From Parvularculaceae bacterium (GTDB lineage Bacteria > Pseudomonadota > Alphaproteobacteria > Caulobacterales > Parvularculaceae): 64,000 nucleotides of DNA. Of this stretch, positions 1 to 64,000 are shown one piece after another. The notes below the pieces were generated by a model. It saw nothing but the letters and a program-made list of their open reading frames with translations. It ran no database searches and was not told where the DNA came from. The stretch's first letter is position 1. Every line of letters begins with the position of its first letter. The position numbers were made by a program, and so were the translations under genes. The stretch lies in the NCBI GenBank assembly GCA_028284065.1, contig JANQSJ010000010.1:1-64000 (forward strand), in the 5' to 3' direction.

Positions 1-57
1 TCGGGCAGTCAAAGTGGATCACCGGTTTGACGTCGCCCGACGCGAAATCAATAACTT

Positions 58-97
58 AGAGCCTTCTGGATGATTCAATCTGAACGCAGAAGGCTCT
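58..97. repeat. 11-bp inverted repeat, candidate terminator or dispersed palindrome
   Basis: AGAGCCTTCTG (58-68) is matched perfectly by CAGAAGGCTCT (87-97) across an 18-nt spacer. The right arm runs into the stop codon (96-98) of the leftward DUF1178 gene. No T-run follows on the minus strand, so a classical intrinsic terminator is not proven. The form resembles short palindromes dispersed in alphaproteobacterial genomes. Bases 1-57 are too short to assign to a gene. Confidence 0.5.
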
Positions 98-629
98 AGC
101 CTTCCGCGTCGCCGTCGGAGGCTTTTGTCCCGGTCGCCTGCGGCGCCTTTGGGGCGGCCGCCTTTTTCGGCTCCTTGGGCTTCCCGGCAAGCTTCGGCTT
201 GGCTGGTCCCGCCGCTTCCCTTTTTGGCGCGAAACCGGGCGCAGGCGCGACTTCCACCCCTTCGTCGCGCAGCTCCTTGGCCTCCTTCAGACTGGCCTCG
301 CCATAGATCGGTCGGGCTTCCGCTTCGCCATAGTGGATCTTGCGCGCCTCTTCCGGGAAGCGGCCGCCCACATGCTCGAAGTTCTTTTCAATGTAGTCCC
401 TGGCGCGCGTCGCCGCCTCCGCCATCGCCCCCTGTATTTCGGCGAGCCGCGCGTTCGACGAGCGGCGCGTCGCGACAGCCGGCGCCATAATCGCCTTCTC
501 AACGTCGCCGGAGCCGCAAACCGGACACGTGAGTTCGTCGGACGATTTCTGGGCGTCAAAGTCGCCGCTCGACCGGAACCATCCTTCGAACTCATGCGCG
601 TTCGAGCATCTAAGGCTGTATTTTATCAT
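96..629 (-). CDS. DUF1178 family protein
   Basis: The 177-residue protein starts MIKYSLRC and has an N-terminal zinc-ribbon-like part, with Cys8 and a CPVCG knuckle near residue 35, as in DUF1178 proteins. The rest is charged. The last ~45 residues are a Lys/Ala/Pro-rich tail that is probably disordered and is longer than I would expect for the family. Its ATG overlaps the TGA of the upstream amidase gene (626-629, ATGA), so the two are probably translationally coupled. The molecular role of DUF1178 is unknown. The family is commonly found in alpha- and betaproteobacteria beside a carbon-nitrogen hydrolase, which supports the assignment. Confidence 0.88.
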   Translation of the reverse strand: MIKYSLRCSNAHEFEGWFRSSGDFDAQKSSDELTCPVCGSGDVEKAIMAPAVATRRSSNARLAEIQGAMAEAATRARDYIEKNFEHVGGRFPEEARKIHYGEAEARPIYGEASLKEAKELRDEGVEVAPAPGFAPKREAAGPAKPKLAGKPKEPKKAAAPKAPQATGTKASDGDAEG

Positions 630-1471
630 GACTTAAAGATGTCGACTTCACGCGCCCGATCAAGTCCGAGAGACGGAATGCGACGGCGCGCCTCGGCCGC
701 CGCGCTAGGGTCGATATCCGCCAGCAGGACCCCCGGATCGTCATGCCCGAGTTCGCCGAGGACGCGGCCCCAGGGATCGACGACCATGGAATGGCCGTAG
801 GTCTCGCGCCCGTCCTCGTGCCGCCCCCCTTGCGCCGGGGCGACGACGAACGCGCCGTTCTCAATCGCCCGCGCCCGCAGAAGCGTCGACCAGTGCGCTT
901 CTCCTGTCTGGCGCGTAAACGCCGCCGGCGCGCAAAACGCCGTCGCGCCGGCTTGCGCGAGTCGCCGATAAAGGGCCGGAAAGCGGATGTCGTAGCAGAT
1001 CGTGAGGCCCGTCGGTCCCAAGGGCGTGTCGGCGACTATGGCCGCGTCGCCGGGCTCATAGATGGCGGACTCCCGCCAGCTCTCGCCATCCGGCAGCGAG
1101 ACGTCGAACATGTGGATCTTGTCGTAGCGCGCGGCGATCCGACCGTCGGGCGCAAAAAGGAACGCGCGGTTGGCGATCCGCCGTTCGTCGAGACGCACCG
1201 GCATTGAGCCGATCAGCAGCCAGACCGATAGCGCGTCGGCGAGATTGGCGAACGCGTCGACCTCGGTGAGCGGCTCGCCAACCGGAAGCCCCGCGCGCAG
1301 GCGGTCCGCGTCACGGTCGATAGCCGTCGTCATCTCAGGCGTTGCGATAAACGTCGCGCCGCCCGCCGCCGCCTCACGGATGAGATCCGACGCCGCGGCG
1401 ACGTTCGCGGCCGGATCGACGCCTGAGCGCATCTGCGCGCAGGCGACCGTGATCGCGGCCGCTTCAGCCAT
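626..1471 (-). CDS. carbon-nitrogen hydrolase (Nit1/omega-amidase-like)
   Basis: The 281-residue nitrilase-superfamily protein has the full catalytic set: Glu46 in TPEMT, Lys118 in RYDKIHMFDV and Cys159 in LTICYDIRFP. The KIHMFDV and CYDIRFP context fits the Nit branch (deaminated-glutathione amidase or omega-amidase) better than true nitrilases. It would act in the cytoplasm, hydrolysing amides such as deaminated glutathione. The gene overlaps the end of the glutaredoxin gene by 8 bp and the start of DUF1178 by 4 bp, so the three form one leftward transcript. The pairing with glutaredoxin agrees with a glutathione-repair role, but the exact substrate is inferred. Confidence 0.9.
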   Translation of the reverse strand: MAEAAAITVACAQMRSGVDPAANVAAASDLIREAAAGGATFIATPEMTTAIDRDADRLRAGLPVGEPLTEVDAFANLADALSVWLLIGSMPVRLDERRIANRAFLFAPDGRIAARYDKIHMFDVSLPDGESWRESAIYEPGDAAIVADTPLGPTGLTICYDIRFPALYRRLAQAGATAFCAPAAFTRQTGEAHWSTLLRARAIENGAFVVAPAQGGRHEDGRETYGHSMVVDPWGRVLGELGHDDPGVLLADIDPSAAAEARRRIPSLGLDRAREVDIFKS

Positions 1472-1721
1472 TCAGCAGCGCGTCGAGCTTGCCCGCCTGT
1501 TCCAGCGCAAAAAGGTCGTCGCACCCGCCGACATGAGTTTCGCCGACGAAGATCTGCGGATAGGTCGTCTTTCCGTTGGAGCGCGAGAGCATCTCCTCGC
1601 GCTTCTCGCGGTCGAACGCGGCGGATATCTCCGTCACGTCCGCCCCCTTGTCGCCTAGCAGCACCATGGCGCGAACGCAGAAGGGGCACATCGGCTTGGT
1701 GTAAATCGTCACTGGCTGCAT
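1464..1721 (-). CDS. grxC: glutaredoxin 3
   Basis: This 85-residue protein is a complete class I glutaredoxin. It has beta-strand VTIYTK, the dithiol active site CPFC (Cys12, Cys15) and the glutathione-binding TYPQIFVGETHVGGCDDL region with its cis-Pro. It would reduce disulfides and glutathione-mixed disulfides in the cytoplasm. The gene lies 81 bp downstream of the ComF gene and overlaps the amidase gene by 8 bp, so it is in the same leftward operon. Length and motifs match GrxC of other proteobacteria. Confidence 0.95.
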   Translation of the reverse strand: MQPVTIYTKPMCPFCVRAMVLLGDKGADVTEISAAFDREKREEMLSRSNGKTTYPQIFVGETHVGGCDDLFALEQAGKLDALLNG

Positions 1722-1802
1722 GGTTCGGTTTCCTGATCGCGTTCGACCCCTTTCGGGCGAGGCCGTCCGCTATATCGTCTTTCGCCAAGACTTAACAACG
1801 CG

Positions 1803-2546
1803 TCAGGACTTCACAACGCGCGCCAGGGTGACGGCGTCAATCCGCGCCGCGCCGGCCCGGCGCAGCGCCCGCGCGCAGGCGGCGATGGTCGCGCCGCTGG
1901 TGAAAACGTCATCGACGATGACAATGTGCGCGCCCTTGATAAGTGCTGACGCGCCAGGCGCCGGCGTTATGGCGCCGGAGACATTGCGCCGGCGCGCATC
2001 GGCCGACATCTCACGCATCGGCTTCGTCGCGCGCGGCCGGCGCAGCAGATCGCGCCCCATCCGGCCGCCGACCTCGCGCGCAAGCGCGTCGGCGAGGAGC
2101 CCGGACTGGTTGAACCGCCGACCGATGCGCCGGCGCCAGTGCAACGGCACCGGCGCGAGCAGACTGTCAGCGGTCACGAGTTCGCGGCCTGCGCGGGCGA
2201 GCCAGCGCCCGAAAAGCGGCGCGAGGTCAGTGCGATCGCCATGCTTGAAAGACAGGATGAGCCCGCTCACCGCGTCGTCATAAACGACGGCCGCCCGGGC
2301 CTGATCGAACGCAGGCTCGATCGCAAGACACGCGCCGCAGACATATCCTTCGTCCGCCTGCCGAGCGTAAGGCGCGCCGCATCGATCGCACATCGGATCA
2401 TCAATGAACCGCACCGCGCCCCAGGCGCGATAGCTCAAGACGCCGGGCTCGCTCACCGGCTCGCCCGTCACCGGACAGACCGGCGGCGCGATGGCGTCAA
2501 GCGCCCCGCGCGCAAAGCCGGCGGCGAACGTCTTCAGCGTAGCCAT
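1803..2546 (-). CDS. ComF family phosphoribosyltransferase-like protein
   Basis: The ComF-like protein has an N-terminal zinc-finger part (CPVTGEP, then CDRCGAPY and CGACL) and a C-terminal type I phosphoribosyltransferase fold. The PRPP loop is IVIVDDVFTSGAT. In competent bacteria ComF works in DNA uptake; elsewhere the role is unclear. I chose the ATG at 2546 (MATLKTFAAG). A longer reading to 2582 adds an unconserved stretch. It lies 48 bp downstream of a TadE-like gene and upstream of grxC. The comF-grxC-nitrilase order is familiar from alphaproteobacteria. Confidence 0.88.
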   Translation of the reverse strand: MATLKTFAAGFARGALDAIAPPVCPVTGEPVSEPGVLSYRAWGAVRFIDDPMCDRCGAPYARQADEGYVCGACLAIEPAFDQARAAVVYDDAVSGLILSFKHGDRTDLAPLFGRWLARAGRELVTADSLLAPVPLHWRRRIGRRFNQSGLLADALAREVGGRMGRDLLRRPRATKPMREMSADARRRNVSGAITPAPGASALIKGAHIVIVDDVFTSGATIAACARALRRAGAARIDAVTLARVVKS

Positions 2547-2594
2547 CAGGGCAGCGTAGCGCCGGCATGGCGGCAGGGCCATGAGAAGATAGCG

Positions 2595-3203
2595 TCAATC
2601 GTCTTCTTCAAGGTCGGCGCTGCAGAACTCTTCTTCCTCGGAGAGCTTATAGCAAACTTCCGAAACGAAGCGCGGCCGACGGATCGCAATGTCAGCGAAG
2701 TTCAGCTTGGCGGGCAGGCCGAAGCCCACCGCCACCGGCTTGTACTCAAGCTCCACCTGCACCAGGACGACCCCTTCCCCATCTGGGATCTGCGGAAAGG
2801 AGAATTCATCAAGGTCGTCGTCGGAGAGCTCGCCGCCCTCCTCTTTGGAGTGGCTCCAGACCACGTGGAGATCGTCGTCATCGTCGGAGAGAATGTTGGC
2901 GACGCTCGTAATCACCACATTGTGGGGCGCGTCCGCGCCATACCGACCCAACAGACCGTCAGCGGCAAGAAAGATCGCTTCGCGCTGGGAATCGTCCAGC
3001 GTGTCGAGGCGGGTGACGAGATCGGAAACGACCTGCGCCGTCGTGTTCATCTGGCGCAGCGCCCGCGTGCCGTCGAAGACCGTCAGGCTGCCAAGCATAA
3101 ACGTCAGCAGCACCGGCGTGATGAATGCGAACTCGATCGCCGAGGCGCCCGCCTCGCAGTCTCGGAAAGCCCTGGGGCTCCGCCTGGCGTACGTCAGCGA
3201 CAT
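2595..3203 (-). CDS. TadE/TadG-like pilus assembly protein
   Basis: The 202-residue protein has a basic N-terminus followed by a pseudopilin-like hydrophobic segment (GASAIEFAFITPVLL), the hallmark of TadE/TadG proteins. The outer part is notably acidic, with a five-Asp run and an acidic end containing SEEEEFC. The start ATG at 3203 overlaps the stop of the upstream TadE-like gene (TGATG), which decides the start over a longer reading to 3320. TadE-type proteins are minor pseudopilins of Flp/Tad secretion systems. No TadA, TadB or TadC gene is nearby, so the partner machinery must be elsewhere. Confidence 0.82.
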   Translation of the reverse strand: MSLTYARRSPRAFRDCEAGASAIEFAFITPVLLTFMLGSLTVFDGTRALRQMNTTAQVVSDLVTRLDTLDDSQREAIFLAADGLLGRYGADAPHNVVITSVANILSDDDDDLHVVWSHSKEEGGELSDDDLDEFSFPQIPDGEGVVLVQVELEYKPVAVGFGLPAKLNFADIAIRRPRFVSEVCYKLSEEEEFCSADLEEDD

Positions 3204-3778
3204 CAAAACGGCTCGTTCATGAAGGCGACGCTGGAGACAATCTGCGCGCGATTGGTGTCCGTCGACTTCAGCGCGAGGCCGAGCCCGAGCCCCGGCGTCA
3301 TCACGCCGGTCGTTACGCACACTCGCATATACATGATCTGCGACCCGCCGCCGGTCGTGTAGGATACGGACGGATTAAGATCAGGATTAGCCGAATCGAC
3401 GCACGGGGCGTCGCCCTCCGGAGGTTCATTGAATGAACTGACGGCCGTCAGCTCGACCGTGATGTTGTTCTCGCAGTCATTCACCACCACCGCCTTGCCG
3501 CAGATGAATTCGCCGATCTCGGTTTGCGTCGGCGTGCCGGACTGCACTGCGCCGGTATAGATGAATTTCGTCGCTTCGGACACTGCAAGGTCGATCATCG
3601 ATATCTTGAACATCATCAGGCCAAGCTCGAAGAGCGCCATGATCAGCCCAATGAAGACCGGTCCCACAATCGCGAATTCCAGCGCCGCCGCGCCGCGCGC
3701 GTCGGCGGGAAACCGGCGGACCCTCGCTGAGAGCCCGCCGCGCCCGCAGTATCGACACTTCGTTCTGACGCCGCCCAT
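3203..3778 (-). CDS. TadE-like pseudopilin
   Basis: The ~191-residue protein carries the TadE signature in GAAALEFAIVGPVFIGLIM, preceded by a short Arg-rich cytoplasmic N-terminus with two Cys (KCRYCG). The C-terminal part is periplasmic, with three spaced Cys. The ATG at 3778 is preferred over a TTG at 3787. The gene sits 20 bp downstream of the vWA/TadG gene and is coupled to the next TadE-like gene by TGATG. It presumably forms part of a Tad/Flp-type surface appendage or secretion complex with the two neighbours. Confidence 0.82.
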   Translation of the reverse strand: MGGVRTKCRYCGRGGLSARVRRFPADARGAAALEFAIVGPVFIGLIMALFELGLMMFKISMIDLAVSEATKFIYTGAVQSGTPTQTEIGEFICGKAVVVNDCENNITVELTAVSSFNEPPEGDAPCVDSANPDLNPSVSYTTGGGSQIMYMRVCVTTGVMTPGLGLGLALKSTDTNRAQIVSSVAFMNEPF

Positions 3779-3798
3779 ACCGCCCAACGCGCCCCTCG

Positions 3799-5250
3799 TC
3801 AGCCGACAATCCGCAGCGAGTTCACCGACGCCGCGATCGAATCGAACGCCGACTGAATGTCGAGATCCTCAACCAGGTAATACTTGCTCGGGTCGGACGC
3901 GCAGTAGTCCAGCAGCTCTTCCGAGAGTTGGCCGGCCCTGATCTGAAAGCCGATCGTGTAGACGACGACGTTATTGGTGCGCGCCTCGTCGCACAGCCGC
4001 TTGAAATGGGCGACGGCGTCATCGTCATCCGCCTCGGACGACGCGCTTCCCTTCTGGACGACGGTCTGCTGGTTGGCGCTGTTGGCCCTTCCGTATTCAT
4101 TGCGCCACGGCCCGTAATTCTGTCCTTTGACATTCTCATTCGGCGGCTGGTTCAATTCTTTCGGTCGGTTGTCGTGGACATTGCCGGGCTCCGGATCGCG
4201 CGGCCGGAACTGGGCGGTAATCTCGCCGTCGGTCATGACGACCAACACCTTCATCGCCTCGTCATTATAGGCGTGCGGCCGATCGGCGAACTGGCCGCCG
4301 ATGACGCCCCGCCATTCGGGCGACAGGGCTTTTGCGCCCCACATCATGCCGATGTCCATGCCGGTGCCATCGGACAGCGTCATGCCTTCGATATGCGTCT
4401 TCAGCTCGGCCTTGATATTGGTGTTGAACAGGACGTCGCTCTTGTCGGTCGGGCACCAGGGATTGAAATTGTTCCACTTCCAGAAGTGCGGCACCTGGGG
4501 GCGCCCCAGTGTCGGCAGCGGCGCGTCGTTGAAATCCGCATCCACGTATTCGATGCACTTATCCCCGTCGGAGAAGCGGAAATTGCCGCTCATGACATTC
4601 GTTCCGACGGCGTAGTCCTCCTCCTCCGGATCGACGTTGCCGCCGCCTGGCGGCACGGCGTGGGATTCGAACAGAGGCCCGATGTTCACTGTGCCGCCGA
4701 ACGGAATGAGACTCATCGAGGTTTCGTCGATGTTGCGTTCATTGAGGATCTGGTCGACGAAATCGCTCGCGGCGATCTTCAATTCGGCCAGCTTGTTGCC
4801 GTTCATGGACGAGGAGATATCCATCACCAGCGCAAGCTCGACGGTCGTCTTGCTCTGGTTGGCCTTGGTGGTCGCGCGCACCGGCAACTCTTCAATGCCG
4901 ACCATTCTGAGAAACGAGGTCCTGACGCTGGACGTGGCGATGATCTCCACCGTCTTGGAGTTAAGCGCCACGTCGGAAACGACCTCAACGTCTAGGCCCG
5001 AGATGACCTCAGGATCGTTGACGAGATTGGCTTCCATGTATTCCTGGATCACCGTCTCGACGTCGCGCGCATTCGTCAAAGAAGCCGCAGCGAGGGCCGC
5101 GCTTTCGAGAACGCCGCGCAGTTTCGTGGCGCTCGCCGTCGCGCGCATGATGTCATAGCCGCCGCCGAGGAGCGCGAACGCCGGCAGCATTACGAGACCG
5201 GCCAGAATGCCGATATTGCCGTCCTTGGTTCTGAGAAAACGCTTGTACAT
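3799..5250 (-). CDS. TadG-like pilus protein with von Willebrand A domain
   Basis: The 483-residue protein starts with a short basic stretch and a TadG-type membrane segment (IGILAGLVMLPAFALLGGG). A von Willebrand factor A domain begins near residue 137. The MIDAS residues are visible as Asp144-x-Ser146-x-Ser148 (MDISSS), with the later VVMTDGE. The region between ~210 and 400 contains a large insertion with cysteines. TadG proteins anchor Tad pili to the outer envelope, and vWA domains usually bind protein ligands in a metal-dependent way. It is the first gene of the leftward set, preceded by an AT-rich region that probably holds the promoter. Confidence 0.88.
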   Translation of the reverse strand: MYKRFLRTKDGNIGILAGLVMLPAFALLGGGYDIMRATASATKLRGVLESAALAAASLTNARDVETVIQEYMEANLVNDPEVISGLDVEVVSDVALNSKTVEIIATSSVRTSFLRMVGIEELPVRATTKANQSKTTVELALVMDISSSMNGNKLAELKIAASDFVDQILNERNIDETSMSLIPFGGTVNIGPLFESHAVPPGGGNVDPEEEDYAVGTNVMSGNFRFSDGDKCIEYVDADFNDAPLPTLGRPQVPHFWKWNNFNPWCPTDKSDVLFNTNIKAELKTHIEGMTLSDGTGMDIGMMWGAKALSPEWRGVIGGQFADRPHAYNDEAMKVLVVMTDGEITAQFRPRDPEPGNVHDNRPKELNQPPNENVKGQNYGPWRNEYGRANSANQQTVVQKGSASSEADDDDAVAHFKRLCDEARTNNVVVYTIGFQIRAGQLSEELLDYCASDPSKYYLVEDLDIQSAFDSIAASVNSLRIVG

Positions 5251-5670
5251 CTCACCGCCTACTTACTCTAGGCCCCCTTTACGAAGCGTAATTATCGCGG
5301 CGTTCATTAACAGTTTTTAAAGTGGTTTGGTTAATGCGTAAAAAAGTTTTTACTGGATTCATATTTAGGTATACTTTCTCCGTAATTTATGAATATTTCT
5401 ACAGGTTGCGCGGAACGGTCCTGCGAGAACCTTGGCGGCGGCGCCTTTTTGCATCTGATGTCCGGTGCGGCTCGACGCCGGGACCCGCCTGGCTCCAGCC
5501 ATGATGCCTCCCTGACCTTAGGCGGGCCGCCAAATAGACGCCGCGATAGGAAAACCGGCGTGAGACGGCGGCCCCGAGGCCGCGCCTTTCCTGGGTCTGG
5601 CCGCTGGGGGTAGGATGGCGTAGACGAGCCGCGCGCTCGCCGCTCCACCAATGCGCCGCCGAAGGACGCC
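5251..5670. promoter_or_regulatory. 420-bp intergenic region between divergent genes
   Basis: The region separates the leftward TadG-like gene from the rightward methyltransferase. The part from about 5270 to 5400 is strongly AT-rich against a GC-rich background, as expected for promoters. It contains TTAA (5307-5310) and TTAA (5317-5320) with a 6-nt gap. That resembles a CtrA box but lacks the usual 7-nt spacing, so I do not call one. The part from 5400 to 5670 is GC-rich, and I see no gene or RNA in it. Confidence 0.4.
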
Positions 5671-6531
5671 ATGGCGACCCCGCCGCTCATCTTTGACCGT
5701 GCGCTGAGGCGCAAGCGCCGCGCGCGCGCGGCGCGCGCGTTCGCCGATCATGATTTCCTGCACCGCCGCGCCATGGCGGACATCGTGGACCGGCTCGAGA
5801 CGGCGGCGCGGGATTTTCCGCGGGCCGCATTTTTCGGCGCGGGCGAACTTACCGCCCTGCTCACGGAAAAGTGCGGCGTCGGATGGATCGCTTCGTTCGA
5901 CGACGCCCCGGAGCGCCTGCCGCCGTCCGGCGCGCGCGCGGCGATGGACGAGGAACAGCCGGCGCTTGCGCCGGGTTCGCTCGATCTCATCGTCAATCTT
6001 CTCACCCTGCACGCCGCTAACGACCTCATCGGGGCGCTGGCGCAGGCGCGCCTGGCGCTGAAGCCTGACGGCCTTTTCATCGCCGCGCTCTTCGGCGGCG
6101 AAACGCTGGCGGAGCTGCGCGCCGCGCTTTACGCCGCCGAAGTGGAGCTGACGGGCGGGGCGGCGCCGCGCGTTGCGCCTTTCGGCCATGTGAAGGACCT
6201 CGGCGGCGCGCTGCAGCGGGCGGGCTTCGCGCTGCCGGTCGCCGACATTGACGAGGCCCGCGTCACGTACGCCGACCCATTGCGGCTCTTCCGCGACCTG
6301 CGGGGCATGGGCGAAACCTACGCGCCGGCGGCGCGGCCTCGGCCGCTGCGCCGCGACGTCTTTTTGGAAGCCGTCGCCAGGTTCGCCCGGGGCGGCCGCG
6401 CGGCGCGGTTTCAGATCGTGACGCTGACCGGATGGGCGCCGGCGCCGACCCAGCAGCGGCCGATGCGCCCGGGCAGCGCCAAGGCGTCGCTCGCCGACGC
6501 GATCCTCAAAAGCGACAGGCCCGACGGCTGA
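5671..6531 (+). CDS. SAM-dependent methyltransferase (NDUFAF5/BioC-like)
   Basis: The 286-residue protein opens with FDRALRRKRRARAARAF and HDFLHRRAMADIVDRL, the start seen in bacterial relatives of the complex I assembly factor NDUFAF5. A degenerate class I methyltransferase fold follows. Motif I is not a clean GxGxG (AAFFGAGELTALL), but the DLIVNLLTLHAANDLIGAL stretch matches the motif IV region. The ATG at 5671 follows AAGGAC. In mitochondria NDUFAF5 hydroxylates a complex I arginine, and bacterial BioC methylates malonyl-ACP. Which, if either, applies here is open. It is a single rightward gene. Confidence 0.82.
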   Translation: MATPPLIFDRALRRKRRARAARAFADHDFLHRRAMADIVDRLETAARDFPRAAFFGAGELTALLTEKCGVGWIASFDDAPERLPPSGARAAMDEEQPALAPGSLDLIVNLLTLHAANDLIGALAQARLALKPDGLFIAALFGGETLAELRAALYAAEVELTGGAAPRVAPFGHVKDLGGALQRAGFALPVADIDEARVTYADPLRLFRDLRGMGETYAPAARPRPLRRDVFLEAVARFARGGRAARFQIVTLTGWAPAPTQQRPMRPGSAKASLADAILKSDRPDG

Positions 6532-6619
6532 GCCCTGACCGGCGCAACCCGGAACGAACGTCTGATTGTCTGTCGTTTAATCGATCGCCGACGTTCTCGA
6601 AAAATGGACTTTAGGGCAA

Positions 6620-6829
6620 TCAAGCGTCGGCGAGAGCTGACGAGACTTCTTCGTAGACCCTGCCGCTTTCCTGCGCAAAATTTCGCACGCTGATAACAAT
6701 GGCGAGAAAGACGAGCATAATGATGACGGAATATTCTATGGCCGTCGAACCACGGCAGTCTTTGAGCGCTCGCCTCCCCGTCGCCGCGGCGCGGCGCGTC
6801 AGGGTCCCGAAGTGTCGCCTACTCGACAT
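6620..6829 (-). CDS. Flp family type IVb pilin
   Basis: The 69-residue protein is a typical Flp prepilin. It has a basic leader ending at Gly27, then STAIEYSVIIMLVFLAIVI, with the processing site G|STAIEY and Glu at mature position +5. The ATG at 6829 lies only 2 bp beyond the mutT stop, so it is read on the same leftward transcript. A longer reading to 7036 would run through the mutT coding region and is rejected. Mature Flp subunits build Tad pili. It is a lone pilin gene, about 1.4 kb from the TadE/TadG-like set, with no prepilin peptidase nearby. Confidence 0.85.
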   Translation of the reverse strand: MSSRRHFGTLTRRAAATGRRALKDCRGSTAIEYSVIIMLVFLAIVISVRNFAQESGRVYEEVSSALADA

Positions 6830-6831
6830 TG

Positions 6832-7233
6832 TCAGAGAAGATCTCTCAGTTGCGCCGCAAGCGGACGATCCGCAGGCGCAAGGTCGTAGTCCAGAAGCCG
6901 GCTGGGACGCGCCCATTTCAACGCAGCCGCCGCCACAGGACGCGGGGTTCCCCGCCACTTCCTGCAGACGAAAAGTGGCATAAGGAGGTGAACGCTCTCT
7001 AAGGGCTCTGATGCAAATGCGATCGGCGCAAGACACGAAGCGGTAACGTTAATGTCGAGCTCTTCCGCAAGCTCGCGCACGAGGGCGGCCTCCGGCGTCT
7101 CGCCTGGCTCCATCTTGCCGCCGGGAAACTCCCAAAGGTCAGGATGCGGCTTACCTGCCGGACGTCGCGCCAGCAGCACCCGCCCGTCGGCGTCCACGAG
7201 CGCGCAAGCGGAAACGAGAAGCAGCTCCGTCAC
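6832..7233 (-). CDS. mutT: MutT-type Nudix hydrolase (8-oxo-dGTP diphosphatase)
   Basis: The 133-residue Nudix protein has the Nudix box GGKMEPGETPEAALVRELAE followed by ELDI. The box is complete in its metal-binding Glu residues, although the usual final Gly-Ile/Val is Asp-Ile here. MutT enzymes hydrolyse oxidised dGTP to prevent AT-to-CG transversions. The start overlaps the stop of the PpiC-type gene by 4 bp (7230-7233). mutT downstream of a foldase gene divergent from secA is a known alphaproteobacterial neighbourhood, where argJ often lies between. It is absent here. Confidence 0.92.
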   Translation of the reverse strand: MTELLLVSACALVDADGRVLLARRPAGKPHPDLWEFPGGKMEPGETPEAALVRELAEELDINVTASCLAPIAFASEPLESVHLLMPLFVCRKWRGTPRPVAAAALKWARPSRLLDYDLAPADRPLAAQLRDLL

Positions 7234-9176
7234 AGCTCCCCCGTCTCGGGCGCCGGCCCCTCGACGAAGTCGGTCGATCCTGCGGCGTCGGGCGATTGGC
7301 CGTCCTCGGGGGCGTCGGCGGGGCTGTCCCCTTCGCCCCGCAATTCCGGCAGGGGCCCCTCTTCGCCAAGCGCGGCGGCGTCCATAGGCGCGACGACGCC
7401 GGCGCCGATGGTCGCTGCGGTCCCGTCGCCTTCCACGCCTGCGCCCTCTGGCGGCTCGAAATAGATGACGTCCGCCGCGTCGACGATTTCTCTCAGGGCG
7501 TCGTCGACCGCCTGGTCCGCGAGAAACGAGCGGATTGTGTCTTCCACCGCTTCGAATCGGACGCTCGGCGCCGGCCGCCGATCCAACACCTCAAGGACGT
7601 GCCAGCCGTGACGGCTGAAGAAGGGCGGCGCGATATCGCCGACGCCGGTCGTGAAGGCGGCGTTCGCAAGCTTCGGCGTCATCATCTGGCGCGTGAAGTA
7701 TCCGATGTCGCCGCCATTTTCTTTGGTTGAGGGATCAATCGAAAAATCGCGCGCCAACAGCGCAAAGTCCACGCCCTGACGCAACTGCGCGACAATCCAG
7801 ATCGCGTCCATCTCGGTCTCGACGACGATGTGCCGGGCGCGCACTTCATCGCCAAGCCGCACGAGATCGGCCTGGGACTCATATAGCCGGCGCAGTTCCT
7901 CCGGCGAGGTCGCCGTTTCGATGCGGGCGGCCATGAAGGCGGAGGCGAGAATTCGGTCGCGGGCGAGGGAAAGCTTCGTCGCGATCACGGGATCGCGCGT
8001 GATGCCGGCCTCACGCGCCGCCCGCGCCAGCAGGCGCTGCTCGACAAAAGACCGAACAAGGCCGCGATCGAAGGCGTCCCGGGCGGTAAGGATATCTCCC
8101 TCGTCCATGAATTCGGAGGCGGCGTAGGCCGCCCGGACGTCGCTCAGCCGAATGAAGCGTCCGCCGACGCGCGCGACGATCGGGTTGCCGGCGTCTTCCG
8201 GCGGCAGAACGATCAATTGCGGATCGCCGGATTCAGATGCCGCATTTCGCAATTCGTCCATGATCCAGAGGCTCGCGACCGCGGCCGCGGCGACGGCCCC
8301 GGCCGTGTAGGCGCGGCCCGCCGGTCCGGGCAGCCATCGAATGAGATCGTCGATGCACAGCGCCAGGAAACCGACGCTCGCGGCCGCCACCGCCCAGACC
8401 GCGCCGAGGACCTTTTTGAATCCCGCCCAGAGCGCCGCGTCGAGGTCGCCAAAGAACGCCCAAACCGCTTTCGTCGCGCCCCAGATGAGGCGCAGAACGA
8501 ACCGCGTCGCGGTCGAAAAATGACGCATTGGCGCGCCAATGGCGCCGCGGCGAAACGCGCCGCCGTCCGGCGTCGTGACCGCCGCGCCGGGCGCGGACGT
8601 CTTCACCGCGGGCAATCTCGCGGATCGCGGCTTCAGCGCGGGCGGCTTGAAAAAACGCCTCGCGGCCTTGCGTCGAGACGCCTTGCGTTTACGCGGGCGA
8701 CGCGGCGCGCCGGGGCGAACGACCTTTGGCTCGCGGCCCCCGGCCGTCGACGCAGTATCTGACGGTTGGTCGTCCGGCGGCGTGTCGTCCGGCGGCGCGA
8801 TATCTGACGGCGGGTCGTCCGGCGGCGCGTTGTCGGGCGCTGCGAGGTCTGTCGGCGTGTCGTCCGACAGCTCTCTATCTGACGGCTCTATGGCCGGCGG
8901 CTCTATGGACGACGGCTCTTTGGCGGGCGCCGCCGCTTGCGGCTCCCTTTCGTCGCGCGCACGGGCGTCAGGCCCGCCATCGCCGCGCGCCGAAATCTCG
9001 CCGCGCGCTTCCGCCTGCCTGCGTCGGCGGACCGCCGCGACGGCTTCGGACGCCGACAAGCCTGAGCTGCGCGCTGCGGGCGCGCCGGGCTCGCTCTTGT
9101 CTGGCGGCGGGTCTTCTTCGCTCGTCACGGGCGGGTCTCGCTCCCTCGCGCCTTTCTGGGCCGGTTTTACTGACAA
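7230..9176 (-). CDS. membrane-anchored PpiC-type peptidyl-prolyl isomerase
   Basis: The 648-residue protein has a parvulin/PpiC domain at about residues 443-535, with RARHIVVETE, GGDIGYFTRQMM and HGWHVLEVLDRR. A SurA-like helical region comes before it, and a Pro/Asp/Ala-rich tail ends it. One transmembrane segment lies near residues 290-306. Ahead of this is a long cytoplasmic part, Pro/Asp-rich to ~145 and then a very basic Arg/Lys stretch (157-180). It would help fold exported proteins at the periplasmic face, fitting its place opposite secA. The start is uncertain: the first codon is TTG without a clear RBS, and GTG at 9128 behind GAGGGAG is an alternative. Confidence 0.85.
   Translation of the reverse strand: MSVKPAQKGARERDPPVTSEEDPPPDKSEPGAPAARSSGLSASEAVAAVRRRRQAEARGEISARGDGGPDARARDEREPQAAAPAKEPSSIEPPAIEPSDRELSDDTPTDLAAPDNAPPDDPPSDIAPPDDTPPDDQPSDTASTAGGREPKVVRPGAPRRPRKRKASRRKAARRFFKPPALKPRSARLPAVKTSAPGAAVTTPDGGAFRRGAIGAPMRHFSTATRFVLRLIWGATKAVWAFFGDLDAALWAGFKKVLGAVWAVAAASVGFLALCIDDLIRWLPGPAGRAYTAGAVAAAAVASLWIMDELRNAASESGDPQLIVLPPEDAGNPIVARVGGRFIRLSDVRAAYAASEFMDEGDILTARDAFDRGLVRSFVEQRLLARAAREAGITRDPVIATKLSLARDRILASAFMAARIETATSPEELRRLYESQADLVRLGDEVRARHIVVETEMDAIWIVAQLRQGVDFALLARDFSIDPSTKENGGDIGYFTRQMMTPKLANAAFTTGVGDIAPPFFSRHGWHVLEVLDRRPAPSVRFEAVEDTIRSFLADQAVDDALREIVDAADVIYFEPPEGAGVEGDGTAATIGAGVVAPMDAAALGEEGPLPELRGEGDSPADAPEDGQSPDAAGSTDFVEGPAPETGEL
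8765..8935. repeat. 15-bp-period repeats inside the PpiC gene
   Basis: TCGTCCGGCGGCG recurs exactly at 8770-8782, 8785-8797 and 8815-8827, offsets of 15 and 30 bp. GGCTCTATGG recurs at 8884 and 8899, again 15 bp apart. On the coding strand this encodes five-residue units such as APPDD, TPPDD and EPPAI. The period keeps the frame, so unit number could change by slippage without breaking the gene. Confidence 0.8.
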
Positions 9177-9455
9177 ATGACTATTAAAGACCGTAGCGCG
9201 TTTCGCGCCGCCGCGCCCGCCCCGGCGGTTTCGTTGACTTGCCCCCGGGCCCTCACTATTTCCGAACCGCCGGGCGGCGGCCTCGAACGGCGTCTCCTAC
9301 TCGCGGGCCATGCCGGGACGCCGCGCGTTTGGGGCGCCCAAGGGCGTTAACTTTCTGACCGCGCATCGCCGGCGCCTCCGTGATGGCGTGGGGCGGCGGC
9401 GGGCGGCATTGGCGTCGTTATGACCGGCGCCGTTTTCAAGGGATGGGCCGGTTTC

Positions 9456-12350
9456 ATGGCGCTGATGGGCTTTGCCAAAAAGATCTTCGGGTCCTCAACC
9501 GATCGCCGGCTGAAGCCGATGTGGAAACGCGTCGAGGCGATCAACGCGCTGGAGGACAGCCTCTCCGGCCTCAGCGACGCCGACCTCATCGCCCGCACTG
9601 AAGAGCTGAAGCGTCGCCACGCCGACGGCGAGACCCTTGACGCCCTTCTGGTGGACGCGTTCGCAACCGTGCGCGAGGCGGCCAAGCGGGCCCTCGGCCA
9701 ACGCCACTATGACGTGCAAATGCTCGGCGGCATGGTCCTGCACACGGGCGCGATCGCCGAGATGAAGACCGGCGAAGGCAAGACGCTCGTTGCGACGCTG
9801 CCGGTCTACCTGAACGCCCTCGCCGGCAAGGGCGTCCATGTGGTCACCGTCAATGACTACCTCGCCAGCCGCGACGCGGAATGGATGGGCCGCGTCTATG
9901 AGCGCCTCGGCCTCAAGACCGGCTGCATTGTCCACGGCCTCACCGACATGGAGCGCCGCGAGGCCTACGCCGCGGACATCACCTACGGCACCAATAACGA
10001 GTTCGGGTTCGACTATCTGCGCGACAACATGAAGTCGTCGATCGAGGACATGGTCCAGCGCGGCCATCACTTTGCGATCGTCGACGAAGTCGATTCAATC
10101 CTCATAGACGAGGCGAGGACGCCGCTGATTATCTCCGGCCCCACCGACGACAAGTCTGAGCTTTACCGCACCATTGACGGCTTTATCCCTCAGCTTACGG
10201 ACGAAGATTTCGAGATCGACGAAAAAGCGCGCTCCGTCAGCCTCACCGAGGAAGGCAATGAACGCATCGAAGAGCTTCTGAAAGAAGCGGGCCTTCTGCA
10301 GGGCGAGAGCCTCTATGACGCGGTCAACATCTCCGTCGTCCACCACGTCAACCAGGCGCTGAAGGCGCACAAGACGTTCCAGCGCGACAAGGACTATATC
10401 GTGCGCGGCGGCAAGGTGGTCATCATCGACGAGTTCACCGGTCGGATGATGGAAGGGCGGCGCTGGTCGGAGGGCTTGCATCAGGCTGTCGAGGCGAAAG
10501 AGCAGGCGGAGATCCAGCCGGAGAACCAGACCCTCGCCTCGATCACCTTCCAGAACTATTTCCGACTTTACGGCAAGCTCGCCGGCATGACCGGCACCGC
10601 CCTCACCGAGGAGGCGGAATTCGGCGACATCTACAAGCTCGACGTCTACGAGATGCCGACCAACCGTCCGGTCGCGCGCGACGACATGGACGACGAACTC
10701 TACATGACGGCGGAGGAGAAATACCGAGCGATCGCCGTCCAGATCGCCGAGTGTCAGCGCAAGGGCCAGCCCGTGCTTGTCGGCACGGTGTCAATCGAGA
10801 AGTCGGAGCTTCTCTCCGGCCTCCTCTCCGACAAGAAGTTCTGGCGCGACGTCTCCAAGCGCCTCGAAGGCCACGCGGCCGAGCTTAAAGACAAGTATGC
10901 GGATGAAAAGCAGCGCCTCATTGACGACGCGGCCTATGTGCGCAGCCTTGCCGACAAGAAAGTTCCGGTGCCGCACAATGTGCTGAACGCGCGCTTCCAC
11001 GAGCAGGAGGCGGAGATCGTCGCCGAGGCGGGCGCGCCGGGCGCGGTGACGATCGCCACCAACATGGCGGGCCGCGGCACCGACATTCAGCTTGGCGGAT
11101 CGGTCGACCGCGCGCTGATGGAATCCCTAGACGAGGACGACACCGAAGAGACGATCGCGAAAAAGCGCGACGAGATCGAAGCGAAAATCGCGGACCAGAA
11201 ACAGGCCGTGCTCGACGCCGGCGGCCTCTATGTCCTGGCGACGGAACGCCACGAAAGCCGGCGCATCGACAACCAGCTGCGCGGACGCTCCGGCCGCCAG
11301 GGCGATCCCGGCGGGACCAAGTTCTACCTCTCGCTCGAAGACGACCTGATGCGGATTTTCGGCGACGGCATGGAGAAGATGCTGAAGCGGTTCGGCATCC
11401 AGCCCGACGAATCCATTGAGCATCCCTGGTTCACCAAGGCCGTGGAGACCGCCCAGAAAAAGGTCGAGCAGCGCAACTACGACATCCGCAAGAATGTCCT
11501 CAAATACGACGACGTCGTTAACGATCAGCGCAAGGCGATCTTCGAGCAGCGCATTGAGTTCATGTCCTCCGACAAGGTCGACGACATCATCGCCGACATG
11601 CGCGACGAGCTCATTGACGACATCGTGGCGACGCACATTCCGCCGAAGTCGTATGCGGAGCAATGGAACGTCGACGGCCTTGCGACGGAGGCTGAAGAGA
11701 TATTCGGCCGCGCCTTCCCGGTGAAGGAGTGGGCGGCGGAGGAAGGCGTTGCGGACACCGAGATTTCCGAGCGCCTTGCGTCGATGGCGAAGGACGCCGC
11801 CGCCGCGAAGGCGGCGGAGGTCGGCCCCGACACCATGCGGCGCCTCGAAAAGGCCATTCTCCTCCACGTCCTCGACACCAACTGGCGCGAGCACCTGCAG
11901 CAGCTTGACCAGTTGCGTTCGGTCGTCTGGATGCGCGGCCACGCCCAGCGCGATCCGATAAACGAGTTCAAGACCGAGGCTTTCGCCCTCTTCGAAAGCC
12001 TCCTCGACGGCCTCAGGCGCGATGTCGTCCGCATGCTGATGCAAGCCCAGGTGCGCCGCGCCGAGGAGGCGATGCCCCAGCCGCGGGCGATGCCCATGAC
12101 CGAGACGCACGTCAATCCGACGACGGGCGAGAACGAAATGGCCGAGCCGCCGACGGGCGCAGGCGCGGGCCGCGCCGCCGCGACGGCCGGGCTCGCCTCC
12201 ATGTCCGCCGCGAACAGAGCGCAGCGCGTCGACCCCAACGATCCCTCAACCTGGGGCATCACGCCGCGAAACGCGCCCTGCCCCTGCGGCTCCGGCAAAA
12301 AGTATAAATACTGCCATGGCGCGCTCGCCGTCGTTGAGAAAACGCCCTGA
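9456..12350 (+). CDS. secA: preprotein translocase ATPase SecA
   Basis: This is SecA, the motor that pushes preproteins through SecYEG. Visible parts are the N-terminal FAKKIFGSS, Walker A in [13 protein letters not shown], the [16 protein letters not shown] box, the substrate-binding [20 protein letters not shown] region, [15 protein letters not shown] in motor 2, and the C-terminal zinc finger [16 protein letters not shown]. About 964 residues is slightly long for the family because of an acidic/Ala-rich linker. I chose ATG at 9456, 12 nt after AAGGGA; ATG at 9465 is equally plausible. It is divergent from the PpiC gene and single. Confidence 0.98.
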
Positions 12351-12498
12351 CGCTGACGACCTGCGACGGGGCGGCCCCTCTTCCCGCCGACGCTCAATGG
12401 GCGTTTAGTTTTACTCGCATCGCCGGCGCTTGACTTCGGGCGGCTTTACGCGTCCGACGTCGGTTCGTAGCGACCAAACCCAGTCCGGAGGTCATTTG

Positions 12499-13518
12499 AT
12501 GGCGTTCAATGTCGCGGTCGTCGGCGCCACAGGCGTCGTCGGCCAGGAGATTCTGACGATCCTCGCCGAGCGGCTGTTCCCCACGGAGCGCGTGAGCGCG
12601 CTCGCCTCGCGCAATTCAATTGGCCGCGAGGTGTCCTTCGGCGAAAAGGATCTCACATGCGAAGATCTGGCGCAGTTTGATTTCTCGGGCGTCGACATTG
12701 CGCTTTTCGCGGCGGGGTCTGAGGTCGCGAAGGAATGGGCGCCGAAGGCCGCCGCCGCGGGCGCCGTCGTCATCGACAACTCCTCGGTTTTCCGTATGGA
12801 AATGAACGTGCCCCTCGTTGTGCCGGAGGTGAACGCCGCGGCGGTCGACGGCTATACGGCGCGCAACATCATCGCAAATCCCAATTGCTCGACGGCGCAG
12901 CTCGTCGTCGCGCTGAAGCCCCTTCATGATCGCGCCAGGATCAGGCGCGTCGTCGTCTCCACCTACCAGTCGACGTCGGGCGCCGGCCGCGACGCCATGG
13001 ACGAGCTTTTCACCCAGACCAAGGGCATATACGTCAACGACACGCCGAACCCTCAGCAGTTCACCAAGCAGATCGCCTTTAACGTCATCCCGCATATCGA
13101 TGTTTTCATGGAGGACGGCGCGACGAAAGAGGAATGGAAGATGACGGCGGAGACCAAGAAGATCCTTGATCCGAAGATCAAGCTCTTCGCCACGTGCGTG
13201 CGCGTGCCGACCTTCGTCGGCCACGCCGAAGCGGTCTCGGTCGAACTCGAAGAGCCATTGGAGGCCGATGAGGCGCGCGAACTCCTGCGCGAATCGCCCG
13301 GCCTCATGGTCGTCGATAAGCGCGAGGATGGCGGCTACGTCACGCCCGTCGAATGCGTCGGCGAGTTCGCCACCTTCGTCAGCCGCATCCGCAGCGACCC
13401 GACGGTGGACAACGGCCTCGCCTTCTGGTGCGTCTCCGACAATCTGCGCAAGGGCGCGGCGCTGAACGCCGTCCAGATCGCCGAAACGCTTGTCAATCGC
13501 GGGCATCTGACCGCCTGA
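12499..13518 (+). CDS. asd: aspartate-semialdehyde dehydrogenase
   Basis: The 339-residue enzyme makes aspartate semialdehyde from aspartyl phosphate with NADPH, feeding lysine, diaminopimelate, threonine and methionine synthesis. It has the nucleotide-binding GATGVVGQEIL at the N-terminus, catalytic Cys130 in NPNCST, and the RVPTFVGHAE segment with the active-site His. The start at 12499 is fixed by GGAGG (CCGGAGGTCATTTG) just upstream. A longer reading to 12430 has no support. It stands alone between secA and a RarD-like gene, both on the same strand. Confidence 0.97.
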   Translation: MAFNVAVVGATGVVGQEILTILAERLFPTERVSALASRNSIGREVSFGEKDLTCEDLAQFDFSGVDIALFAAGSEVAKEWAPKAAAAGAVVIDNSSVFRMEMNVPLVVPEVNAAAVDGYTARNIIANPNCSTAQLVVALKPLHDRARIRRVVVSTYQSTSGAGRDAMDELFTQTKGIYVNDTPNPQQFTKQIAFNVIPHIDVFMEDGATKEEWKMTAETKKILDPKIKLFATCVRVPTFVGHAEAVSVELEEPLEADEARELLRESPGLMVVDKREDGGYVTPVECVGEFATFVSRIRSDPTVDNGLAFWCVSDNLRKGAALNAVQIAETLVNRGHLTA

Positions 13519-13709
13519 CAGGGGCGCGAGCCGCAAGAAACGGGTCGTCCTCGGCGCGGCGTTTCGACTATCTCGCGAGCGACCAACGCGTCGACGCTTC
13601 AATTGGAATCGGGACGACGCTTTAGGTCTTTGTTATTGCGCGTTCCCGAGTGGCCAACCGCACGCGCTTTGGCCGGGAAACGCTTTAAGGACGACAAGGG
13701 AGGCGAGGA

Positions 13710-14774
13710 ATGGCGGCGCGGACGGTTGACGCTTCCGATACGCCCGCCGGCGCGCCGGACGGCGGCGAGACCGACAGCGGCGAGACAGGCGGCGGCGAAA
13801 CTGGCGGCCTCAGCCCGGAGGCGCGGTTTGGCTTCATCTGCGCGCTCCTCGCCTACACGCTCTGGGGCGCGTTTCCGATCTATATCAAGTTTCTGGAATC
13901 CGTCGATCCGCTGGAGGTCGTCAGCCAGCGGATCGCCTGGTCGGTTCCGTTCGGCGCGCTCATCATCTCCTTGCGCAAGCAGTGGCGCGAGACCATCGCC
14001 GCCGCGATGTCGCCGAAAACGCTCATGCTGCTCGGCGCATCCGCATCGGTCATTTCCGTCAACTGGTTCTTCTATGTCTGGGCGGTCACCAATGAACGCG
14101 TCCTGGAGGCGAGCCTCGGCTATTACATCAACCCGCTGATGTTCGTCGCCGCCGGCGTCGTCGTCCTCGGGGAACGGTTGCGGCGCGCGCAATGGATCGG
14201 CATCGGACTCGCCACGGCGGGCGTCATGGCGCTGACCATCGGCGCCGGCGTCTTTCCCTGGGTCGCCTTTCTGCTCGCCGTCGCCTTCACCGCCTACGGA
14301 TATATCCGCAAGCAAACGCCCGTCGGCGCAACGCCCGGCCTCTTCATTGAAACCTCCCTGCTCGCGCCGATCGCCATCGCCGTCCTCATCTGGCTGTCGA
14401 GCCATGGCGGGCTCGCGTTCGGCGCCGAGAGCGCGCGCATGGATCTCCTGCTGATCCTCTCCGGGCCGGCGACCGTCCTGCCGCTGACCTTGTTCGCGCT
14501 TGGCGCGCGCCGCCTCAAGCTGTCGACGCTCGGTTTCATCCAGTATATCGGCCCGACGGGCCAGTTTTTCCTGGGGCTCTATTATGGCGAGCCGTTTACG
14601 CTCGCCCACGGGATATGCTTCGGGCTCATCTGGACCGGGCTTGCGGTCACCAGCATCGATGCGTTGCGCGACCGGCCGAAGACGGTGAACGCAGGCCCGT
14701 CAACGCGCCCGCCGGCGCTTAAAGAGCGGTCTAGGATTCAGGAAGCCGCTTCAGCGTCCCCGAAAAACTCATAA
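13710..14774 (+). CDS. rarD: EamA-family permease, RarD-like
   Basis: The 354-residue membrane protein of the drug/metabolite transporter superfamily has about ten hydrophobic segments. RarD-type signatures are YTLWGAFPIY at the first helix, VVSQRIAWSVPF, NWFFYVWAV, YYINPL and GFIQYIGPTGQFFLGL. The substrate of RarD is not firmly established. The first 35 residues are a Gly/Glu/Asp-rich hydrophilic lead with GGET repeats. The ATG follows GGGAGGCGAGGA. Its last 44 bp overlap the 3' end of the convergent thioesterase gene. Confidence 0.9.
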   Translation: MAARTVDASDTPAGAPDGGETDSGETGGGETGGLSPEARFGFICALLAYTLWGAFPIYIKFLESVDPLEVVSQRIAWSVPFGALIISLRKQWRETIAAAMSPKTLMLLGASASVISVNWFFYVWAVTNERVLEASLGYYINPLMFVAAGVVVLGERLRRAQWIGIGLATAGVMALTIGAGVFPWVAFLLAVAFTAYGYIRKQTPVGATPGLFIETSLLAPIAIAVLIWLSSHGGLAFGAESARMDLLLILSGPATVLPLTLFALGARRLKLSTLGFIQYIGPTGQFFLGLYYGEPFTLAHGICFGLIWTGLAVTSIDALRDRPKTVNAGPSTRPPALKERSRIQEAASASPKNS

Positions 14775-15162
14775 GGACCCGGTCGCCGGCGCGGACGACG
14801 CCGCGGGAGAAGAGAAGGCTCCTGCCTGTCTTCAGGGCGTCGCCCTCAGCGTAAACAAATTCGCCGAGCTGGCCCGGCGCCAGAAACTCCGTATTCAGCG
14901 TAACCGTGACGGCGCGAAACGGACCGATCTTGCGCCGGCAGATATCCCACAGCGACATATCGGCGAGCGTCGCCAGGCAGCCGCCATGGACGATGCCCCC
15001 AAGGTTCAGGTGGCGCTTCTCCGCCACGAAGCCGACGCCGGGCGCGTCGCCGTTCCGGAAATAATAGGGGCCCGCCACGCCCGAGAACGTGTCGCTCAAC
15101 GGGACGGCGCTCCAACCAGCCGGGACCGCGTCCGGCAATTCGTCTTTCCTGGCTTCGGCCAT
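14731..15162 (-). CDS. PaaI-type hotdog thioesterase
   Basis: The 143-residue protein has the hotdog-fold pattern GFVAEKRHLNLGGIVHGGCLATLADMSLW, in which the HGG turn and the following Asp mark the PaaI/YbgC-like acyl-CoA thioesterases. The last strands (AVTVTLNTEFLAPGQLGEFVYAEG) also fit. The substrate cannot be read from the sequence. It faces the RarD-like gene tail to tail with a 44-bp overlap and is divergent from the epoxide hydrolase gene, with about 110 bp between starts. Confidence 0.88.
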   Translation of the reverse strand: MAEARKDELPDAVPAGWSAVPLSDTFSGVAGPYYFRNGDAPGVGFVAEKRHLNLGGIVHGGCLATLADMSLWDICRRKIGPFRAVTVTLNTEFLAPGQLGEFVYAEGDALKTGRSLLFSRGVVRAGDRVLMSFSGTLKRLPES

Positions 15163-15272
15163 GCCGCGCCGGATAGCAGATGCTGCGCCGCAGCGCCAGC
15201 CGGCCGGGACCCGCCGGCGCGGTCTGCGCCCGGCGATTGAAATCGCATCGGGCCGGCGGCAGGCTCCGCGCC

Positions 15273-16250
15273 ATGACCAGCATGCCAGCCCCCCGCCGCC
15301 TCGCCGTCACGTCCCATGAGGGCGAAGAGATCACGCTCTCCGTATACGAAGCCGGCGCCGGCGAAGGTCGGCCGACGGTCGTCCTCGTCCATGGCTGGCC
15401 GGAGCTCGCCTATTCCTGGAAGAACCAGATCGGCCCCCTCGCCGACGCCGGCTACCATGTCATCGCGCCGGACTTGCGCGGCTTCGGCGGCTCCGACAAT
15501 CCAAAGGAAAAAGAGCGCTACACCATTCATCACATGGTCGGCGACTTGCGCGGCGTCCTCGACGCGTGCGGCGTCGAGAAGGCGGTTTTCGTCGGCCATG
15601 ACTGGGGCGGGTTTCTCGTCTGGCCGATGGCGCAACTGAACCCGACCCGCGTCGCCGGCGTCATCGGCGTGTGCACGCCGCACAAGGCGCCGCCGCCCGT
15701 CCCGCCCCTGCAGATCCTCGAAAAGCGCTTCACCGCCAATCATTACTTCATCCGTTTCCAGCCCGTCGGGCCGGCGGAGGAGAAATTTACGGGGCATGAG
15801 GAGAAATTCTTCCGCATGATGTTCCGCGGCCCTGCCCCGCGGGCGATATGGGAGAAACTCGTCCCCGGCGTCTACGACATCTTCTCGATGTTCGACCGGT
15901 TCAAAGACTCCCACGACGCGCAACTCGTCTTGCCGCCGGAGGAATTGGCCGTCTACGTCGACGCCTACAAGGCGTCCGGCTTTCACGGCGGGATCAATCT
16001 CTACCGCAATGTCGACGGCAATTATCACCTGATGAAGGACGTCGACCCGGTGGTGACGCACCCTGCGTTCATGATCTCGGCGGAGCTTGACCTCTTCCTG
16101 CCGCCGGAGACGACCGACGGGATGGAGAAGATCGTCCCCAACCTCGACCGCGCGCTCATCGAGGGGTGCGGCCATTGGGTGATGTGGGAGAAGCCGGACG
16201 AACTGAACCGGCTGATGATCGAGTGGCTGGCGCGGAAATTTCCGGCGTGA
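15273..16250 (+). CDS. alpha/beta hydrolase, epoxide hydrolase type
   Basis: The 325-residue protein has the oxyanion HGWPE motif (residues 40-44), the nucleophile Asp110 in VGHDWGG, and a C-terminal catalytic His in EGCGHWVMWEKPDEL. Asp rather than Ser as nucleophile, together with HGWPE, points to the soluble epoxide hydrolase/haloalkane dehalogenase branch. HGWPE favours epoxide hydrolase, which would convert epoxides to diols in the cytoplasm. The ATG at 15273 begins the conserved part; a longer reading to 15180 lacks support. It is monocistronic and its natural substrate is unknown. Confidence 0.9.
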   Translation: MTSMPAPRRLAVTSHEGEEITLSVYEAGAGEGRPTVVLVHGWPELAYSWKNQIGPLADAGYHVIAPDLRGFGGSDNPKEKERYTIHHMVGDLRGVLDACGVEKAVFVGHDWGGFLVWPMAQLNPTRVAGVIGVCTPHKAPPPVPPLQILEKRFTANHYFIRFQPVGPAEEKFTGHEEKFFRMMFRGPAPRAIWEKLVPGVYDIFSMFDRFKDSHDAQLVLPPEELAVYVDAYKASGFHGGINLYRNVDGNYHLMKDVDPVVTHPAFMISAELDLFLPPETTDGMEKIVPNLDRALIEGCGHWVMWEKPDELNRLMIEWLARKFPA

Positions 16251-16561
16251 GGGCTGCGGCGGCTGATTGCCTGTCGGCGGCAAAGCGGGACCTTCGCAAG
16301 GGGATTTGAAGTCCGTTCAATTCCAAAAAGCGGTTATAAGAAGGAAAGCGGGTATCGACTAAGTCCGTCTCCGCGATGCATTAGATCGGCGATTACGCAA
16401 TCATCAGCTCCGACAGGCTTGCGGGCTGTCGCAACCCTGCGGTAGCAGCGAATTGGACGTCATTCGGGAAACGCTCGACCGCCTCAACCAGACAATACGT
16501 CATCAACCGCGCCCATGACAAAAGAGCGGGCGGGCGATGCCCAGGCCCGAAGGGTTCCATC
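16251..16561. other. 311-bp intergenic stretch without a recognisable gene
   Basis: The region lies between the epoxide hydrolase and the DUF418 gene, both rightward. One frame is free of stops for about 50 codons but has no ATG or ribosome-binding site and no family I recognise. It marks the left edge of the less GC-rich accessory part. I see no RNA gene or strong hairpin. Confidence 0.5.
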
Positions 16562-17779
16562 ATGACGTCTCACTCCATTTCAACGTCTGAACTCAATGCC
16601 GCAACGGCTCAGGCGGCCCCCACTGCCGTTTCCGCGCGCATCGACAGTCTCGATGTCCTGCGCGGGTTGGCGGTGCTGATGATTTTCGTCGTCAACATCA
16701 AAATGATGGCCAGCGGGTACAATCACTACGGCGAGCGAACCCTCTACACGGGAGAATACGACCAGGCGATCGGCTACCTTCATAACCTATTTGTCCACGG
16801 AAAGTTCGTTACGATTTTCACGGGGCTTTTTGGCGCGGGTCTGGCGCTGCTTCTCGCCCGCGAACGTCCCGTTCCGCTTCCAATCGTGCTTCGTCGCCTT
16901 TTCTGGCTGGGCGTATTCGGCTCCCTGCACCTCGTTTTCATCCGTGAAGGCGACATTCTGGTGAAGTATGCGCTGGTTGGGGTGATCGCGATTCCCTTCG
17001 TCAAGATGAAGGGATCGTCGCTTGTTCTACTGGGCGTCGGGGGGCAAGCGGCGTTGTTCGTCGCTTCTATCCTGCTTCCGGTCGACTATGGGGACGAGCC
17101 GCTGCTCTGGCGATCGGACCCCGATATGCATCTCGAGGTCGAGCGCATCATGCTTGGCTCAATCGCTGGTCAGATATCCGCTCGTCTTGATACGGTGCAG
17201 TTCTACTTCGTCGACCTTTTCCTGCGGGGCCGTGGATGGCTTGGCGCCTTGTCAATCATGATGATGGGGATGGGGTTGTTCAAAATCGGCTTCCTGACGG
17301 GGAAGCTTTCGCCAAAGACGTATCTGGTAAGCGTTGCGGCCGGCGCGATCTGCCTCGTGCCTTTGGCTTTGTATACTCCGTTGCACTGGGGCGGTTTGCC
17401 GAACGCCGACATCGTCTTGAACGGCGCCTGGAAATTAAATCAATTCGGCGGCGCGCTCGCCTGGTCTGCGCTCACGGTGGGGCTCGTTTCGTTTGGTTGG
17501 AAGGCACATGCGCTGTCGGCGGCCGGTCGAATGGCGTTCACGATCTACATATTGCAATCGGTCATAGGGCTTTTGTTGTTTTCAAGCCTGGGGCTTGGGC
17601 TGTTCGGTCAGTTGTCGCTTGGTGAACTGACGATTGTCACAATCATCACTATCGCCTTTTTCCTGATCGCGTCCCCGCTTTGGCTTTCTCGGTTTCGCTT
17701 CGGGCCGCTTGAGTGGGTTTGGCGATCGCTGACTTATGGGCGCCGCCAGCCACTGTTGCGGACACCGAAATCCGCTTGA
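16562..17779 (+). CDS. DUF418 domain membrane protein (YeiB-like)
   Basis: The 405-residue polytopic membrane protein has the DUF418 features: SLDVLRGLAVLMIFVVNI at the first helix, then GKFVTIFTGLFGAGLALLLAR, and a C-terminal DUF418 half with GRMAFTIYILQSVIGLLLF and a final RFRFGPLEWVWRSLTYG. I count about ten membrane segments. The family's function is unknown; some members are proposed transporters or acyl-transfer related. The ATG follows GAAGGGTTCCATC. Codon use is less GC-biased than in the genes to its left, so it may belong to the accessory block. Confidence 0.9.
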   Translation: MTSHSISTSELNAATAQAAPTAVSARIDSLDVLRGLAVLMIFVVNIKMMASGYNHYGERTLYTGEYDQAIGYLHNLFVHGKFVTIFTGLFGAGLALLLARERPVPLPIVLRRLFWLGVFGSLHLVFIREGDILVKYALVGVIAIPFVKMKGSSLVLLGVGGQAALFVASILLPVDYGDEPLLWRSDPDMHLEVERIMLGSIAGQISARLDTVQFYFVDLFLRGRGWLGALSIMMMGMGLFKIGFLTGKLSPKTYLVSVAAGAICLVPLALYTPLHWGGLPNADIVLNGAWKLNQFGGALAWSALTVGLVSFGWKAHALSAAGRMAFTIYILQSVIGLLLFSSLGLGLFGQLSLGELTIVTIITIAFFLIASPLWLSRFRFGPLEWVWRSLTYGRRQPLLRTPKSA

Positions 17780-17919
17780 TTGCTAAGGGCCAATCGGCGC
17801 CGATTTGTGTCTTCGGCCACTTAACGACAGCGTTTTTTGTTGCGTTGTTCGGCCGAGACGACAGTGGCGCCGTTAAGCGGTGACCGCTGCGCTCAATGAC
17901 CACTCATGCGCCAGGGCCG

Positions 17920-18554
17920 CTAAAGCTCCAGTCCTTCTGAGAGGGCAAGTGCGTCTTCGACCTCGGCGCCGAGATATCTGACGGCGCTGTCGATCTTGGC
18001 GTGGCCAAGTAGCAGCTGAATCGCCCTTAGGTTCCGGTTTTCCGGTAGAGCATTGTCGCCTTAGTCCTCCGCAGAGAATGCGCCGCATAGGCCGACGAGG
18101 GTAGTCCGATCGCTTCTGTCCAGTCTCGAACAAGCCGAGCGTACTGTCGGGTTGTCAAATGCTGGCCAGGTCGCTTGCGGCTCGGAAAAAGCCAGTCGCG
18201 CGGTCCTGGACCCTTTTTGTCGATCCAAACGGAAATTGCCCGGCGCGTTGGTTCCGTTAGCTCGAATTGGACCGGAGATGATGTTTTTGGCTGGACGATT
18301 TTTGCGCGTGCTAAAGGGTCTTTTCCCCTGCACACGTCTGACACCATTAAGCTGACGAGGTCGCAACCACGCAGTTTTCCGTCAAGCGCCAGGTTGAAGA
18401 GCGCCAGATCCCGCACCTTGTTTGCCATCGTCAAGCGTACACGGATTTCCCAAACCTCTTGAGCTTTCAGTGGCGATTTTTGTCCAACGAGTTTGCCTTT
18501 GTTCCAAGCCCTAATTTTCGGGTTCTTGCTGTTTTGCTGAGTCTTAATTTGCAC
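17920..18554 (-). pseudogene. frameshifted tyrosine recombinase (integrase)
   Basis: The first frame (18554 to 18027) encodes 175 residues of a small tyrosine recombinase: AWNKGKLVGQKSPLK, the Arg-containing KLRGCDLVSL, LFPSR, and HSLRRTKATMLYRKTG. It then ends at TAA. A frame shifted by one base continues without a gap as NLRAIQLLLGHAKIDSAVRY and LGAEVEDALALSEGLEL to a TAG at 17920-17922, carrying the second catalytic His and the Tyr nucleophile. One missing A in GGAACC near 18031-18036 explains the break. Together the parts give the usual ~210 residues of this orphan integrase family. The GTG start follows GAAGGAAAATAG. Either the gene is inactive or the base is a sequencing error. Confidence 0.88.
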
Positions 18555-18718
18555 CCTATTTTCCTTCGAAGGGCCATAATTTAGTCTTGTCGGGTTGGGG
18601 CGAGCGACATCTGATGAACCGCTTGATCAATGAAAAGGTTTGCTGGTTTCGCGCCCCTTGCTGCAGAGTGGCTGGGAGTGGTTTTGCGGCAAGACTATGC
18701 TGGCAATGATAGGAAGAA

Positions 18719-19378
18719 ATGACCTCGAAGCTGAAAGAACGTAAACCCGGCAGGCCGTCAGCTGCATCCGTAGACGGGCGTGAGCTGATAAAGCGCGCGG
18801 CGTTGGCCGAGTTCGCGCGCAACGGATTCAATGGCGCCCGTATAGAGCAGATCGCGAAGGCGGCTGGGGTCGCGAAGCCGCTTGTCTACTACCATTTTAC
18901 ATCGAAAGAAGAGCTTTGGACGCAATCCGTATCGGAAGCGTGCGATAAGCTGCGCTCGCAGGTGGAGGAGTTTGCCGCGAGGTTCGCCGATCAGGACCCT
19001 GAAGACGTCATCGATGCGTTTTCGCTTGGTCTGGTGCGGTTCGCCGCGGAAAACCCGTCACTTGTCAGAATATCTATGGACGAGACACGCCAAGGCACCG
19101 AGAGAGCGGAATGGTTGAAGGCGAACTATCTTGTGCCGACGCACAAGATCGCCACGTCACTCGTCAACGAGATTGCTCGGCGTACAACCGGAAAAAAGAA
19201 AAAACGCCTTGCCGCCCATGTGGTGCCGACGCTTTTTGGGGCTGTCAATTTTCCTTATATCAGTAGAGAGATTGTCTCTGAGGTTCATAAAGTTGACGTC
19301 TCCAGCGACGCCTATGTCGCCGAACAGGCACGATACATTTCTCTATTGATGAGGGCGCTGATAGAAGATGCGAGCTGA
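18719..19378 (+). CDS. TetR/AcrR family transcriptional regulator
   Basis: The 219-residue protein has a TetR N-terminal helix-turn-helix at about residues 25-70 (LIKRAALAEFARNGFNGARIEQIAK, then GVAKPLVYYHFTSKEEL). The ligand-binding C-terminal half is typical in size but not diagnostic. It would bind an operator as a dimer and be released by a small ligand that I cannot name. It lies between the broken integrase and the CHRD gene and reads towards the latter. The nearby envelope operon starting at 20205 is a plausible target, although no operator palindrome was identified. Confidence 0.92.
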   Translation: MTSKLKERKPGRPSAASVDGRELIKRAALAEFARNGFNGARIEQIAKAAGVAKPLVYYHFTSKEELWTQSVSEACDKLRSQVEEFAARFADQDPEDVIDAFSLGLVRFAAENPSLVRISMDETRQGTERAEWLKANYLVPTHKIATSLVNEIARRTTGKKKKRLAAHVVPTLFGAVNFPYISREIVSEVHKVDVSSDAYVAEQARYISLLMRALIEDAS

Positions 19379-19426
19379 ATAGCGCTCGAACCTTCTATCT
19401 GCGGTCGTACCTTGGTGTTGAGGCGC

Positions 19427-20092
19427 CTACTTGGCGTCTACCAAGTGCAGCTGCCCACGGATGTCGCCGAAATACGTCTGCCCGGCCGTATGCAGGTTGA
19501 AATAGAGCTCCCGCTCGAAGCCAATGTTCGCCATGCCCGCGACAGTCTTCACCTTATCCGCCGTTAGCGCCTGAACGATCGGACACCCAGCGGTGAACGC
19601 CCCGACGATCCCGTGGCCACCCTCAACGGTTGCGGCGATGTCCTCATTCTGAATTTCAAAGAATACTTCGCCATCGGAGAACTCTTCGACGAGATCTCGA
19701 TTTCTCCCAAGGTCGACGATGATCGGGCCCAGCTGCCCCGGACGACCGCAATGAATATGGAACATTGTGATGTCGTCGAGCGCCACGCCGTCGACCCTCA
19801 CATGCGCATAGGCTTTGCTGAAGTCCTTGCTAAACGCGAGCGTACCGTGTCCACGGGATTTGCGCGCGTCTCGGTCCACCGACGGTTTTGTCGATTTGAA
19901 CTGACTTGGCGCCATCCGTGGTGTGTCCTGTTCTTCGCCGCCTTCCTGGTGTGGGCTCAGCCACGCCTCGAAGACGGGACCGCGTTCATCTCCCGCATCC
20001 GGCCTTAGTTCAACGCCGCTGAACGACTTATCGGAAGCGCCCGCGGCGGGTGCGTAGAGCAAGGTCGCGGTCAAAATGAGTCTGCGGATCAT
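19427..20092 (-). CDS. exported CHRD-domain protein
   Basis: The 221-residue protein has a signal peptide (MIRRLILTATLLYAPAAGA, cleavage before Ser20 or nearby). A CHRD domain is recognisable by HIHCGRPGQLGPIIVDL and the final LYFNLHTAGQTYFGDIRGQL. CHRD domains occur in metazoan chordin and in many secreted bacterial proteins of unknown role. Between signal and domain is a ~60-residue hydrophilic stretch. It is divergent from the propeller lipoprotein gene, with 112 bp between the start codons, so it may share control with that operon. Confidence 0.85.
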   Translation of the reverse strand: MIRRLILTATLLYAPAAGASDKSFSGVELRPDAGDERGPVFEAWLSPHQEGGEEQDTPRMAPSQFKSTKPSVDRDARKSRGHGTLAFSKDFSKAYAHVRVDGVALDDITMFHIHCGRPGQLGPIIVDLGRNRDLVEEFSDGEVFFEIQNEDIAATVEGGHGIVGAFTAGCPIVQALTADKVKTVAGMANIGFERELYFNLHTAGQTYFGDIRGQLHLVDAK

Positions 20093-20204
20093 GCCCGAAT
20101 TCCTCTTCGTGCGGTTCGAGCTTGCGCATGTAACAATATTATACGAAAAAGTCTAATAATGCGTTTGAGCGCGCCCGATTTGGACGGAAGGTGGAGTGGC
20201 GGAC

Positions 20205-21971
20205 ATGCGGCATGAACTGGCATGCGTCTGTATGGCGATCGTGCTTATCGCGTGTGGGGACGGGCGCCCCGTATCTGAACCACAAGATTTGGCATCGGCA
20301 TCTTCAGCAGACGCGACCGCCGCCAAACAGGCCGCTTCGAGCGATCATGAACATCTTCTGTTCGGACGGGTAACCGACGACAATGGTCGGCCAATCGAAG
20401 GTGTGATGGTTCGACTTCAGAATGCCGAAGCGCTTCTAGCCGAGTCGGTTTTTACGGATCGGGACGGCGTTTATCGACTAACGACGGATCTTTCAGGAAC
20501 GTTGAGCGTTCGAACCCGGGTTCCGTACTATTCGGACCGCGAATTTGAGGTCTCCTTCGCGGAGAAGAACGTCGTCGAATCTGATATCGAGCTCGCGGCT
20601 ATGGCGAGCGACGAAGAGATTTCGGCGAGTCTCCCGTCGGTTTTTCACTTCAACCAAATCGCTTTCGACGAAGACCCGACGTCTGTCTTGTCACGTAGCG
20701 GCTTTCAGCGCGACTGCGCCGGCTGTCATCAGTTCGGGAATGAATTCACGCGGCGCGACCGAGACCAAAGCCTCTGGTCGCCGACGATCGCTCGGATGCA
20801 TGCCTATTTCGGAAATACCGACGCTGAGTTGATCGCGCGCCGCGCCGCTATGTTGGATATGAGCGGCCCCTATGGCGATACGGTGATGACGCGGCCGAGT
20901 TTTCCAGTAGACCCGGAGGCGCACTCAGCCAAGATCTACGAATACCCGCTTGAGGACGTCATATTTCCTCATGATGCGGAGATCAGCCCCGTTGACGGCA
21001 AGTCCTATTCCGTTGATCGCCTGGGCGACACAATGGTCGTAACGGACCTGGTGACGGGCGGATCGACGCACATCGACATGCCGTCGCCAAAGCGACCAGC
21101 CGAACAGAACGCAAACGGCTACACGTCGAGAAGTTCAAAGCCTGGGCCGCATTCCCTGGCGCTTGGGAAAGGCAATCTCTGGTACACAACGAACTCGACC
21201 TCGGACGAAATTGGAGTCTTTGATGCGGCGTCCCAGAAATGGCGAGAGAGCTTCGTCGTGCCGGAGCCGGGGCGTTATCCGCATACGGTCAGAATAGATG
21301 CGAAGAACATCGTCTGGTTCACCCTAGCGGGTTCGGAACAGATTGGCCGGCTGGACCCTGCGACCGGCGGCTTTGACCTCATTGACTTGCCAAAACGCAG
21401 GCCCATCGGGATCGCGCTGGTGACAACGCCCTATGGCATCGACGTCAGCCCGGTGGACGGAAAGGTCTGGTATGCGCGGCTCTATGGCGACGCCATTGGG
21501 TTTGTTGATCCGCAGACACTTGAGGTGACGGAGTACGATTCGCCTATTCGCGGGCCGCGTCGGCTGCGTTTTAACAAAGCTGGCGAGCTATGGGTTACGG
21601 GCTACACGGAGGGTATGATTGCGCACATCAAGCCTGACACGATGGACATTGAGGTCCATAAGATGCCGGAGTTTGAAAAAGACCATCGCCCCGCGCCTTA
21701 CTCGCTCGCAGTCCATCCGGATACGCAAGACATATGGATCAATGAGACAATGACGGATCGCGTCTACCGGTTCATTCCCGGTGAACGGCGCTTTGTCAGC
21801 TACCCCATGCCGTTGAGGGGCACCTATACCAGAGATTTTAGTTTCACCGAGGACGGCAAAGCCTGCACCGCGAACAGCCCGATTATGAATGTCGCGTTGG
21901 AAGGCGGGATCGCCAACCTGATTTGCATCGATCCTGACGCCATCGATTCCAACCCAATCGAGCGCGGCTGA
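20205..21971 (+). CDS. haem-motif lipoprotein with Vgb-like beta-propeller
   Basis: The 588-residue protein starts with a short lipoprotein signal (MRHELACVCMAIVLIA|C, lipid on Cys17). A carboxypeptidase-regulatory-like beta-sandwich follows (residues ~52-130, FGRVTDDNGRPIEGVMVRL). Next comes a segment with a c-type haem motif CAGCH (Cys171 to His175), then a six-bladed Vgb/streptogramin-lyase-like propeller (~235-580) with repeats such as GNLWYTT, KNIVWFT, GKVWYAR, GELWVTG and QDIWINE. It should sit in the periplasm, bound to a membrane. The ATG at 20205 behind GGAAGGTGGAG is preferred over GTG at 20196. It is the first gene of a tight four-gene operon. The function is unknown; a redox or quinone-linked sensor or enzyme is only a guess. 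Confidence 0.82.
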   Translation: MRHELACVCMAIVLIACGDGRPVSEPQDLASASSADATAAKQAASSDHEHLLFGRVTDDNGRPIEGVMVRLQNAEALLAESVFTDRDGVYRLTTDLSGTLSVRTRVPYYSDREFEVSFAEKNVVESDIELAAMASDEEISASLPSVFHFNQIAFDEDPTSVLSRSGFQRDCAGCHQFGNEFTRRDRDQSLWSPTIARMHAYFGNTDAELIARRAAMLDMSGPYGDTVMTRPSFPVDPEAHSAKIYEYPLEDVIFPHDAEISPVDGKSYSVDRLGDTMVVTDLVTGGSTHIDMPSPKRPAEQNANGYTSRSSKPGPHSLALGKGNLWYTTNSTSDEIGVFDAASQKWRESFVVPEPGRYPHTVRIDAKNIVWFTLAGSEQIGRLDPATGGFDLIDLPKRRPIGIALVTTPYGIDVSPVDGKVWYARLYGDAIGFVDPQTLEVTEYDSPIRGPRRLRFNKAGELWVTGYTEGMIAHIKPDTMDIEVHKMPEFEKDHRPAPYSLAVHPDTQDIWINETMTDRVYRFIPGERRFVSYPMPLRGTYTRDFSFTEDGKACTANSPIMNVALEGGIANLICIDPDAIDSNPIERG

Positions 21972-22618
21972 TGGCTGTCCTTGTCGATCCGGATCTCTAT
22001 TCAATCCTGACGCTAGTCGGAATTTTCTGGTCGATCCTGACCTACTGGCTGATGTTTTCGCGCGCAGGTAGGGGGGCGCTAGCGAACCCGTGGGCCATAG
22101 CGATCTTCGGGGTCGCGTTGGTCCTCAGTCTCGGACATGTCCTCGCGGAAATGGAGCGATTATCGGCGTTGGCTGGCGGCATGACGCCGCTTGATGGTCA
22201 GGTTGGTTATGGGCGAGCGGAGGTTCTTGAGTTCGCTCGGCGACTGGGCGCCGAGGCTCGACGCGAATACGCCATGTTCCAGCTTGGCGCGGACACGCTC
22301 GCGCCGCCGGCGTTCGCCTGTTTTTTGATGGCCGTCTATCGATCGACCGTGCCGTCTTTGGTCGTTCAGAGAGTCCTGACGCTGATTGCATGCGTCTACT
22401 TTTCATCCGTATTGCTCGCCAATGCGCTGATGCCGGTGATCATGCTGAGTTACCCTGCAACGGATGCAGGTGTAGTTCCGTTTCTCATGGAGGCGGCGCC
22501 GCGGTTCGATTTCATAAAATACGCCAGTCACGGATTGGCCTGGCTGATTGTTTTCGGCGCGTGGCTGTGGCGGCTGGGCGCATGGGGCGGTCGCCGTATC
22601 GCAGCGCACGCGCGTTAA
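21971..22618 (+). CDS. uncharacterised membrane protein
   Basis: The 215-residue protein has about five hydrophobic segments (near residues 9-29, 41-60, 107-125, 130-152 and 186-205). The loop between the second and third is hydrophilic and Arg/Glu-rich (EVLEFARRLGAEARREYAMF). I do not recognise a family. Its ATG overlaps the stop of the propeller gene (TGATG), so the two are translationally coupled and likely made in fixed ratio. The context suggests a membrane partner of the haem-motif lipoprotein, for example a subunit carrying electrons or a substrate, but no haem-ligand pattern is evident. Confidence 0.8.
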   Translation: MAVLVDPDLYSILTLVGIFWSILTYWLMFSRAGRGALANPWAIAIFGVALVLSLGHVLAEMERLSALAGGMTPLDGQVGYGRAEVLEFARRLGAEARREYAMFQLGADTLAPPAFACFLMAVYRSTVPSLVVQRVLTLIACVYFSSVLLANALMPVIMLSYPATDAGVVPFLMEAAPRFDFIKYASHGLAWLIVFGAWLWRLGAWGGRRIAAHAR

Positions 22619-22644
22619 TACTCCCAACGTCAAAGGAAACGAGA

Positions 22645-23130
22645 ATGGGGCGTTCGATTTGGATTCAAGGAGCAGTTGCCGCTCTTGTCGCAGTGGTCGC
22701 GACAGCGCTGATGTCGTCCGAAGCGGAGGCGTCGCTGGCGCTCGTCGACTGGAACATGGAGGCGCGGCGGAACTTGCCGCTACATCTGAAGGCGTGGTTG
22801 GGGGCGATGCTATTGGCGAATGCTGCGTCGGTTTTTTTCGTGAGAAAGCACCTAGCCGCCAGATGGGTCCTTGGCGCCTTCATCGTTAGCCACGCTTGGA
22901 TCGCCATTCTTGAGATTACGGAGCTCTATACAGTACAGGGCGGGTTGGTTTCGTTGGGCCATATCATTGTCTGGACCCCAGCCATCATCGCGCTACTAAG
23001 GTATCGATCGGAAATTGCGCTTCCCTCTGCCTACGGTATTTGGGCGTGCATGATGCTGCTATTCTACGCGGTCTCTCTAGTGTTTGATGTAAGAGACGCT
23101 TTCATCTGGCTGAACGTGCGGGTGTTCTGA
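22645..23130 (+). CDS. uncharacterised small membrane protein
   Basis: The 161-residue protein begins with a hydrophobic segment after MGRSIWIQGA, either a signal anchor or a cleaved signal ending near EAEA, followed by about four further membrane segments. I recognise no family. The ATG at 22645 lies behind AAAGGAAACGAGA, a good ribosome-binding site. A longer reading from 22390 would overlap the previous gene in another frame and is rejected. It sits 26 bp after the preceding membrane-protein gene and 5 bp before the FAH-like gene, inside the same operon. Confidence 0.78.
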   Translation: MGRSIWIQGAVAALVAVVATALMSSEAEASLALVDWNMEARRNLPLHLKAWLGAMLLANAASVFFVRKHLAARWVLGAFIVSHAWIAILEITELYTVQGGLVSLGHIIVWTPAIIALLRYRSEIALPSAYGIWACMMLLFYAVSLVFDVRDAFIWLNVRVF

Positions 23131-23135
23131 TTAGG

Positions 23136-24332
23136 ATGATAAGAGAGACCGCAACCGGCATCTTTCTTGTAACTATCGTATTGGTGTCAGCCATCTTCCT
23201 TGCGAAGGCGACGTCTGAGGATCCGAAATACAATTCAGCGACGTTCGAGAGCGAGCCTTTCGTCCAGACAATTGCGCCGCGGTCAATTGCCTTGACGCTG
23301 GCGCAGTATGTTTCCGATGAAGGTAAGCGCGTCGCATTGCTCGTCGAAGGCTATGACGAGGAGATCGTTACTGGCGTCGCCCTGGTTGAGCTTGGAGGAA
23401 CGCCGTCCGAAGATCCGTTTGAAGCGCTTTCCTCCGTCGATCGAACGATTTTCGAGACTGACGTCTTTCGACAAGCAAAACGGACGTCGGTGAATGTCGC
23501 CCGCCTCTTGCCGGCGGGGCCGTCCGGCGTGCGGCACATCGGCATCGGGACCAACTTTCCAGAGCATGCCGAAGAAGCGAACAGCGATCCGGTATTCCAT
23601 TTCCCGAAGTTTGGCGCGGCGACGCCAGCGCGAACGAGCGTCCGAGCGCCAGAAAACAGTTTGCTGGATTATGAGGTTGAGCTCTGCATGCGGTTCGACC
23701 GACCGATTGAGACAATCGATGACTTTGACGCCGCGGCGAAGGGCGTCTTTTTGTGCGGCGATTTCACCGACCGCATCGCGTTGATCAAGCTTGCCGATCC
23801 GGACAATCTGGATTCGGGATATGGCTTCAGCGACTCAAAAAGCGGGCCGGGCTATTTCCCCACGGGACCCTTTCTAGTCGTGCCAAACGACTGGTCATCT
23901 TTTGTCGATAATGTGCGCATGATGACGCATCTCAACGCCGAGCCGAGGCAGGATGCTCGAGGTCGGGAGATGACGCTTGATTTTCGTCAGTTAGCCGAGC
24001 AATCAATCGCGGACATGTCAACCGAGCGTTTCTTCTATCGCGACGCATTTTATAAACTTGCGCCAAACGGACGAATAGAAGCCGATATGACACTTATGTC
24101 CGGTACGTCCGAGGGCGTGATTTTTACGTCGCCAAAGCGCCACGACTACATCGAAATTGTCATCGCGTATGTTTTGGCGGGCGGGCCCTTGAGCGGCAAG
24201 AGCCTTACTGACTTTGGTGTTGATGTGTTCATCGAGAATGAGATCGCTTCCGGGCACTTCCTTCAACCTGGGGATGTCGTCGATTATCAAGCGACATATC
24301 TCGGAGATATTCGCGTGACTGTCGCTCAGTAA
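23136..24332 (+). CDS. membrane-anchored FAH-fold hydrolase
   Basis: The 398-residue protein has one N-terminal membrane anchor (residues 8-25, IFLVTIVLVSAIFLAKA) followed by a fumarylacetoacetate-hydrolase fold. Visible FAH features are GVRHIGIGTNFPEHAEE, the metal ligands Glu180 and Glu182 in LDYEVELCM, Asp209 in CGDFTDR, PTGPFLVV, and the C-terminal GTSEGVIF and LQPGDVVDY. Family members are cytosolic C-C bond hydrolases or decarboxylases acting on beta-diketo acids. An anchored, apparently exported member is unusual. It is the last gene of the operon with the propeller lipoprotein. The substrate is unknown. Confidence 0.85.
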   Translation: MIRETATGIFLVTIVLVSAIFLAKATSEDPKYNSATFESEPFVQTIAPRSIALTLAQYVSDEGKRVALLVEGYDEEIVTGVALVELGGTPSEDPFEALSSVDRTIFETDVFRQAKRTSVNVARLLPAGPSGVRHIGIGTNFPEHAEEANSDPVFHFPKFGAATPARTSVRAPENSLLDYEVELCMRFDRPIETIDDFDAAAKGVFLCGDFTDRIALIKLADPDNLDSGYGFSDSKSGPGYFPTGPFLVVPNDWSSFVDNVRMMTHLNAEPRQDARGREMTLDFRQLAEQSIADMSTERFFYRDAFYKLAPNGRIEADMTLMSGTSEGVIFTSPKRHDYIEIVIAYVLAGGPLSGKSLTDFGVDVFIENEIASGHFLQPGDVVDYQATYLGDIRVTVAQ

Positions 24333-24560
24333 ACTGAGTGCGGCTTATGTTTTTTCCTGCGCCTGTGAGCCAACTCTTAGGGGGCTCATAGATTTCTGTA
24401 ACTGCGTTCAGCTTGCAGATGTGTGCGAGCGTAGAGCGCCCATTTCTGTGTGGTAGAGGAAGAGCCATATTCATGCTTAGTCTGTAGGGAGAGAGGTCCC
24501 GTTCGTTCAGCTGTCTGCAGTGGACTGTCTCTCTACTTAATATCAGCAGGCGGCGCGTCT

Positions 24561-25787
24561 TTACTCAGTGCACGATATTGAATCGCCGGTTCGCGCCTCG
24601 AATTGTAGGCAAATTCGTTGTCCTTCGTCGCGGCGTCCTGTGCGGTTGAGCAATTCAGCAAGCCGGCTCGTGGTTTCGGGATGAAAAGGGTAGTCCTGCA
24701 GGATGCGCCGGTACCAGCTCTCCGCTTCGAAAAGCCGGCCGGCGGCGCGGTCTTTCTCCGCGACCAGAAGTCCAGCGCCAGCGTGCCAACGGCCAACATA
24801 ATGGGGTTCATCGGTGTAAGCATCTTTCATCGCTTCGTAGGCAGAAGAAAGGGAATTGTAAGACTGATCCGGGTTTCCAAGAAGGTCGTGCAGCTCTGCA
24901 AGGTTCACCTGCACTTCCCAATTGTTCGGTTCTTCCATGAGCGCGGTTTGATAGGCGGCAAGTGCGCCGTCGAAATCTCTCTCGGCGGTACGCACAAGAC
25001 CGACGATCCGCCAGGTGTCGGCCTGGGAGGGGTCGCGACGGGCGGATTGTTCAGCAAGGTGGCGCGCGCGTTGAAGCACGTCCTTTGCCTTGGGCTGATC
25101 GACGATGCCCTTCTCAAGCGCCTCTGCCACCGTTGATGCCCCTTCGACATCTAGACCGATCGCTTTTGGCCACCGGATGACCCTCTGAACAAGCGCTGCT
25201 GCAAGGCCGGTTTGGGCCATCGGATCGGGCGCGGGACCATTCAACACACGGTTATAGAGCTCAATTGCGGCTTCATTGTCCGCCCGGGTGAACCTCATGT
25301 AACGGTCCATTGCCAGGTCGATGTCGTCAACCGCCCGAGCGTTGGCCCCGTCCGCGTCTCCATCTAGGAGAGATGAAACGCCGAAGGCCGCTATGATCAG
25401 TAATAGCGCCGCTGTGGCGCCAATGGCTAACAATCGACGGCCATATGGCTTTTTCGCAGGTTGAACGGCTTTCAGCAGGCGATAGCCGCGCTTGGGGACT
25501 GTCTCGATGTATTGCGGGTTTTTGGGGTCATCCCCCAGCGCCTTTCGTAGCTTGAAGACCGTTCGGCTCAGCGTGTCCTCGCCCACGGTCGTATCTGGCC
25601 AGAGGGCTGCAAAAAGGACATCGCGGGTAACGACCTCGCCTTTGGCGTCCACCAAAACGCCGAGGAGGTCAGCCACCCTCGGTTCGATCCTTTCAAGCTG
25701 GTTTTCCCCTTTCGACAGGGTGCCTGCCGCGAGATTCACCTGCCAAGGGCCGAGGCAAAAGACGGGGCGATGGATAGTCTGCGACAT
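24561..25787 (-). CDS. membrane-bound winged-helix regulator with TPR domain
   Basis: The 408-residue protein has an OmpR/CadC-type winged helix at residues ~10-105, with VADLLGVLVDAKGEVVTRD, LSRTVFKLRKALGDD and the closing YIETVPKRGYRLL. A transmembrane segment lies near 116-135, and a TPR-like region of about 270 residues follows (TWRIVGLVRTAERDFDGALAAY, NNWEVQVNLAELHDLLGN). It is a CadC-style one-component regulator: DNA-binding inside, sensor outside. The start is taken at ATG 25787, just before the winged helix; ATG 25874 is possible. It is divergent from the S41 peptidase gene and probably controls it or the operon to its left. Confidence 0.88.
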   Translation of the reverse strand: MSQTIHRPVFCLGPWQVNLAAGTLSKGENQLERIEPRVADLLGVLVDAKGEVVTRDVLFAALWPDTTVGEDTLSRTVFKLRKALGDDPKNPQYIETVPKRGYRLLKAVQPAKKPYGRRLLAIGATAALLLIIAAFGVSSLLDGDADGANARAVDDIDLAMDRYMRFTRADNEAAIELYNRVLNGPAPDPMAQTGLAAALVQRVIRWPKAIGLDVEGASTVAEALEKGIVDQPKAKDVLQRARHLAEQSARRDPSQADTWRIVGLVRTAERDFDGALAAYQTALMEEPNNWEVQVNLAELHDLLGNPDQSYNSLSSAYEAMKDAYTDEPHYVGRWHAGAGLLVAEKDRAAGRLFEAESWYRRILQDYPFHPETTSRLAELLNRTGRRDEGQRICLQFEARTGDSISCTE

Positions 25788-25934
25788 CGGAGGCGTTACC
25801 GAGATATCTTTGCCGGAGTTCAGGCGTAATGCGGTGATCAGGGTTTGGTCAGGCGAAAAGGAAGGTCTCGTCATAGCCAATTGAACGCCGGCTTGCCAAG
25901 AAAACGGGCCTCGTTGACCGATGGAGAAGATTTG

Positions 25935-27446
25935 ATGCGTTCCACTTTGTTCGCTGCGTTAGCGTCGTGGATGATCACGTCTTGTGCGGCCCTGCCAGAC
26001 GTCAGGAGCACTGTAGCCGATGCGCCGGAACTGCCGCCGTTTGCGTTTGCTGCTGATGAGGAAGCGCTCTCGTCCGCGAAACTCGGTGAGGATCTCACGG
26101 CTCTATATGAGGGGCTTCAGCAAGCGCACTACGATCTCTACGCCCGCCAGTCGCGCCAGGCTTATGATGCGCTCTTCGCCGAGATGCTTGCAGCGTTCGA
26201 TCAGCCTCTTCGTCCCAGCGAGGCAATCTTTCCATTCCAGCGTTTCGTCGCCTTTGGAAACATTGCCCATGCGCGGATGGAAGGGATAAACGCGGTTTGG
26301 GCAAGATATCGTGCGGGCGGCGGGAAAGCGCTTCCAGTGTTTCCAAAGGTCCAGGAGGGTAAGCTTTTCGTCAAGGTGAGCTACGACCCGTCCGTCGTTC
26401 CTGGAGAGCGTATCGTCGCAATTGAAGGAGAGGCGGCCGCGGTTTGGCTGTCTCGGCTCTACAAACGGATATCAGCCGACAACGACTATCTTGCGGGAAG
26501 TCTCCTGGAAATGTCGTTTCCGTTTCATCTCATCGAGGCAATGGGGCCAGAGGAGAACGTGACCTTGACGCTTGAGGATGGGGATGGGGCCCGCAGAGAT
26601 GTTGCAATTCCGACTATCGATCTCGAGACCCTAAAGTCTCGCCGCCAGACCGAAGGGTCCCAATTCAGCTTTGATGCCTCAGGCCGGAAGTCGGCCGTAC
26701 TGGATGACGGTATTGCTTACCTCCAGCCGGGGCCGTTTTACGGGATCGAAACCCCAGAAAACCCATGGGACAATTCCGCATTCAAGGACTTTATCGACGA
26801 TAGCTTTGGCGACTTTCTCGAAGCGGAGGCCCGTGCCTTGATCATCGATCTCCGGCAAAACCCAGGTGGAGATAATTCGTTTTCAGACCATATGATCGCA
26901 TGGTTTGCTGACGAACCGTTCCGCTTCGTTTCTGAGTTCGATGTGCGGTCAAGCGCTCAGTCGGCGGCATCAAATCAGGCCCGCATTGATTTGGATCCGA
27001 GCCTCGCGGATGGGGTCTCCGGCGACCTCGCAGCTGGCTATGAAAGCACTCCATACGGCGAGACGTTTACCTTTGAACTTCCGTTTGCCCGCCCTCGAGC
27101 AGGTCGTCAGTTTGAGGGGCCCGTCTATGCCATCATCGATCGCTACAGCTACTCTAACGCCGTGAATGTCGCTTCCATACTGCAAGACTATGGTTTTGCC
27201 ACGATCCTAGGCGAGGAGACTTCAGATCTCGCAACCAGTTACGGCGCGATGGAAACGTTTGAGTTGCCGCATTCCGGCTTGACCGTCGGCTATCCCAAGG
27301 CCCTAATAATTCGGCCTTCAGGGGACGTCTCTGACCGCGGCGTTCGCCCTGACGTCGCATTCAAAGCGCCGGTTATCGCGGATCGCGACGTTTTCCTCGA
27401 GAAAACCCTTGCCCATGTTCGCAGAGACCTCAGTGACGATCAGTAA
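25935..27446 (+). CDS. S41 family peptidase-like lipoprotein
   Basis: The 503-residue protein starts with a lipoprotein signal (MRSTLFAALASWMITSC, lipid on Cys17). A helical N-terminal region and a PDZ-like part (GERIVAIEGEAAAVWLSRLY) come first, then the C-terminal-processing-peptidase domain with ALIIDLRQNPGGDNSF and the catalytic-serine strand IIDRYSYSNAVNVASIL, then GEETSDLATSYG and RGVRPDVAF. S41 enzymes cut C-terminal tails of exported proteins; some relatives act on other substrates. The ATG at 25935 is set by GGAGAAGATTTG. It is divergent from the winged-helix/TPR regulator with 147 bp between starts, suggesting a regulator-target pair. Confidence 0.88.
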   Translation: MRSTLFAALASWMITSCAALPDVRSTVADAPELPPFAFAADEEALSSAKLGEDLTALYEGLQQAHYDLYARQSRQAYDALFAEMLAAFDQPLRPSEAIFPFQRFVAFGNIAHARMEGINAVWARYRAGGGKALPVFPKVQEGKLFVKVSYDPSVVPGERIVAIEGEAAAVWLSRLYKRISADNDYLAGSLLEMSFPFHLIEAMGPEENVTLTLEDGDGARRDVAIPTIDLETLKSRRQTEGSQFSFDASGRKSAVLDDGIAYLQPGPFYGIETPENPWDNSAFKDFIDDSFGDFLEAEARALIIDLRQNPGGDNSFSDHMIAWFADEPFRFVSEFDVRSSAQSAASNQARIDLDPSLADGVSGDLAAGYESTPYGETFTFELPFARPRAGRQFEGPVYAIIDRYSYSNAVNVASILQDYGFATILGEETSDLATSYGAMETFELPHSGLTVGYPKALIIRPSGDVSDRGVRPDVAFKAPVIADRDVFLEKTLAHVRRDLSDDQ

Positions 27447-27656
27447 GCCGAGCATATTTCACAGGAGTGAGGCATGCGAAGTCGTTGTGGTCGGCGGTCA
27501 CATCGGAAGCAGGGTGTGCGAAAATCTCCAGAGTGCATAGGTCAGCTAGGTTTACCGATCGAGTAACTATCCAACTAAGTTCCAATCAATAAATCGCTAT
27601 GTCTCCTTTTGCGCCAAAGCAGCGCTTCAATCTAGCAACGGGCCAGTTCCGCCAGA

Positions 27657-27786
27657 CCTCATCCTGAGGGCGATCGGATGGGGACCAATCGCGCACCAGC
27701 GATGCGTCTCGAAGGACGGTTGAGAGCTCGGACAAACCGCCATCCTTCGGGACGCGCGCGCTTCGCTCGCGCTCCTCAGGATGAGG
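27657..27786. repeat. 130-bp intergenic repeat with 13-bp inverted ends
   Basis: CCTCATCCTGAGG (27657-27669) and CCTCAGGATGAGG (27774-27786) are perfect inverted ends. The inside holds further partly complementary arms, TCTCGAAGGACGG and CCATCCTTCGGGACG, and the GCGCGCTTCGCTCGCGC hairpin. This wording is that of palindromic intergenic elements found in many copies in alphaproteobacterial genomes. No coding capacity is seen. It may be a small non-autonomous (MITE-like) element or a folded transcript region. Confidence 0.85.
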
Positions 27787-27855
27787 GACGTAAGGTGCGC
27801 CTCGTTTGGGCGACGACCCGGCCAATCGCCGCTTGCTAAAAATTTTCATCGAACG

Positions 27856-27886
27856 CCTGAACCCCAGCGCCCGCGCGGGGTTCAGG
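27856..27886. terminator. hairpin between convergent genes, possible terminator
   Basis: CCTGAACCCC (27856-27865) pairs perfectly with GGGGTTCAGG (27877-27886) over an 11-nt loop. It lies between the S41 peptidase gene and the convergent beta-lactamase-like gene. CCTGTTTTC follows on the plus strand, which makes a rightward terminator the more likely reading. It is 100 bp or more from either stop codon, so it may instead be part of the repeat field. Confidence 0.45.
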
Positions 27887-28003
27887 CCTGTTTTCGAAAA
27901 TCTCATCGAACACCCTCAAGGGGCCCCTTATCATCCCCTCCGTCGGCGGCGCATTTCCGCCGGCGGGCTCTTTGACAAGTTGGAATTTTGGGCGTCTTGC
28001 AGC

Positions 28004-29125
28004 CTAAAGAGCTGCATAGAGCGCCTCGATAAGACGGACCGCGCGCGGGTCGCCGACAAGGTATGGCGACATCTTGTTCATGACGTAGGCCGCGGTGAGG
28101 CCGCGCGCGGGGTCAATGACGACGCACGAGCCGCCGAAGCCGGCATGGCCGTAGGCCGTCTCGCTGGGGCCGAAATGGCCATGGCGGTTGCGCATGAGGC
28201 CCGCCGCCCAGGAAAGATCGAACGGCAGGACGAGGTCTGGCCCTTCGATGCGCACACGGAGCGCCGCCTCAAGCGCCTCCGCCGGCAGGGCCCCCTCCGC
28301 CTCATCGCTCGCCAGCGGCTGCAAGAGGCGGGCGAGGCCGTCGGCGGTGGCGTGCATGTTGGACGCCGGGATTTCCGCCGCCATCCAGTCTTCCCGCGCG
28401 ACGCGCGCCGGCGCCGACCAGGGCTTCAGGAAGGCGAGCTCCTTGAACTCGGTCAAGGCCCCTAGGTCCGGGGCGCGCGGCGGCTTCGGCATGTAGGCGG
28501 TCCGGGTGGCGGCTTGCGGTTTGAGGCCGCAATGAATGTCGACGCCGCGCGCCTCGAATTCATCCTCGTAGAGAAGCGCGCCGACGGTGCGCCCCGTCAC
28601 GCGCCGCAGGACCTCGCCGACGATAAAGCCGTGCGTTTGCGGATGATATCCATTCGCCGAGCCCGGCGGCCATAGCGGGGCCATGGCGGCGATGCGCGCG
28701 CAGATCGCGTCCCAGTCGAGCCATTCTTCGGGCGGCATCTCTTCTTGAAGCCCGCAAAGGCCGCCCTGATGCGACATCGCCTGTCCGAGGGTGATGGCTT
28801 CCTTGCCGTTCGCGCCGAAGTCAGGCCAGACGTCGGCGACCGGCGCGTCGTAATCGAGGTCGCCCGCCGCGACGGCGCGCGCAACGAATAGCGCGAGAAC
28901 TGACTTGCCCGTGGAGTAGACGCAGGCGAGCGTCTCCTCCGTCCACGGCGTTTGCCGCGCCTTGTCGGACCAGCCGCCGAAAATGTCGACGATCTTCTCG
29001 CCATGGCGGTAGGCGACGAACCGCGCGCCGAGTTCGTCGCCCGCCTCGAAGTTCGCTTCAAACGCCTCGCCCACATCGGCGAAGCGCGGCCGCGAGCGGA
29101 AGCTGAACGGCGCGCTCGCGCTCAT
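28004..29125 (-). CDS. serine beta-lactamase/esterase-like hydrolase
   Basis: The 373-residue protein is of the class C beta-lactamase/EstB family. The Ser71-Thr-Gly-Lys74 motif (VYSTGKS) gives the nucleophile and base, Tyr160 in NGYHPQTHG is the second-motif tyrosine, and GHAGFGGS near the C-terminus replaces KTG. Without a signal peptide it should be cytoplasmic, so an esterase or peptidase role is likelier than antibiotic resistance. The ATG at 29125 overlaps the stop of the upstream DsbA-like gene (ATGA), which decides it over a longer reading to 29299. The true substrate is unknown. Confidence 0.9.
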   Translation of the reverse strand: MSASAPFSFRSRPRFADVGEAFEANFEAGDELGARFVAYRHGEKIVDIFGGWSDKARQTPWTEETLACVYSTGKSVLALFVARAVAAGDLDYDAPVADVWPDFGANGKEAITLGQAMSHQGGLCGLQEEMPPEEWLDWDAICARIAAMAPLWPPGSANGYHPQTHGFIVGEVLRRVTGRTVGALLYEDEFEARGVDIHCGLKPQAATRTAYMPKPPRAPDLGALTEFKELAFLKPWSAPARVAREDWMAAEIPASNMHATADGLARLLQPLASDEAEGALPAEALEAALRVRIEGPDLVLPFDLSWAAGLMRNRHGHFGPSETAYGHAGFGGSCVVIDPARGLTAAYVMNKMSPYLVGDPRAVRLIEALYAAL

Positions 29126-29781
29126 TGCTGAGCCTGCAGCATCTGCTGAAGCCGCCATTCGAGGCTGTCGAGGCGATCCTGGCCGAAGAACGGCTCGTCG
29201 TTCAGGACCATCAGCGGCACGCCCCAGTGATGGCGCATCTGGGCCGTTTCGTTGTCGGCGAGCATGCGCGAGATCTCCTCGCGATTGGCCGCCGCCCATT
29301 GCGTCAGCGCGTCGATGTCGAACCCCGCGTGCGCAGCGGCGTCTTTCAGGACGTCGCCCTCATGCCAGTTCTCAACGCCTGTCCAGACCGGCCGTGCGAT
29401 CGCCTGCGCCAGCGCAAGGCCCCTTCCCTGCGTCGCCTCCGCCGCGAAGCCGAGATCCATAAGGCGATGGATGAAGGGCTGCTCGGACGCCACCTCGCCG
29501 GTCCCGAGATCCATGACGATCGGGTCGGGCCGCGGCGTCGCGATAGGAACGCCGAGGCGCTGGCCCTCGCGGAAGACGTCCTTGAAGAGATAGGGCAGCC
29601 ATTGCGGCCGCGCCTGCTTGAAAAAGCCGTCCTCGCGCAGGGCGAGCGGCCTCACGAACCGCATGGCGATCTTGACCGGATAGCGCGCCTCAATGGACGA
29701 GAGCCGATCGACGGCGAGCCAGGAATAGGGGCTTCGGAAGGACCAGTAGACGTCGATTTGGAACGCAGGGTTCGGCGGCAT
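29122..29781 (-). CDS. DsbA-like protein, 2-hydroxychromene-2-carboxylate isomerase type
   Basis: The 219-residue thioredoxin-fold protein starts IDVYWSFRSPYSWLAV. The position of the DsbA CXXC is replaced by SFRSPYS, as in kappa-class glutathione transferases and 2-hydroxychromene-2-carboxylate isomerases, which use Ser to activate glutathione. The C-terminal HHWGVPLMVLNDEPFFGQDRLDSLEW is the family's typical end. The ATG at 29781 follows GAGGAAGG. The neighbouring hydrolase is coupled by a 4-bp overlap. The chemistry is glutathione-dependent isomerisation or reduction; the substrate cannot be told. Confidence 0.88.
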   Translation of the reverse strand: MPPNPAFQIDVYWSFRSPYSWLAVDRLSSIEARYPVKIAMRFVRPLALREDGFFKQARPQWLPYLFKDVFREGQRLGVPIATPRPDPIVMDLGTGEVASEQPFIHRLMDLGFAAEATQGRGLALAQAIARPVWTGVENWHEGDVLKDAAAHAGFDIDALTQWAAANREEISRMLADNETAQMRHHWGVPLMVLNDEPFFGQDRLDSLEWRLQQMLQAQQ

Positions 29782-29859
29782 GAGGCCTTCCTCAATTTCG
29801 GATCGTCGCGGCACATTACGCCCCGCCGCCCTGCGGCGCTATTCTGGCAGACAAAACAA

Positions 29860-29888
29860 AACGGCCCTTCCGCAGAGGAAGGGCCGTT
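29860..29888 (-). terminator. rho-independent terminator of the bc1 operon
   Basis: AACGGCCCTTCC (29860-29871) pairs perfectly with GGAAGGGCCGTT (29877-29888) over a 5-nt loop. On the minus strand, downstream of the cytochrome c1 stop at 29914, the stem is followed by TTTGTTTTGTC. A 12-bp GC-rich stem plus a T-rich tail 26 bp after the gene is a textbook terminator for petABC. Confidence 0.92.
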
Positions 29889-29913
29889 CAAGCTGTCAAA
29901 CGTTGGACGTCGA

Positions 29914-30843
29914 CTACTTCTTCACGTTCGACCAAATCTGGCGATAGGAGAAGTAGAGAAGGCCGCACAGCACGATCAGATAGCCGATTGTCATGACGCC
30001 GAGTTTCTTGCGCGCTTCGAGCTTCGGCTCGGCCGCCCACATCAGAAATTCGACGACATCCATGGCGTACTGTTCGACCGTCTCAGGCGTCTCTTCGTCG
30101 GCATAGTCGACGCTGCCGTCATAGAGAGGCTGCGCCATCGCGAAGACGCCGCCATAGGGCACTTCAACGCCTTCGACCACATGCCCCTCTTCGTCCAGAT
30201 ACTCCGGCTTCAGGAGTTGGGTCATGTCCCCGGCGTAATAAGGGTTGTAGTACTGGCCGATCGGCACCTCGACGCTCGCCGGCGGCTCTTCGTAACCGGT
30301 CAGCAGGCTGTAGATGTAGGCCGGCCCATGATGGCGCGCCTTGATAAGGAGCGACATGTCCGGCGGCAGCGCGCCGCCATTCGCCAGCCGGGCGATCTGC
30401 ACGTTCTCGTAGGGACTGGGAAACTTGTCCGCCGGCAAGCCGGCGCGCATCGGGATGTCGCCGTAATCGTCCGGTTCGCCCGGGTACTGATACTCAGCCG
30501 CGATCGCCTTGACGATCGGGTTATCGGTGGGGTTCGAGCAGTCGACATTGTCCGCTACGCCTTCCGGACATTCGTCGAGATAGAACGGCCCGCCCTTCTG
30601 TCCGAGATTGCGGAACGCGACGAGATCCATCGAATGGCAGTTGGCGCACACCGTTCGGTAGACCTGGTATCCGCGTTGGAGCGCGTCGGTGTCATACGTC
30701 CCGAACACGCCTTCGAAGTGGAAGTGCGGATGCTTGTATTCTTTGGTCTTGCCGCCCGCGGCGAAGGCCGCGCCGCCGGCCGCAAGCAGCGCGGCCCCGG
30801 CGAGTGCGATGGAAACGCTCTTGATAATGTTCATGACTTTCAT
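29914..30843 (-). CDS. petC: cytochrome c1 of the bc1 complex
   Basis: The 309-residue protein has a signal peptide (~residues 1-28, ending AAFA), the haem c site CANCH (Cys66 to His70), the downstream MRAGLPADKF and NPYYAGDMTQLL segment carrying typical c1 features, and one C-terminal anchor (~283-301, GYLIVLCGLLYFSYRQIW). It accepts electrons from the Rieske centre and passes them to soluble or membrane cytochrome c. It is the last gene of the leftward petABC operon, 12 bp after cytochrome b. The ATG at 30843 follows GGAGACGC. Confidence 0.96.
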   Translation of the reverse strand: MKVMNIIKSVSIALAGAALLAAGGAAFAAGGKTKEYKHPHFHFEGVFGTYDTDALQRGYQVYRTVCANCHSMDLVAFRNLGQKGGPFYLDECPEGVADNVDCSNPTDNPIVKAIAAEYQYPGEPDDYGDIPMRAGLPADKFPSPYENVQIARLANGGALPPDMSLLIKARHHGPAYIYSLLTGYEEPPASVEVPIGQYYNPYYAGDMTQLLKPEYLDEEGHVVEGVEVPYGGVFAMAQPLYDGSVDYADEETPETVEQYAMDVVEFLMWAAEPKLEARKKLGVMTIGYLIVLCGLLYFSYRQIWSNVKK

Positions 30844-30855
30844 GCGTCTCCGTCT

Positions 30856-32136
30856 CTATTCTGCGGGTTGCGCGGCGGCGGCGCCGGATGCGTCGGTCTC
30901 GGTCCCGTCCGACACTTTCTTCAGAACGGATTGCGAGATCGATTTCGGCATTTCCGTCGGCGTTTCCATGACGCCGAGGAGCGGCAAGATCACCAGGAAG
31001 TAGGCGAAGTAATAGACCGTCGTGATCCGGGCCCAGAGCACATAGACGCCCTCCGCCGGCTGGCCGCCCAGCCATCCAAGCGCCAGGCAGCAGACGACGA
31101 AAATCGCAAACCAGAGCTTGGCGATCGGGCGGTAGCGCATGGAGCGCACCTTTGACGTGTCGAGCCATGGCAGCACGAACAGGACGAGGATCGACCCGAA
31201 CATCAACAGGACGCCGCCGAGCTTGTCAGGCACCGCGCGCAGGATCCCATAGAACGGCAGGAAGTACCATTCAGGGACGATATGCGCCGGGGTCGAGAGC
31301 GGGTTCGCCTCGATGTAGTTATCCGGGTGGCCAAGCGAATTCGGCATAAAGAAGACGAACGCCGCAAACAGAAGCAGGAACACGGCGATCGCGAAGCCGT
31401 CCTTCACCGTGTAGTAGGGGTGGAACGGCAACGTGTCCTTCTTCACGTCCTTCACCTCGACGCCCGCCGGATTGTTGTTGCCCGGCACATGCAGCGCCCA
31501 GATGTGAAGCATGACGACGCCGGCGATGGCGAACGGCAGCAGATAGTGGAGCGAGAAGAAGCGGTTGAGCGTGGGATTGCCGACCGCCGGGCCGCCGAGC
31601 AGCAATGTCTGAATCGGATCGCCGACAATCGGAAACGCGGTGAAGAAGCCGGTGATCACCGTCGCGCCCCAGAACGACATCTGGCCCCAGGGCAGAACAT
31701 AGCCCATGAACGCCGTCGCCATCATGAGAAGGAAGATCACGACGCCGAGGATCCACAGCACCTCGCGCGGCTCCTTATAGGACCCGTAATACAGTCCACG
31801 GAACATGTGGATGTAGACGGCGAGAAAGAACATGGAGGCGCCGTTGGCGTGCGCATAGCGCATCAGCCAGCCATAGTTCACGTCGCGCATGATGTGCTCG
31901 ACGCTGTCAAATGCGTAATCGACATGCGGCGTATAGTGCATCGCCAGGATAACGCCGGTGAGGATTTGAATGACCAGGCAGATCGCCAGAATGCCGCCGA
32001 ACGTCCACCAATAGTTCAAATTCTTCGGCGTCGGAAAATCGACGAAAGAATCGTAGGCGAGGCGGACGACCGGCAGGCGCTTGTCCAGCCACTTCTCAAT
32101 TCCGGTTTGCGGGTCGTAGGTCGACTCATGGCTCAT
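30856..32136 (-). CDS. petB: cytochrome b of the bc1 complex
   Basis: The 426-residue integral membrane protein has eight expected helices. Haem-ligand regions are [21 protein letters not shown] and [18 protein letters not shown], and the quinol-site [16 protein letters not shown] motif is intact. It oxidises ubiquinol and carries the two b haems. The gene lies 14 bp downstream of the Rieske gene and 12 bp upstream of petC. The C-terminus has an extra Ala/Asp-rich stretch of about 25 residues. Length and motifs leave no doubt. Confidence 0.97.
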
Positions 32137-32150
32137 GATGAAATCCTCCG

Positions 32151-32762
32151 CTAGCCGATTTTGATCTGGGTGTCGGACAGGAACTGGTAGGGCGGCACGG
32201 GAAGGTTTTCCGGCGCCGGTCCTTTCCGAATTCGTCCGGCCCCATCATAGTGGGAGCCATGGCAGGGGCAGAACCAGCCATTGTAGTCGCCCTTCACCTC
32301 GCCTTGCGCGGTCCCGAGCGGGATACAGCCGAGGTGCGTGCACACGCCGACGATGACCAGCCATTCAGGCCGCGCCTCGCCGTCAGCGGAGGTCGCCCTT
32401 GCCGCGTCGGTGGCTTCCGCCTTGCCGAGGTTCGGGTTGCGGGCGTCCTTGTCCCTGAGGTCAGACAACGGCGTCGCGCTCACTTCCGCGATTTCTTCCT
32501 CGGTGCGTCGACGGATAAAGACCGGCTTGCCCTGCCACATGACCTTGATCGCCTGGCCAACCTCAATCGCGGACAGGTCGACCTCCTTGGTCGACAGGGC
32601 GAGGACGCTCGCGTCGGGGTTCATCTGGTGCACCAGGGGCACAACGACTGAGGCCGCGCCGAACGCCGCGACCGACCCGGCCATAATGTGGATGAAGTCC
32701 CGACGGGTGGGCTCTTCGGACTCCGGCCCGGCGGCCGGTTCCGTTTCGCTTGCTGCGCTCAT
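32151..32762 (-). CDS. petA: Rieske iron-sulfur subunit of the bc1 complex
   Basis: The 203-residue protein has a Tat-type anchor ([11 protein letters not shown], membrane segment ~27-45) and the 2Fe-2S ligands Cys141/His143 (CTHLGC) and Cys165/His168 (CPCH), with Cys146 and Cys167 for the disulfide. The closing [12 protein letters not shown] is the usual Pro loop. Residues 95-132 carry the alphaproteobacterial insertion. It is the first gene of petABC; the promoter should lie in the 316-bp region to its right. Confidence 0.97.
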
Positions 32763-33078
32763 TTACTTTTTTCCTCGGCTGAAGCGTCAGATTTTTTTGC
32801 GGCGGCGTTTATCATAGTTTTCCGCGTGCGCTATGCGCTTCTGTGACGCTGGACACGGATTTCCAACCTGACCTGTTCCCAGACTGACCTGTCCGTCTTT
32901 CCCGGCCCGGGAATGGATGTCTCGCAAACGCCAGCCAGGCCGGGGGCGAACACGCAAAAGCGGCGGGAAAGTGGACGTTTTCTAATGGTGATACGGCGAA
33001 GCGACCGGCATGGTTTCGCGCCTGCGCGCCTACGCCGCGGCGGCCGCCCTGAAGATTTTCAACGCCTTGCGAGAGCTT
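32763..33078. promoter_or_regulatory. divergent promoter region petA/trmL
   Basis: The 316-bp region separates petA (leftward) and trmL (rightward). AT-rich stretches (TTTACTTTTTTCC and GATTTTTTTGCGG near 32761-32800, TTTATCATAGTTTTCC near 32807-32822) lie close to petA, as expected for its promoter and leader. No operator I can name is visible, and I see no RNA gene. Confidence 0.4.
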
Positions 33079-33534
33079 ATGCCGCGCCTTGTCCTGTTCC
33101 AGCCCGAAATCGCCGATAACGCCGGCGCAGCGACCCGCGCGGCGGCCTGTTTCGGGGCCGAACTGCATATCGTCGAGCCATGCGGATTCCCGCTGAATGC
33201 GCGCCGGTTCGGCCGGGTGGCGATGGACTATGGGCTTCTCGCCCCGCCGATTCTCCACACGGACTGGGCGGCTTTCGCGGCGGCGTCGGACGGCGCAGGC
33301 CGCCGCGTCCTCCTAACCACCAAGGCCGACCTGTCGATCTGGGACGCCCGGCTCGAGGCGACGGACTACCTTGTCCTCGGCCGCGAAAGCGCCGGCGCGC
33401 CGCCCGAGGTCCACGAAAGCGTCGACCTCAGGGTCCGCATTCCCCTGGCGCCGGCCGCGCGATCCCTCAACATGGCGACCGCCGGCGCGATCGCGCTGGC
33501 GGAAGTCGCCCGGCGCGCCGACTGCGCCGATTGA
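33079..33534 (+). CDS. trmL: tRNA (cytidine(34)-2'-O)-methyltransferase
   Basis: The 151-residue SPOUT-class protein starts PRLVLFQPEIADNAGA, the TrmL opening. It has LVLGRESAGAP in the knot region and ends with RIPLAPAARSLNMATAGAIALAE. TrmL methylates the wobble ribose of tRNA-Leu. The ATG at 33079 is chosen because the conserved fold starts there; an upstream ATG at 33010 would add 23 unconserved residues. It precedes hemF on the same strand by about 50 bp. Confidence 0.93.
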   Translation: MPRLVLFQPEIADNAGAATRAAACFGAELHIVEPCGFPLNARRFGRVAMDYGLLAPPILHTDWAAFAAASDGAGRRVLLTTKADLSIWDARLEATDYLVLGRESAGAPPEVHESVDLRVRIPLAPAARSLNMATAGAIALAEVARRADCAD

Positions 33535-33582
33535 ACCAAACCGACGCGCCATCGCCTCGCCAACTGCGCTGCGTCATGCTGC

Positions 33583-34527
33583 ATGGACAGAATTCTCTGT
33601 AAGGTGGGAGCCTCCGCCACCTTATGCGACGACCCAGCTTGCGAGACGAAATTGACAGACATAGACGATAGAAAATCCCGCGCTTCGACCTGGTTTCGAA
33701 GCCTTCAGCAGAAGCTCATGGCCGCGTTCGAACGCCTCGAAGATGAAGGCGGGCCGCTCTACGCCGACATGCCGCCCGGCCGCTTTGAGGAAACGCCCTG
33801 GCGGCGCGGCGACGGCGCCGTCGATCAGGGCGGCGGGATCATGGGCCTCTTGACGGGCCGCGTTTTCGAAAAGGCCGGCGTGCATTTTTCGGAGGTGCAC
33901 GGCGAATTCTCAGAGGAATTCCGCGACCACATCCCCGGCGCCTCCGAAGACCCGCGCTTCTGGGCCTGCGGCGTCTCGCTTATCGCCCACACGCGCAATC
34001 CGCATGCGCCCGCCGCGCACATGAACACCCGTATGCTCGTCACCACCAAATGCTGGTTTGGCGGCGGCGGCGACCTGAACCCCATGCATCCCGCCTATCG
34101 GACGCGCGAGCATGAGGACACGCAAGAGTTCCACGCCGCCTACAAGGCGGCGTGCGACCGCCATGATGAGAGCTATTACGATGAGTACAGCGCCTGGTGC
34201 GATCGCTACTTCCACCTTGCGCACCGGGACGAGCCGCGCGGCGTCGGCGGCATCTTTTACGATCGCCTCGACAGCGGCGACTGGGAGCGCGACTTCGCCT
34301 TCACCCAGGATGTCGGGCGCTGCTTTCTGGAGATTTTTCCCGCTCTCGTCGCCAAGCGCATGGACCAGCCATGGTCAGACGACGACCGCGAAAAGCAGCT
34401 CATCCAGCGCGGGCGCTATGCGGAGTACAACCTGCTTTATGACCGCGGCACGACCTTCGGGCTCAAGACCGGCGGCAATGTGGAGTCGATCCTGTCGTCC
34501 CTGCCGCCGCTCGCGCGCTGGCCGTAA
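33583..34527 (+). CDS. hemF: oxygen-dependent coproporphyrinogen-III oxidase
   Basis: The 314-residue protein is HemF, which converts coproporphyrinogen III to protoporphyrinogen IX with O2. Visible motifs are [58 protein letters not shown] and the [20 protein letters not shown] end. The conserved part starts near residue 30, so the true start may be TTG at 33652 or GTG at 33604 rather than ATG 33583. The FGGGGDLNP stretch differs slightly from the FGGGADLTP I know from others. An aerobic enzyme fits the bc1 complex next door. Confidence 0.94.
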
Positions 34528-34584
34528 CACGAGAGGCAGGATGCGGGCCGGCGAGAGGCCGGCCCCCGCAGCCAAAACCAAAAG

Positions 34585-34623
34585 CGCGCGCTCAAGGCCT
34601 CCCCACAAGGCCTTGAGCGCGCG
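34585..34623. terminator. 16-bp-stem terminator between convergent genes
   Basis: CGCGCGCTCAAGGCCT (34585-34600) pairs perfectly with AGGCCTTGAGCGCGCG (34608-34623) around a 7-nt loop. On the minus strand it is followed by CTTTTGGTTTTGG, giving a T-rich tail for the leftward small membrane-protein gene. On the plus strand no T-run follows, but the stem may still help end hemF transcripts. Confidence 0.88.
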
Positions 34624-34693
34624 TCGCCCCCCGTTGACCAAAAATATGATTGGACAGCGCGCCGGTCCGCGAGGCCGGCGGCCGTAGAAGCCG

Positions 34694-35158
34694 TTACTCG
34701 CCCCGCATCCCCGCGAGCCCGGAAATGAGCGTCAGCAACCCGCCCCCGCCGGCGACATAGGAACCCCACTGGATTCCCTCCAGGCCTTCATCCGTGCCCA
34801 TTTGACTGAATACGTAAAACGCGACCGCCGCCACGACCACGACGCCCGCCAGGCTGGTCACAAGGCTGGTGACGCGTCCGACCAGAGGGATAAGGCCGAT
34901 GACGCCGAGCGCGGCCGCCGTCGCGGACACGAACACAGCCGCGAAGATCGCAAGGCCCTTCCTGCCGCCCCTCGGCTCGCAATCGCCCGAGATGGAAAAG
35001 TCGCGGCCAAGCCAGCATTCGACCGTGTTGCCCACATAGTCGCCGCCGGTCAGAGACACCGTCCCGTTCGCAAGGTCCGACCCCTGAACCTCGTCACTGA
35101 AGATTGGCGCGAACATCAAAGCTGCGAGCACAGCCAGCGGTAATAAAATTCGGATCAT
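34694..35158 (-). CDS. small exported membrane protein, unknown
   Basis: The 154-residue protein has a signal-like N-terminal segment (MIRILLPLAVLAALMFAPIF), a ~45-residue loop with a Cys pair (VECWLG, GDCEPRGG), and three further hydrophobic stretches (~69-90, 97-117, 134-150). The shape recalls four-helix tetraspan proteins, but I recognise no family. The ATG at 35158 begins the signal segment; a reading to 35239 has no support. It is a single leftward gene followed by a strong terminator. Confidence 0.75.
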   Translation of the reverse strand: MIRILLPLAVLAALMFAPIFSDEVQGSDLANGTVSLTGGDYVGNTVECWLGRDFSISGDCEPRGGRKGLAIFAAVFVSATAAALGVIGLIPLVGRVTSLVTSLAGVVVVAAVAFYVFSQMGTDEGLEGIQWGSYVAGGGGLLTLISGLAGMRGE

Positions 35159-35373
35159 GCCAACCCCCGTTGACCCCACGAAACACCCGAGAAGACTCTT
35201 AACCATAGCTCGGCCGGGCGCCAAGCGGCAGACCGACAACAGTCTTGGAAATCTTCACGGAGAGGTGAGCGCCAATATCGCCGGTCGCCGCTACAAGGGA
35301 GGCTGCGGCGGGGCCCGCCCAGCCAAACGCCAATAAGCCGCCCGCCATCAGGCGGCGCCATTGAGGAACGACT

Positions 35374-36363
35374 ATGGAAGACGCGGCCAGCGCCGGAGAC
35401 TTCAGGATCGCGGCGATTCAGGCTGCGCCCGTGCTGTTCGACAAGGCGGCGTCGACCGAAAAGGCCTGCGCGCTCATCCGCGAGGCCGGCGCGAACGGGG
35501 CGAGGTTCGCGGCCTTCGGCGAGACCTGGCTGCCCGGTTATCCCTTCTGGGTTGAAAGCGGCGTCCAGGACCTCACCTGGCGGGCGAGCGCCGCGTACAT
35601 CGACAACGCCATCGTCCTCGGCGGACCGGAGTCCGACGCTCTGTGCGCCGCGGCGAAAGACGCCGGCGTCGACGTCGTGATCGGCGTTGCGGAGAAGGAC
35701 CCGGACACCGAAGGATCGGTCTATTGCAGCGCCCTGACCATCGGCGCCCATGGCGCGATCCTCGGCCGCCACCGAAAGCTCAAGCCCACCCACGCCGAAC
35801 GCATCATCTGGTCGGATGGCGACGCCGCCGGGCTCGTCGCGCACAAGCGGGACTACGCCCGCATCAGCGCGCTCAATTGCTGGGAGCACCAGATGATGCT
35901 GCCCGGCTACGCCCTCATCGCGCAAGGAACGCAGGTCCACGCGGCGCTCTGGCCCGGCTGGGAGAAAACGCCGCGGCCGGAGGACTATTGCTGGGCGCGC
36001 CAGCTTGTCCTGTCGCGCGCTTTCGCGAGCCAGGCGGCCGCCTATGTGGTGTGCGCGGCCGGCCTGCGCCGGGCATCCGATATCCCGGAGAAATGGCGGC
36101 CGCTAGGCGTCTGGGAGCACACCGGCCAGTCGGCGATCATCGATCCGCGCGGCGAAGTCATCGCCGGGCCGCTCGATGGCGAAGGAATTCTCTACGCTGA
36201 CGCCTCCCTCGACATCGTTCGCGCCGCGAAGGCCGCCTGCGACGTCGCGGGGCATTATTCGCGTCCGGACCTTTTCCGCTTCGAGGTGGACCGCCGCCCG
36301 ATCGAGGCGCGCGCGCAGTTCATCGACGCCCCGGCCGACCCGGAGGCGCCTGAGGACAGCTAG
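35374..36363 (+). CDS. nitrilase
   Basis: The 329-residue protein is of the true nitrilase branch. Glu50 lies in FGETWLPGYPFW, Lys135 in RHRKLKPTHAERIIW and Cys169 in ALNCWEH. HRKLKPTHAER and LNCWEH distinguish nitrilases that hydrolyse organic nitriles to acids and ammonia from amidases. It would be a cytoplasmic oligomer. The ATG at 35374 follows GAGGAACGACT. It stands alone and ends tail to tail with the glycosyltransferase gene: its TAG (36361-36363) overlaps the other stop (36360-36362). The substrate cannot be read from the sequence. Confidence 0.92.
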   Translation: MEDAASAGDFRIAAIQAAPVLFDKAASTEKACALIREAGANGARFAAFGETWLPGYPFWVESGVQDLTWRASAAYIDNAIVLGGPESDALCAAAKDAGVDVVIGVAEKDPDTEGSVYCSALTIGAHGAILGRHRKLKPTHAERIIWSDGDAAGLVAHKRDYARISALNCWEHQMMLPGYALIAQGTQVHAALWPGWEKTPRPEDYCWARQLVLSRAFASQAAAYVVCAAGLRRASDIPEKWRPLGVWEHTGQSAIIDPRGEVIAGPLDGEGILYADASLDIVRAAKAACDVAGHYSRPDLFRFEVDRRPIEARAQFIDAPADPEAPEDS

Positions 36364-37580
36364 AGCGCGCCGACGCGATCAAGGATCGCGTCGAACCGTT
36401 TCAGCCGCGCGTCCCAGCCATAGTCCGACGCCATTAAACGCCGGCCGGCCTCGGCGAGCGCCGCCGCCTCGTCCGAGCGCCGCAAGAGCCGCAGGACGGC
36501 GTCGGCGAACGCTGGCGGCCGTTCCGCCGAACGATAGTGTTCGCCCGGCAGCGCGGTAAGCCCCTCCGCCGCCGCCGGCGTCGCGACGACGGGCAGGCCG
36601 GCGGCCATCGCCTCCATCACCTTGTTCTGCAGCCCGCGCGCGATGCGCATGGGCGCGACGGCGACCTTCGCGGCGGCGAGATAGGGCCGCACGTCCGGCA
36701 CCCGCCCCGTTACGCGCACGCCATGGCGTCCATTGAGCGCCGCCACCTCCGGCGCAGGCCGCGCGCCGACGATCGCAAAAGTCGCGCCGGGCGCCCCCGC
36801 CCTCACCCGCGGCCAGACCTTCTTCGCAAACCAGACCGCCGCATCCACATTCGCGCGGTAATCCATCGCGCCGGTGAAGACGACGTCGCAGCCGTCACGC
36901 GCGGCTTCGGCGGCGCCCGGGGCGAAATAGTCCGTATCCACGCCATTCATCACCCAGTCGACCTCCGCCCCGACGCCCGGCAGACGCTGAAGAACGCGCG
37001 CCTCCTCCTTGCTGACGGCAAAGGCGGCGTCGGCCTCATTGATGATGTCCGCTTCCGCAGCGGCGAGCTTTTCCGCCTCGCGGGCGTAGACCCAGCGCAT
37101 CGGAAGACGTCGGTCCGTCGCGTAGGCGCGCCATTTCGCGCTGTCGGCGTCGCACAGATCAACGACCCGCGGCGCGTTGCGCGCCCCGTTGACGCGCCGG
37201 CCAAGCCCGAGATACTGCGCAGACGTTGATGAAAACGCGACCTCGACGGCCGGCGCAAACGCCCGCGCCGCCGCCACCGCGCGGCGCATGGCGGCGTCCC
37301 GATAATAGGGCATCGACAAAGGCTCGCCGGTCAGGAACCCCGCCGCGCTGCGCAGCGTGGCGGCGCGGCGGCCCAGGGGGACGAGAGAGACGCTCTCCGC
37401 GCGCGCTTCGAGATGCTCCTTGTGCCGCAGATCATCCGGGTCATCGACGAAAGCGGCGAGGTGCACGTCAAATCGCTCCGACAGCCGCAGGAAGAGCCGC
37501 CAGGACCGTATCTTGTCGCCCTTGTCAGGCGGATAGGGAATGCGATGCGCGATGAATAAAGCGGGGCGCCGGGCGGACAT
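36360..37580 (-). CDS. XrtA-system glycosyltransferase (TIGR03087-like)
   Basis: The 406-residue GT4-type glycosyltransferase opens ALFIAHRIPYPPDKGDKIRS, the opening of TIGR03087 enzymes tied to PEP-CTERM/XrtA exopolysaccharide loci. It has VDWVMNGVDTDYFAPG, VVFTGAMDYRANVDAA and the C-terminal NKVMEAMAAGLPVVATPAAAEGL. It transfers a sugar from a nucleotide donor to a growing lipid-linked glycan at the inner membrane. It is the last gene of the long leftward cluster, 9 bp after the FemAB-like gene. Confidence 0.9.
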   Translation of the reverse strand: MSARRPALFIAHRIPYPPDKGDKIRSWRLFLRLSERFDVHLAAFVDDPDDLRHKEHLEARAESVSLVPLGRRAATLRSAAGFLTGEPLSMPYYRDAAMRRAVAAARAFAPAVEVAFSSTSAQYLGLGRRVNGARNAPRVVDLCDADSAKWRAYATDRRLPMRWVYAREAEKLAAAEADIINEADAAFAVSKEEARVLQRLPGVGAEVDWVMNGVDTDYFAPGAAEAARDGCDVVFTGAMDYRANVDAAVWFAKKVWPRVRAGAPGATFAIVGARPAPEVAALNGRHGVRVTGRVPDVRPYLAAAKVAVAPMRIARGLQNKVMEAMAAGLPVVATPAAAEGLTALPGEHYRSAERPPAFADAVLRLLRRSDEAAALAEAGRRLMASDYGWDARLKRFDAILDRVGAL

Positions 37581-37589
37581 TTCGACGCC

Positions 37590-38666
37590 TCACGCGAGGT
37601 CCCGGGCGATGATCGGCCCGAGCGCGTTCGCCACCGGCAGCGGCAGCCGCCGCCACGCATTCGTCAGCAGGCGAAACTTTGGGTTGTTCGGATTGACGTT
37701 CGGCGTCTCCTTGGCGGCGATGAGCGCATAGCGGTAGACGAGCGCTTCAGCTTCGAACCCCCAGCTTCTTTTGTAGTCCGCATGGGGCGAGCCGATTTTC
37801 GAGCGGCCAAAGTCAAACAGTCTCGCGCCGCGCGCCCGCGCCTCGCCCATCAGGGAGAAATAACCAAAATCCGCGGCCTTCACATGCCGCGCCTCGGGCG
37901 TGACGCCGGCGTAATACGGCATGACCCGATCGCGATGCAGGAAACTGCAAAGCGAAAAGACAGGCGCGCCGTCGGCCTCCACAAGCGAAAAGATGATGCG
38001 ATCCCCGAAGAGCGCGCGCAGCTCCCGGATGAACTTCCGGGAGAATACCGGCGTGCCGAGATTGCGCAAGGAAATGGCGTAGAGGTCGTAAAACGCGTCA
38101 GGGTCCGCATCATGCCGAACGGCGAGCCGGCCTTCGTCGGCAAGCTTTAGCGCTTTCCTGATTTCGGCGCGGCGTTTGCGCGGCACGGCCTTCAGCTCCG
38201 CATCGTCATCGGCCGACAGCTGGCGGACGAATGACGCATATACGCCCTCTTTCGTCACCCAGTCCTCAGGCGCAGGCCCGCCGCGAAGCTCCACATGCCG
38301 GACATTGCGCGCCTCGCCTTCCGCGACCGCGCGCGCGCACAGGGCGCGGGCCGCAACCGGGTCGTTCGCAAGCGCGCCGCCTCCGACGGAAAACGCCGCG
38401 GATACAAGCGACCGCCCGAAAATCCGTCCGCGCACGTCAATCAACGGAAGAACGCCGACGATCCGGCCATGGCGGCGAGCGGCAAAAGTGATCTGTTCGT
38501 ATCCGAAGGCGCGGCGCACCGCCTGCCCCCATGCGGGATCATGAAAGAGAGTTGCGTCAACATGGGCGTCGACGTAGGCGCGAACGTCGTCGGCATCGGC
38601 ATCCGCGGTCGTGACGTCAATCGCACCCGCATCAACCGCCTCGGCTATGCGCGCAGGCGCCGTCAC
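37590..38666 (-). CDS. FemAB-like GNAT protein of the XrtA/EPS cluster
   Basis: The 358-residue protein has tandem GNAT-like halves. TLFHDPAWGQAVRRAFGYE at the start and FSLCSFLHRDRVMPYYAG plus LFDFGRSKIGSPHADYKRSWGFE near the end match the TIGR03019 family of FemAB-related proteins found with exosortase XrtA. The FemAB fold transfers aminoacyl or acyl groups. In these clusters the acceptor is presumably the polysaccharide or its precursor, but this is not shown. It lies 7 bp after the deacetylase gene. Confidence 0.9.
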   Translation of the reverse strand: MTAPARIAEAVDAGAIDVTTADADADDVRAYVDAHVDATLFHDPAWGQAVRRAFGYEQITFAARRHGRIVGVLPLIDVRGRIFGRSLVSAAFSVGGGALANDPVAARALCARAVAEGEARNVRHVELRGGPAPEDWVTKEGVYASFVRQLSADDDAELKAVPRKRRAEIRKALKLADEGRLAVRHDADPDAFYDLYAISLRNLGTPVFSRKFIRELRALFGDRIIFSLVEADGAPVFSLCSFLHRDRVMPYYAGVTPEARHVKAADFGYFSLMGEARARGARLFDFGRSKIGSPHADYKRSWGFEAEALVYRYALIAAKETPNVNPNNPKFRLLTNAWRRLPLPVANALGPIIARDLA

Positions 38667-38673
38667 CCCGCCG

Positions 38674-39582
38674 TCACGCCGCCGCCGTCCGCTCGCCGCG
38701 CCGCGAGAGATTCAGCGTCGCGTCAATGCGGTCCCAGCGCCCGCCGCCGAGCAACGCGCGGTCGCCCAACAGGCGTTCAAGCTTGCCCTCCATTGCGCCG
38801 AGATTGAGGTAATGCCGCAATTTCGACTTGGCGGGGGCGTGGCCGATTTTTGGCTGGTCGGGATCAAGCTCCCAAGGGTGAAAGTAGAAAATGACCGGTC
38901 CGTCCACTTGCGCCGCGGCGCGCGCGATCAGCCTGCGCGTCGCCGCATAGGGCATCGCCCGGAACCAGCCGCCGCCGGCGGCGCTCACCCGCCTGCCAAA
39001 GGCGCGCGCCGTCGCCACAGGCGCCTCGATGACGCCGGCCACGTCATGGGGCGCGCGCGGCGCATGCGGATCGCCATAATGGTCGTGGGCGATTGGATGA
39101 GAGCTGGAGGAGTAGAGATGCCCGGTTTCGCGGAGAATTTCGTGCGCCCATGGCGTGCGCGCGTCGATGGAGAACCCGGGCGCCCGGTAGCCGATGACGC
39201 GCTCTCCGGCGGCGTCCTCAAGGATCGCCTTCGCCTTCGCAATGTCGGCGCGGAACTCGTCCGGCGTCTGGTCGAAAACCTTGGCGTGATCGTATCCGTG
39301 GCTGGCGAGTTCATGACCGCGGGCCGCTATCTCGCGCATCAGGCCGGGCTCTCTCTCGGCCACCCATCCGAGGGCGAAAAACGTCGCGCGGGTCCCCGTC
39401 CGGTCGAATAGGTCGAGCGTGCGGCGCGTCGCATCGCCGACGCGGGATGAAAATCCGTCCCAGGAGGACCGGGCGATCACGCTGGAAAAGGCCCAGACCT
39501 GAAAATAGTCTTCAACGTCGACGGACATCGCAAAGCGCGCGTCCGCGCTTACGCCATCCGTCGTCGCCTCACCGCCAGGCAT
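38674..39582 (-). CDS. polysaccharide deacetylase, XrtA type with DUF3473
   Basis: The 302-residue NodB-homology protein has SVDVEDYFQVW (metal Asp), RATFFALGWVAE, HELASHGYDHAKVFDQT (metal His residues) and YRAPGFSID. The C-terminal DUF3473 part has FYFHPWELDPDQPK. This is the TIGR03006 form found in XrtA exopolysaccharide loci. It removes N-acetyl groups from the polymer or precursor. No signal peptide is seen. It overlaps the ATPase gene by 14 bp; ATG at 39528 is an alternative start. Confidence 0.92.
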   Translation of the reverse strand: MPGGEATTDGVSADARFAMSVDVEDYFQVWAFSSVIARSSWDGFSSRVGDATRRTLDLFDRTGTRATFFALGWVAEREPGLMREIAARGHELASHGYDHAKVFDQTPDEFRADIAKAKAILEDAAGERVIGYRAPGFSIDARTPWAHEILRETGHLYSSSSHPIAHDHYGDPHAPRAPHDVAGVIEAPVATARAFGRRVSAAGGGWFRAMPYAATRRLIARAAAQVDGPVIFYFHPWELDPDQPKIGHAPAKSKLRHYLNLGAMEGKLERLLGDRALLGGGRWDRIDATLNLSRRGERTAAA

Positions 39583-41845
39583 CGCGGATTTCCGTGAGGA
39601 GGCCTTCGGCGCGGTCGAGCCGCTCTGAGATCTTCTCCTCGGTCTTACGCCGTGTCTGCTCGGCGCTGGTCAGCTTCCTGCGCAGACGCGAGATGTGATC
39701 ATGCGCGGTCTGAAGATCCACCTTGGTGGCGGAAACTGTCTTCGCGAGCGCCTGGCGCCAACGACGCGCCTGCTCGTCGGCGTCGTCTCCTTGATCGCCC
39801 GCGCCGGCCACCAGCGTTTTTTCTTCGCCGTCGAGAACTTCCGACGCGCCGGCCGGTTGCTTGGACTCGAAGAGCTCATAATCATCGTCGTCGTCCATGT
39901 CGAAGTCGGCCTGCGGCGTTGCAGGCGCAAACGTCTCGGCCATCGTCTCGCCAGGCGTCGCGTCACCAGGCGTCTCGTCGCCAGGCGTCTCGGCCGGCGC
40001 CTCTGCGGCGGCCTCATCAGGCTGCGTCGGGTCCGAACGGCTACGCTCCGCCTTGATGGCATCCGCCACGTCATTAAGGGTCGCGCCGCGCACGGACGAT
40101 TTCGAGCCTTGCTCTTTCGCCTTCTTCGCGCGCACGCGGTCGAGAACGCTCATAGGCGCGGCTGCGGCTGCGGCGGCGGAAGATTGCGGTGAGGTCATGG
40201 CGCTCTCCGGGGCCGTTTCTTGCGCCTTCGGCGCGGCGGACGGCTCTATAGCGGGGACTTCTTCCTCATCATCATTCTTCGGCGCGCTCGGCTGGTCGCC
40301 GGACCGCCGCGCGGACGCGGCGCCAAGGCCAATCGCCGCCGCGGCGCCCGCAAGGGCGCGTCCAAGGGGCGACGCCGATAGGTCGGCGCCGTCATCCTTG
40401 TCGTCTTCTTTCTTTGTCTTGGCTGCGGCGGTCGCGTCTGGGGTCGCATCGGCGCCATTTGGATCGGCGTCATTCGGATCGGCGTCTTGCGACGCGGCGT
40501 CGCCGCTCGCAGCGGCAGGCTCGTCACCATCCGCGTCGGCCAGATCGCCGAGATCAGCCGACCGGGTCGGCGCCGCAGCCGCCGGGACCGCTTCAACGAC
40601 CTGTGCGTCCGCTGCGTCGGCGCTCTCGACCTCCTCGGCTATCTCGCCGACGGGCTCAGGCGCAGCTGTCGCAGAATCGCTATCCCCAGCGTCGGCGGTC
40701 GCGTCCTCGCCCGCATCTTCTTGTTGCGCCGGTTCATCCTTCGGCGCGTCGAGATCTCCGAAAGAGAAAGGATCGACGCCGTCCTCAACGCCGTTAGGAG
40801 CCGTTCCCCGCGCTTCATCCGCGGCGGCGTCCGCCGACTCGGCCTCGGCGGTTTCGGCTCGCGTCACGTCTGGCGTATCAGCTTGCGCCTCGTCATTCGC
40901 CGCGAAGACCGGCGCCAGCTCGTCCTGCGGCGAAGGTTCGTCAGTATCGCCGCCGTTCATCACGACCGGCGCTGGGGCCGCAGCGGATTCGGCAGAAGAC
41001 GAAGAAGCGCTTGCCGCCGGGCGCGGCGCAGTCAGGTCTTCGTCCGCAATGTCGTCGATCACAGCTTGCGCCGCGTCTTCGGTGACGACGCTGAGGCCTT
41101 CGATGGAGCAATAAAGAAGCACGCGATTGAAGAGTTTGTTGATCCGGCGCGGCACGCCCTCAGTCGCCTGGTAAACGAGCTTGTAGGCGCCGTCCTCAAT
41201 GCGCGGCTCTCCCGCCCATCCGACCACGGACAGACGGTGTTCCACATACGCCTTGACGTCCTCCTCCGAGAGCGGCTCCAGGTGGTAGGAGGCGATCACC
41301 CGCTGCCGGAGCTGCTCCATCCCGTCGCTCGCGATGATCGGACGAAAGTCGGGCTGGGCGATAAGGAATACCTGGAACAGCGGCGTACCGTCATAATCGA
41401 GGTTCGACAGGACGCGCAGTTCCTCCAGGGTCTCCTTCGGCAAATTTTGCGCTTCGTCGACGATGAGCAGAACGCGACGCCCCCTGTTCATCTGGTCGAA
41501 GAGGAAATCCTCAAAGGCTTCGATTTCCGCGGTCGGCCCATCGCCTGCGGGCTCTATGCGAAACGCCGACAGAATGTGCGCGACAAGCTCGTTCGGCGGC
41601 AGGTTCGGCGTAATGAGGTCGGCCGCGACTACATTCGTCTGGTCGATCTGGTCCATCAGATGCGTGATCAGCATCGACTTTCCAGCGCCGATCTCGCCGG
41701 TGATGACGATAAAGCCGTCGCCCTGGCGCAGGCCGTAATGCAGGTACGCCATCGCCTTGTTGTGGCTCTTGCTGCCGAAGAAGAACCGCGCGTCGGGCGT
41801 CAGCTTGAAGGGCTCGCCGGAGAAGCCGAATTGCTCTTGGTACAT
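39569..41845 (-). CDS. ExeA-like AAA ATPase of the XrtA/EPS cluster, very long linker
   Basis: The 758-residue protein starts MYQEQFGFSGEPFKLTPDAR. Its ATPase has Walker A G50EIGAGKS57, Walker B VLLIVDEAQN (~125-134) and EGVPRRINKLFNRVLL; the whole is TIGR03015-like up to ~270. About 410 residues of Ala/Asp/Glu/Pro-rich sequence follow, without visible fold. The last ~70 residues are a coiled coil (HDHISRLRRKLTSAEQTRRK). ExeA/GspA-type ATPases help assemble envelope complexes. The usual XrtA relative is, to my knowledge, much shorter, so the linker is unusual. The start at 41845 lies 4 bp after the outer-membrane gene. Confidence 0.9.
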   Translation of the reverse strand: MYQEQFGFSGEPFKLTPDARFFFGSKSHNKAMAYLHYGLRQGDGFIVITGEIGAGKSMLITHLMDQIDQTNVVAADLITPNLPPNELVAHILSAFRIEPAGDGPTAEIEAFEDFLFDQMNRGRRVLLIVDEAQNLPKETLEELRVLSNLDYDGTPLFQVFLIAQPDFRPIIASDGMEQLRQRVIASYHLEPLSEEDVKAYVEHRLSVVGWAGEPRIEDGAYKLVYQATEGVPRRINKLFNRVLLYCSIEGLSVVTEDAAQAVIDDIADEDLTAPRPAASASSSSAESAAAPAPVVMNGGDTDEPSPQDELAPVFAANDEAQADTPDVTRAETAEAESADAAADEARGTAPNGVEDGVDPFSFGDLDAPKDEPAQQEDAGEDATADAGDSDSATAAPEPVGEIAEEVESADAADAQVVEAVPAAAAPTRSADLGDLADADGDEPAAASGDAASQDADPNDADPNGADATPDATAAAKTKKEDDKDDGADLSASPLGRALAGAAAAIGLGAASARRSGDQPSAPKNDDEEEVPAIEPSAAPKAQETAPESAMTSPQSSAAAAAAAPMSVLDRVRAKKAKEQGSKSSVRGATLNDVADAIKAERSRSDPTQPDEAAAEAPAETPGDETPGDATPGETMAETFAPATPQADFDMDDDDDYELFESKQPAGASEVLDGEEKTLVAGAGDQGDDADEQARRWRQALAKTVSATKVDLQTAHDHISRLRRKLTSAEQTRRKTEEKISERLDRAEGLLTEIRDAWR

Positions 41846-41849
41846 AGGT

Positions 41850-43595
41850 TTAAAAGTCCAGTATGATCCCGGCCAGCGCGAAATTCTCGTCGAATTCGAG
41901 CTGCGGCTCGTCCGAGAACCGTTGCGTGTGATTGAACTCGCCAAACGCGGCCAGATTCCGGAAAATCTGGTAGCGGGCGCCGATCCGCCCCCCTGCGGTG
42001 TTGAATTCGCCGTTCACGCCCGACAGGGCGTTGCAGCTGGCTATGGCGGTGACGCCCGGCGTCATGACGTCAATCCCGAAGAGCGCGGGCTCCGCCAGAC
42101 ACTGGTCAAGATCGACAGTCGTATCCACGAGTCGGAAGAACGCGCTGCCGTAGACAGTGATGCGGCGCGACAGGCGGTGATCGACATTCGCGTTGCCGCC
42201 GATGGTCTCGATATTTCGGAAGTTGAAGTCGTCATCCGCATAAAACGCGTTCGCCGAAAACTGAGTCCTGTCGTACGCCGCGACGATCCCTGCGCTGTAT
42301 TGCTCGGAGACGCCGACGCCGACAGCCTGAAACGCGCGGAACTGGTTGCCCAGACCATTGGCGCCCTGAATTATGCCGGCCGGCGAGAGCCCCTCCTGGG
42401 AGTTCCTTAACTGATCGGCGAAGTCCAGCACGGTTCGCTGCGCGCGGGCGAAATTCGAGTCGATCGCTTGCGCGCGCGTCAGGAATTGCCGCGAACCGCT
42501 TGCCGTCACCCGCACCCGCGGAGACAACGCATAACTCAATTGGGCGTTGACATAGTCGCCGCCAAAGCGTTCGCCATACTGAACAAGAAGATCGGTGCGG
42601 CGGCTCGGCCGATAGCGAAAGCCCGCAAGCCAGTTCAGTCCGGAGAGCTCATCCGTCGGGATCAGCGCCTCCGGCGCATCGGAGCGGACTTCGTCGACGC
42701 CCAGCGAGCCTGTGAGGGCGAATTTCGGGGTCAGCGCGTATTCCGCTTCGCCGATGATCGTGCCCTGCTCGTATTCGAATTCCGGCGAGAACTGAGAGCC
42801 GCTTTCATCCGTACGGGCGCCATATGCGGTCACCCGCAAAGTGAGGTCGCCGAAACGCTCGCCCGTGTCGTAGACGCCGATAAGCTCCTGGGACTGCGAA
42901 TCGTTCAGGAACCCGCCGGCTGGCGCATCGTCGTCCACGAACACCTGGCTGAAACGGTAGCGAATCTCGGCGGATGATCCGTCATCAAAGCGGCGATTGA
43001 GGTAGGGGCTCAGCGCAAATGAATGCACGTTGACCTGCTGGTTCCGCGCCGCGTTGATATTCTGGGAGAAGCGCGCATTGTCGCCGACCAGCTGTCGCGA
43101 AGTTGACCCGCTGACGTCGAAATAGAAGAGGTTCTCCGCAATCGTCGCCGTGCCCACGCCGCCGATTTGCTGGTTGACGTTCACGTCTTCCGCCTCGGTC
43201 AGATAGGAGACGTCGAGGTCGCCCTGGATGAGGCCGGTGAACCGCTTCGTCGAATAGATTGCGTTGCCGGTAAAGAGGTTCGAGACGATGACCTCTTCCT
43301 CTTCAAATCCATCCGGAGCAAGATTGATATTGCTGGAGTAAGCGGCGCGGGGACTGACACTCGCCGCATAGCCGAGATAGTCAGTCTTGAACGTCAATGT
43401 CGGGTCCAAATCGCCGATCACGCCAGGACCGCCGAAACGCTGGGCCGATGCGGGCGTGGCGAGCGCGACCGCGGTCAGGAACGCCGCCCCCGCGACGACG
43501 CATCCGCCCGCTGACGCGCGCCCCCCTCGCCGCGCCCGAAGATGCTCAGCCTCAGTCATGTCATGCGTACCCATACCAAATCTCGCGGATGCCAT
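41850..43595 (-). CDS. outer-membrane beta-barrel, TIGR03016-like
   Basis: The 581-residue protein has a signal peptide (hydrophobic GGCVVAGAAFLTAVALATPASA|Q) and then long alternating beta strands, ending in the aromatic C-terminus LAGIILDF expected of outer-membrane barrels. PTLTFKTDYLGYAASVSPRA and SSNINLAPDGFEEEE near the start and NHTQRFSDEPQLEFDENF near the end match the TIGR03016 proteins of XrtA exopolysaccharide clusters. It may form the outer-membrane part of polymer export. The ATG at 43595 follows GAGGGG; later ATGs at 43574 and 43559 are possible. Confidence 0.85.
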   Translation of the reverse strand: MASARFGMGTHDMTEAEHLRARRGGRASAGGCVVAGAAFLTAVALATPASAQRFGGPGVIGDLDPTLTFKTDYLGYAASVSPRAAYSSNINLAPDGFEEEEVIVSNLFTGNAIYSTKRFTGLIQGDLDVSYLTEAEDVNVNQQIGGVGTATIAENLFYFDVSGSTSRQLVGDNARFSQNINAARNQQVNVHSFALSPYLNRRFDDGSSAEIRYRFSQVFVDDDAPAGGFLNDSQSQELIGVYDTGERFGDLTLRVTAYGARTDESGSQFSPEFEYEQGTIIGEAEYALTPKFALTGSLGVDEVRSDAPEALIPTDELSGLNWLAGFRYRPSRRTDLLVQYGERFGGDYVNAQLSYALSPRVRVTASGSRQFLTRAQAIDSNFARAQRTVLDFADQLRNSQEGLSPAGIIQGANGLGNQFRAFQAVGVGVSEQYSAGIVAAYDRTQFSANAFYADDDFNFRNIETIGGNANVDHRLSRRITVYGSAFFRLVDTTVDLDQCLAEPALFGIDVMTPGVTAIASCNALSGVNGEFNTAGGRIGARYQIFRNLAAFGEFNHTQRFSDEPQLEFDENFALAGIILDF

Positions 43596-43629
43596 TTGCC
43601 ACCACCCCTCGCGCGCCGCAGCGGCGCGC

Positions 43630-44499
43630 TCACTCCTTCTCTGGCGCGCCGCCAGCGCGGGCGCGCGCGTAGTATTCGCCATACGAGCCGTAATGCGCGC
43701 CGCCGCCCGGAACCAAACACCGATTCAGGACGAGGCTGACATTCGGATTGACGTCAAGCAGTTCATCGAGCGCCACCGCCACCGCCGGCTGCGGCGTCGC
43801 GTCGGCCTGAACGACGAAGAGCGCCTCGTCGGCATGGCGGGCGAGCGCATAGGCCTCCGTCGTCGCCAGCATCGGCGGCGCATCGACGATAATCAGCCGG
43901 TTCGGCGCCGCCGTGGACGCGCGAGCGAAAAATGCGCGCGCCTCCTGCGAGCTGAACAGCTCCGCGGCGGGCCCCGTCTTCGACCCTTCGCCCAGAACGG
44001 CAAGCGGCGCCTGACGCGCCCGCCAGGCGAGAGACGACACCGACAGGCTCGGGTCCATGAGGCGATCGACGAAACCGGGGCCTTCGGGAATGTTGAAATA
44101 GCTGCGGACCTTAGGCTTCAGCGCGTCGCCGTCGATGAGGAGCACCGAAGCGCCCTCCTCCAGGGCAAGGCTGAGCGCGAGATTGACCGCGGTGAATGTC
44201 TTGCCTTCGCCGGGCCGCGTTGAGGTCACCACCACCACATTGCGGCGGCGCCCGCCGTCGCGCGCGCCGCGGCGTCCGCCGGCGTGCAAGAGCCCGATGC
44301 GCTTCAGCAAGGCGCGCTTGATGGCGCGCAGTTCCAGCACATGCGAGCGTCCGAAACCGTCAGGCGTGTAGGCGCCGAGCGCGGCGAGCGCGTCGAAATC
44401 GAGATCGAATTCCGGCGCAGGCGACCCCGCGGCGCGCGGCCGCTGCGGTCGGCCGGGCTCTGACGGCCCGTCTGACGCCACTCTTTCGATCAGTCCCAT
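43630..44499 (-). CDS. XrtA-associated tyrosine autokinase (CpsD/CapB-like)
   Basis: The 289-residue BY-kinase-type protein has the Walker A STRPGEGKT (93-101), Walker A' VLLIDGDALKPKV and Walker B LIIVDAPP. A C-terminal Tyr cluster (HYGSYGEYYARARAGG) is its likely phosphorylation tail. It matches TIGR03018, the cytoplasmic partner of the chain-length determinant encoded just upstream. Cycling phosphorylation controls polymer length. The ATG at 44499 lies inside the end of the upstream gene behind GGAGGATG. Confidence 0.92.
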   Translation of the reverse strand: MGLIERVASDGPSEPGRPQRPRAAGSPAPEFDLDFDALAALGAYTPDGFGRSHVLELRAIKRALLKRIGLLHAGGRRGARDGGRRRNVVVVTSTRPGEGKTFTAVNLALSLALEEGASVLLIDGDALKPKVRSYFNIPEGPGFVDRLMDPSLSVSSLAWRARQAPLAVLGEGSKTGPAAELFSSQEARAFFARASTAAPNRLIIVDAPPMLATTEAYALARHADEALFVVQADATPQPAVAVALDELLDVNPNVSLVLNRCLVPGGGAHYGSYGEYYARARAGGAPEKE

Positions 44500-46073
44500 T
44501 CGTAGACATCCTCCGGACCGGCGGCCCCGGCTGACAGGGCGGTTTCCAGGACGGTTTGTGAGGCTGATGCAGTTTGCGCGCCGTTCCCCAGACCGCCGGG
44601 CAATCGCACCGCCGCCAAGTAGATATAGGCGCCGCAAAGAATGACCAATGCGGCCATGACGGCGCCGAGCCGCGCAAGATCATTCTTGCGCCTCGTCTTA
44701 ACCATGTCGGTGGCGACCTCGCTCAATGCTCCCAGCACGGGAAGGCCGAAAGCTTTTTCCAGTTCGCCGGACTGGGTGAAACTGCGCTCGAAAAACGTGA
44801 TCCCCATCGCCGCCGCGCCGCCGGCGCCGATCGCCATAATAAGCACGCCGACGATGAGGAGCGTCCGCGGCGGGGACACGGGCTTGATCGCCACTTCGGG
44901 CCGCTCATAGACGCGGTATTCGACGCCCGCGCCGCCCGCCGAAAGGCTCTCGGTCAGGTTCAGCCGTTCATTGCGGCCGAGCAATTGCTCATAGCTGTCG
45001 CGGATCTGTTCGTAGTCGCGCTCAATGCGCCGCAGCTCGGCCTGCGCCGCCGGGGCCTGGCCGACCGTAAAGGCGAGTTTCTCGCGCTCGGCGAGCAGCT
45101 CCCGCTCCCGCTCCTCAAGGGTCGCGAGGAGATCCTCCGCGGTCCGCACTTCGTTCTCGAGCCGCCTATACTCGGGATTGACAGGCAGCGAGCCGGCGCC
45201 CGCGCGAAGTTGGTCAATGCGCGCCTTCACGTTCTGGATGTCGGGGTGCGTGTCCTTATACTGACTGCGCAGCGCCGCCAGTTCGACAAGCAGCCCGTCA
45301 AGCTCATTCCCTGAACTCGTCCGCGGCGTCGTCGACATGATGCTCCGCAGGCTGCGCAGCCGGCGCTGCGCAACCGAGATTTCCTCGCCGGCGCGGGCCA
45401 GCTCGGTCTCAACCCGATTTCGGCGCAGGGCGCGGCCTTCGACCACCGCCAGCTCTTCGGCGTTGGCGCGGCGAAACTCCGCGATTTCGCGCTCCTTCGC
45501 CGTCAGGCGCGCGCCGTAGCCATCGATCTCCTGCTGCAGACGACGACGCGCATCCTCACTCTCCGTAAGGCTTGCCCCAAGGTCCTGTTCGATCAGCATA
45601 TTGACGACCTGGTCGACCACGTCCCGCGCAATGGTCGGATCGCCAAACCGATAGCTGATGACGAAATACATCTCCTGCGTGCTGTCTATGCGGATGGATT
45701 CGGCGACCCAGTCGGTGAGCGATTGAAGCGCCGCCTCCTGGGCCAGCGCCGAACCGCCCTCCACGAGGCCCCGCAACCCAGTCCCGTAGATGATCTTTTC
45801 GACATTCGGACGGGTCAGCAGCTGGTTTCGCATCACTTCGACCCGGCGCTCATAGTTCGGTCGGGCCGTTACGCCGCTAAGCACCGGGTCAAGAATGGTC
45901 TCCGTTTGCACGAAGACCTGCGCGCGCGATTCGTACTTGTCGGGGATAAGCCAGATCAGAAACCACCCGGCGAGCGCAATCAGCCACGCGACGCCGGCGA
46001 CGATCCAGCGGCGGCGCCACAAGCCAAGGCCGTAGCGCACGACCGGCCCGGGTATGCTCGACAGTTCGAACAC
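44490..46073 (-). CDS. XrtA-system chain-length determinant (Wzz-like)
   Basis: The 527-residue protein has one N-terminal membrane helix (RWIVAGVAWLIALAGWFLIWL) and the Wzz motif KYESRAQVFVQTETILDPVL. A long periplasmic coiled-coil region follows (~170-400; LEERERELLAEREKLAF). The second helix is near 430-455 (TLLIVGVLIMAIGAGGAAAMG) and an extra one near 478-496. It matches the TIGR03007 form. It controls exopolysaccharide length with the autokinase whose gene overlaps its 3' end by 10 bp. The ATG at 46073 begins MFELSSIPGPVVRY. Confidence 0.92.
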   Translation of the reverse strand: MFELSSIPGPVVRYGLGLWRRRWIVAGVAWLIALAGWFLIWLIPDKYESRAQVFVQTETILDPVLSGVTARPNYERRVEVMRNQLLTRPNVEKIIYGTGLRGLVEGGSALAQEAALQSLTDWVAESIRIDSTQEMYFVISYRFGDPTIARDVVDQVVNMLIEQDLGASLTESEDARRRLQQEIDGYGARLTAKEREIAEFRRANAEELAVVEGRALRRNRVETELARAGEEISVAQRRLRSLRSIMSTTPRTSSGNELDGLLVELAALRSQYKDTHPDIQNVKARIDQLRAGAGSLPVNPEYRRLENEVRTAEDLLATLEERERELLAEREKLAFTVGQAPAAQAELRRIERDYEQIRDSYEQLLGRNERLNLTESLSAGGAGVEYRVYERPEVAIKPVSPPRTLLIVGVLIMAIGAGGAAAMGITFFERSFTQSGELEKAFGLPVLGALSEVATDMVKTRRKNDLARLGAVMAALVILCGAYIYLAAVRLPGGLGNGAQTASASQTVLETALSAGAAGPEDVYEWD

Positions 46074-46148
46074 GGAATAGAGCGTTCCTTATTCTGTCCG
46101 GACGGCGCCCTCGCAGAAACGAGGGGGGGGCCGCCGGCGGCCGTCGCC

Positions 46149-46781
46149 CTAGAACAGGCTCTCGGGGATCAGGATAACGTCTCCGGGCAGCACGGTGACG
46201 TTCGCGGAAATGTTCCCCTTTCGCAGCAGATCGTCGAGCTTCAGGCGGTAGGACTTGCGGTCATCGCCCTTGCCGCGGATGAGGACAGCCTTGTTGCCGG
46301 CCGCAAACTCGGTGAGCCCGCCGACAGCCACCATAACGTCAAGCACGGTGAGTCCCGACGAATAAGGCAGCGCCACCGGCCTTTGCGCCTCGCCAAGGAC
46401 ACGCACCTGTTGGTCAGGCGTCGACGTAAAATCCGACACGATGACGGTCACCTGCGGCGTCTTCACGTAGCGGCGAAGGTTCTTCTCAAGGTCGCTGGCG
46501 AGGGTCGTCGGCGTTTTGCCGGCGGCGACCATGTCCTCGACCAGCGGCGTCGAAATCCGGCCGTCCGGCCGCACCGTCACCTTGGTGGACAGCTCCGGCG
46601 CGCGCCAGACGAAGACTTCAAGCTGATCGAGCGGCCCGATAAGGTATTCAGGGGCGGACGCAGCCGCCTCTTCGAGAGTCGCCGAAGAAGCGCGCAATTC
46701 GTCCGCGTCGAGCACGTCGCCCGAGGCGCAAGCGGCGAGAAGCGCGGCCGCCAGTGCGCCAAGCATCACCCGAAATTTCAT
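46149..46781 (-). CDS. Wza-like polysaccharide export lipoprotein
   Basis: The 210-residue lipoprotein has signal MKFRVMLGALAAALLAAC, with the lipobox ending at Cys18. The polysaccharide export/SLBB features are EYLIGPLDQLEVFVWRAPELSTKVTVR, GRISTPLVEDMVAAGKT and VLDVMVAVGGLTEFAAGNKAVLIR. It forms the outer-membrane channel or its periplasmic part. The ATG at 46781 follows AAGGAACTGGCT; readings starting earlier, to 46895, are not needed. An 8-G run and a GGCCGCCGGCGGCC palindrome lie in the 75-bp gap to the next gene. Confidence 0.93.
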   Translation of the reverse strand: MKFRVMLGALAAALLAACASGDVLDADELRASSATLEEAAASAPEYLIGPLDQLEVFVWRAPELSTKVTVRPDGRISTPLVEDMVAAGKTPTTLASDLEKNLRRYVKTPQVTVIVSDFTSTPDQQVRVLGEAQRPVALPYSSGLTVLDVMVAVGGLTEFAAGNKAVLIRGKGDDRKSYRLKLDDLLRKGNISANVTVLPGDVILIPESLF

Positions 46782-46906
46782 AGCCAGTTCCTTCATATAG
46801 TTGACCTTTATTTGATACGCCTCACCGGGCCGGAGCATGGAAGACTGCATTCCATTCCCGACTTGGCGCGCCCCCTTTCGCCGCCGTAACGGCATATACC
46901 AGACCT

Positions 46907-49228
46907 TTAGCCGCGGCCACCAATGCCGGGCTTTTCGGTCTTGGAGCGAGTCTTGTCGGACGCTGCATCCTCGTTTTCCCTTGGCGAACGCATGGGCGAG
47001 CCGTCCTTTCGGGCGGATTGCCTGGCGTCGCCGTCCACGCCAAGCGCATCGGCTGCGCCCGCCGGCGGCGCGCGAAGCTCAGGTCGTTGATAACCTAAAG
47101 GCGTTACTATTGTTTGCAGCCCGGCGCCGGCCGCCGACGGCGTTTGGCCGTCCGACCGAATATAGGCGAGCAATGCCTCGCCGGCGTCACGCAGGCCGAG
47201 ATCGGTCATCGCGTCGAGATAGCCGTCGGCGGCGGCCTGATCGGCCGGATCGCGGCCAAGCGCGACCCGAAACGCGCGCGCCGCGTCTTCGGCGCGGCCG
47301 GCGCTGGCGAACGCGCGCCCGGCCGCGGCCGCGGCGCCGTCGACCGGATTTCGCTCCAACCGGGCAGCGAAGGCGATGAGATCCTTCACGCGGCCTGCCT
47401 CAAGCAGCGTATCAGCGAAGCGATCGGCATGGGATGGATCGGCGACGAATTCGGCCTCCACCGCCGACAGAGCGTTCGCCGCAGCGCCAACGTCGCCTGA
47501 GGCCCGGAGCGCGGTGGCGAGCGCCACATGCGCGTCGACGTCGTTCGGGCGCGCTCGCGCCAGCGACTGAAGCGTCTCGATCACCCGGCGCGCAGCGTCT
47601 GAGCCTGGGGCGTGGCGCGCATCGCGCGCCGCCAGCCACAGCCTTTCAGCGACGCCGTCGAGCCCGGGGTCAGCGGCGGCGGCCGCCAGCAGCAGGTCGA
47701 CCGCTGCGGCGACCTCGCCGCGTCGGCGCGCCGTTTCACCCGCAAGGGCCAACGCCAGGCCGTCGCCGCCGGCGACGAGCGCGCTTCCGCTCGGATCAGA
47801 GGGCGAAGGACTGGCGGTCGCGACGTCGGCGGCGGCCTTTAGTGCGGCGGCATGGCCGACGTCGACGGGATCAAGCAATCGTTCGATGCCGCCCAATTGT
47901 CCGCCCGCCCCGTCCCCGACGCTCGCCGGACCGATCAGAAACTCGATCCCGGTCAAGACGAATTTGGGCGCGCGCCGATCCGGCGAAAACGCCGGCGGCG
48001 CATCGGCGGCGGCCGCGATCAAGGCGAAAGCGTCCGATCGATCGCCTCTCCTCCGCGCCAGCGCCTGACGCCGCAAATGCGCCAGTCGGCCGGCGCCCGC
48101 GGCCTCCAGACCGTCCAGCGCCGCCACGACGTGGCTTTCCGATGGTCCGTTGCGCTCCCGCCAAGCGTCCGCCACGAGCGCCTTTACGTCCCAGGCGACC
48201 CAGTCGAACGGCGCAACTCTGATAACGGCGTCCACAAGCCGCGAGGCCACCGCAAGATCGCCCGCGCCGAGCTTCGCCACCGCGCGCAAAAGCTCGCCGC
48301 GCGGCGTATTCTCAAGCGCCGTATCGATGGCCTCGAAGACCTGGACGGCGGCCTTGTACTCGCCCTGTCGCAGCAACGAGACGCCGCGCAAACGCAGCGC
48401 GTCCGCATCGGCGCCGCTGTCGCCGCTCGCCGCCAGCCGCTTCGTCAGCAAGGCGTCCGCTTCCGCCAGGCGCCCCTGGCGGATCATCGCTTCAATTCTG
48501 ACGGCCTCGACCCGTGACGGCGCGGCGCCCGCTTCACGCGCGCGGCGCGCAGCGCTCTGCGCGAAGTCGAACGCGCCCGCGTCAAGCGCCATCCGGGCGC
48601 GCAACAGCCATGCCTGCGCGGCCACTTCCTGCACGCCGCCCAAGGCGATCCTGATATTCTCAACAAGCGCATCGCCGCCGCGGGGGTCTAGGCGATAGCC
48701 GATTTCCGCGAGCGCCAACGCCGCCTGCGCGCGATAGGGTCCGTCGAGAAGCGCCTGGGCGCGCACGCGCGCCTCGTCGAAGCGCCGCCCTCTGAAGTCG
48801 GCTTCTAGTCTGAACGCTTCGCGCATCGCTGCGTCGCGGAAGCGCGCTTGAGGATCATCGGCGAGCGCGCGCAATTCCTCATACTGCCCGGCCGCGGACA
48901 GCGCGCCGGCGAGCGCCTCCGTCGCGCGCTGGGTCGGTTTGCGCTCATAGGCGACGCGCCGCTCCAGCACGGCGATCCGCCGGCCGGCCATTGACGACGA
49001 GTCGTCGACTGAAGCGGGAGAGCCGGCCACGCGGGCCGCCGATTCCGGGCCCTCCGCTGCGCTATCGCCGGCGCCGAACCGAAGGCCCAACACGACAAGC
49101 ATCGTGGTTGCGACAACCGCCAAGCCCGCCGCGGCCGCCAGCCGGCGGCGAAATACTCCGCGTGCGAACGGCCCGGCGGCGAGCGCCAGCCTGCCTGCAG
49201 TTTTTCGAAGCGAATCCGAAGTCGGCAT
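46907..49228 (-). CDS. membrane-anchored TPR protein (PrsT-like)
   Basis: The ~773-residue protein has one N-terminal membrane segment (LAAAAGLAVVATTMLVVLGLRF, ~33-54) and then tandem tetratricopeptide-like helices to near residue 700. Typical repeats are QAALALAEIGYRLDPRGG, GEYKAAVQVFEAIDTALE and GRAEDAARAFRVALGRDP. The tail is hydrophilic. XrtA-type loci contain the large TPR protein PrsT, and by position and architecture this is probably the equivalent, acting as scaffold in export. The ATG at 49228 behind GGGGACGG is preferred to TTG at 49243. It is 125 bp before the Wza-like gene start in transcript direction. Confidence 0.82.
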   Translation of the reverse strand: MPTSDSLRKTAGRLALAAGPFARGVFRRRLAAAAGLAVVATTMLVVLGLRFGAGDSAAEGPESAARVAGSPASVDDSSSMAGRRIAVLERRVAYERKPTQRATEALAGALSAAGQYEELRALADDPQARFRDAAMREAFRLEADFRGRRFDEARVRAQALLDGPYRAQAALALAEIGYRLDPRGGDALVENIRIALGGVQEVAAQAWLLRARMALDAGAFDFAQSAARRAREAGAAPSRVEAVRIEAMIRQGRLAEADALLTKRLAASGDSGADADALRLRGVSLLRQGEYKAAVQVFEAIDTALENTPRGELLRAVAKLGAGDLAVASRLVDAVIRVAPFDWVAWDVKALVADAWRERNGPSESHVVAALDGLEAAGAGRLAHLRRQALARRRGDRSDAFALIAAAADAPPAFSPDRRAPKFVLTGIEFLIGPASVGDGAGGQLGGIERLLDPVDVGHAAALKAAADVATASPSPSDPSGSALVAGGDGLALALAGETARRRGEVAAAVDLLLAAAAADPGLDGVAERLWLAARDARHAPGSDAARRVIETLQSLARARPNDVDAHVALATALRASGDVGAAANALSAVEAEFVADPSHADRFADTLLEAGRVKDLIAFAARLERNPVDGAAAAAGRAFASAGRAEDAARAFRVALGRDPADQAAADGYLDAMTDLGLRDAGEALLAYIRSDGQTPSAAGAGLQTIVTPLGYQRPELRAPPAGAADALGVDGDARQSARKDGSPMRSPRENEDAASDKTRSKTEKPGIGGRG

Positions 49229-49348
49229 AGGGGCCGTCCCCAAATGGCGCGTCCCGCAAGAAGGACCGCCAGGCCGGCGTTTTTGATGCGGGGCAACCCC
49301 CGCGCGATGCGTTTCAAGGATGCGCAGACCCGGAACGGTCGCTGCGCG

Positions 49349-50119
49349 CTATCGGCTGCCTACTCCGAACAACGCCACGCGAAACGTCATCAAAACGATC
49401 TTTAAGTCCATGAGTATATTGCAATTCTTAAGATAATACAGGTCGAACCGGTGCTTTTCGACGGCGTCTTCGACCGACGCGCCATAGCTGCGCTTGACCT
49501 GCGCCCAGCCGGTGATCCCCGGCTTGACCATGTGGCGCAGCTCGTAGTGCGGCACAGCTTCGCTAAGAATTTCGACAAACTCGGGACGCTCAGGACGCGG
49601 GCCTACGAAGCTCATATCGCCGCGCAAGACATTGAACGCCTGCGGTATTTCATCAATGCGCAGATGCCGGATGACGCGTCCGACGCGCGTGACCCGCGGG
49701 TCGCGCTCTGACGCCCATTGCGCGCCGTCGCTTTCGGCGTCGACGCGCATGGAGCGGAACTTAACTATCTTGAATGGTCGCCCGCCAGCGCCCACCCGGA
49801 CCTGACGATACAAGACAGGCCCCGGCGTTTCGAGCGCGATGGCGATCGCCGCGATAAGGCAGATCGGCGCGGCCGCCACGAGAAGCGCCGCCGCCAGCGC
49901 TATGTCCGCCGCGCGTTTTGCGGCCACCGAAACCGGCGATGCGAGACGCTGCGCGTGCGCGACAACGTCCGACGGCGCAAACGCCCGCAAGTCGACGCCG
50001 CCGTCTTCCGCGCCGCCGGCGCGCGCCGCCATATTGCGTCCCGGCTGCGTGACACCGAACGCCAGAGCGCCCGCAAACGCGAGCGCGCCGCCCAAGGCCG
50101 TCGGCAACATCATTTCCAT
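49349..50119 (-). CDS. initiating sugar transferase (polyprenyl glycosylphosphotransferase)
   Basis: The 256-residue protein has an N-terminal hydrophobic segment, a ~40-residue linker, then the PglC/WbaP-type catalytic part: KRAADIALAAALLVAAAP, GPVLYRQVRVGAGGRPFKIVKFRSM, RHLRIDEIPQAFNVLRGDMSFVGPRPERPEFV and the final MVKPGITGWAQVKRSYG. It moves a sugar-1-phosphate to undecaprenyl phosphate, the first step of the exopolysaccharide. The ATG at 50119 follows AGGGGAAGCGTC; a reading to 50218 is not supported. It is the first gene of the long leftward cluster. Confidence 0.93.
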   Translation of the reverse strand: MEMMLPTALGGALAFAGALAFGVTQPGRNMAARAGGAEDGGVDLRAFAPSDVVAHAQRLASPVSVAAKRAADIALAAALLVAAAPICLIAAIAIALETPGPVLYRQVRVGAGGRPFKIVKFRSMRVDAESDGAQWASERDPRVTRVGRVIRHLRIDEIPQAFNVLRGDMSFVGPRPERPEFVEILSEAVPHYELRHMVKPGITGWAQVKRSYGASVEDAVEKHRFDLYYLKNCNILMDLKIVLMTFRVALFGVGSR

Positions 50120-50523
50120 GACGCTTCCCCTTATTCGAGGCGCCCCGCCGACATCGTTTCGGAGTGTTTTAGTTTGCTGCATACCCGAAAGGTTGAGCAG
50201 GAAACGTGCCGGCCCCACGAATTCACAATTAACGCGATCAGGAATTCTTGATTTTCGTCAATACGGCAAGAGAAATTAACGAACCGCCACAAAATACACG
50301 TTTAACGGGACGATTTACCGTTGAGTCATTTCGAGGGTTGTCGACGCAGCCGCATTTGCGCCGGTAGCCCGCCACATTGCCGCCATAATCCGATGACGCA
50401 GGCGCTTACCAATGTTTTACGGCCAGATAGGATGTCTATCAGCGTCAAGAAGCGTCGCCGACGCTTCGCCGGTGACGCAAAGCGAATGCCGGTGGGCGGA
50501 CGCGAAAAGGCGGCGACGCGAGC
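50120..50523. promoter_or_regulatory. divergent promoter region of the exopolysaccharide cluster
   Basis: The 404-bp region separates the leftward sugar transferase gene from the rightward glycosyltransferase-deacetylase fusion. The part from ~50220 to 50330 is AT-rich (CACAATTAACG, GAATTCTTGATTTTCG, AAATTAACG, TACACGTTTAACG) and likely holds both promoters. Several TTAAC words occur, but none pair with the spacing of a CtrA box. No gene or RNA is evident. Confidence 0.45.
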
Positions 50524-52704
50524 ATGCGCATCTTAACCATCACCACGCTTTACCCGAATGCGGCGGCGCCCGCCCATGGCGTCTTCGTGGAAAACCGCAT
50601 GGCCGACTTCGCCGACCGCACTGGCGCGCACGTCAGGGTGATCGCCCCTGTCCCGTGGTTTCCTTTCGATAACGCCGCATTTGGACGGTATGCGGCCTTC
50701 GCGCGGGCGCCCGCCCATGAAACGCGTCGCGGGATCGAAATCTCGCATCCCCGCTACGCAATTCCGCCGAAAGTCGGAATGACATACGCCGCAACTGCGC
50801 TCGAACGGGCCATCCGCAAGGAAGTTCAGAGGCAAGTGGACGCCGGCGCGGATTTCGATGTCATTGACGCCCATTATCTGTATCCGGACGGCGTCGCCGC
50901 CGCCCGCGTCGCGGCGGATCTAGGAAAGCCGCTCATCCTGACCGCGCGCGGATCGGACGTCAGCGAGATACCCGCCTTTCCGCGTCAGCGGCGGATGATC
51001 CTGTCAGCGATCGCTGTCGCCGATGCCGTCATCTGCGTCGCGGCGGCGCTAAAGGAGGAACTCGTTCGTCTCGGCGCGCCTGCGGAAAAAGTCCACGTCC
51101 TTCGGAATGGCGTTGATCTTGACCTGTTCCGGCCGCGGGCGCGCGACGCAGCGAAGGCCGCGCTCGGCGTGACCGGCAGGACGGTCGCCAGCGTCGGCCA
51201 TCTCATCGACCGCAAGGGCCACGATCTCGTCATCGACGCGGTCGCGGCCATTCCAGACGCAACGCTTCTGATCACGGGCGATGGCCCGGAACGCGGCGCG
51301 CTTGAAGCGCGAGCGCAGGCGGCCGGCGTGACCGACCGCACGCGGTTCCTGGGCCCCCGCCCGCATAACGAGCTCGCCGATGTTTATTCAGCTGCTGACG
51401 TTCTGGCGCTTGGGTCCACCCGCGAAGGCTGGCCGAACGTCCTTCTGGAGGCGATGGCGTGCGGAACCCCGGCCGTGGCCGCGCCTGTCTGGGGATGCGG
51501 CGAGGTGATCGCCGCGCCGGCGGCGGGCCGCCTCGCCGAGGAACGCTCGCCGGCGGCCTTCGCGGCGGCGCTATCGTCAATCCTCGACGCCGACTGGGAC
51601 CGAGCGGCCACAAGAACGTATGCGGAGGCTTTCTCCTGGCGCGATACGTCCGAGGGATTGAAGAACGTCTTCGCCACGGCAATGGCGCGCGCCGACCGCA
51701 AGGCGCAAGTGCGCCTGGCGCCGGCCACGCTGCGGTCCGCGCCCCGACAACAGCGCCCCCGGATGATTGTAACGGTGGACACGGAGGAAGCGTTCGACTG
51801 GGCGCAGTTCGAAAAGGACGCGCACTGGGTCGCGCCGCCGACCGATTTCGATCCGTTCGCGAAAATCTGCGCCGCCCATGGCGCGCGGCCATTATGCCTG
51901 CTTTCCTATCCGATCATTACGGACCCGGCGTCCGCCGACTATTTCTCGGCGCTAAAGGCCGCCGGCGACGCCGATCTGGGACTCCACCTTCATCAATGGG
52001 CGACGCCGCCTGAGCAATCTTTCGAGGGCGAGTATTATTCCTGGCAGAAGAACCTTCCCGCCCCGGTTCACCTTAAGAAGCTGAAAGCGCTTGCGGACGC
52101 CTTCGAGACGACGTTCGGCGAGCGGGCGACGTCACACCGGGCCGGCCGGTATGGCATTTCGACGGAGTCCTATCTCGACCTCGCCGAGATCGGCGTCAGG
52201 CACGATTTCAGTCCCAGCCCTTCCTTTAACTTCAGTGCGCCCGGCGGGCCGAACTTTACGACGATGTCCAACCAGCCGTTCCCGTTACGGATCAATGGCG
52301 GCGAGGCAATCTGGGTGACGCCGGCCTCCGGCGCCCATGGCCGGCGCGGCGGGGCGATCTTCACCGGCGCCGACGGCGCGCCCGGCTTCCCTGAAGGCGC
52401 GCCGAAGCGCGCGCCGTTGCTGACATCCCCTTTGCGGCTGACGCCGGAAGGGCCGAGTGTTAAAGAGCTTGTCGCCCTCGCCCGGCATATCGTGGCGACC
52501 GGCGCGCCTGTCCTTGTCTACTCCCTCCATTCAACGACGCTGACGCCCGGCGGGAACAATTACGCAAAGGATCGCTCGGTGGTCGATCGCGTCCTCGCCG
52601 CGACCGACGCGTTTTTCAGGGCGTTCAGAGAGGACCTCAATGGAGAGATGATCGACCTTGCGGGACTCGACGAGCTTTACCGGTCCGCCGCGTGCGGCGA
52701 TTAA
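50524..52704 (+). CDS. glycosyltransferase-polysaccharide deacetylase fusion
   Basis: The 726-residue two-domain protein starts with a GT4-type glycosyltransferase (~1-380), with YPNAAAPAHGVFVENRMADF, HVLRNGVDLDLFRPRARDAAK, TRFLGPRPHNELADVYSAAD and STREGWPNVLLEAMACGTPAV. A deacetylase-like NodB-fold follows (~410-720; MIVTVDTEEAFDW, LGLHLHQWATPPE, SHRAGRYGISTESYLDLAE, LVYSLHSTTLTPGGNNY), like WalW-type proteins. Together they would add a sugar and deacetylate it. The ATG at 50524 sits beside the divergent promoter region of the polysaccharide cluster. No signal peptide is seen. Confidence 0.9.
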   Translation: MRILTITTLYPNAAAPAHGVFVENRMADFADRTGAHVRVIAPVPWFPFDNAAFGRYAAFARAPAHETRRGIEISHPRYAIPPKVGMTYAATALERAIRKEVQRQVDAGADFDVIDAHYLYPDGVAAARVAADLGKPLILTARGSDVSEIPAFPRQRRMILSAIAVADAVICVAAALKEELVRLGAPAEKVHVLRNGVDLDLFRPRARDAAKAALGVTGRTVASVGHLIDRKGHDLVIDAVAAIPDATLLITGDGPERGALEARAQAAGVTDRTRFLGPRPHNELADVYSAADVLALGSTREGWPNVLLEAMACGTPAVAAPVWGCGEVIAAPAAGRLAEERSPAAFAAALSSILDADWDRAATRTYAEAFSWRDTSEGLKNVFATAMARADRKAQVRLAPATLRSAPRQQRPRMIVTVDTEEAFDWAQFEKDAHWVAPPTDFDPFAKICAAHGARPLCLLSYPIITDPASADYFSALKAAGDADLGLHLHQWATPPEQSFEGEYYSWQKNLPAPVHLKKLKALADAFETTFGERATSHRAGRYGISTESYLDLAEIGVRHDFSPSPSFNFSAPGGPNFTTMSNQPFPLRINGGEAIWVTPASGAHGRRGGAIFTGADGAPGFPEGAPKRAPLLTSPLRLTPEGPSVKELVALARHIVATGAPVLVYSLHSTTLTPGGNNYAKDRSVVDRVLAATDAFFRAFREDLNGEMIDLAGLDELYRSAACGD

Positions 52705-52757
52705 TCCGGCGTTAACAGCGTATCCTGCATTCTCCGCGCGTCATTAAGGAGAAGCCA

Positions 52758-53387
52758 ATGACGCCCGCAGATATCGCCCGCATCATTTTCGCGCTTTCAT
52801 CAGTCGTCCTGATGCTGAGCGCCGGCGCCTACCTCATGCAGCGCCTTGGCCTTGCGCACGGCCGGCCCGCAGCCCGCAAGCGGCGGCTGAAGCTCGTTGA
52901 AACCCTTCAGCTCGACCCGAAGCGGCGCGCGGCGCTCATCCGTTGCGACGGCGAGGAGCATCTCGTCATCCTGAACGCGAACAGCGCCACCGTCGTTGCG
53001 CGCAACGCCTCACGCGCAAGCCGGCGCGCGCGCAGCAACGACTTGCCGACCGAGGATGCTGCGCCCCGGTTCGCGCTCAGCATGAACGCCGCCGGCAATC
53101 CGTTCGCCAGACCTCGGTCGGACGCGACGCCCGCTCCCGACACAGACCAAGACGCGGACAAATCCGCAGCCACACTCGCTAGTAAAGCTCTCGCTCAGCC
53201 ATCATCATTCGCCGACTCTTTTGCGAACGCTGATCCGGCGCCCGTCCCGTCACCGGACGCCGCGCCGGCCCCGCGAGCCAAAAACACCGCCTTGGCCGTG
53301 AAGCCGGACATTCTAAACGTCAACCCGCAGGCCGCGCTCCTGAAGGCGCGCGAAGCGTTTCTCTCCGCCTACAGAAAAGTCGCCTGA
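52758..53387 (+). CDS. FliO-like flagellar biosynthesis protein
   Basis: The 209-residue protein has one N-terminal membrane segment (ARIIFALSSVVLMLSAGAYLMQ) followed by the FliO domain (RRLKLVETLQLDPKRRAALIRCDGEEHLVIL). A long Ala/Pro/Asp-rich tail ends with a short helical piece. FliO helps assemble the FliPQR export gate of flagella. No other flagellar gene is near, so it is an orphan copy or was renamed by context. The ATG follows AAGGAGAAGCC, a strong RBS. It lies 53 bp after the glycosyltransferase-deacetylase gene on the same strand. Confidence 0.75.
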   Translation: MTPADIARIIFALSSVVLMLSAGAYLMQRLGLAHGRPAARKRRLKLVETLQLDPKRRAALIRCDGEEHLVILNANSATVVARNASRASRRARSNDLPTEDAAPRFALSMNAAGNPFARPRSDATPAPDTDQDADKSAATLASKALAQPSSFADSFANADPAPVPSPDAAPAPRAKNTALAVKPDILNVNPQAALLKAREAFLSAYRKVA

Positions 53388-53391
53388 CGCG

Positions 53392-53847
53392 CTATGACGT
53401 CTGCGCCGTCGTTTTCTTGACCGCTCGTCGTTTCACGGCCTTGCGCGATGCGGCGCGCGGCCGAGCCGCGCTCACGCGCTTCTTCGAAGATTTCTTCTTC
53501 ACAGGATTCTTTCGGGCGGCCGTGCGCGCCGCCGCCTCGAGCGCTAGCGTCGTCCAGCGACCTAGCTCATCCGCGTCGTCGAAGACTTCATCCGGCGGAG
53601 CGTAGTAGGACATGGCGTGCGGGTCGCCGGCCTTGGTCTCGTACGTAAACTGCATAAGGCCCGCCGACGCGAATTCCGGCCGCGTCTCGTCGTCCACTTT
53701 CAGCCAAAGGTCGTCGTCGCCAATGATGGCGAACATCCGGCCGTCGCAGTAAACGCCGGCGCCGCCGAACATTTTCCGCACGGAGATGGCGCCGAAAGGC
53801 GCAAAGAGATCCTTCACGAAACCGATATAGCCGGCGGAAACGGCCAT
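53392..53847 (-). CDS. TfoX N-terminal domain protein with basic tail
   Basis: The 151-residue protein has a TfoX/Sxy N-terminal domain (residues ~5-105: YIGFVKDLFAPFGAISVRKMFGGAGVYCDG, MFAIIGDDDLWLKVDD). The last ~45 residues are a Lys/Arg/Ala tail like histone H1 (KKKSSKKRVSAARPRAASRK). TfoX_N proteins are usually ~110 residues, and Sxy regulates competence in gammaproteobacteria. The tail suggests nucleic-acid binding. It is the last leftward gene after sufA (11 bp) and ends 4 bp from the FliO-like stop. Confidence 0.88.
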   Translation of the reverse strand: MAVSAGYIGFVKDLFAPFGAISVRKMFGGAGVYCDGRMFAIIGDDDLWLKVDDETRPEFASAGLMQFTYETKAGDPHAMSYYAPPDEVFDDADELGRWTTLALEAAARTAARKNPVKKKSSKKRVSAARPRAASRKAVKRRAVKKTTAQTS

Positions 53848-53858
53848 AGCAGAACCGG

Positions 53859-54227
53859 TCAGGCGTCGGCTGCGGCCGCAGGGACGATGGTGACGCTCTC
53901 GCCGCAGCCGCAGGCGTCCGTCTGGTTCGGGTTCTTGAACACGAACCGTTGCGACAGCTTCTCCGTGACGAAGTCAATCTCCGTACCGAGAAGAAAAAGG
54001 ATCGCCTTGGGGTCGATCAGGATTTTGACGCCGGCATCCTCCACGACCTCATCAAGGGGCGCCGCCTCGGTCGCGTAATCCATGGTGTATTCCATCCCCG
54101 CGCAGCCGCCATTCTTCACGCCGATCTTGACGCCGATGAAGTCTTCCTCCGCCGACGACATGATCTGCTGCATCCGCGAAGCGGCCGCATCGGTCAGGGT
54201 GACGGCTTTGGGCCGGGGCCTTGGCAT
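53859..54227 (-). CDS. sufA: A-type iron-sulfur carrier (SufA/IscA family)
   Basis: The 122-residue HesB-like protein has VTLTDAAASRMQQIM, GVKNGGCAGMEYTMDYA (first Cys) and the C-terminal CGCGES pair that completes the three ligand cysteines. A-type carriers take clusters from the SufBCD scaffold and pass them to target proteins. It follows sufT by 41 bp and precedes the TfoX-domain gene, at the end of the suf operon. The last eight residues are Ala-rich. Confidence 0.94.
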   Translation of the reverse strand: MPRPRPKAVTLTDAAASRMQQIMSSAEEDFIGVKIGVKNGGCAGMEYTMDYATEAAPLDEVVEDAGVKILIDPKAILFLLGTEIDFVTEKLSQRFVFKNPNQTDACGCGESVTIVPAAAADA

Positions 54228-54268
54228 CTCTTGTCTCCGATCGTCTCTCGGCTTCGCGCGCGCGTCGC

Positions 54269-54766
54269 CTACATCATGCCGAGTTCGAGTTTCGCCTCAT
54301 CCGACATCCGGTCCGGCGTCCAGGGCGGCTCGAACACCATATTCACCTTGACGTCGTCGATGCCGTCAATCCCGCGCACCGCGCCTTCAACCCAGCCCGG
54401 CATTTCGCCGGCCACGGGGCAACCCGGGGCGGTCAACGTCATGTCGATCGTCAATAGGCGCTCGTCAGACAGGTCAACCTTGTAGATAAGCCCGAGTTCG
54501 TAAACATCCACCGGTATCTCGGGGTCATAGACCGTCTTCAGGCCTTTCACGACGTCAGTCGTGATCCGCTCTAGTTCCGGCTGGGAGATCGAGGACGCGT
54601 CCTCCGTCTCGGGCGTCGTCGCCGCCTCAGCGATCTCAGGCGCAGCTGCAGACTCAGCCTCGGGTTTCTCGGATTGCACGCCCGACGCACCCGGCGCCGC
54701 TGGCTCCACCGCCGCTCCGTCGAGATCGATCACGTCACGCACCTTGTCCATAACCCGTTCCAGCAT
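54269..54766 (-). CDS. sufT: SUF system protein SufT (DUF59/MIP18)
   Basis: The 165-residue protein has a hydrophilic Ala/Glu-rich lead (~1-60) and then the MIP18/DUF59 domain with ITTDVVKGLKTVYDPEIPVDVYELGLIYKV and the conserved Cys in LTAPGCPVAGEMP, ending NMVFEPPWTPDRMSDEAKLELGM. SufT assists cluster maturation and transfer in organisms that rely on SUF. The gene sits 5 bp after sufS. Its longer N-terminal lead is unusual but disordered in appearance. ATG 54751 is an alternative start. Confidence 0.93.
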   Translation of the reverse strand: MLERVMDKVRDVIDLDGAAVEPAAPGASGVQSEKPEAESAAAPEIAEAATTPETEDASSISQPELERITTDVVKGLKTVYDPEIPVDVYELGLIYKVDLSDERLLTIDMTLTAPGCPVAGEMPGWVEGAVRGIDGIDDVKVNMVFEPPWTPDRMSDEAKLELGMM

Positions 54767-54771
54767 TTTGA

Positions 54772-56019
54772 TTAGCCTAGTAAATTGTGAGTTTTGATGA
54801 GCCCTTCAACAAGCGCGTCGACCTCGTCTTCGGTATTGTAAGCGGCGAAACTTGCGCGGCACGTGGCGGTCACGCCGAGCCTTTTCATGAGCGGCTGCGC
54901 GCAGTGGTGGCCGGCGCGGATCGCGACGCCCGCGCGGTCAACGATCGACGACACATCGTGCGGGTGCGCGCCGTCAACATTGAAGCAGATGATCGGCGCC
55001 TTGCCGGGCGCGCGGCCATAAACGTCGACGAAATTGAGCGCGCCAAGGGCCTGAAGCGCTTTTTCAGCGAGCCTCGCCTCGTGCGCGGCGATGGCGTCAA
55101 CGCCGATATCCATGATCCAGTTCAGCGCCGCGCCGAGGCCGATCGCCTCGATGATTGGCGGCGTGCCCGCCTCGAACCGATGCGGCGGATCGTTATATGT
55201 GACGCGGTCCTGTTCGACGATGTCGATCATCTCCCCGCCGCCGCGGAACGGCGGCATGGCGGCGAGCGCGTCCTTTCTGCCGTAAAGAACTCCGATCCCG
55301 GACGGGCCGTAGAGCTTGTGCCCGGTCATCACATAATAGTCCGCGCCGATCGCCTGCACGTCGACTTGCCCGTGAACGGCCGCCTGGCAACCGTCGAACA
55401 GGATTTTCGCGCCGTGCGCATGCGCGATGCGGGAAAGCTCCGCCGCGTCTGTCTCGGCCCCCATGACGTTCGACATGTGCGAGACGGCGGCGAGCTTCGT
55501 CCGGCTGCTGAAGGCCGCGGCGAACGCCTCCGGGTCGATGAGGCCGTCGTCCGTCACGTCAACCCACTTCAGGACCGCGCCCTTGCGCTCCCGGAGGAGG
55601 TGCCAGGGAACGATGTTCGAATGGTGCTCCATCACCGACAGGACGATTTCGTCGCCTTCGCCGATCTCCGAAACGCCAAGCGCATAGGAAACGAGATTGA
55701 AGGCGTCAGTGCCGCCGCTCGTAAAGACGATTTCGTCCGTACCGCCAGCATTCAGAAACTGAGCGACGGCCTTGCGGGCGTCTTCATACGCCTCCGTCGC
55801 CTCGTTGGAGAGAAGATGCAGGCCGCGGTGCACATTGGCGTAGGACCGCGTCATCGTATCGGTCATGCGCTCAATGACGGCGCGCGGCTTCTGCGCCGAC
55901 GCGGCGTTGTCAAGGTAGACGAGCGGCTTGCCGTAGGCCTCGCGCTCCAGAATCGGGAACTGCGCGCGCAAGGACGCGACGTCATATGCGCTTACCGTTT
56001 GCGCCGCCGCCTCGCTCAT
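54772..56019 (-). CDS. sufS: cysteine desulfurase SufS
   Basis: The 415-residue PLP enzyme is of the SufS/CsdA (class II) branch. It has YLDNAASAQKPRAVIERM, the PLP lysine in MTGHKLYGPSGIGVLYG and the catalytic Cys in RAGHHCAQPLMKRLG, with VHRGLHLLSNEATEAYEDAR before. It releases sulfur from cysteine for cluster assembly on SufBCD. Its ATG overlaps the sufD stop (ATGA). It is the second cysteine desulfurase of this operon, the first being the NifS/IscS type next to the regulator. Confidence 0.97.
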   Translation of the reverse strand: MSEAAAQTVSAYDVASLRAQFPILEREAYGKPLVYLDNAASAQKPRAVIERMTDTMTRSYANVHRGLHLLSNEATEAYEDARKAVAQFLNAGGTDEIVFTSGGTDAFNLVSYALGVSEIGEGDEIVLSVMEHHSNIVPWHLLRERKGAVLKWVDVTDDGLIDPEAFAAAFSSRTKLAAVSHMSNVMGAETDAAELSRIAHAHGAKILFDGCQAAVHGQVDVQAIGADYYVMTGHKLYGPSGIGVLYGRKDALAAMPPFRGGGEMIDIVEQDRVTYNDPPHRFEAGTPPIIEAIGLGAALNWIMDIGVDAIAAHEARLAEKALQALGALNFVDVYGRAPGKAPIICFNVDGAHPHDVSSIVDRAGVAIRAGHHCAQPLMKRLGVTATCRASFAAYNTEDEVDALVEGLIKTHNLLG

Positions 56020-57233
56020 AGCTGACGCTCCTCAAGCCACGCTTCGACAATCGCGCGTGCTGCGGGCGCGACGCGCGCGTCCATATCGTCAATGACTTCG
56101 CCGACGAACGCCTCGATGAGAAGCGCCCGCGCGGCCGCTTCGGAAAGGCCGCGCTGGCGCAGGTAGAAGAGCGCCTCATCATCAAGCGCGCCGCAGGTGC
56201 TGCCATGGGCGCACTCAACGTCGTCCGCATAGATCTCAAGTTCCGGCTTGTGATTAGCCTGCGCCCCGTCGCTGAGGAGGAGCGCATTCGCCTGCATGTC
56301 GGCATCGGTCCGCTGGCCGTCGCGGGCGACGAAGAACTTACCCTGAAAGACCGCGCGCGCCTTGCCGTCGGCGACGCCCTTGTGGCGCTGGCGCGTCTCG
56401 CACCCAGGCGCCTCATGGGCGACCACGGTCGTTATGTCCGCATGCCGCGCGCCGCCGACGAGAACCGCTGAATCCATCGACGCCGAGGCGCCCTCGCCCA
56501 CGAAGTTAAGCCGCGTCTCCAACCGCGCCAGCTTGCCGCCAAGCAAAATGCTCGCTTGGTCAAGGCGCGCGTCCTTGCCAAGCCGCGCCGACGAGACGCC
56601 TGCGACGACCGACGACGCCGCGCCCGCCTGAAGTATCGCGCGGGTCAGCTTTGCGCCCGCGCCGACGTCGGCCTGCATTAGGAGATGGTGGAAGGAGGCG
56701 TCGCCAGACTCGACCGTCTCGAAAATCGCGACGCTGGCCCCGTCTGCGACAACAAGCTCGACGCGCGCGCCGCGCCGGCCGCCCGCGGCGCGGTGGCGCA
56801 GCAAGATTGGCCGATCGATGTGCGCATTCTCCGCCACGTCGATCCTGACGATGTCCGATACGAACGCGCGCGTGAGATCTGAAACGGCGTGGGACGGCGC
56901 GAACGGCCCGTCCCTGTCCGACGTCAGACGAATGGAGAGCCCTTCAACGCCCGACGCGTTGTGGATACGCGCCTCGCCATCGGGGATGTCGATGACCAGC
57001 GCGTCCTCAATGGACAGGCCGACGGATGGCGCAGCGACGCCGTCCCCGCCCGCCTCGGCGAGCGCGCCGCGCAAGTCCGTCCACCGCCAGCCTTCGAGCC
57101 GGCGGTGCGGCAGGCCGGCCGCGGCGAAGGCGTTCCACGCGCTTTCCGACCCGGCGGCGTCGCCGCGGGCCGCGAACTCCTCGCGCAGCCGCGCCTCATA
57201 GGGGCTAGGGTTCTTAAAAGACGCCAGCGCCAT
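56016..57233 (-). CDS. sufD: SufD, Fe-S scaffold subunit
   Basis: The 405-residue protein has the SufB/SufD right-handed helix fold. The C-terminus carries KPELEIYADDVECAHGSTCGALDDEALFYLRQRGL, with the conserved His and Cys, and HKGVADGKARAVFQGKFFVARDGQRTDADMQ before it. SufD joins SufB and SufC to form the cluster scaffold. The ATG overlaps the sufC stop (TAATG), implying coupled translation. The gene has the usual alphaproteobacterial length. Confidence 0.96.
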   Translation of the reverse strand: MALASFKNPSPYEARLREEFAARGDAAGSESAWNAFAAAGLPHRRLEGWRWTDLRGALAEAGGDGVAAPSVGLSIEDALVIDIPDGEARIHNASGVEGLSIRLTSDRDGPFAPSHAVSDLTRAFVSDIVRIDVAENAHIDRPILLRHRAAGGRRGARVELVVADGASVAIFETVESGDASFHHLLMQADVGAGAKLTRAILQAGAASSVVAGVSSARLGKDARLDQASILLGGKLARLETRLNFVGEGASASMDSAVLVGGARHADITTVVAHEAPGCETRQRHKGVADGKARAVFQGKFFVARDGQRTDADMQANALLLSDGAQANHKPELEIYADDVECAHGSTCGALDDEALFYLRQRGLSEAAARALLIEAFVGEVIDDMDARVAPAARAIVEAWLEERQL

Positions 57234-57979
57234 TACGCCGCCTCGATGAACTGTTCGTAGCCGGAGGCTTCAAGTTCCGCTGCGAGGTCCGCCCCGCCGG
57301 ATTTCACGATCCGGCCGTCGGCAAGCACATGCACCCTGTCCGGACGGATGTACTCCAGAAGCCGCTGATAGTGGGTGATGACGAGAAAGCCCCTGCCCGG
57401 GCCGCGCAGAGCGTTGACGACGTCGCCGACCATTTTCAGGGCGTCGATGTCGAGGCCGGAATCAGTCTCGTCCATGATGCAAAATTGCGGCGCCAGGATC
57501 GCCATCTGCAGCATCTCCATGCGCTTTTTCTCGCCGCCGGAGAATCCGACATTGAAGGGGCGCTTCAGCTTTTCGTCGGTTAGGCCGACGAGCTTCGCCT
57601 TCTCGCGGATGAGCTTCAGAAATTCCGCCGCCGAGACCTCCGGCTCCTCGCGCGCCTTGCGCTGAGCGTTGAGCGCGGTGCGGATGAAATTCATGGTGGC
57701 GACGCCGGGGATCTCCATCGGATGCTGGAACGACAGGAAAAGCCCCTTGGCGGCGCGTTCCGACGGATCGAGCTCAAGGAGATCTTCGCCGCCAAGCGAC
57801 ACTTCATCGGCCGTCACGTCATAATCGTCCCGGCCCGCGACTACATGCGAGAGCGTTGATTTACCGGCCCCGTTCGGCCCCATGACGGCGTGCACCTCGC
57901 CCGCCGGCACCTCAATGGTGAGGCCCTTCAGGATTTCCGCGCCCTCCACGGACGCGTGGAGATTTTCGATCTTGAGCAT
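57233..57979 (-). CDS. sufC: SufC, ABC-type ATPase of the SUF system
   Basis: The 248-residue ABC ATPase has Walker A GPNGAGKST, signature FSGGEKKRME, Walker B CIMDETDSGLDID and the typical ITHYQRLLEYIRPD switch region. It drives SufBCD conformational changes during cluster assembly. The true start is ATG 57979, overlapping the RidA stop (TGATG); a GTG at 57982 is an alternative reading. It lies between the RidA gene and sufD in the suf operon. Confidence 0.97.
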   Translation of the reverse strand: MLKIENLHASVEGAEILKGLTIEVPAGEVHAVMGPNGAGKSTLSHVVAGRDDYDVTADEVSLGGEDLLELDPSERAAKGLFLSFQHPMEIPGVATMNFIRTALNAQRKAREEPEVSAAEFLKLIREKAKLVGLTDEKLKRPFNVGFSGGEKKRMEMLQMAILAPQFCIMDETDSGLDIDALKMVGDVVNALRGPGRGFLVITHYQRLLEYIRPDRVHVLADGRIVKSGGADLAAELEASGYEQFIEAA

Positions 57980-58491
57980 CACTCTTCTTCCTTAGGACGC
58001 CGCACGGCGACGCATTCGACTTCCAGAGCGGCATCACGCGCCAGCCCGTCCACGCCGACCGTCGACCGCGCCGGCTTAGGCGACGGCAACGCGGCGGCGT
58101 ACGCCTCGTTCATCTCCGCGTAGTCAGACATGTCGCCAAGAAACACCGTACACTTCACAATGTCCGACAGGTCCGATCCGAGCGCATTAAGGGCCGCCTC
58201 ATAGTTCTTGAAAATCTGGGTCGTCTGCGCCCCGGCGCCGCCTTCAACGAGCCCGCGCCCGGCGCTTCGGTCGACGCCGAGCTGGCCGGCCAGATAGATC
58301 GTATCGCCAACGACGACAGCGGCGGAGAAGGGGTATTTAGGATCAAGCGTCGGGTCGACATAGTGCGTCCTGTCGCCGCCCGGCGCCTGCACGGACGCAG
58401 GCGCGACCGCCCGCTCCTGCGCTTCCGCCGCATGGCAAACCGCCGCGGGACAGATCGCCAACGAGGCTGCTGCCGAAAATAAATGCCTCAT
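57979..58491 (-). CDS. exported RidA/YjgF family protein
   Basis: The 170-residue protein has an N-terminal signal peptide (MRHLFSAAASLAICPAAVCHA) and then a complete RidA fold: FSAAVVVGDTIYLAGQLGVD, QTTQIFKNYEAALNALGSDL, and ARSTVGVDGLARDAALEVECVAV with the conserved Arg and Glu. RidA deaminates reactive enamines formed by PLP enzymes in the cytoplasm; an exported relative is unusual. The ATG at 58491 overlaps the cupin stop (ATGA) and the gene is coupled to sufC downstream, so it is truly part of the suf operon. Confidence 0.9.
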   Translation of the reverse strand: MRHLFSAAASLAICPAAVCHAAEAQERAVAPASVQAPGGDRTHYVDPTLDPKYPFSAAVVVGDTIYLAGQLGVDRSAGRGLVEGGAGAQTTQIFKNYEAALNALGSDLSDIVKCTVFLGDMSDYAEMNEAYAAALPSPKPARSTVGVDGLARDAALEVECVAVRRPKEEE

Positions 58492-58946
58492 TGCGCCGCC
58501 CTCTTTGGTTCGACGATGACATAGCTCGCCGTGGTCTCGCCGATGTTCACCGCTTCGTGCCATTTGACGCCATCGGACACCCATGTCGCGCCGGTCGGAA
58601 TGACCTGCTCGCGGGTCCCCGTTTCATCGGTGATGCGCATGGCGCCGCCTTCGACGACGTACCCGAAATGCGTCGGATGGAAATGCCTCTCGTGCCCCTG
58701 ACCCGGCGCGAACGTGCACTTGAAGGCGCGTATTTCCTCCGTCTCCTGAAGAAGCTCGCAGGTTTTCTCGCCTTTCCAGCCGGCGTCGAGCGCATGCGGC
58801 AGCACCTCAATGTCCTCCGGCTCGGCGAACTTGATCGCGCCGGAAAAGACAGGCAGCTCCGCCGGCCGCTCCGGCTCGCCCGCGCCAGGCGGCTGGCCGG
58901 TTTGGGCGGCCTGGACAATCGAAATGGCGAACGCCGCCAATATCAC
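58488..58946 (-). CDS. exported cupin-domain protein
   Basis: The 152-residue protein has a short hydrophobic signal-like start (MILAAFAISIVQAAQ), then a single cupin domain with metal-ligand pattern HERHFHPTHFGYVVEGGAMRI and GVKWHEAVNIGE. Cupins of this form bind a metal and serve as enzymes or sensors; the substrate is unknown. The start is GTG at 58946, one base overlapping the TAG of the preceding gene, behind AGGGAG. The gene is coupled to the exported RidA gene by ATGA. Confidence 0.85.
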   Translation of the reverse strand: MILAAFAISIVQAAQTGQPPGAGEPERPAELPVFSGAIKFAEPEDIEVLPHALDAGWKGEKTCELLQETEEIRAFKCTFAPGQGHERHFHPTHFGYVVEGGAMRITDETGTREQVIPTGATWVSDGVKWHEAVNIGETTASYVIVEPKRAAQ

Positions 58947-59314
58947 TACGCTCCCTCCGCAAGCCTGTCAGCTTCGGTGAATTTATGGACTACTTCGATC
59001 GTTCCATCGATCATTGAGTTGAACTCATCTAGTTGCTCGGCCGGCACCCAAAGCTCTTCATGCTCAGCGCCGCCGACGACCCGCCGATCAAATTGTTCGA
59101 GGTAGTCCGTCGGCAACTGAAACCGCGTTACGTGACCAATCTTTTGGTCGTTGAACTTCGTGTTCCAATCGCGGGCAATCTGAATTGCGTAACCCTCATT
59201 CGTCACGGGGTAGAAAATCGGCTGCTCAGGCAACCGCGGTGGAAAGGTGCGAAATCCGCTCCCCTCTATAAGAGCGCGCTCCTTTTCACCGACCGGACGA
59301 TAGAGGGTCGTCAT
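58946..59314 (-). CDS. small conserved protein, function unknown
   Basis: The 122-residue protein starts MTTLYRPVGEKERALIEG and has FRTFPPRLPEQPIFYPVTNEGYAIQIARDWN, HVTRFQLPTDYLEQF and VGGAEHEELWVPAEQLDEFN. I recall similar database proteins labelled ADP-ribosylation/crystallin J1, but no catalytic set of that family is visible, so I give no function. No signal or membrane segment. ATG 59314 overlaps the end of sufB in another frame; GTG at 59320 is the alternative. It sits between sufB and the cupin gene. Confidence 0.75.
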   Translation of the reverse strand: MTTLYRPVGEKERALIEGSGFRTFPPRLPEQPIFYPVTNEGYAIQIARDWNTKFNDQKIGHVTRFQLPTDYLEQFDRRVVGGAEHEELWVPAEQLDEFNSMIDGTIEVVHKFTEADRLAEGA

Positions 59315-59319
59315 GGCCA

Positions 59320-60855
<1,536 letters not shown>

Positions 60856-60861
60856 AGGTCC

Positions 60862-61155
60862 CTATCCTTCCAGCCCTTTGGCCAAGATGGCCGTCACGTC
60901 CGCCCCTTCGTCCCGATGGACGCCGATCTCGCGATACTCATCCGACGTCAGCCACTCCATGAGGGAGGGCTTGTCCGGGAACGACATGATCACCAACCGA
61001 TCCGCGTCCCATTCGCCGCTCATCACCTCCGCCTCGAAGTCGGCGGCGAGCAGCGTCCCCTTGAACTTCGAGAACACGCGCGGAAACCCTTCCGCGTAGC
61101 GGTCGTACGCCGCCCGGTCCTTGATTTTCACGTGACCAACGAAATAGACAGACAT
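60862..61155 (-). CDS. DUF1330 family protein
   Basis: The 97-residue protein has a ferredoxin-like DUF1330 pattern: VYFVGHVKIKDRAAYDRYAEGFPRVFSKFKGTLLAAD, then RLVIMSFPDKPSLMEWLTSDEYREI. The family is of unknown function and is common in proteobacteria. It lies between the NifS/IscS-type gene and sufB, 21 bp and 6 bp away, so it is transcribed with them. Nothing in it points to an Fe-S role; it has no Cys. Confidence 0.92.
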   Translation of the reverse strand: MSVYFVGHVKIKDRAAYDRYAEGFPRVFSKFKGTLLAADFEAEVMSGEWDADRLVIMSFPDKPSLMEWLTSDEYREIGVHRDEGADVTAILAKGLEG

Positions 61156-61176
61156 GCGCGACCTTTCCCGTTGACA

Positions 61177-62304
61177 CTACGCAGCTTCCGCCTTCGCCCG
61201 ATCATAGGCGGCCGGCCATTCGCTGCAGAAAGCGTCCGCGTCTTCGCCCGTCGACGACCAGCCGAGGGAAATCCGTACGCCGCATGACGCATCCGCAGCG
61301 TCGCAGCCCATCGCGGAGAGCACGTGGCTCGGCTTCGCCTTGCCGGACGAGCACGCGGAGCCCGATGAAATTGCTATGCCGGCGAGGTCCATGGAGATCA
61401 GCTGGGTCTCGCCCGTGAATCCAGGCGCCGTCAGGCACAGCGTCCCCGGCAGACGATCGACGTCCTTGCCCCAGATGCGCGCGCCGGTATTTTCGGCCGC
61501 CGCCTGCATGCGATCGCGCATTGCGGCGATCTCCTCGGCGCGCGAGAGGCTGTCGGCGGCTAGGTCGCAGGCGACGCCAAGTCCGACGATCGCAGGAACA
61601 TTATGCGTGCCGGCGCGGCGATTGCTCTCATGGCCGCCGCCGCGCATCACCGGCGCCAACGGCAGGTTCGGGCCTGCCACGAGCGCGCCGACGCCGACTG
61701 GCCCGCCAAACTTGTGGCCGGTTAGCGCCATGAAGTCCGCGCCCAGCATGACATAATTGACCGGGATCTTGCCCACAGCCTGAGCCGCGTCGACGAACAT
61801 GAGCCCGCCCGCGTCGTGGACGATGTCGGCCGCCTCGCGCACGGGCTGGATGGCGCCGGTCTCGTTGTTGGCGAGCATCAGGCACATCAGGAACGGCTCG
61901 GTCTCTTTCGAAACGGCCGCCTTCAGCGCGTCGAGGTCGACGAGGCCGTTCGGCTGCGCCGGGACGGTCTCCACGGGCAGGCCCGTCGTCGCGGCGTTGC
62001 CGGGCACGGCGGCGTGCTCAATGGCCGAGACGAAAATCTTCTTCACCGACCCGTTCATCGCGGTCCCGTGGAGCGCATAGTGGATCGCTTCGGTGCCGCC
62101 GCCGGTAAAGATAACGCCGTTCACCGGCGCATTGACGAGCTTGCGGACCTTCTCCCGCGCCGCTTCGACCCGGGCGCGGGCCGCCCGCCCCTCTTCGTGC
62201 ACCGACGACGAGTTGCCGTCCCGGCGCATCGCGTCGCACACCGCGTCGACGACTTCCGGCCGCACGGGCGAGGTGGCGTTGTGGTCAAGATAATGCCGCG
62301 TCAT
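61177..62304 (-). CDS. cysteine desulfurase, NifS/IscS type
   Basis: The 375-residue PLP enzyme is of class I. It has YLDHNATSPVRPEVVDAV, NNETGAIQPVREA, the PLP lysine in ALTGHKFGGPVGVGAL and the catalytic Cys in SGSACSSGKAKPSHVL. It supplies sulfur for clusters or tRNA thiolation. Its ATG overlaps the regulator stop (ATGA, 62301-62304). A class I enzyme next to the Rrf2 gene plus a class II sufS downstream is the standard alphaproteobacterial layout. No iscU or hscAB are present. Confidence 0.94.
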   Translation of the reverse strand: MTRHYLDHNATSPVRPEVVDAVCDAMRRDGNSSSVHEEGRAARARVEAAREKVRKLVNAPVNGVIFTGGGTEAIHYALHGTAMNGSVKKIFVSAIEHAAVPGNAATTGLPVETVPAQPNGLVDLDALKAAVSKETEPFLMCLMLANNETGAIQPVREAADIVHDAGGLMFVDAAQAVGKIPVNYVMLGADFMALTGHKFGGPVGVGALVAGPNLPLAPVMRGGGHESNRRAGTHNVPAIVGLGVACDLAADSLSRAEEIAAMRDRMQAAAENTGARIWGKDVDRLPGTLCLTAPGFTGETQLISMDLAGIAISSGSACSSGKAKPSHVLSAMGCDAADASCGVRISLGWSSTGEDADAFCSEWPAAYDRAKAEAA

Positions 62305-62792
62305 GCTCCGATCTCCGAAACCTCTTCACCCCTCGCCTGCGCTTCCGGCTGACGCGGCGCATTCACCGAGGCCGCGCCGAGGACCCGCCGCGCGACGACA
62401 TCTTCAAGCGTGATGGCGTTGAGGAAAATTTCGATCTGGCGGCCTAGCTCGTCCCAAAGGTCATGGGTGAGGCAGCGCGCTGAGCCGCCCCGGCAGCCGA
62501 TGTCCGAGCCCGGCGAACAGGCGGTCGTCCGGATCTCTTCATCCACTGCGGCGACGATGTCGGCGATGCGAATCTCCTGCGCCGCGCGGGCGAGCCCGTA
62601 TCCGCCATTGGCGCCGCGGACGCTCGCCACTAGTCCCGCGCGCCGCAGTTTCGACAGGATCTGGTCGAGATAGTCCGGAGAAATTCCCTGGCGCAGCGCG
62701 ATCTCGGACGCAGGGATCGCTCGGCCATCGCTATAGGCCGCGATATCCGACATCGCCTGCACGGCGTACCGCCCTTTGGTTGTCAACTTCAA
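62301..62792 (-). CDS. iscR: Rrf2 family Fe-S regulator, IscR-like
   Basis: The 163-residue protein has the Rrf2 winged helix (KLTTKGRYAVQAMSDIAAY, ISPDYLDQILSKLRRAGLVASVRGANGGYGLA). Its cluster ligands Cys92, Cys100, Cys107 and His110 (CSPGSDIGCRGGSARCLTH) fit the IscR pattern. It senses Fe-S status and represses the operon it heads. The start codon is TTG at 62790-62792 with no clear RBS, suggesting low expression. The last ~25 residues are hydrophilic. A shorter start is impossible without losing the helix. Confidence 0.95.
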   Translation of the reverse strand: MKLTTKGRYAVQAMSDIAAYSDGRAIPASEIALRQGISPDYLDQILSKLRRAGLVASVRGANGGYGLARAAQEIRIADIVAAVDEEIRTTACSPGSDIGCRGGSARCLTHDLWDELGRQIEIFLNAITLEDVVARRVLGAASVNAPRQPEAQARGEEVSEIGA

Positions 62793-63138
62793 GAGACTAA
62801 TTCACTTTTTTATTCAGGGCCTTAGCGCCCCTATTTAACCCTAAGACTACAAACGGGCAGAGACCAAGTGCGTTCGAAAGAACCGTTTCCTGAGTACCCG
62901 CTTTTCCGCCCGCCGCCACCATTCGCCAGTGTTGCCGATTGACGACAGACGCCGAATTCCCTGTGGCGCCAGCGCGATAACGTGGTATCCGGCCGCCTTC
63001 CCGCAGCTATGCGATGTATTAAACCTGACCGTGACAGTCAACATTAATCGGCGCTGAAGGGCGATGCTCCGAAAACCTTGGGGAATCGCATGCGCCTAAG
63101 TGGACTATTCCGGTCGGATATGGAGGACGCCAGATCCG
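62793..63138. promoter_or_regulatory. divergent promoter region iscR/hydrolase
   Basis: The 346-bp region lies between the leftward suf operon and the rightward alpha/beta hydrolase gene. The stretch next to iscR (62793-62850; ACTAATTCACTTTTTTATTC, CCTATTTAACCC) is AT-rich and is the likely suf promoter and operator region. I could not fix an IscR or RirA box by eye. The part towards 63000-63060 contains CGCAGCTATGCGATG and AACATTAATCGG. I see no RNA gene. Confidence 0.45.
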
Positions 63139-63807
63139 ATGCCAGAAGTCGTGTTCGCCGGGCCGGAAGGCCGCCTTGAAGGCCAATATCAGAAAGGCAG
63201 GGGCCAAACCCCGCCCGTGGCGCTCATTCTCCACCCGCATCCGCTGTTCGGCGGCACGATGAACAACCGCATCTGCTACGAGATGTACAACATGTTCGCC
63301 CGCCACGGATTTTCGGTGCTCCGGTTCAACTTCCGCGGCGTCGGCCGTAGCCAGGGCGAATACGACCAGGGCCAGGGGGAGCTCGCCGACGCGGCGACCG
63401 CGCTTGACTATGTGCAGCAGCTCAATCCGAACGCGCCCTTCGCCTGGGTCGGCGGGTTTTCGTTCGGCTCCTGGATCGGCATGCAGCTTTTGATGCGCCG
63501 GCCGGAGATTGTCGGCTTCATCTGCGCGTCGACCGCGGCGAATCTCTATGACTTCACTTTTCTCGCCCCCTGCCCGTCATCGGGCGTCATCATCCACGGC
63601 TCAGAAGACCGCATCTGCCCGCCGGACGAGACGCGTCTTATGGTCGAACGCACCCGCACCCAGAAAGGCCGCAAGATCGAATTCCAGGTGCTGGAAGGCG
63701 CGGACCATTTCATGGAGTCCGACGTGGAGGGATTTATCGGCATGGCGGAAGCGTATCTGGAGCCGCGCCTCGCCTATCCGCAGCCGGAAGGTCCGCATAT
63801 TGAATAA
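63139..63807 (+). CDS. alpha/beta hydrolase
   Basis: The 222-residue alpha/beta hydrolase has ALILHPHPLFGGTMNNRICYEMYNMF, FNFRGVGRSQGEYDQG, the nucleophile Ser in GGFSFGSWIGM, the HGSEDRICPP Asp region and GADHFMESD with the His. It belongs to the small hydrolases often found divergent from alphaproteobacterial suf operons. The substrate is unknown and no signal peptide is seen. The ATG at 63139 follows GGAGGACGCCAGATCC; a reading from 63100 has no support. Confidence 0.9.
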   Translation: MPEVVFAGPEGRLEGQYQKGRGQTPPVALILHPHPLFGGTMNNRICYEMYNMFARHGFSVLRFNFRGVGRSQGEYDQGQGELADAATALDYVQQLNPNAPFAWVGGFSFGSWIGMQLLMRRPEIVGFICASTAANLYDFTFLAPCPSSGVIIHGSEDRICPPDETRLMVERTRTQKGRKIEFQVLEGADHFMESDVEGFIGMAEAYLEPRLAYPQPEGPHIE

Positions 63808-63834
63808 ATGGGGCCTGCGCGCGCGTCGCGCCGG

Positions 63835-64000
63835 TCATTCGGCGGCGAGGCGGCGATAGACGATCGCGCCGAAAGCCGTCTGCGCGGCGAAGGCGACGAA
63901 TTGAAAAGCGGCCTGACTGAGCGCGGCGATGACTGACAGGAGCCCGCCCGCAGCCGCAAGCGCGCCCCCGAAGGACGCCAAGAGCGCGGCGACGGCCTCG
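63835..64000 (-). CDS. partial membrane protein (3' end only)
   Basis: Fifty-four residues and the stop codon are inside the window; the rest lies beyond base 64000. The visible part is hydrophobic and Ala-rich (SFGGALAAAGGLLSVIAAL, then FQFVAFAAQTAFGAIVYRRL), probably one or two membrane segments ending in a short basic tail. It faces the alpha/beta hydrolase gene tail to tail with a 27-bp gap. The family cannot be determined. Confidence 0.65.
   Translation of the reverse strand, partial: EAVAALLASFGGALAAAGGLLSVIAALSQAAFQFVAFAAQTAFGAIVYRRLAAE

Follow-up and report, generated by a model that had tools for sequence, protein, structure and literature searches.

A four-gene envelope operon in a Parvularculaceae genomic island encodes a putative haem c, Vgb-type propeller lipoprotein and a predicted exported FAH-superfamily enzyme

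FAH enzymes are usually regarded as cytosolic and virginiamycin B lyase (Vgb) propellers as single-domain antibiotic lyases, and periplasmic oxidation of the polyvinyl-alcohol type combines a PQQ quinohaemoprotein and a cytochrome c with a beta-diketone hydrolase, which is a serine hydrolase. In the window, a stretch of 64,000 nucleotides of Parvularculaceae DNA, we analyzed four plus-strand genes, A-B-C-D, spanning 20205-24332, that would resemble the polyvinyl-alcohol system in joining a haem-linked propeller protein to an exported C-C hydrolase. They differ from it in that A has no PQQ family match, D has the FAH fold instead of that of a serine hydrolase, and the operon contains no such dehydrogenase. 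A haem-linked propeller with an exported hydrolase is a kind of system already known, of which this operon would encode another version. Our preferred reading, to which we give about an even chance, is that of an accessory, probably acquired envelope operon for catabolism or detoxification, in which A would take part in the oxidation of a compound and D would carry out metal-dependent C-C hydrolysis. Among the papers searched, none described the A-B-C-D combination, in agreement with the original suggestion of a possibly undescribed system.

The genes of the operon are as follows.
20205..21971, + strand: A, lipoprotein with CarboxypepD_reg, a CxxCH segment (possible c-type haem) and a C-terminal Vgb-type beta-propeller
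21971..22618, + strand: B, all-helical 215-aa membrane protein, without a named family
22645..23130, + strand: C, membrane protein of 161 aa with about 4-5 helices, without a named family; 26 bp after B
23136..24332, + strand: D, FAH-superfamily enzyme, predicted to be exported or membrane-anchored, active site intact; 5 bp after C

These positions and the tight packing, with a TGATG common to the A stop and the B start and gaps of 26 and 5 bp, are those originally reported, and all four products are indeed predicted to be exported or membrane proteins. The A-B overlap is kept in three genomes, at 1 nt in the window and in locus L048 and at 4 nt in L113. A was taken to start at the ATG at 20205, with the GTG at 20196 as a possible alternative. 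A sequence search for a promoter or operator before A gave nothing beyond chance level. No PADLOC model for anti-phage defence matched A, B, C, or D, and a reading as a defence system was dropped on this basis.

The earlier description of A as a propeller lipoprotein with a haem motif held: a lipobox (LIAC17) could be read from its sequence, a CAGCH motif lies at residues 171-175, and Pfam matches were obtained to PF13620 (CarboxypepD_reg), PF24684 (Vgb_lyase, E=2.6e-21), and PF08450 (SGL), with no match to the PQQ propeller domains PF01011/PF13360. The CxxCH residues C171, C174, and H175 are invariant across eight A relatives with identities down to 31%, as is M198, a conserved candidate for the distal haem ligand, and A probably carries one covalent haem c, to judge from the CxxCH motif. 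Compared with profiles, the CxxCH region gave a weak match to cytochrome c-555 (E=0.74). The AF2 model of A was built with two sequences and has a pLDDT of 60, with a usable propeller and with residues 135-255, which hold the CxxCH region, below a pLDDT of 50, so that the fold is not resolved in this segment. Three further residues, H256, H316, and H360, sit in successive propeller blades and are invariant across the same eight relatives, likewise down to 31% identity, a pattern that would be expected of a metal or active site. This pattern speaks against the improbable alternative that the system serves electron transfer or scaffolding only, with A as a non-catalytic c-type cytochrome whose recognition propeller assists a dehydrogenase encoded elsewhere and D as a co-expressed general periplasmic scavenger of oxaloacetate or acylpyruvate.

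The top PDB match of the A model was virginiamycin B lyase (2z2n; target TM-score 0.80-0.82), a representative of the Vgb lyases (PF24684; PDB 2z2n, 2qc5), with which A shares the propeller fold. In contrast to these enzymes, A is twice as long, is a predicted lipoprotein, carries the CarboxypepD_reg and CxxCH segments, and has about 20% identity in the fold alignment; against the curated streptogramin-lyase families it scored 48 and 44 bits, far below the cut-off of 600. 'PH' inner-strand motifs in consecutive A blades align with the region of Vgb H228/H270, and H316/H360 can be aligned with the catalytic His pair, of which we take Vgb H228 to be one partner, in a register that is ambiguous since the blades repeat. 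The H270 mutant of Vgb is inactive (title of PDB 2z2p). This nearness of the propeller to virginiamycin B lyase in both sequence and fold favors our main rival explanation, detoxification of or self-protection against an aromatic or macrocyclic antibiotic, in which A would inactivate or bind the compound as Vgb lyases do, D would cleave it further, and the products of genes found as neighbors elsewhere would export it. We consider this explanation rather unlikely; to our knowledge, the described Vgb lyases have no haem motif, and no efflux gene was identified adjoining the operon in the window. Elsewhere, the same genome encodes another Vgb-type propeller, a generic one with 33% identity to A (G000:C2:149573-150136, L034).

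D matched PF01557 (FAA_hydrolase, E=5e-18, 66 bits vs. a gathering score of 23.9) and resembles members of the FAH superfamily (FAHD1, HpcE; PDB 3r6o) in its domain, His-Glu dyad, metal ligands, and Lys, differing from them in its predicted export, its own N-terminal segment, and its weak sequence similarity to solved members. Residues H144, E147, E180, E182, D209, and K235, corresponding to the His-Glu dyad, the E-x-E and Asp metal ligands, and the Lys, are invariant in 14 D-like proteins; their roles were assigned by analogy with an HpcE alignment and with FAHD1, in which the catalytic dyad is His30-Glu33, with D102 and K123 in addition (PMC8398924). By this analogy, D should be catalytically competent. 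Hydropathy revealed a single hydrophobic N-terminal segment at residues 5-23, the candidate for the anchor originally ascribed to the FAH protein. Given that the N-termini of several distant D relatives resemble signal peptides, this segment may instead be cleaved, and only the hydrophobic segment itself, not its role as a lasting anchor, is upheld.

Searches of Pfam, NCBIfam, and PADLOC gave no significant match for B or C. The helical membrane character of B is indicated by hydropathy and by its AF2 model (pLDDT 79); a known fold was rejected for B, as the model had no PDB match under E=0.29. Relatives of B occur in G661, G180, and G797, and those of C in G661 and G180, with weak ones in other genera. 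C was also considered as a bis-His haem b protein, and this candidate was rejected because the wider C family keeps just one histidine, H106, conserved within GHxxxWxP.

Scanning bacterial genomes with A returned one close relative, in the uncultured Sphingomonadaceae genome G661 (locus L048), which has A-B-C-D in the window's order with identities of 61/47/50/57% over full alignments and a type I sulfatase gene (motif CSPTR) inserted between C and D. Given that the two halves of G661 SecA share 66% (N-half) and 48% (C-half) identity with the SecA of the window, vs. 78% within the window's family, G661 lies well outside this family and probably outside its order. Since the whole set is kept in order in so distant a genome, a chance origin is very unlikely, and the conserved order also argues against the electron transfer or scaffold explanation. 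Upstream of and divergent from the L048 operon (L048:4618-7780, minus strand) are genes for an FAD monooxygenase, a TetR regulator, and an MFS exporter, a group that could represent a detoxification cassette. The exporter is Tet(A/B/C)-like, and these neighbors favor the antibiotic detoxification explanation, but the score of the exporter falls under the family cut-off (258 vs. 475 bits).

The window and G661 together answer in part the question of whether the four genes stay together in distant genomes: the ordered set recurs in G661, but D orthologues (54-63%) stand alone in four of the window's relatives (G021, G024, G044, and G015), and A, too, can be present in the absence of B, C, and D, so the set is not an obligatory one. 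The solitary D genes favor the scaffold explanation; in G015, the D orthologue (L015:7604-8880) is split over two frames, reflecting either a pseudogene or a sequencing error. In the D tree, the window's D groups with these solitary family proteins (support 94/97, slightly below the program's threshold) and not with D of G661; therefore, D may have joined, or been reassembled with, A-B-C more than once, the alternative being loss of A-C in the relatives. B turned out to be very rare: it was absent from all 60 relatives of the window's own genome (0/60), occurred only in G180 among 337 genomes of a class sample, apart from a weak match in G252, gave merely weak further matches among 299 genomes of a phylum sample, and had one more carrier, G797, among 299 genomes of G661's order. 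Plasmid searches yielded no full-length A and no B, and D-like genes only on Ruegeria and Rhizobium plasmids, without A-C.

Genes adjoining the dispersed parts of the operon give further indications of its chemistry. In G797 (L113), A (55-57%) overlaps B by 4 nt, C is missing, and the pair has a nitronate-monooxygenase-family gene on one side and a GST gene on the other. At a distance of about 6 kb, there is a D-like gene in overlap with one for a DAPG hydrolase (PF18089; L113:23-3407, minus strand), which suggests acylphenol or beta-diketone chemistry. This arrangement recalls loci of the DAPG hydrolase PhlG, from which the window's operon differs in having no PhlG homologue. An FAD_binding_4 oxidase gene and a TetR-like gene adjoin the D-like/PF18089 pair, making it a candidate acylphenol-degradation locus. 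In G180, B-C (56 and 62-67%) directly follows a cytochrome P450 gene, with a divergent TetR-like gene (L051:12828-16095); the best NCBIfam match of this P450 is SolI, with a score below the cut-off, and from this locus B and C may serve oxygenase systems in general. Distant D-like genes (30-35%) adjoin genes for FAD ring hydroxylases of the RdmE type and TetR regulators in G202 and G180, and have P450, Rieske, GMC, and thiolase genes around them in G150. MFS-like and TetR-like genes stand beside D-like genes in G182 and G285. These two loci and the DAPG hydrolase beside the D-like gene of G797 favor antibiotic detoxification. By contrast, in G671 and G678, A occurs without B, C, and D and directly follows a TonB receptor gene; a VanA-type oxygenase lies near A in G671, with the same arrangement in G678, suggesting uptake and use of the compound. 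A also stands without B, C, and D in G175, with an SDR gene, and in G677, where a relative with 31% identity overlaps by 4 nt a PQQ dehydrogenase/quinoprotein gene with an N-terminal CxxCH (L129:1854-5842, minus strand), a further likeness to polyvinyl-alcohol-type oxidation that also favors a scaffold role for A. Taken together, ring hydroxylases, P450, DAPG hydrolase, Rieske oxygenases, TetR, and MFS genes suggest that a phenolic, polyketide, or terpenoid compound is oxidatively broken down or detoxified, and the P450, FAD ring hydroxylase, DAPG hydrolase, Rieske, TonB, and PQQ contexts fit the envelope catabolic or redox system originally envisaged.

Under the preferred reading of an oxidizing A and a hydrolytic D, A would be exported as a lipoprotein and, at the cell surface, bind a hydrophobic compound of aromatic, polyketide, or terpenoid type, which it would probably oxidize or from which it would accept electrons, using its one probable covalent haem c and a Vgb-like propeller with three conserved histidines on its face. 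B and C would be the membrane partners of A, passing electrons to the respiratory chain or allowing substrate passage, and D, at the outer face of the inner membrane, would hydrolyze a C-C bond of the dicarbonyl so formed in a metal-dependent reaction, or decarboxylate it; in G661, the sulfatase may remove sulfate first. Here, we infer the redox role of A, the direction of electron flow, haem loading, the substrate class, and the roles of B and C. Counting against this reading, D stands without A, B, and C in four relatives and hence does not need them, the CxxCH region of A is of low confidence in its AF2 model, the window's D is apart from that of G661 in the tree, and B has no interpretable fold match. 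More specifically, and as a tentative proposal that we hold to be doubtful as a whole, the operon could encode a surface degradation machine in which a monohaem cytochrome c-Vgb propeller lipoprotein with a three-His site oxidizes a phenolic, polyketide, or terpenoid compound, electrons leave via B-C, and the exported FAH enzyme cleaves the product. An exported FAH clade recurring together with a CxxCH-bearing, lipid-anchored Vgb-type propeller would define an unrecognized surface attack on difficult compounds, and functions would follow for two nameless membrane-protein families. The genes are few, and the predictions of a covalent haem and of dicarbonyl hydrolysis are directly testable.

The operon lies in a compositionally distinct part of the window, with the following features.
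16001..28000: low-GC, low-GC3 island with the operon, GC 0.51-0.61 vs. a window mean of 0.64
18027..18554, - strand: tyrosine integrase/recombinase fragment, 175 aa (PF00589, E=1.7e-13), inside the island
18719..19378, + strand: TetR-family regulator (PF00440), inside the island
19427-20092: CHRD gene, inside the island
24561-25880, - strand: winged-HTH/TPR regulator, inside the island
25845-27446: S41 peptidase, inside the island

A DUF418 protein is also encoded in the island, whose genes have GC3 values of 0.57-0.70 vs. about 0.8 in most genes outside, and no convincing terminal or boundary repeats of the island were found. Given the low GC, the integrase fragment, and the absence of B from 60 relatives, the operon was probably acquired by horizontal transfer. 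Island composition and the integrase fragment would also be consistent with a chance aggregate of genes without a common function, as would the mosaic affinities of the proteins, whose nearest counterparts are those of G661 for A, of G180 for B and C, and of the window's own family for D. The same order in G661, the A-B and B-C pairs in further genomes, and the conserved overlaps all stand against such an aggregate, and an orphan operon or chance assembly, rejected in view of the ordered G661 set, is the most improbable of the explanations that we weighed. The adjacent CHRD protein, put forward as a further exported part, was absent from the vicinity of every related locus examined, and its gene does not belong to the conserved unit. 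The TetR-family gene at 18719..19378 could possibly regulate the operon, and TetR genes are also present beside the related loci L048, L051, L076, L078, and L113.
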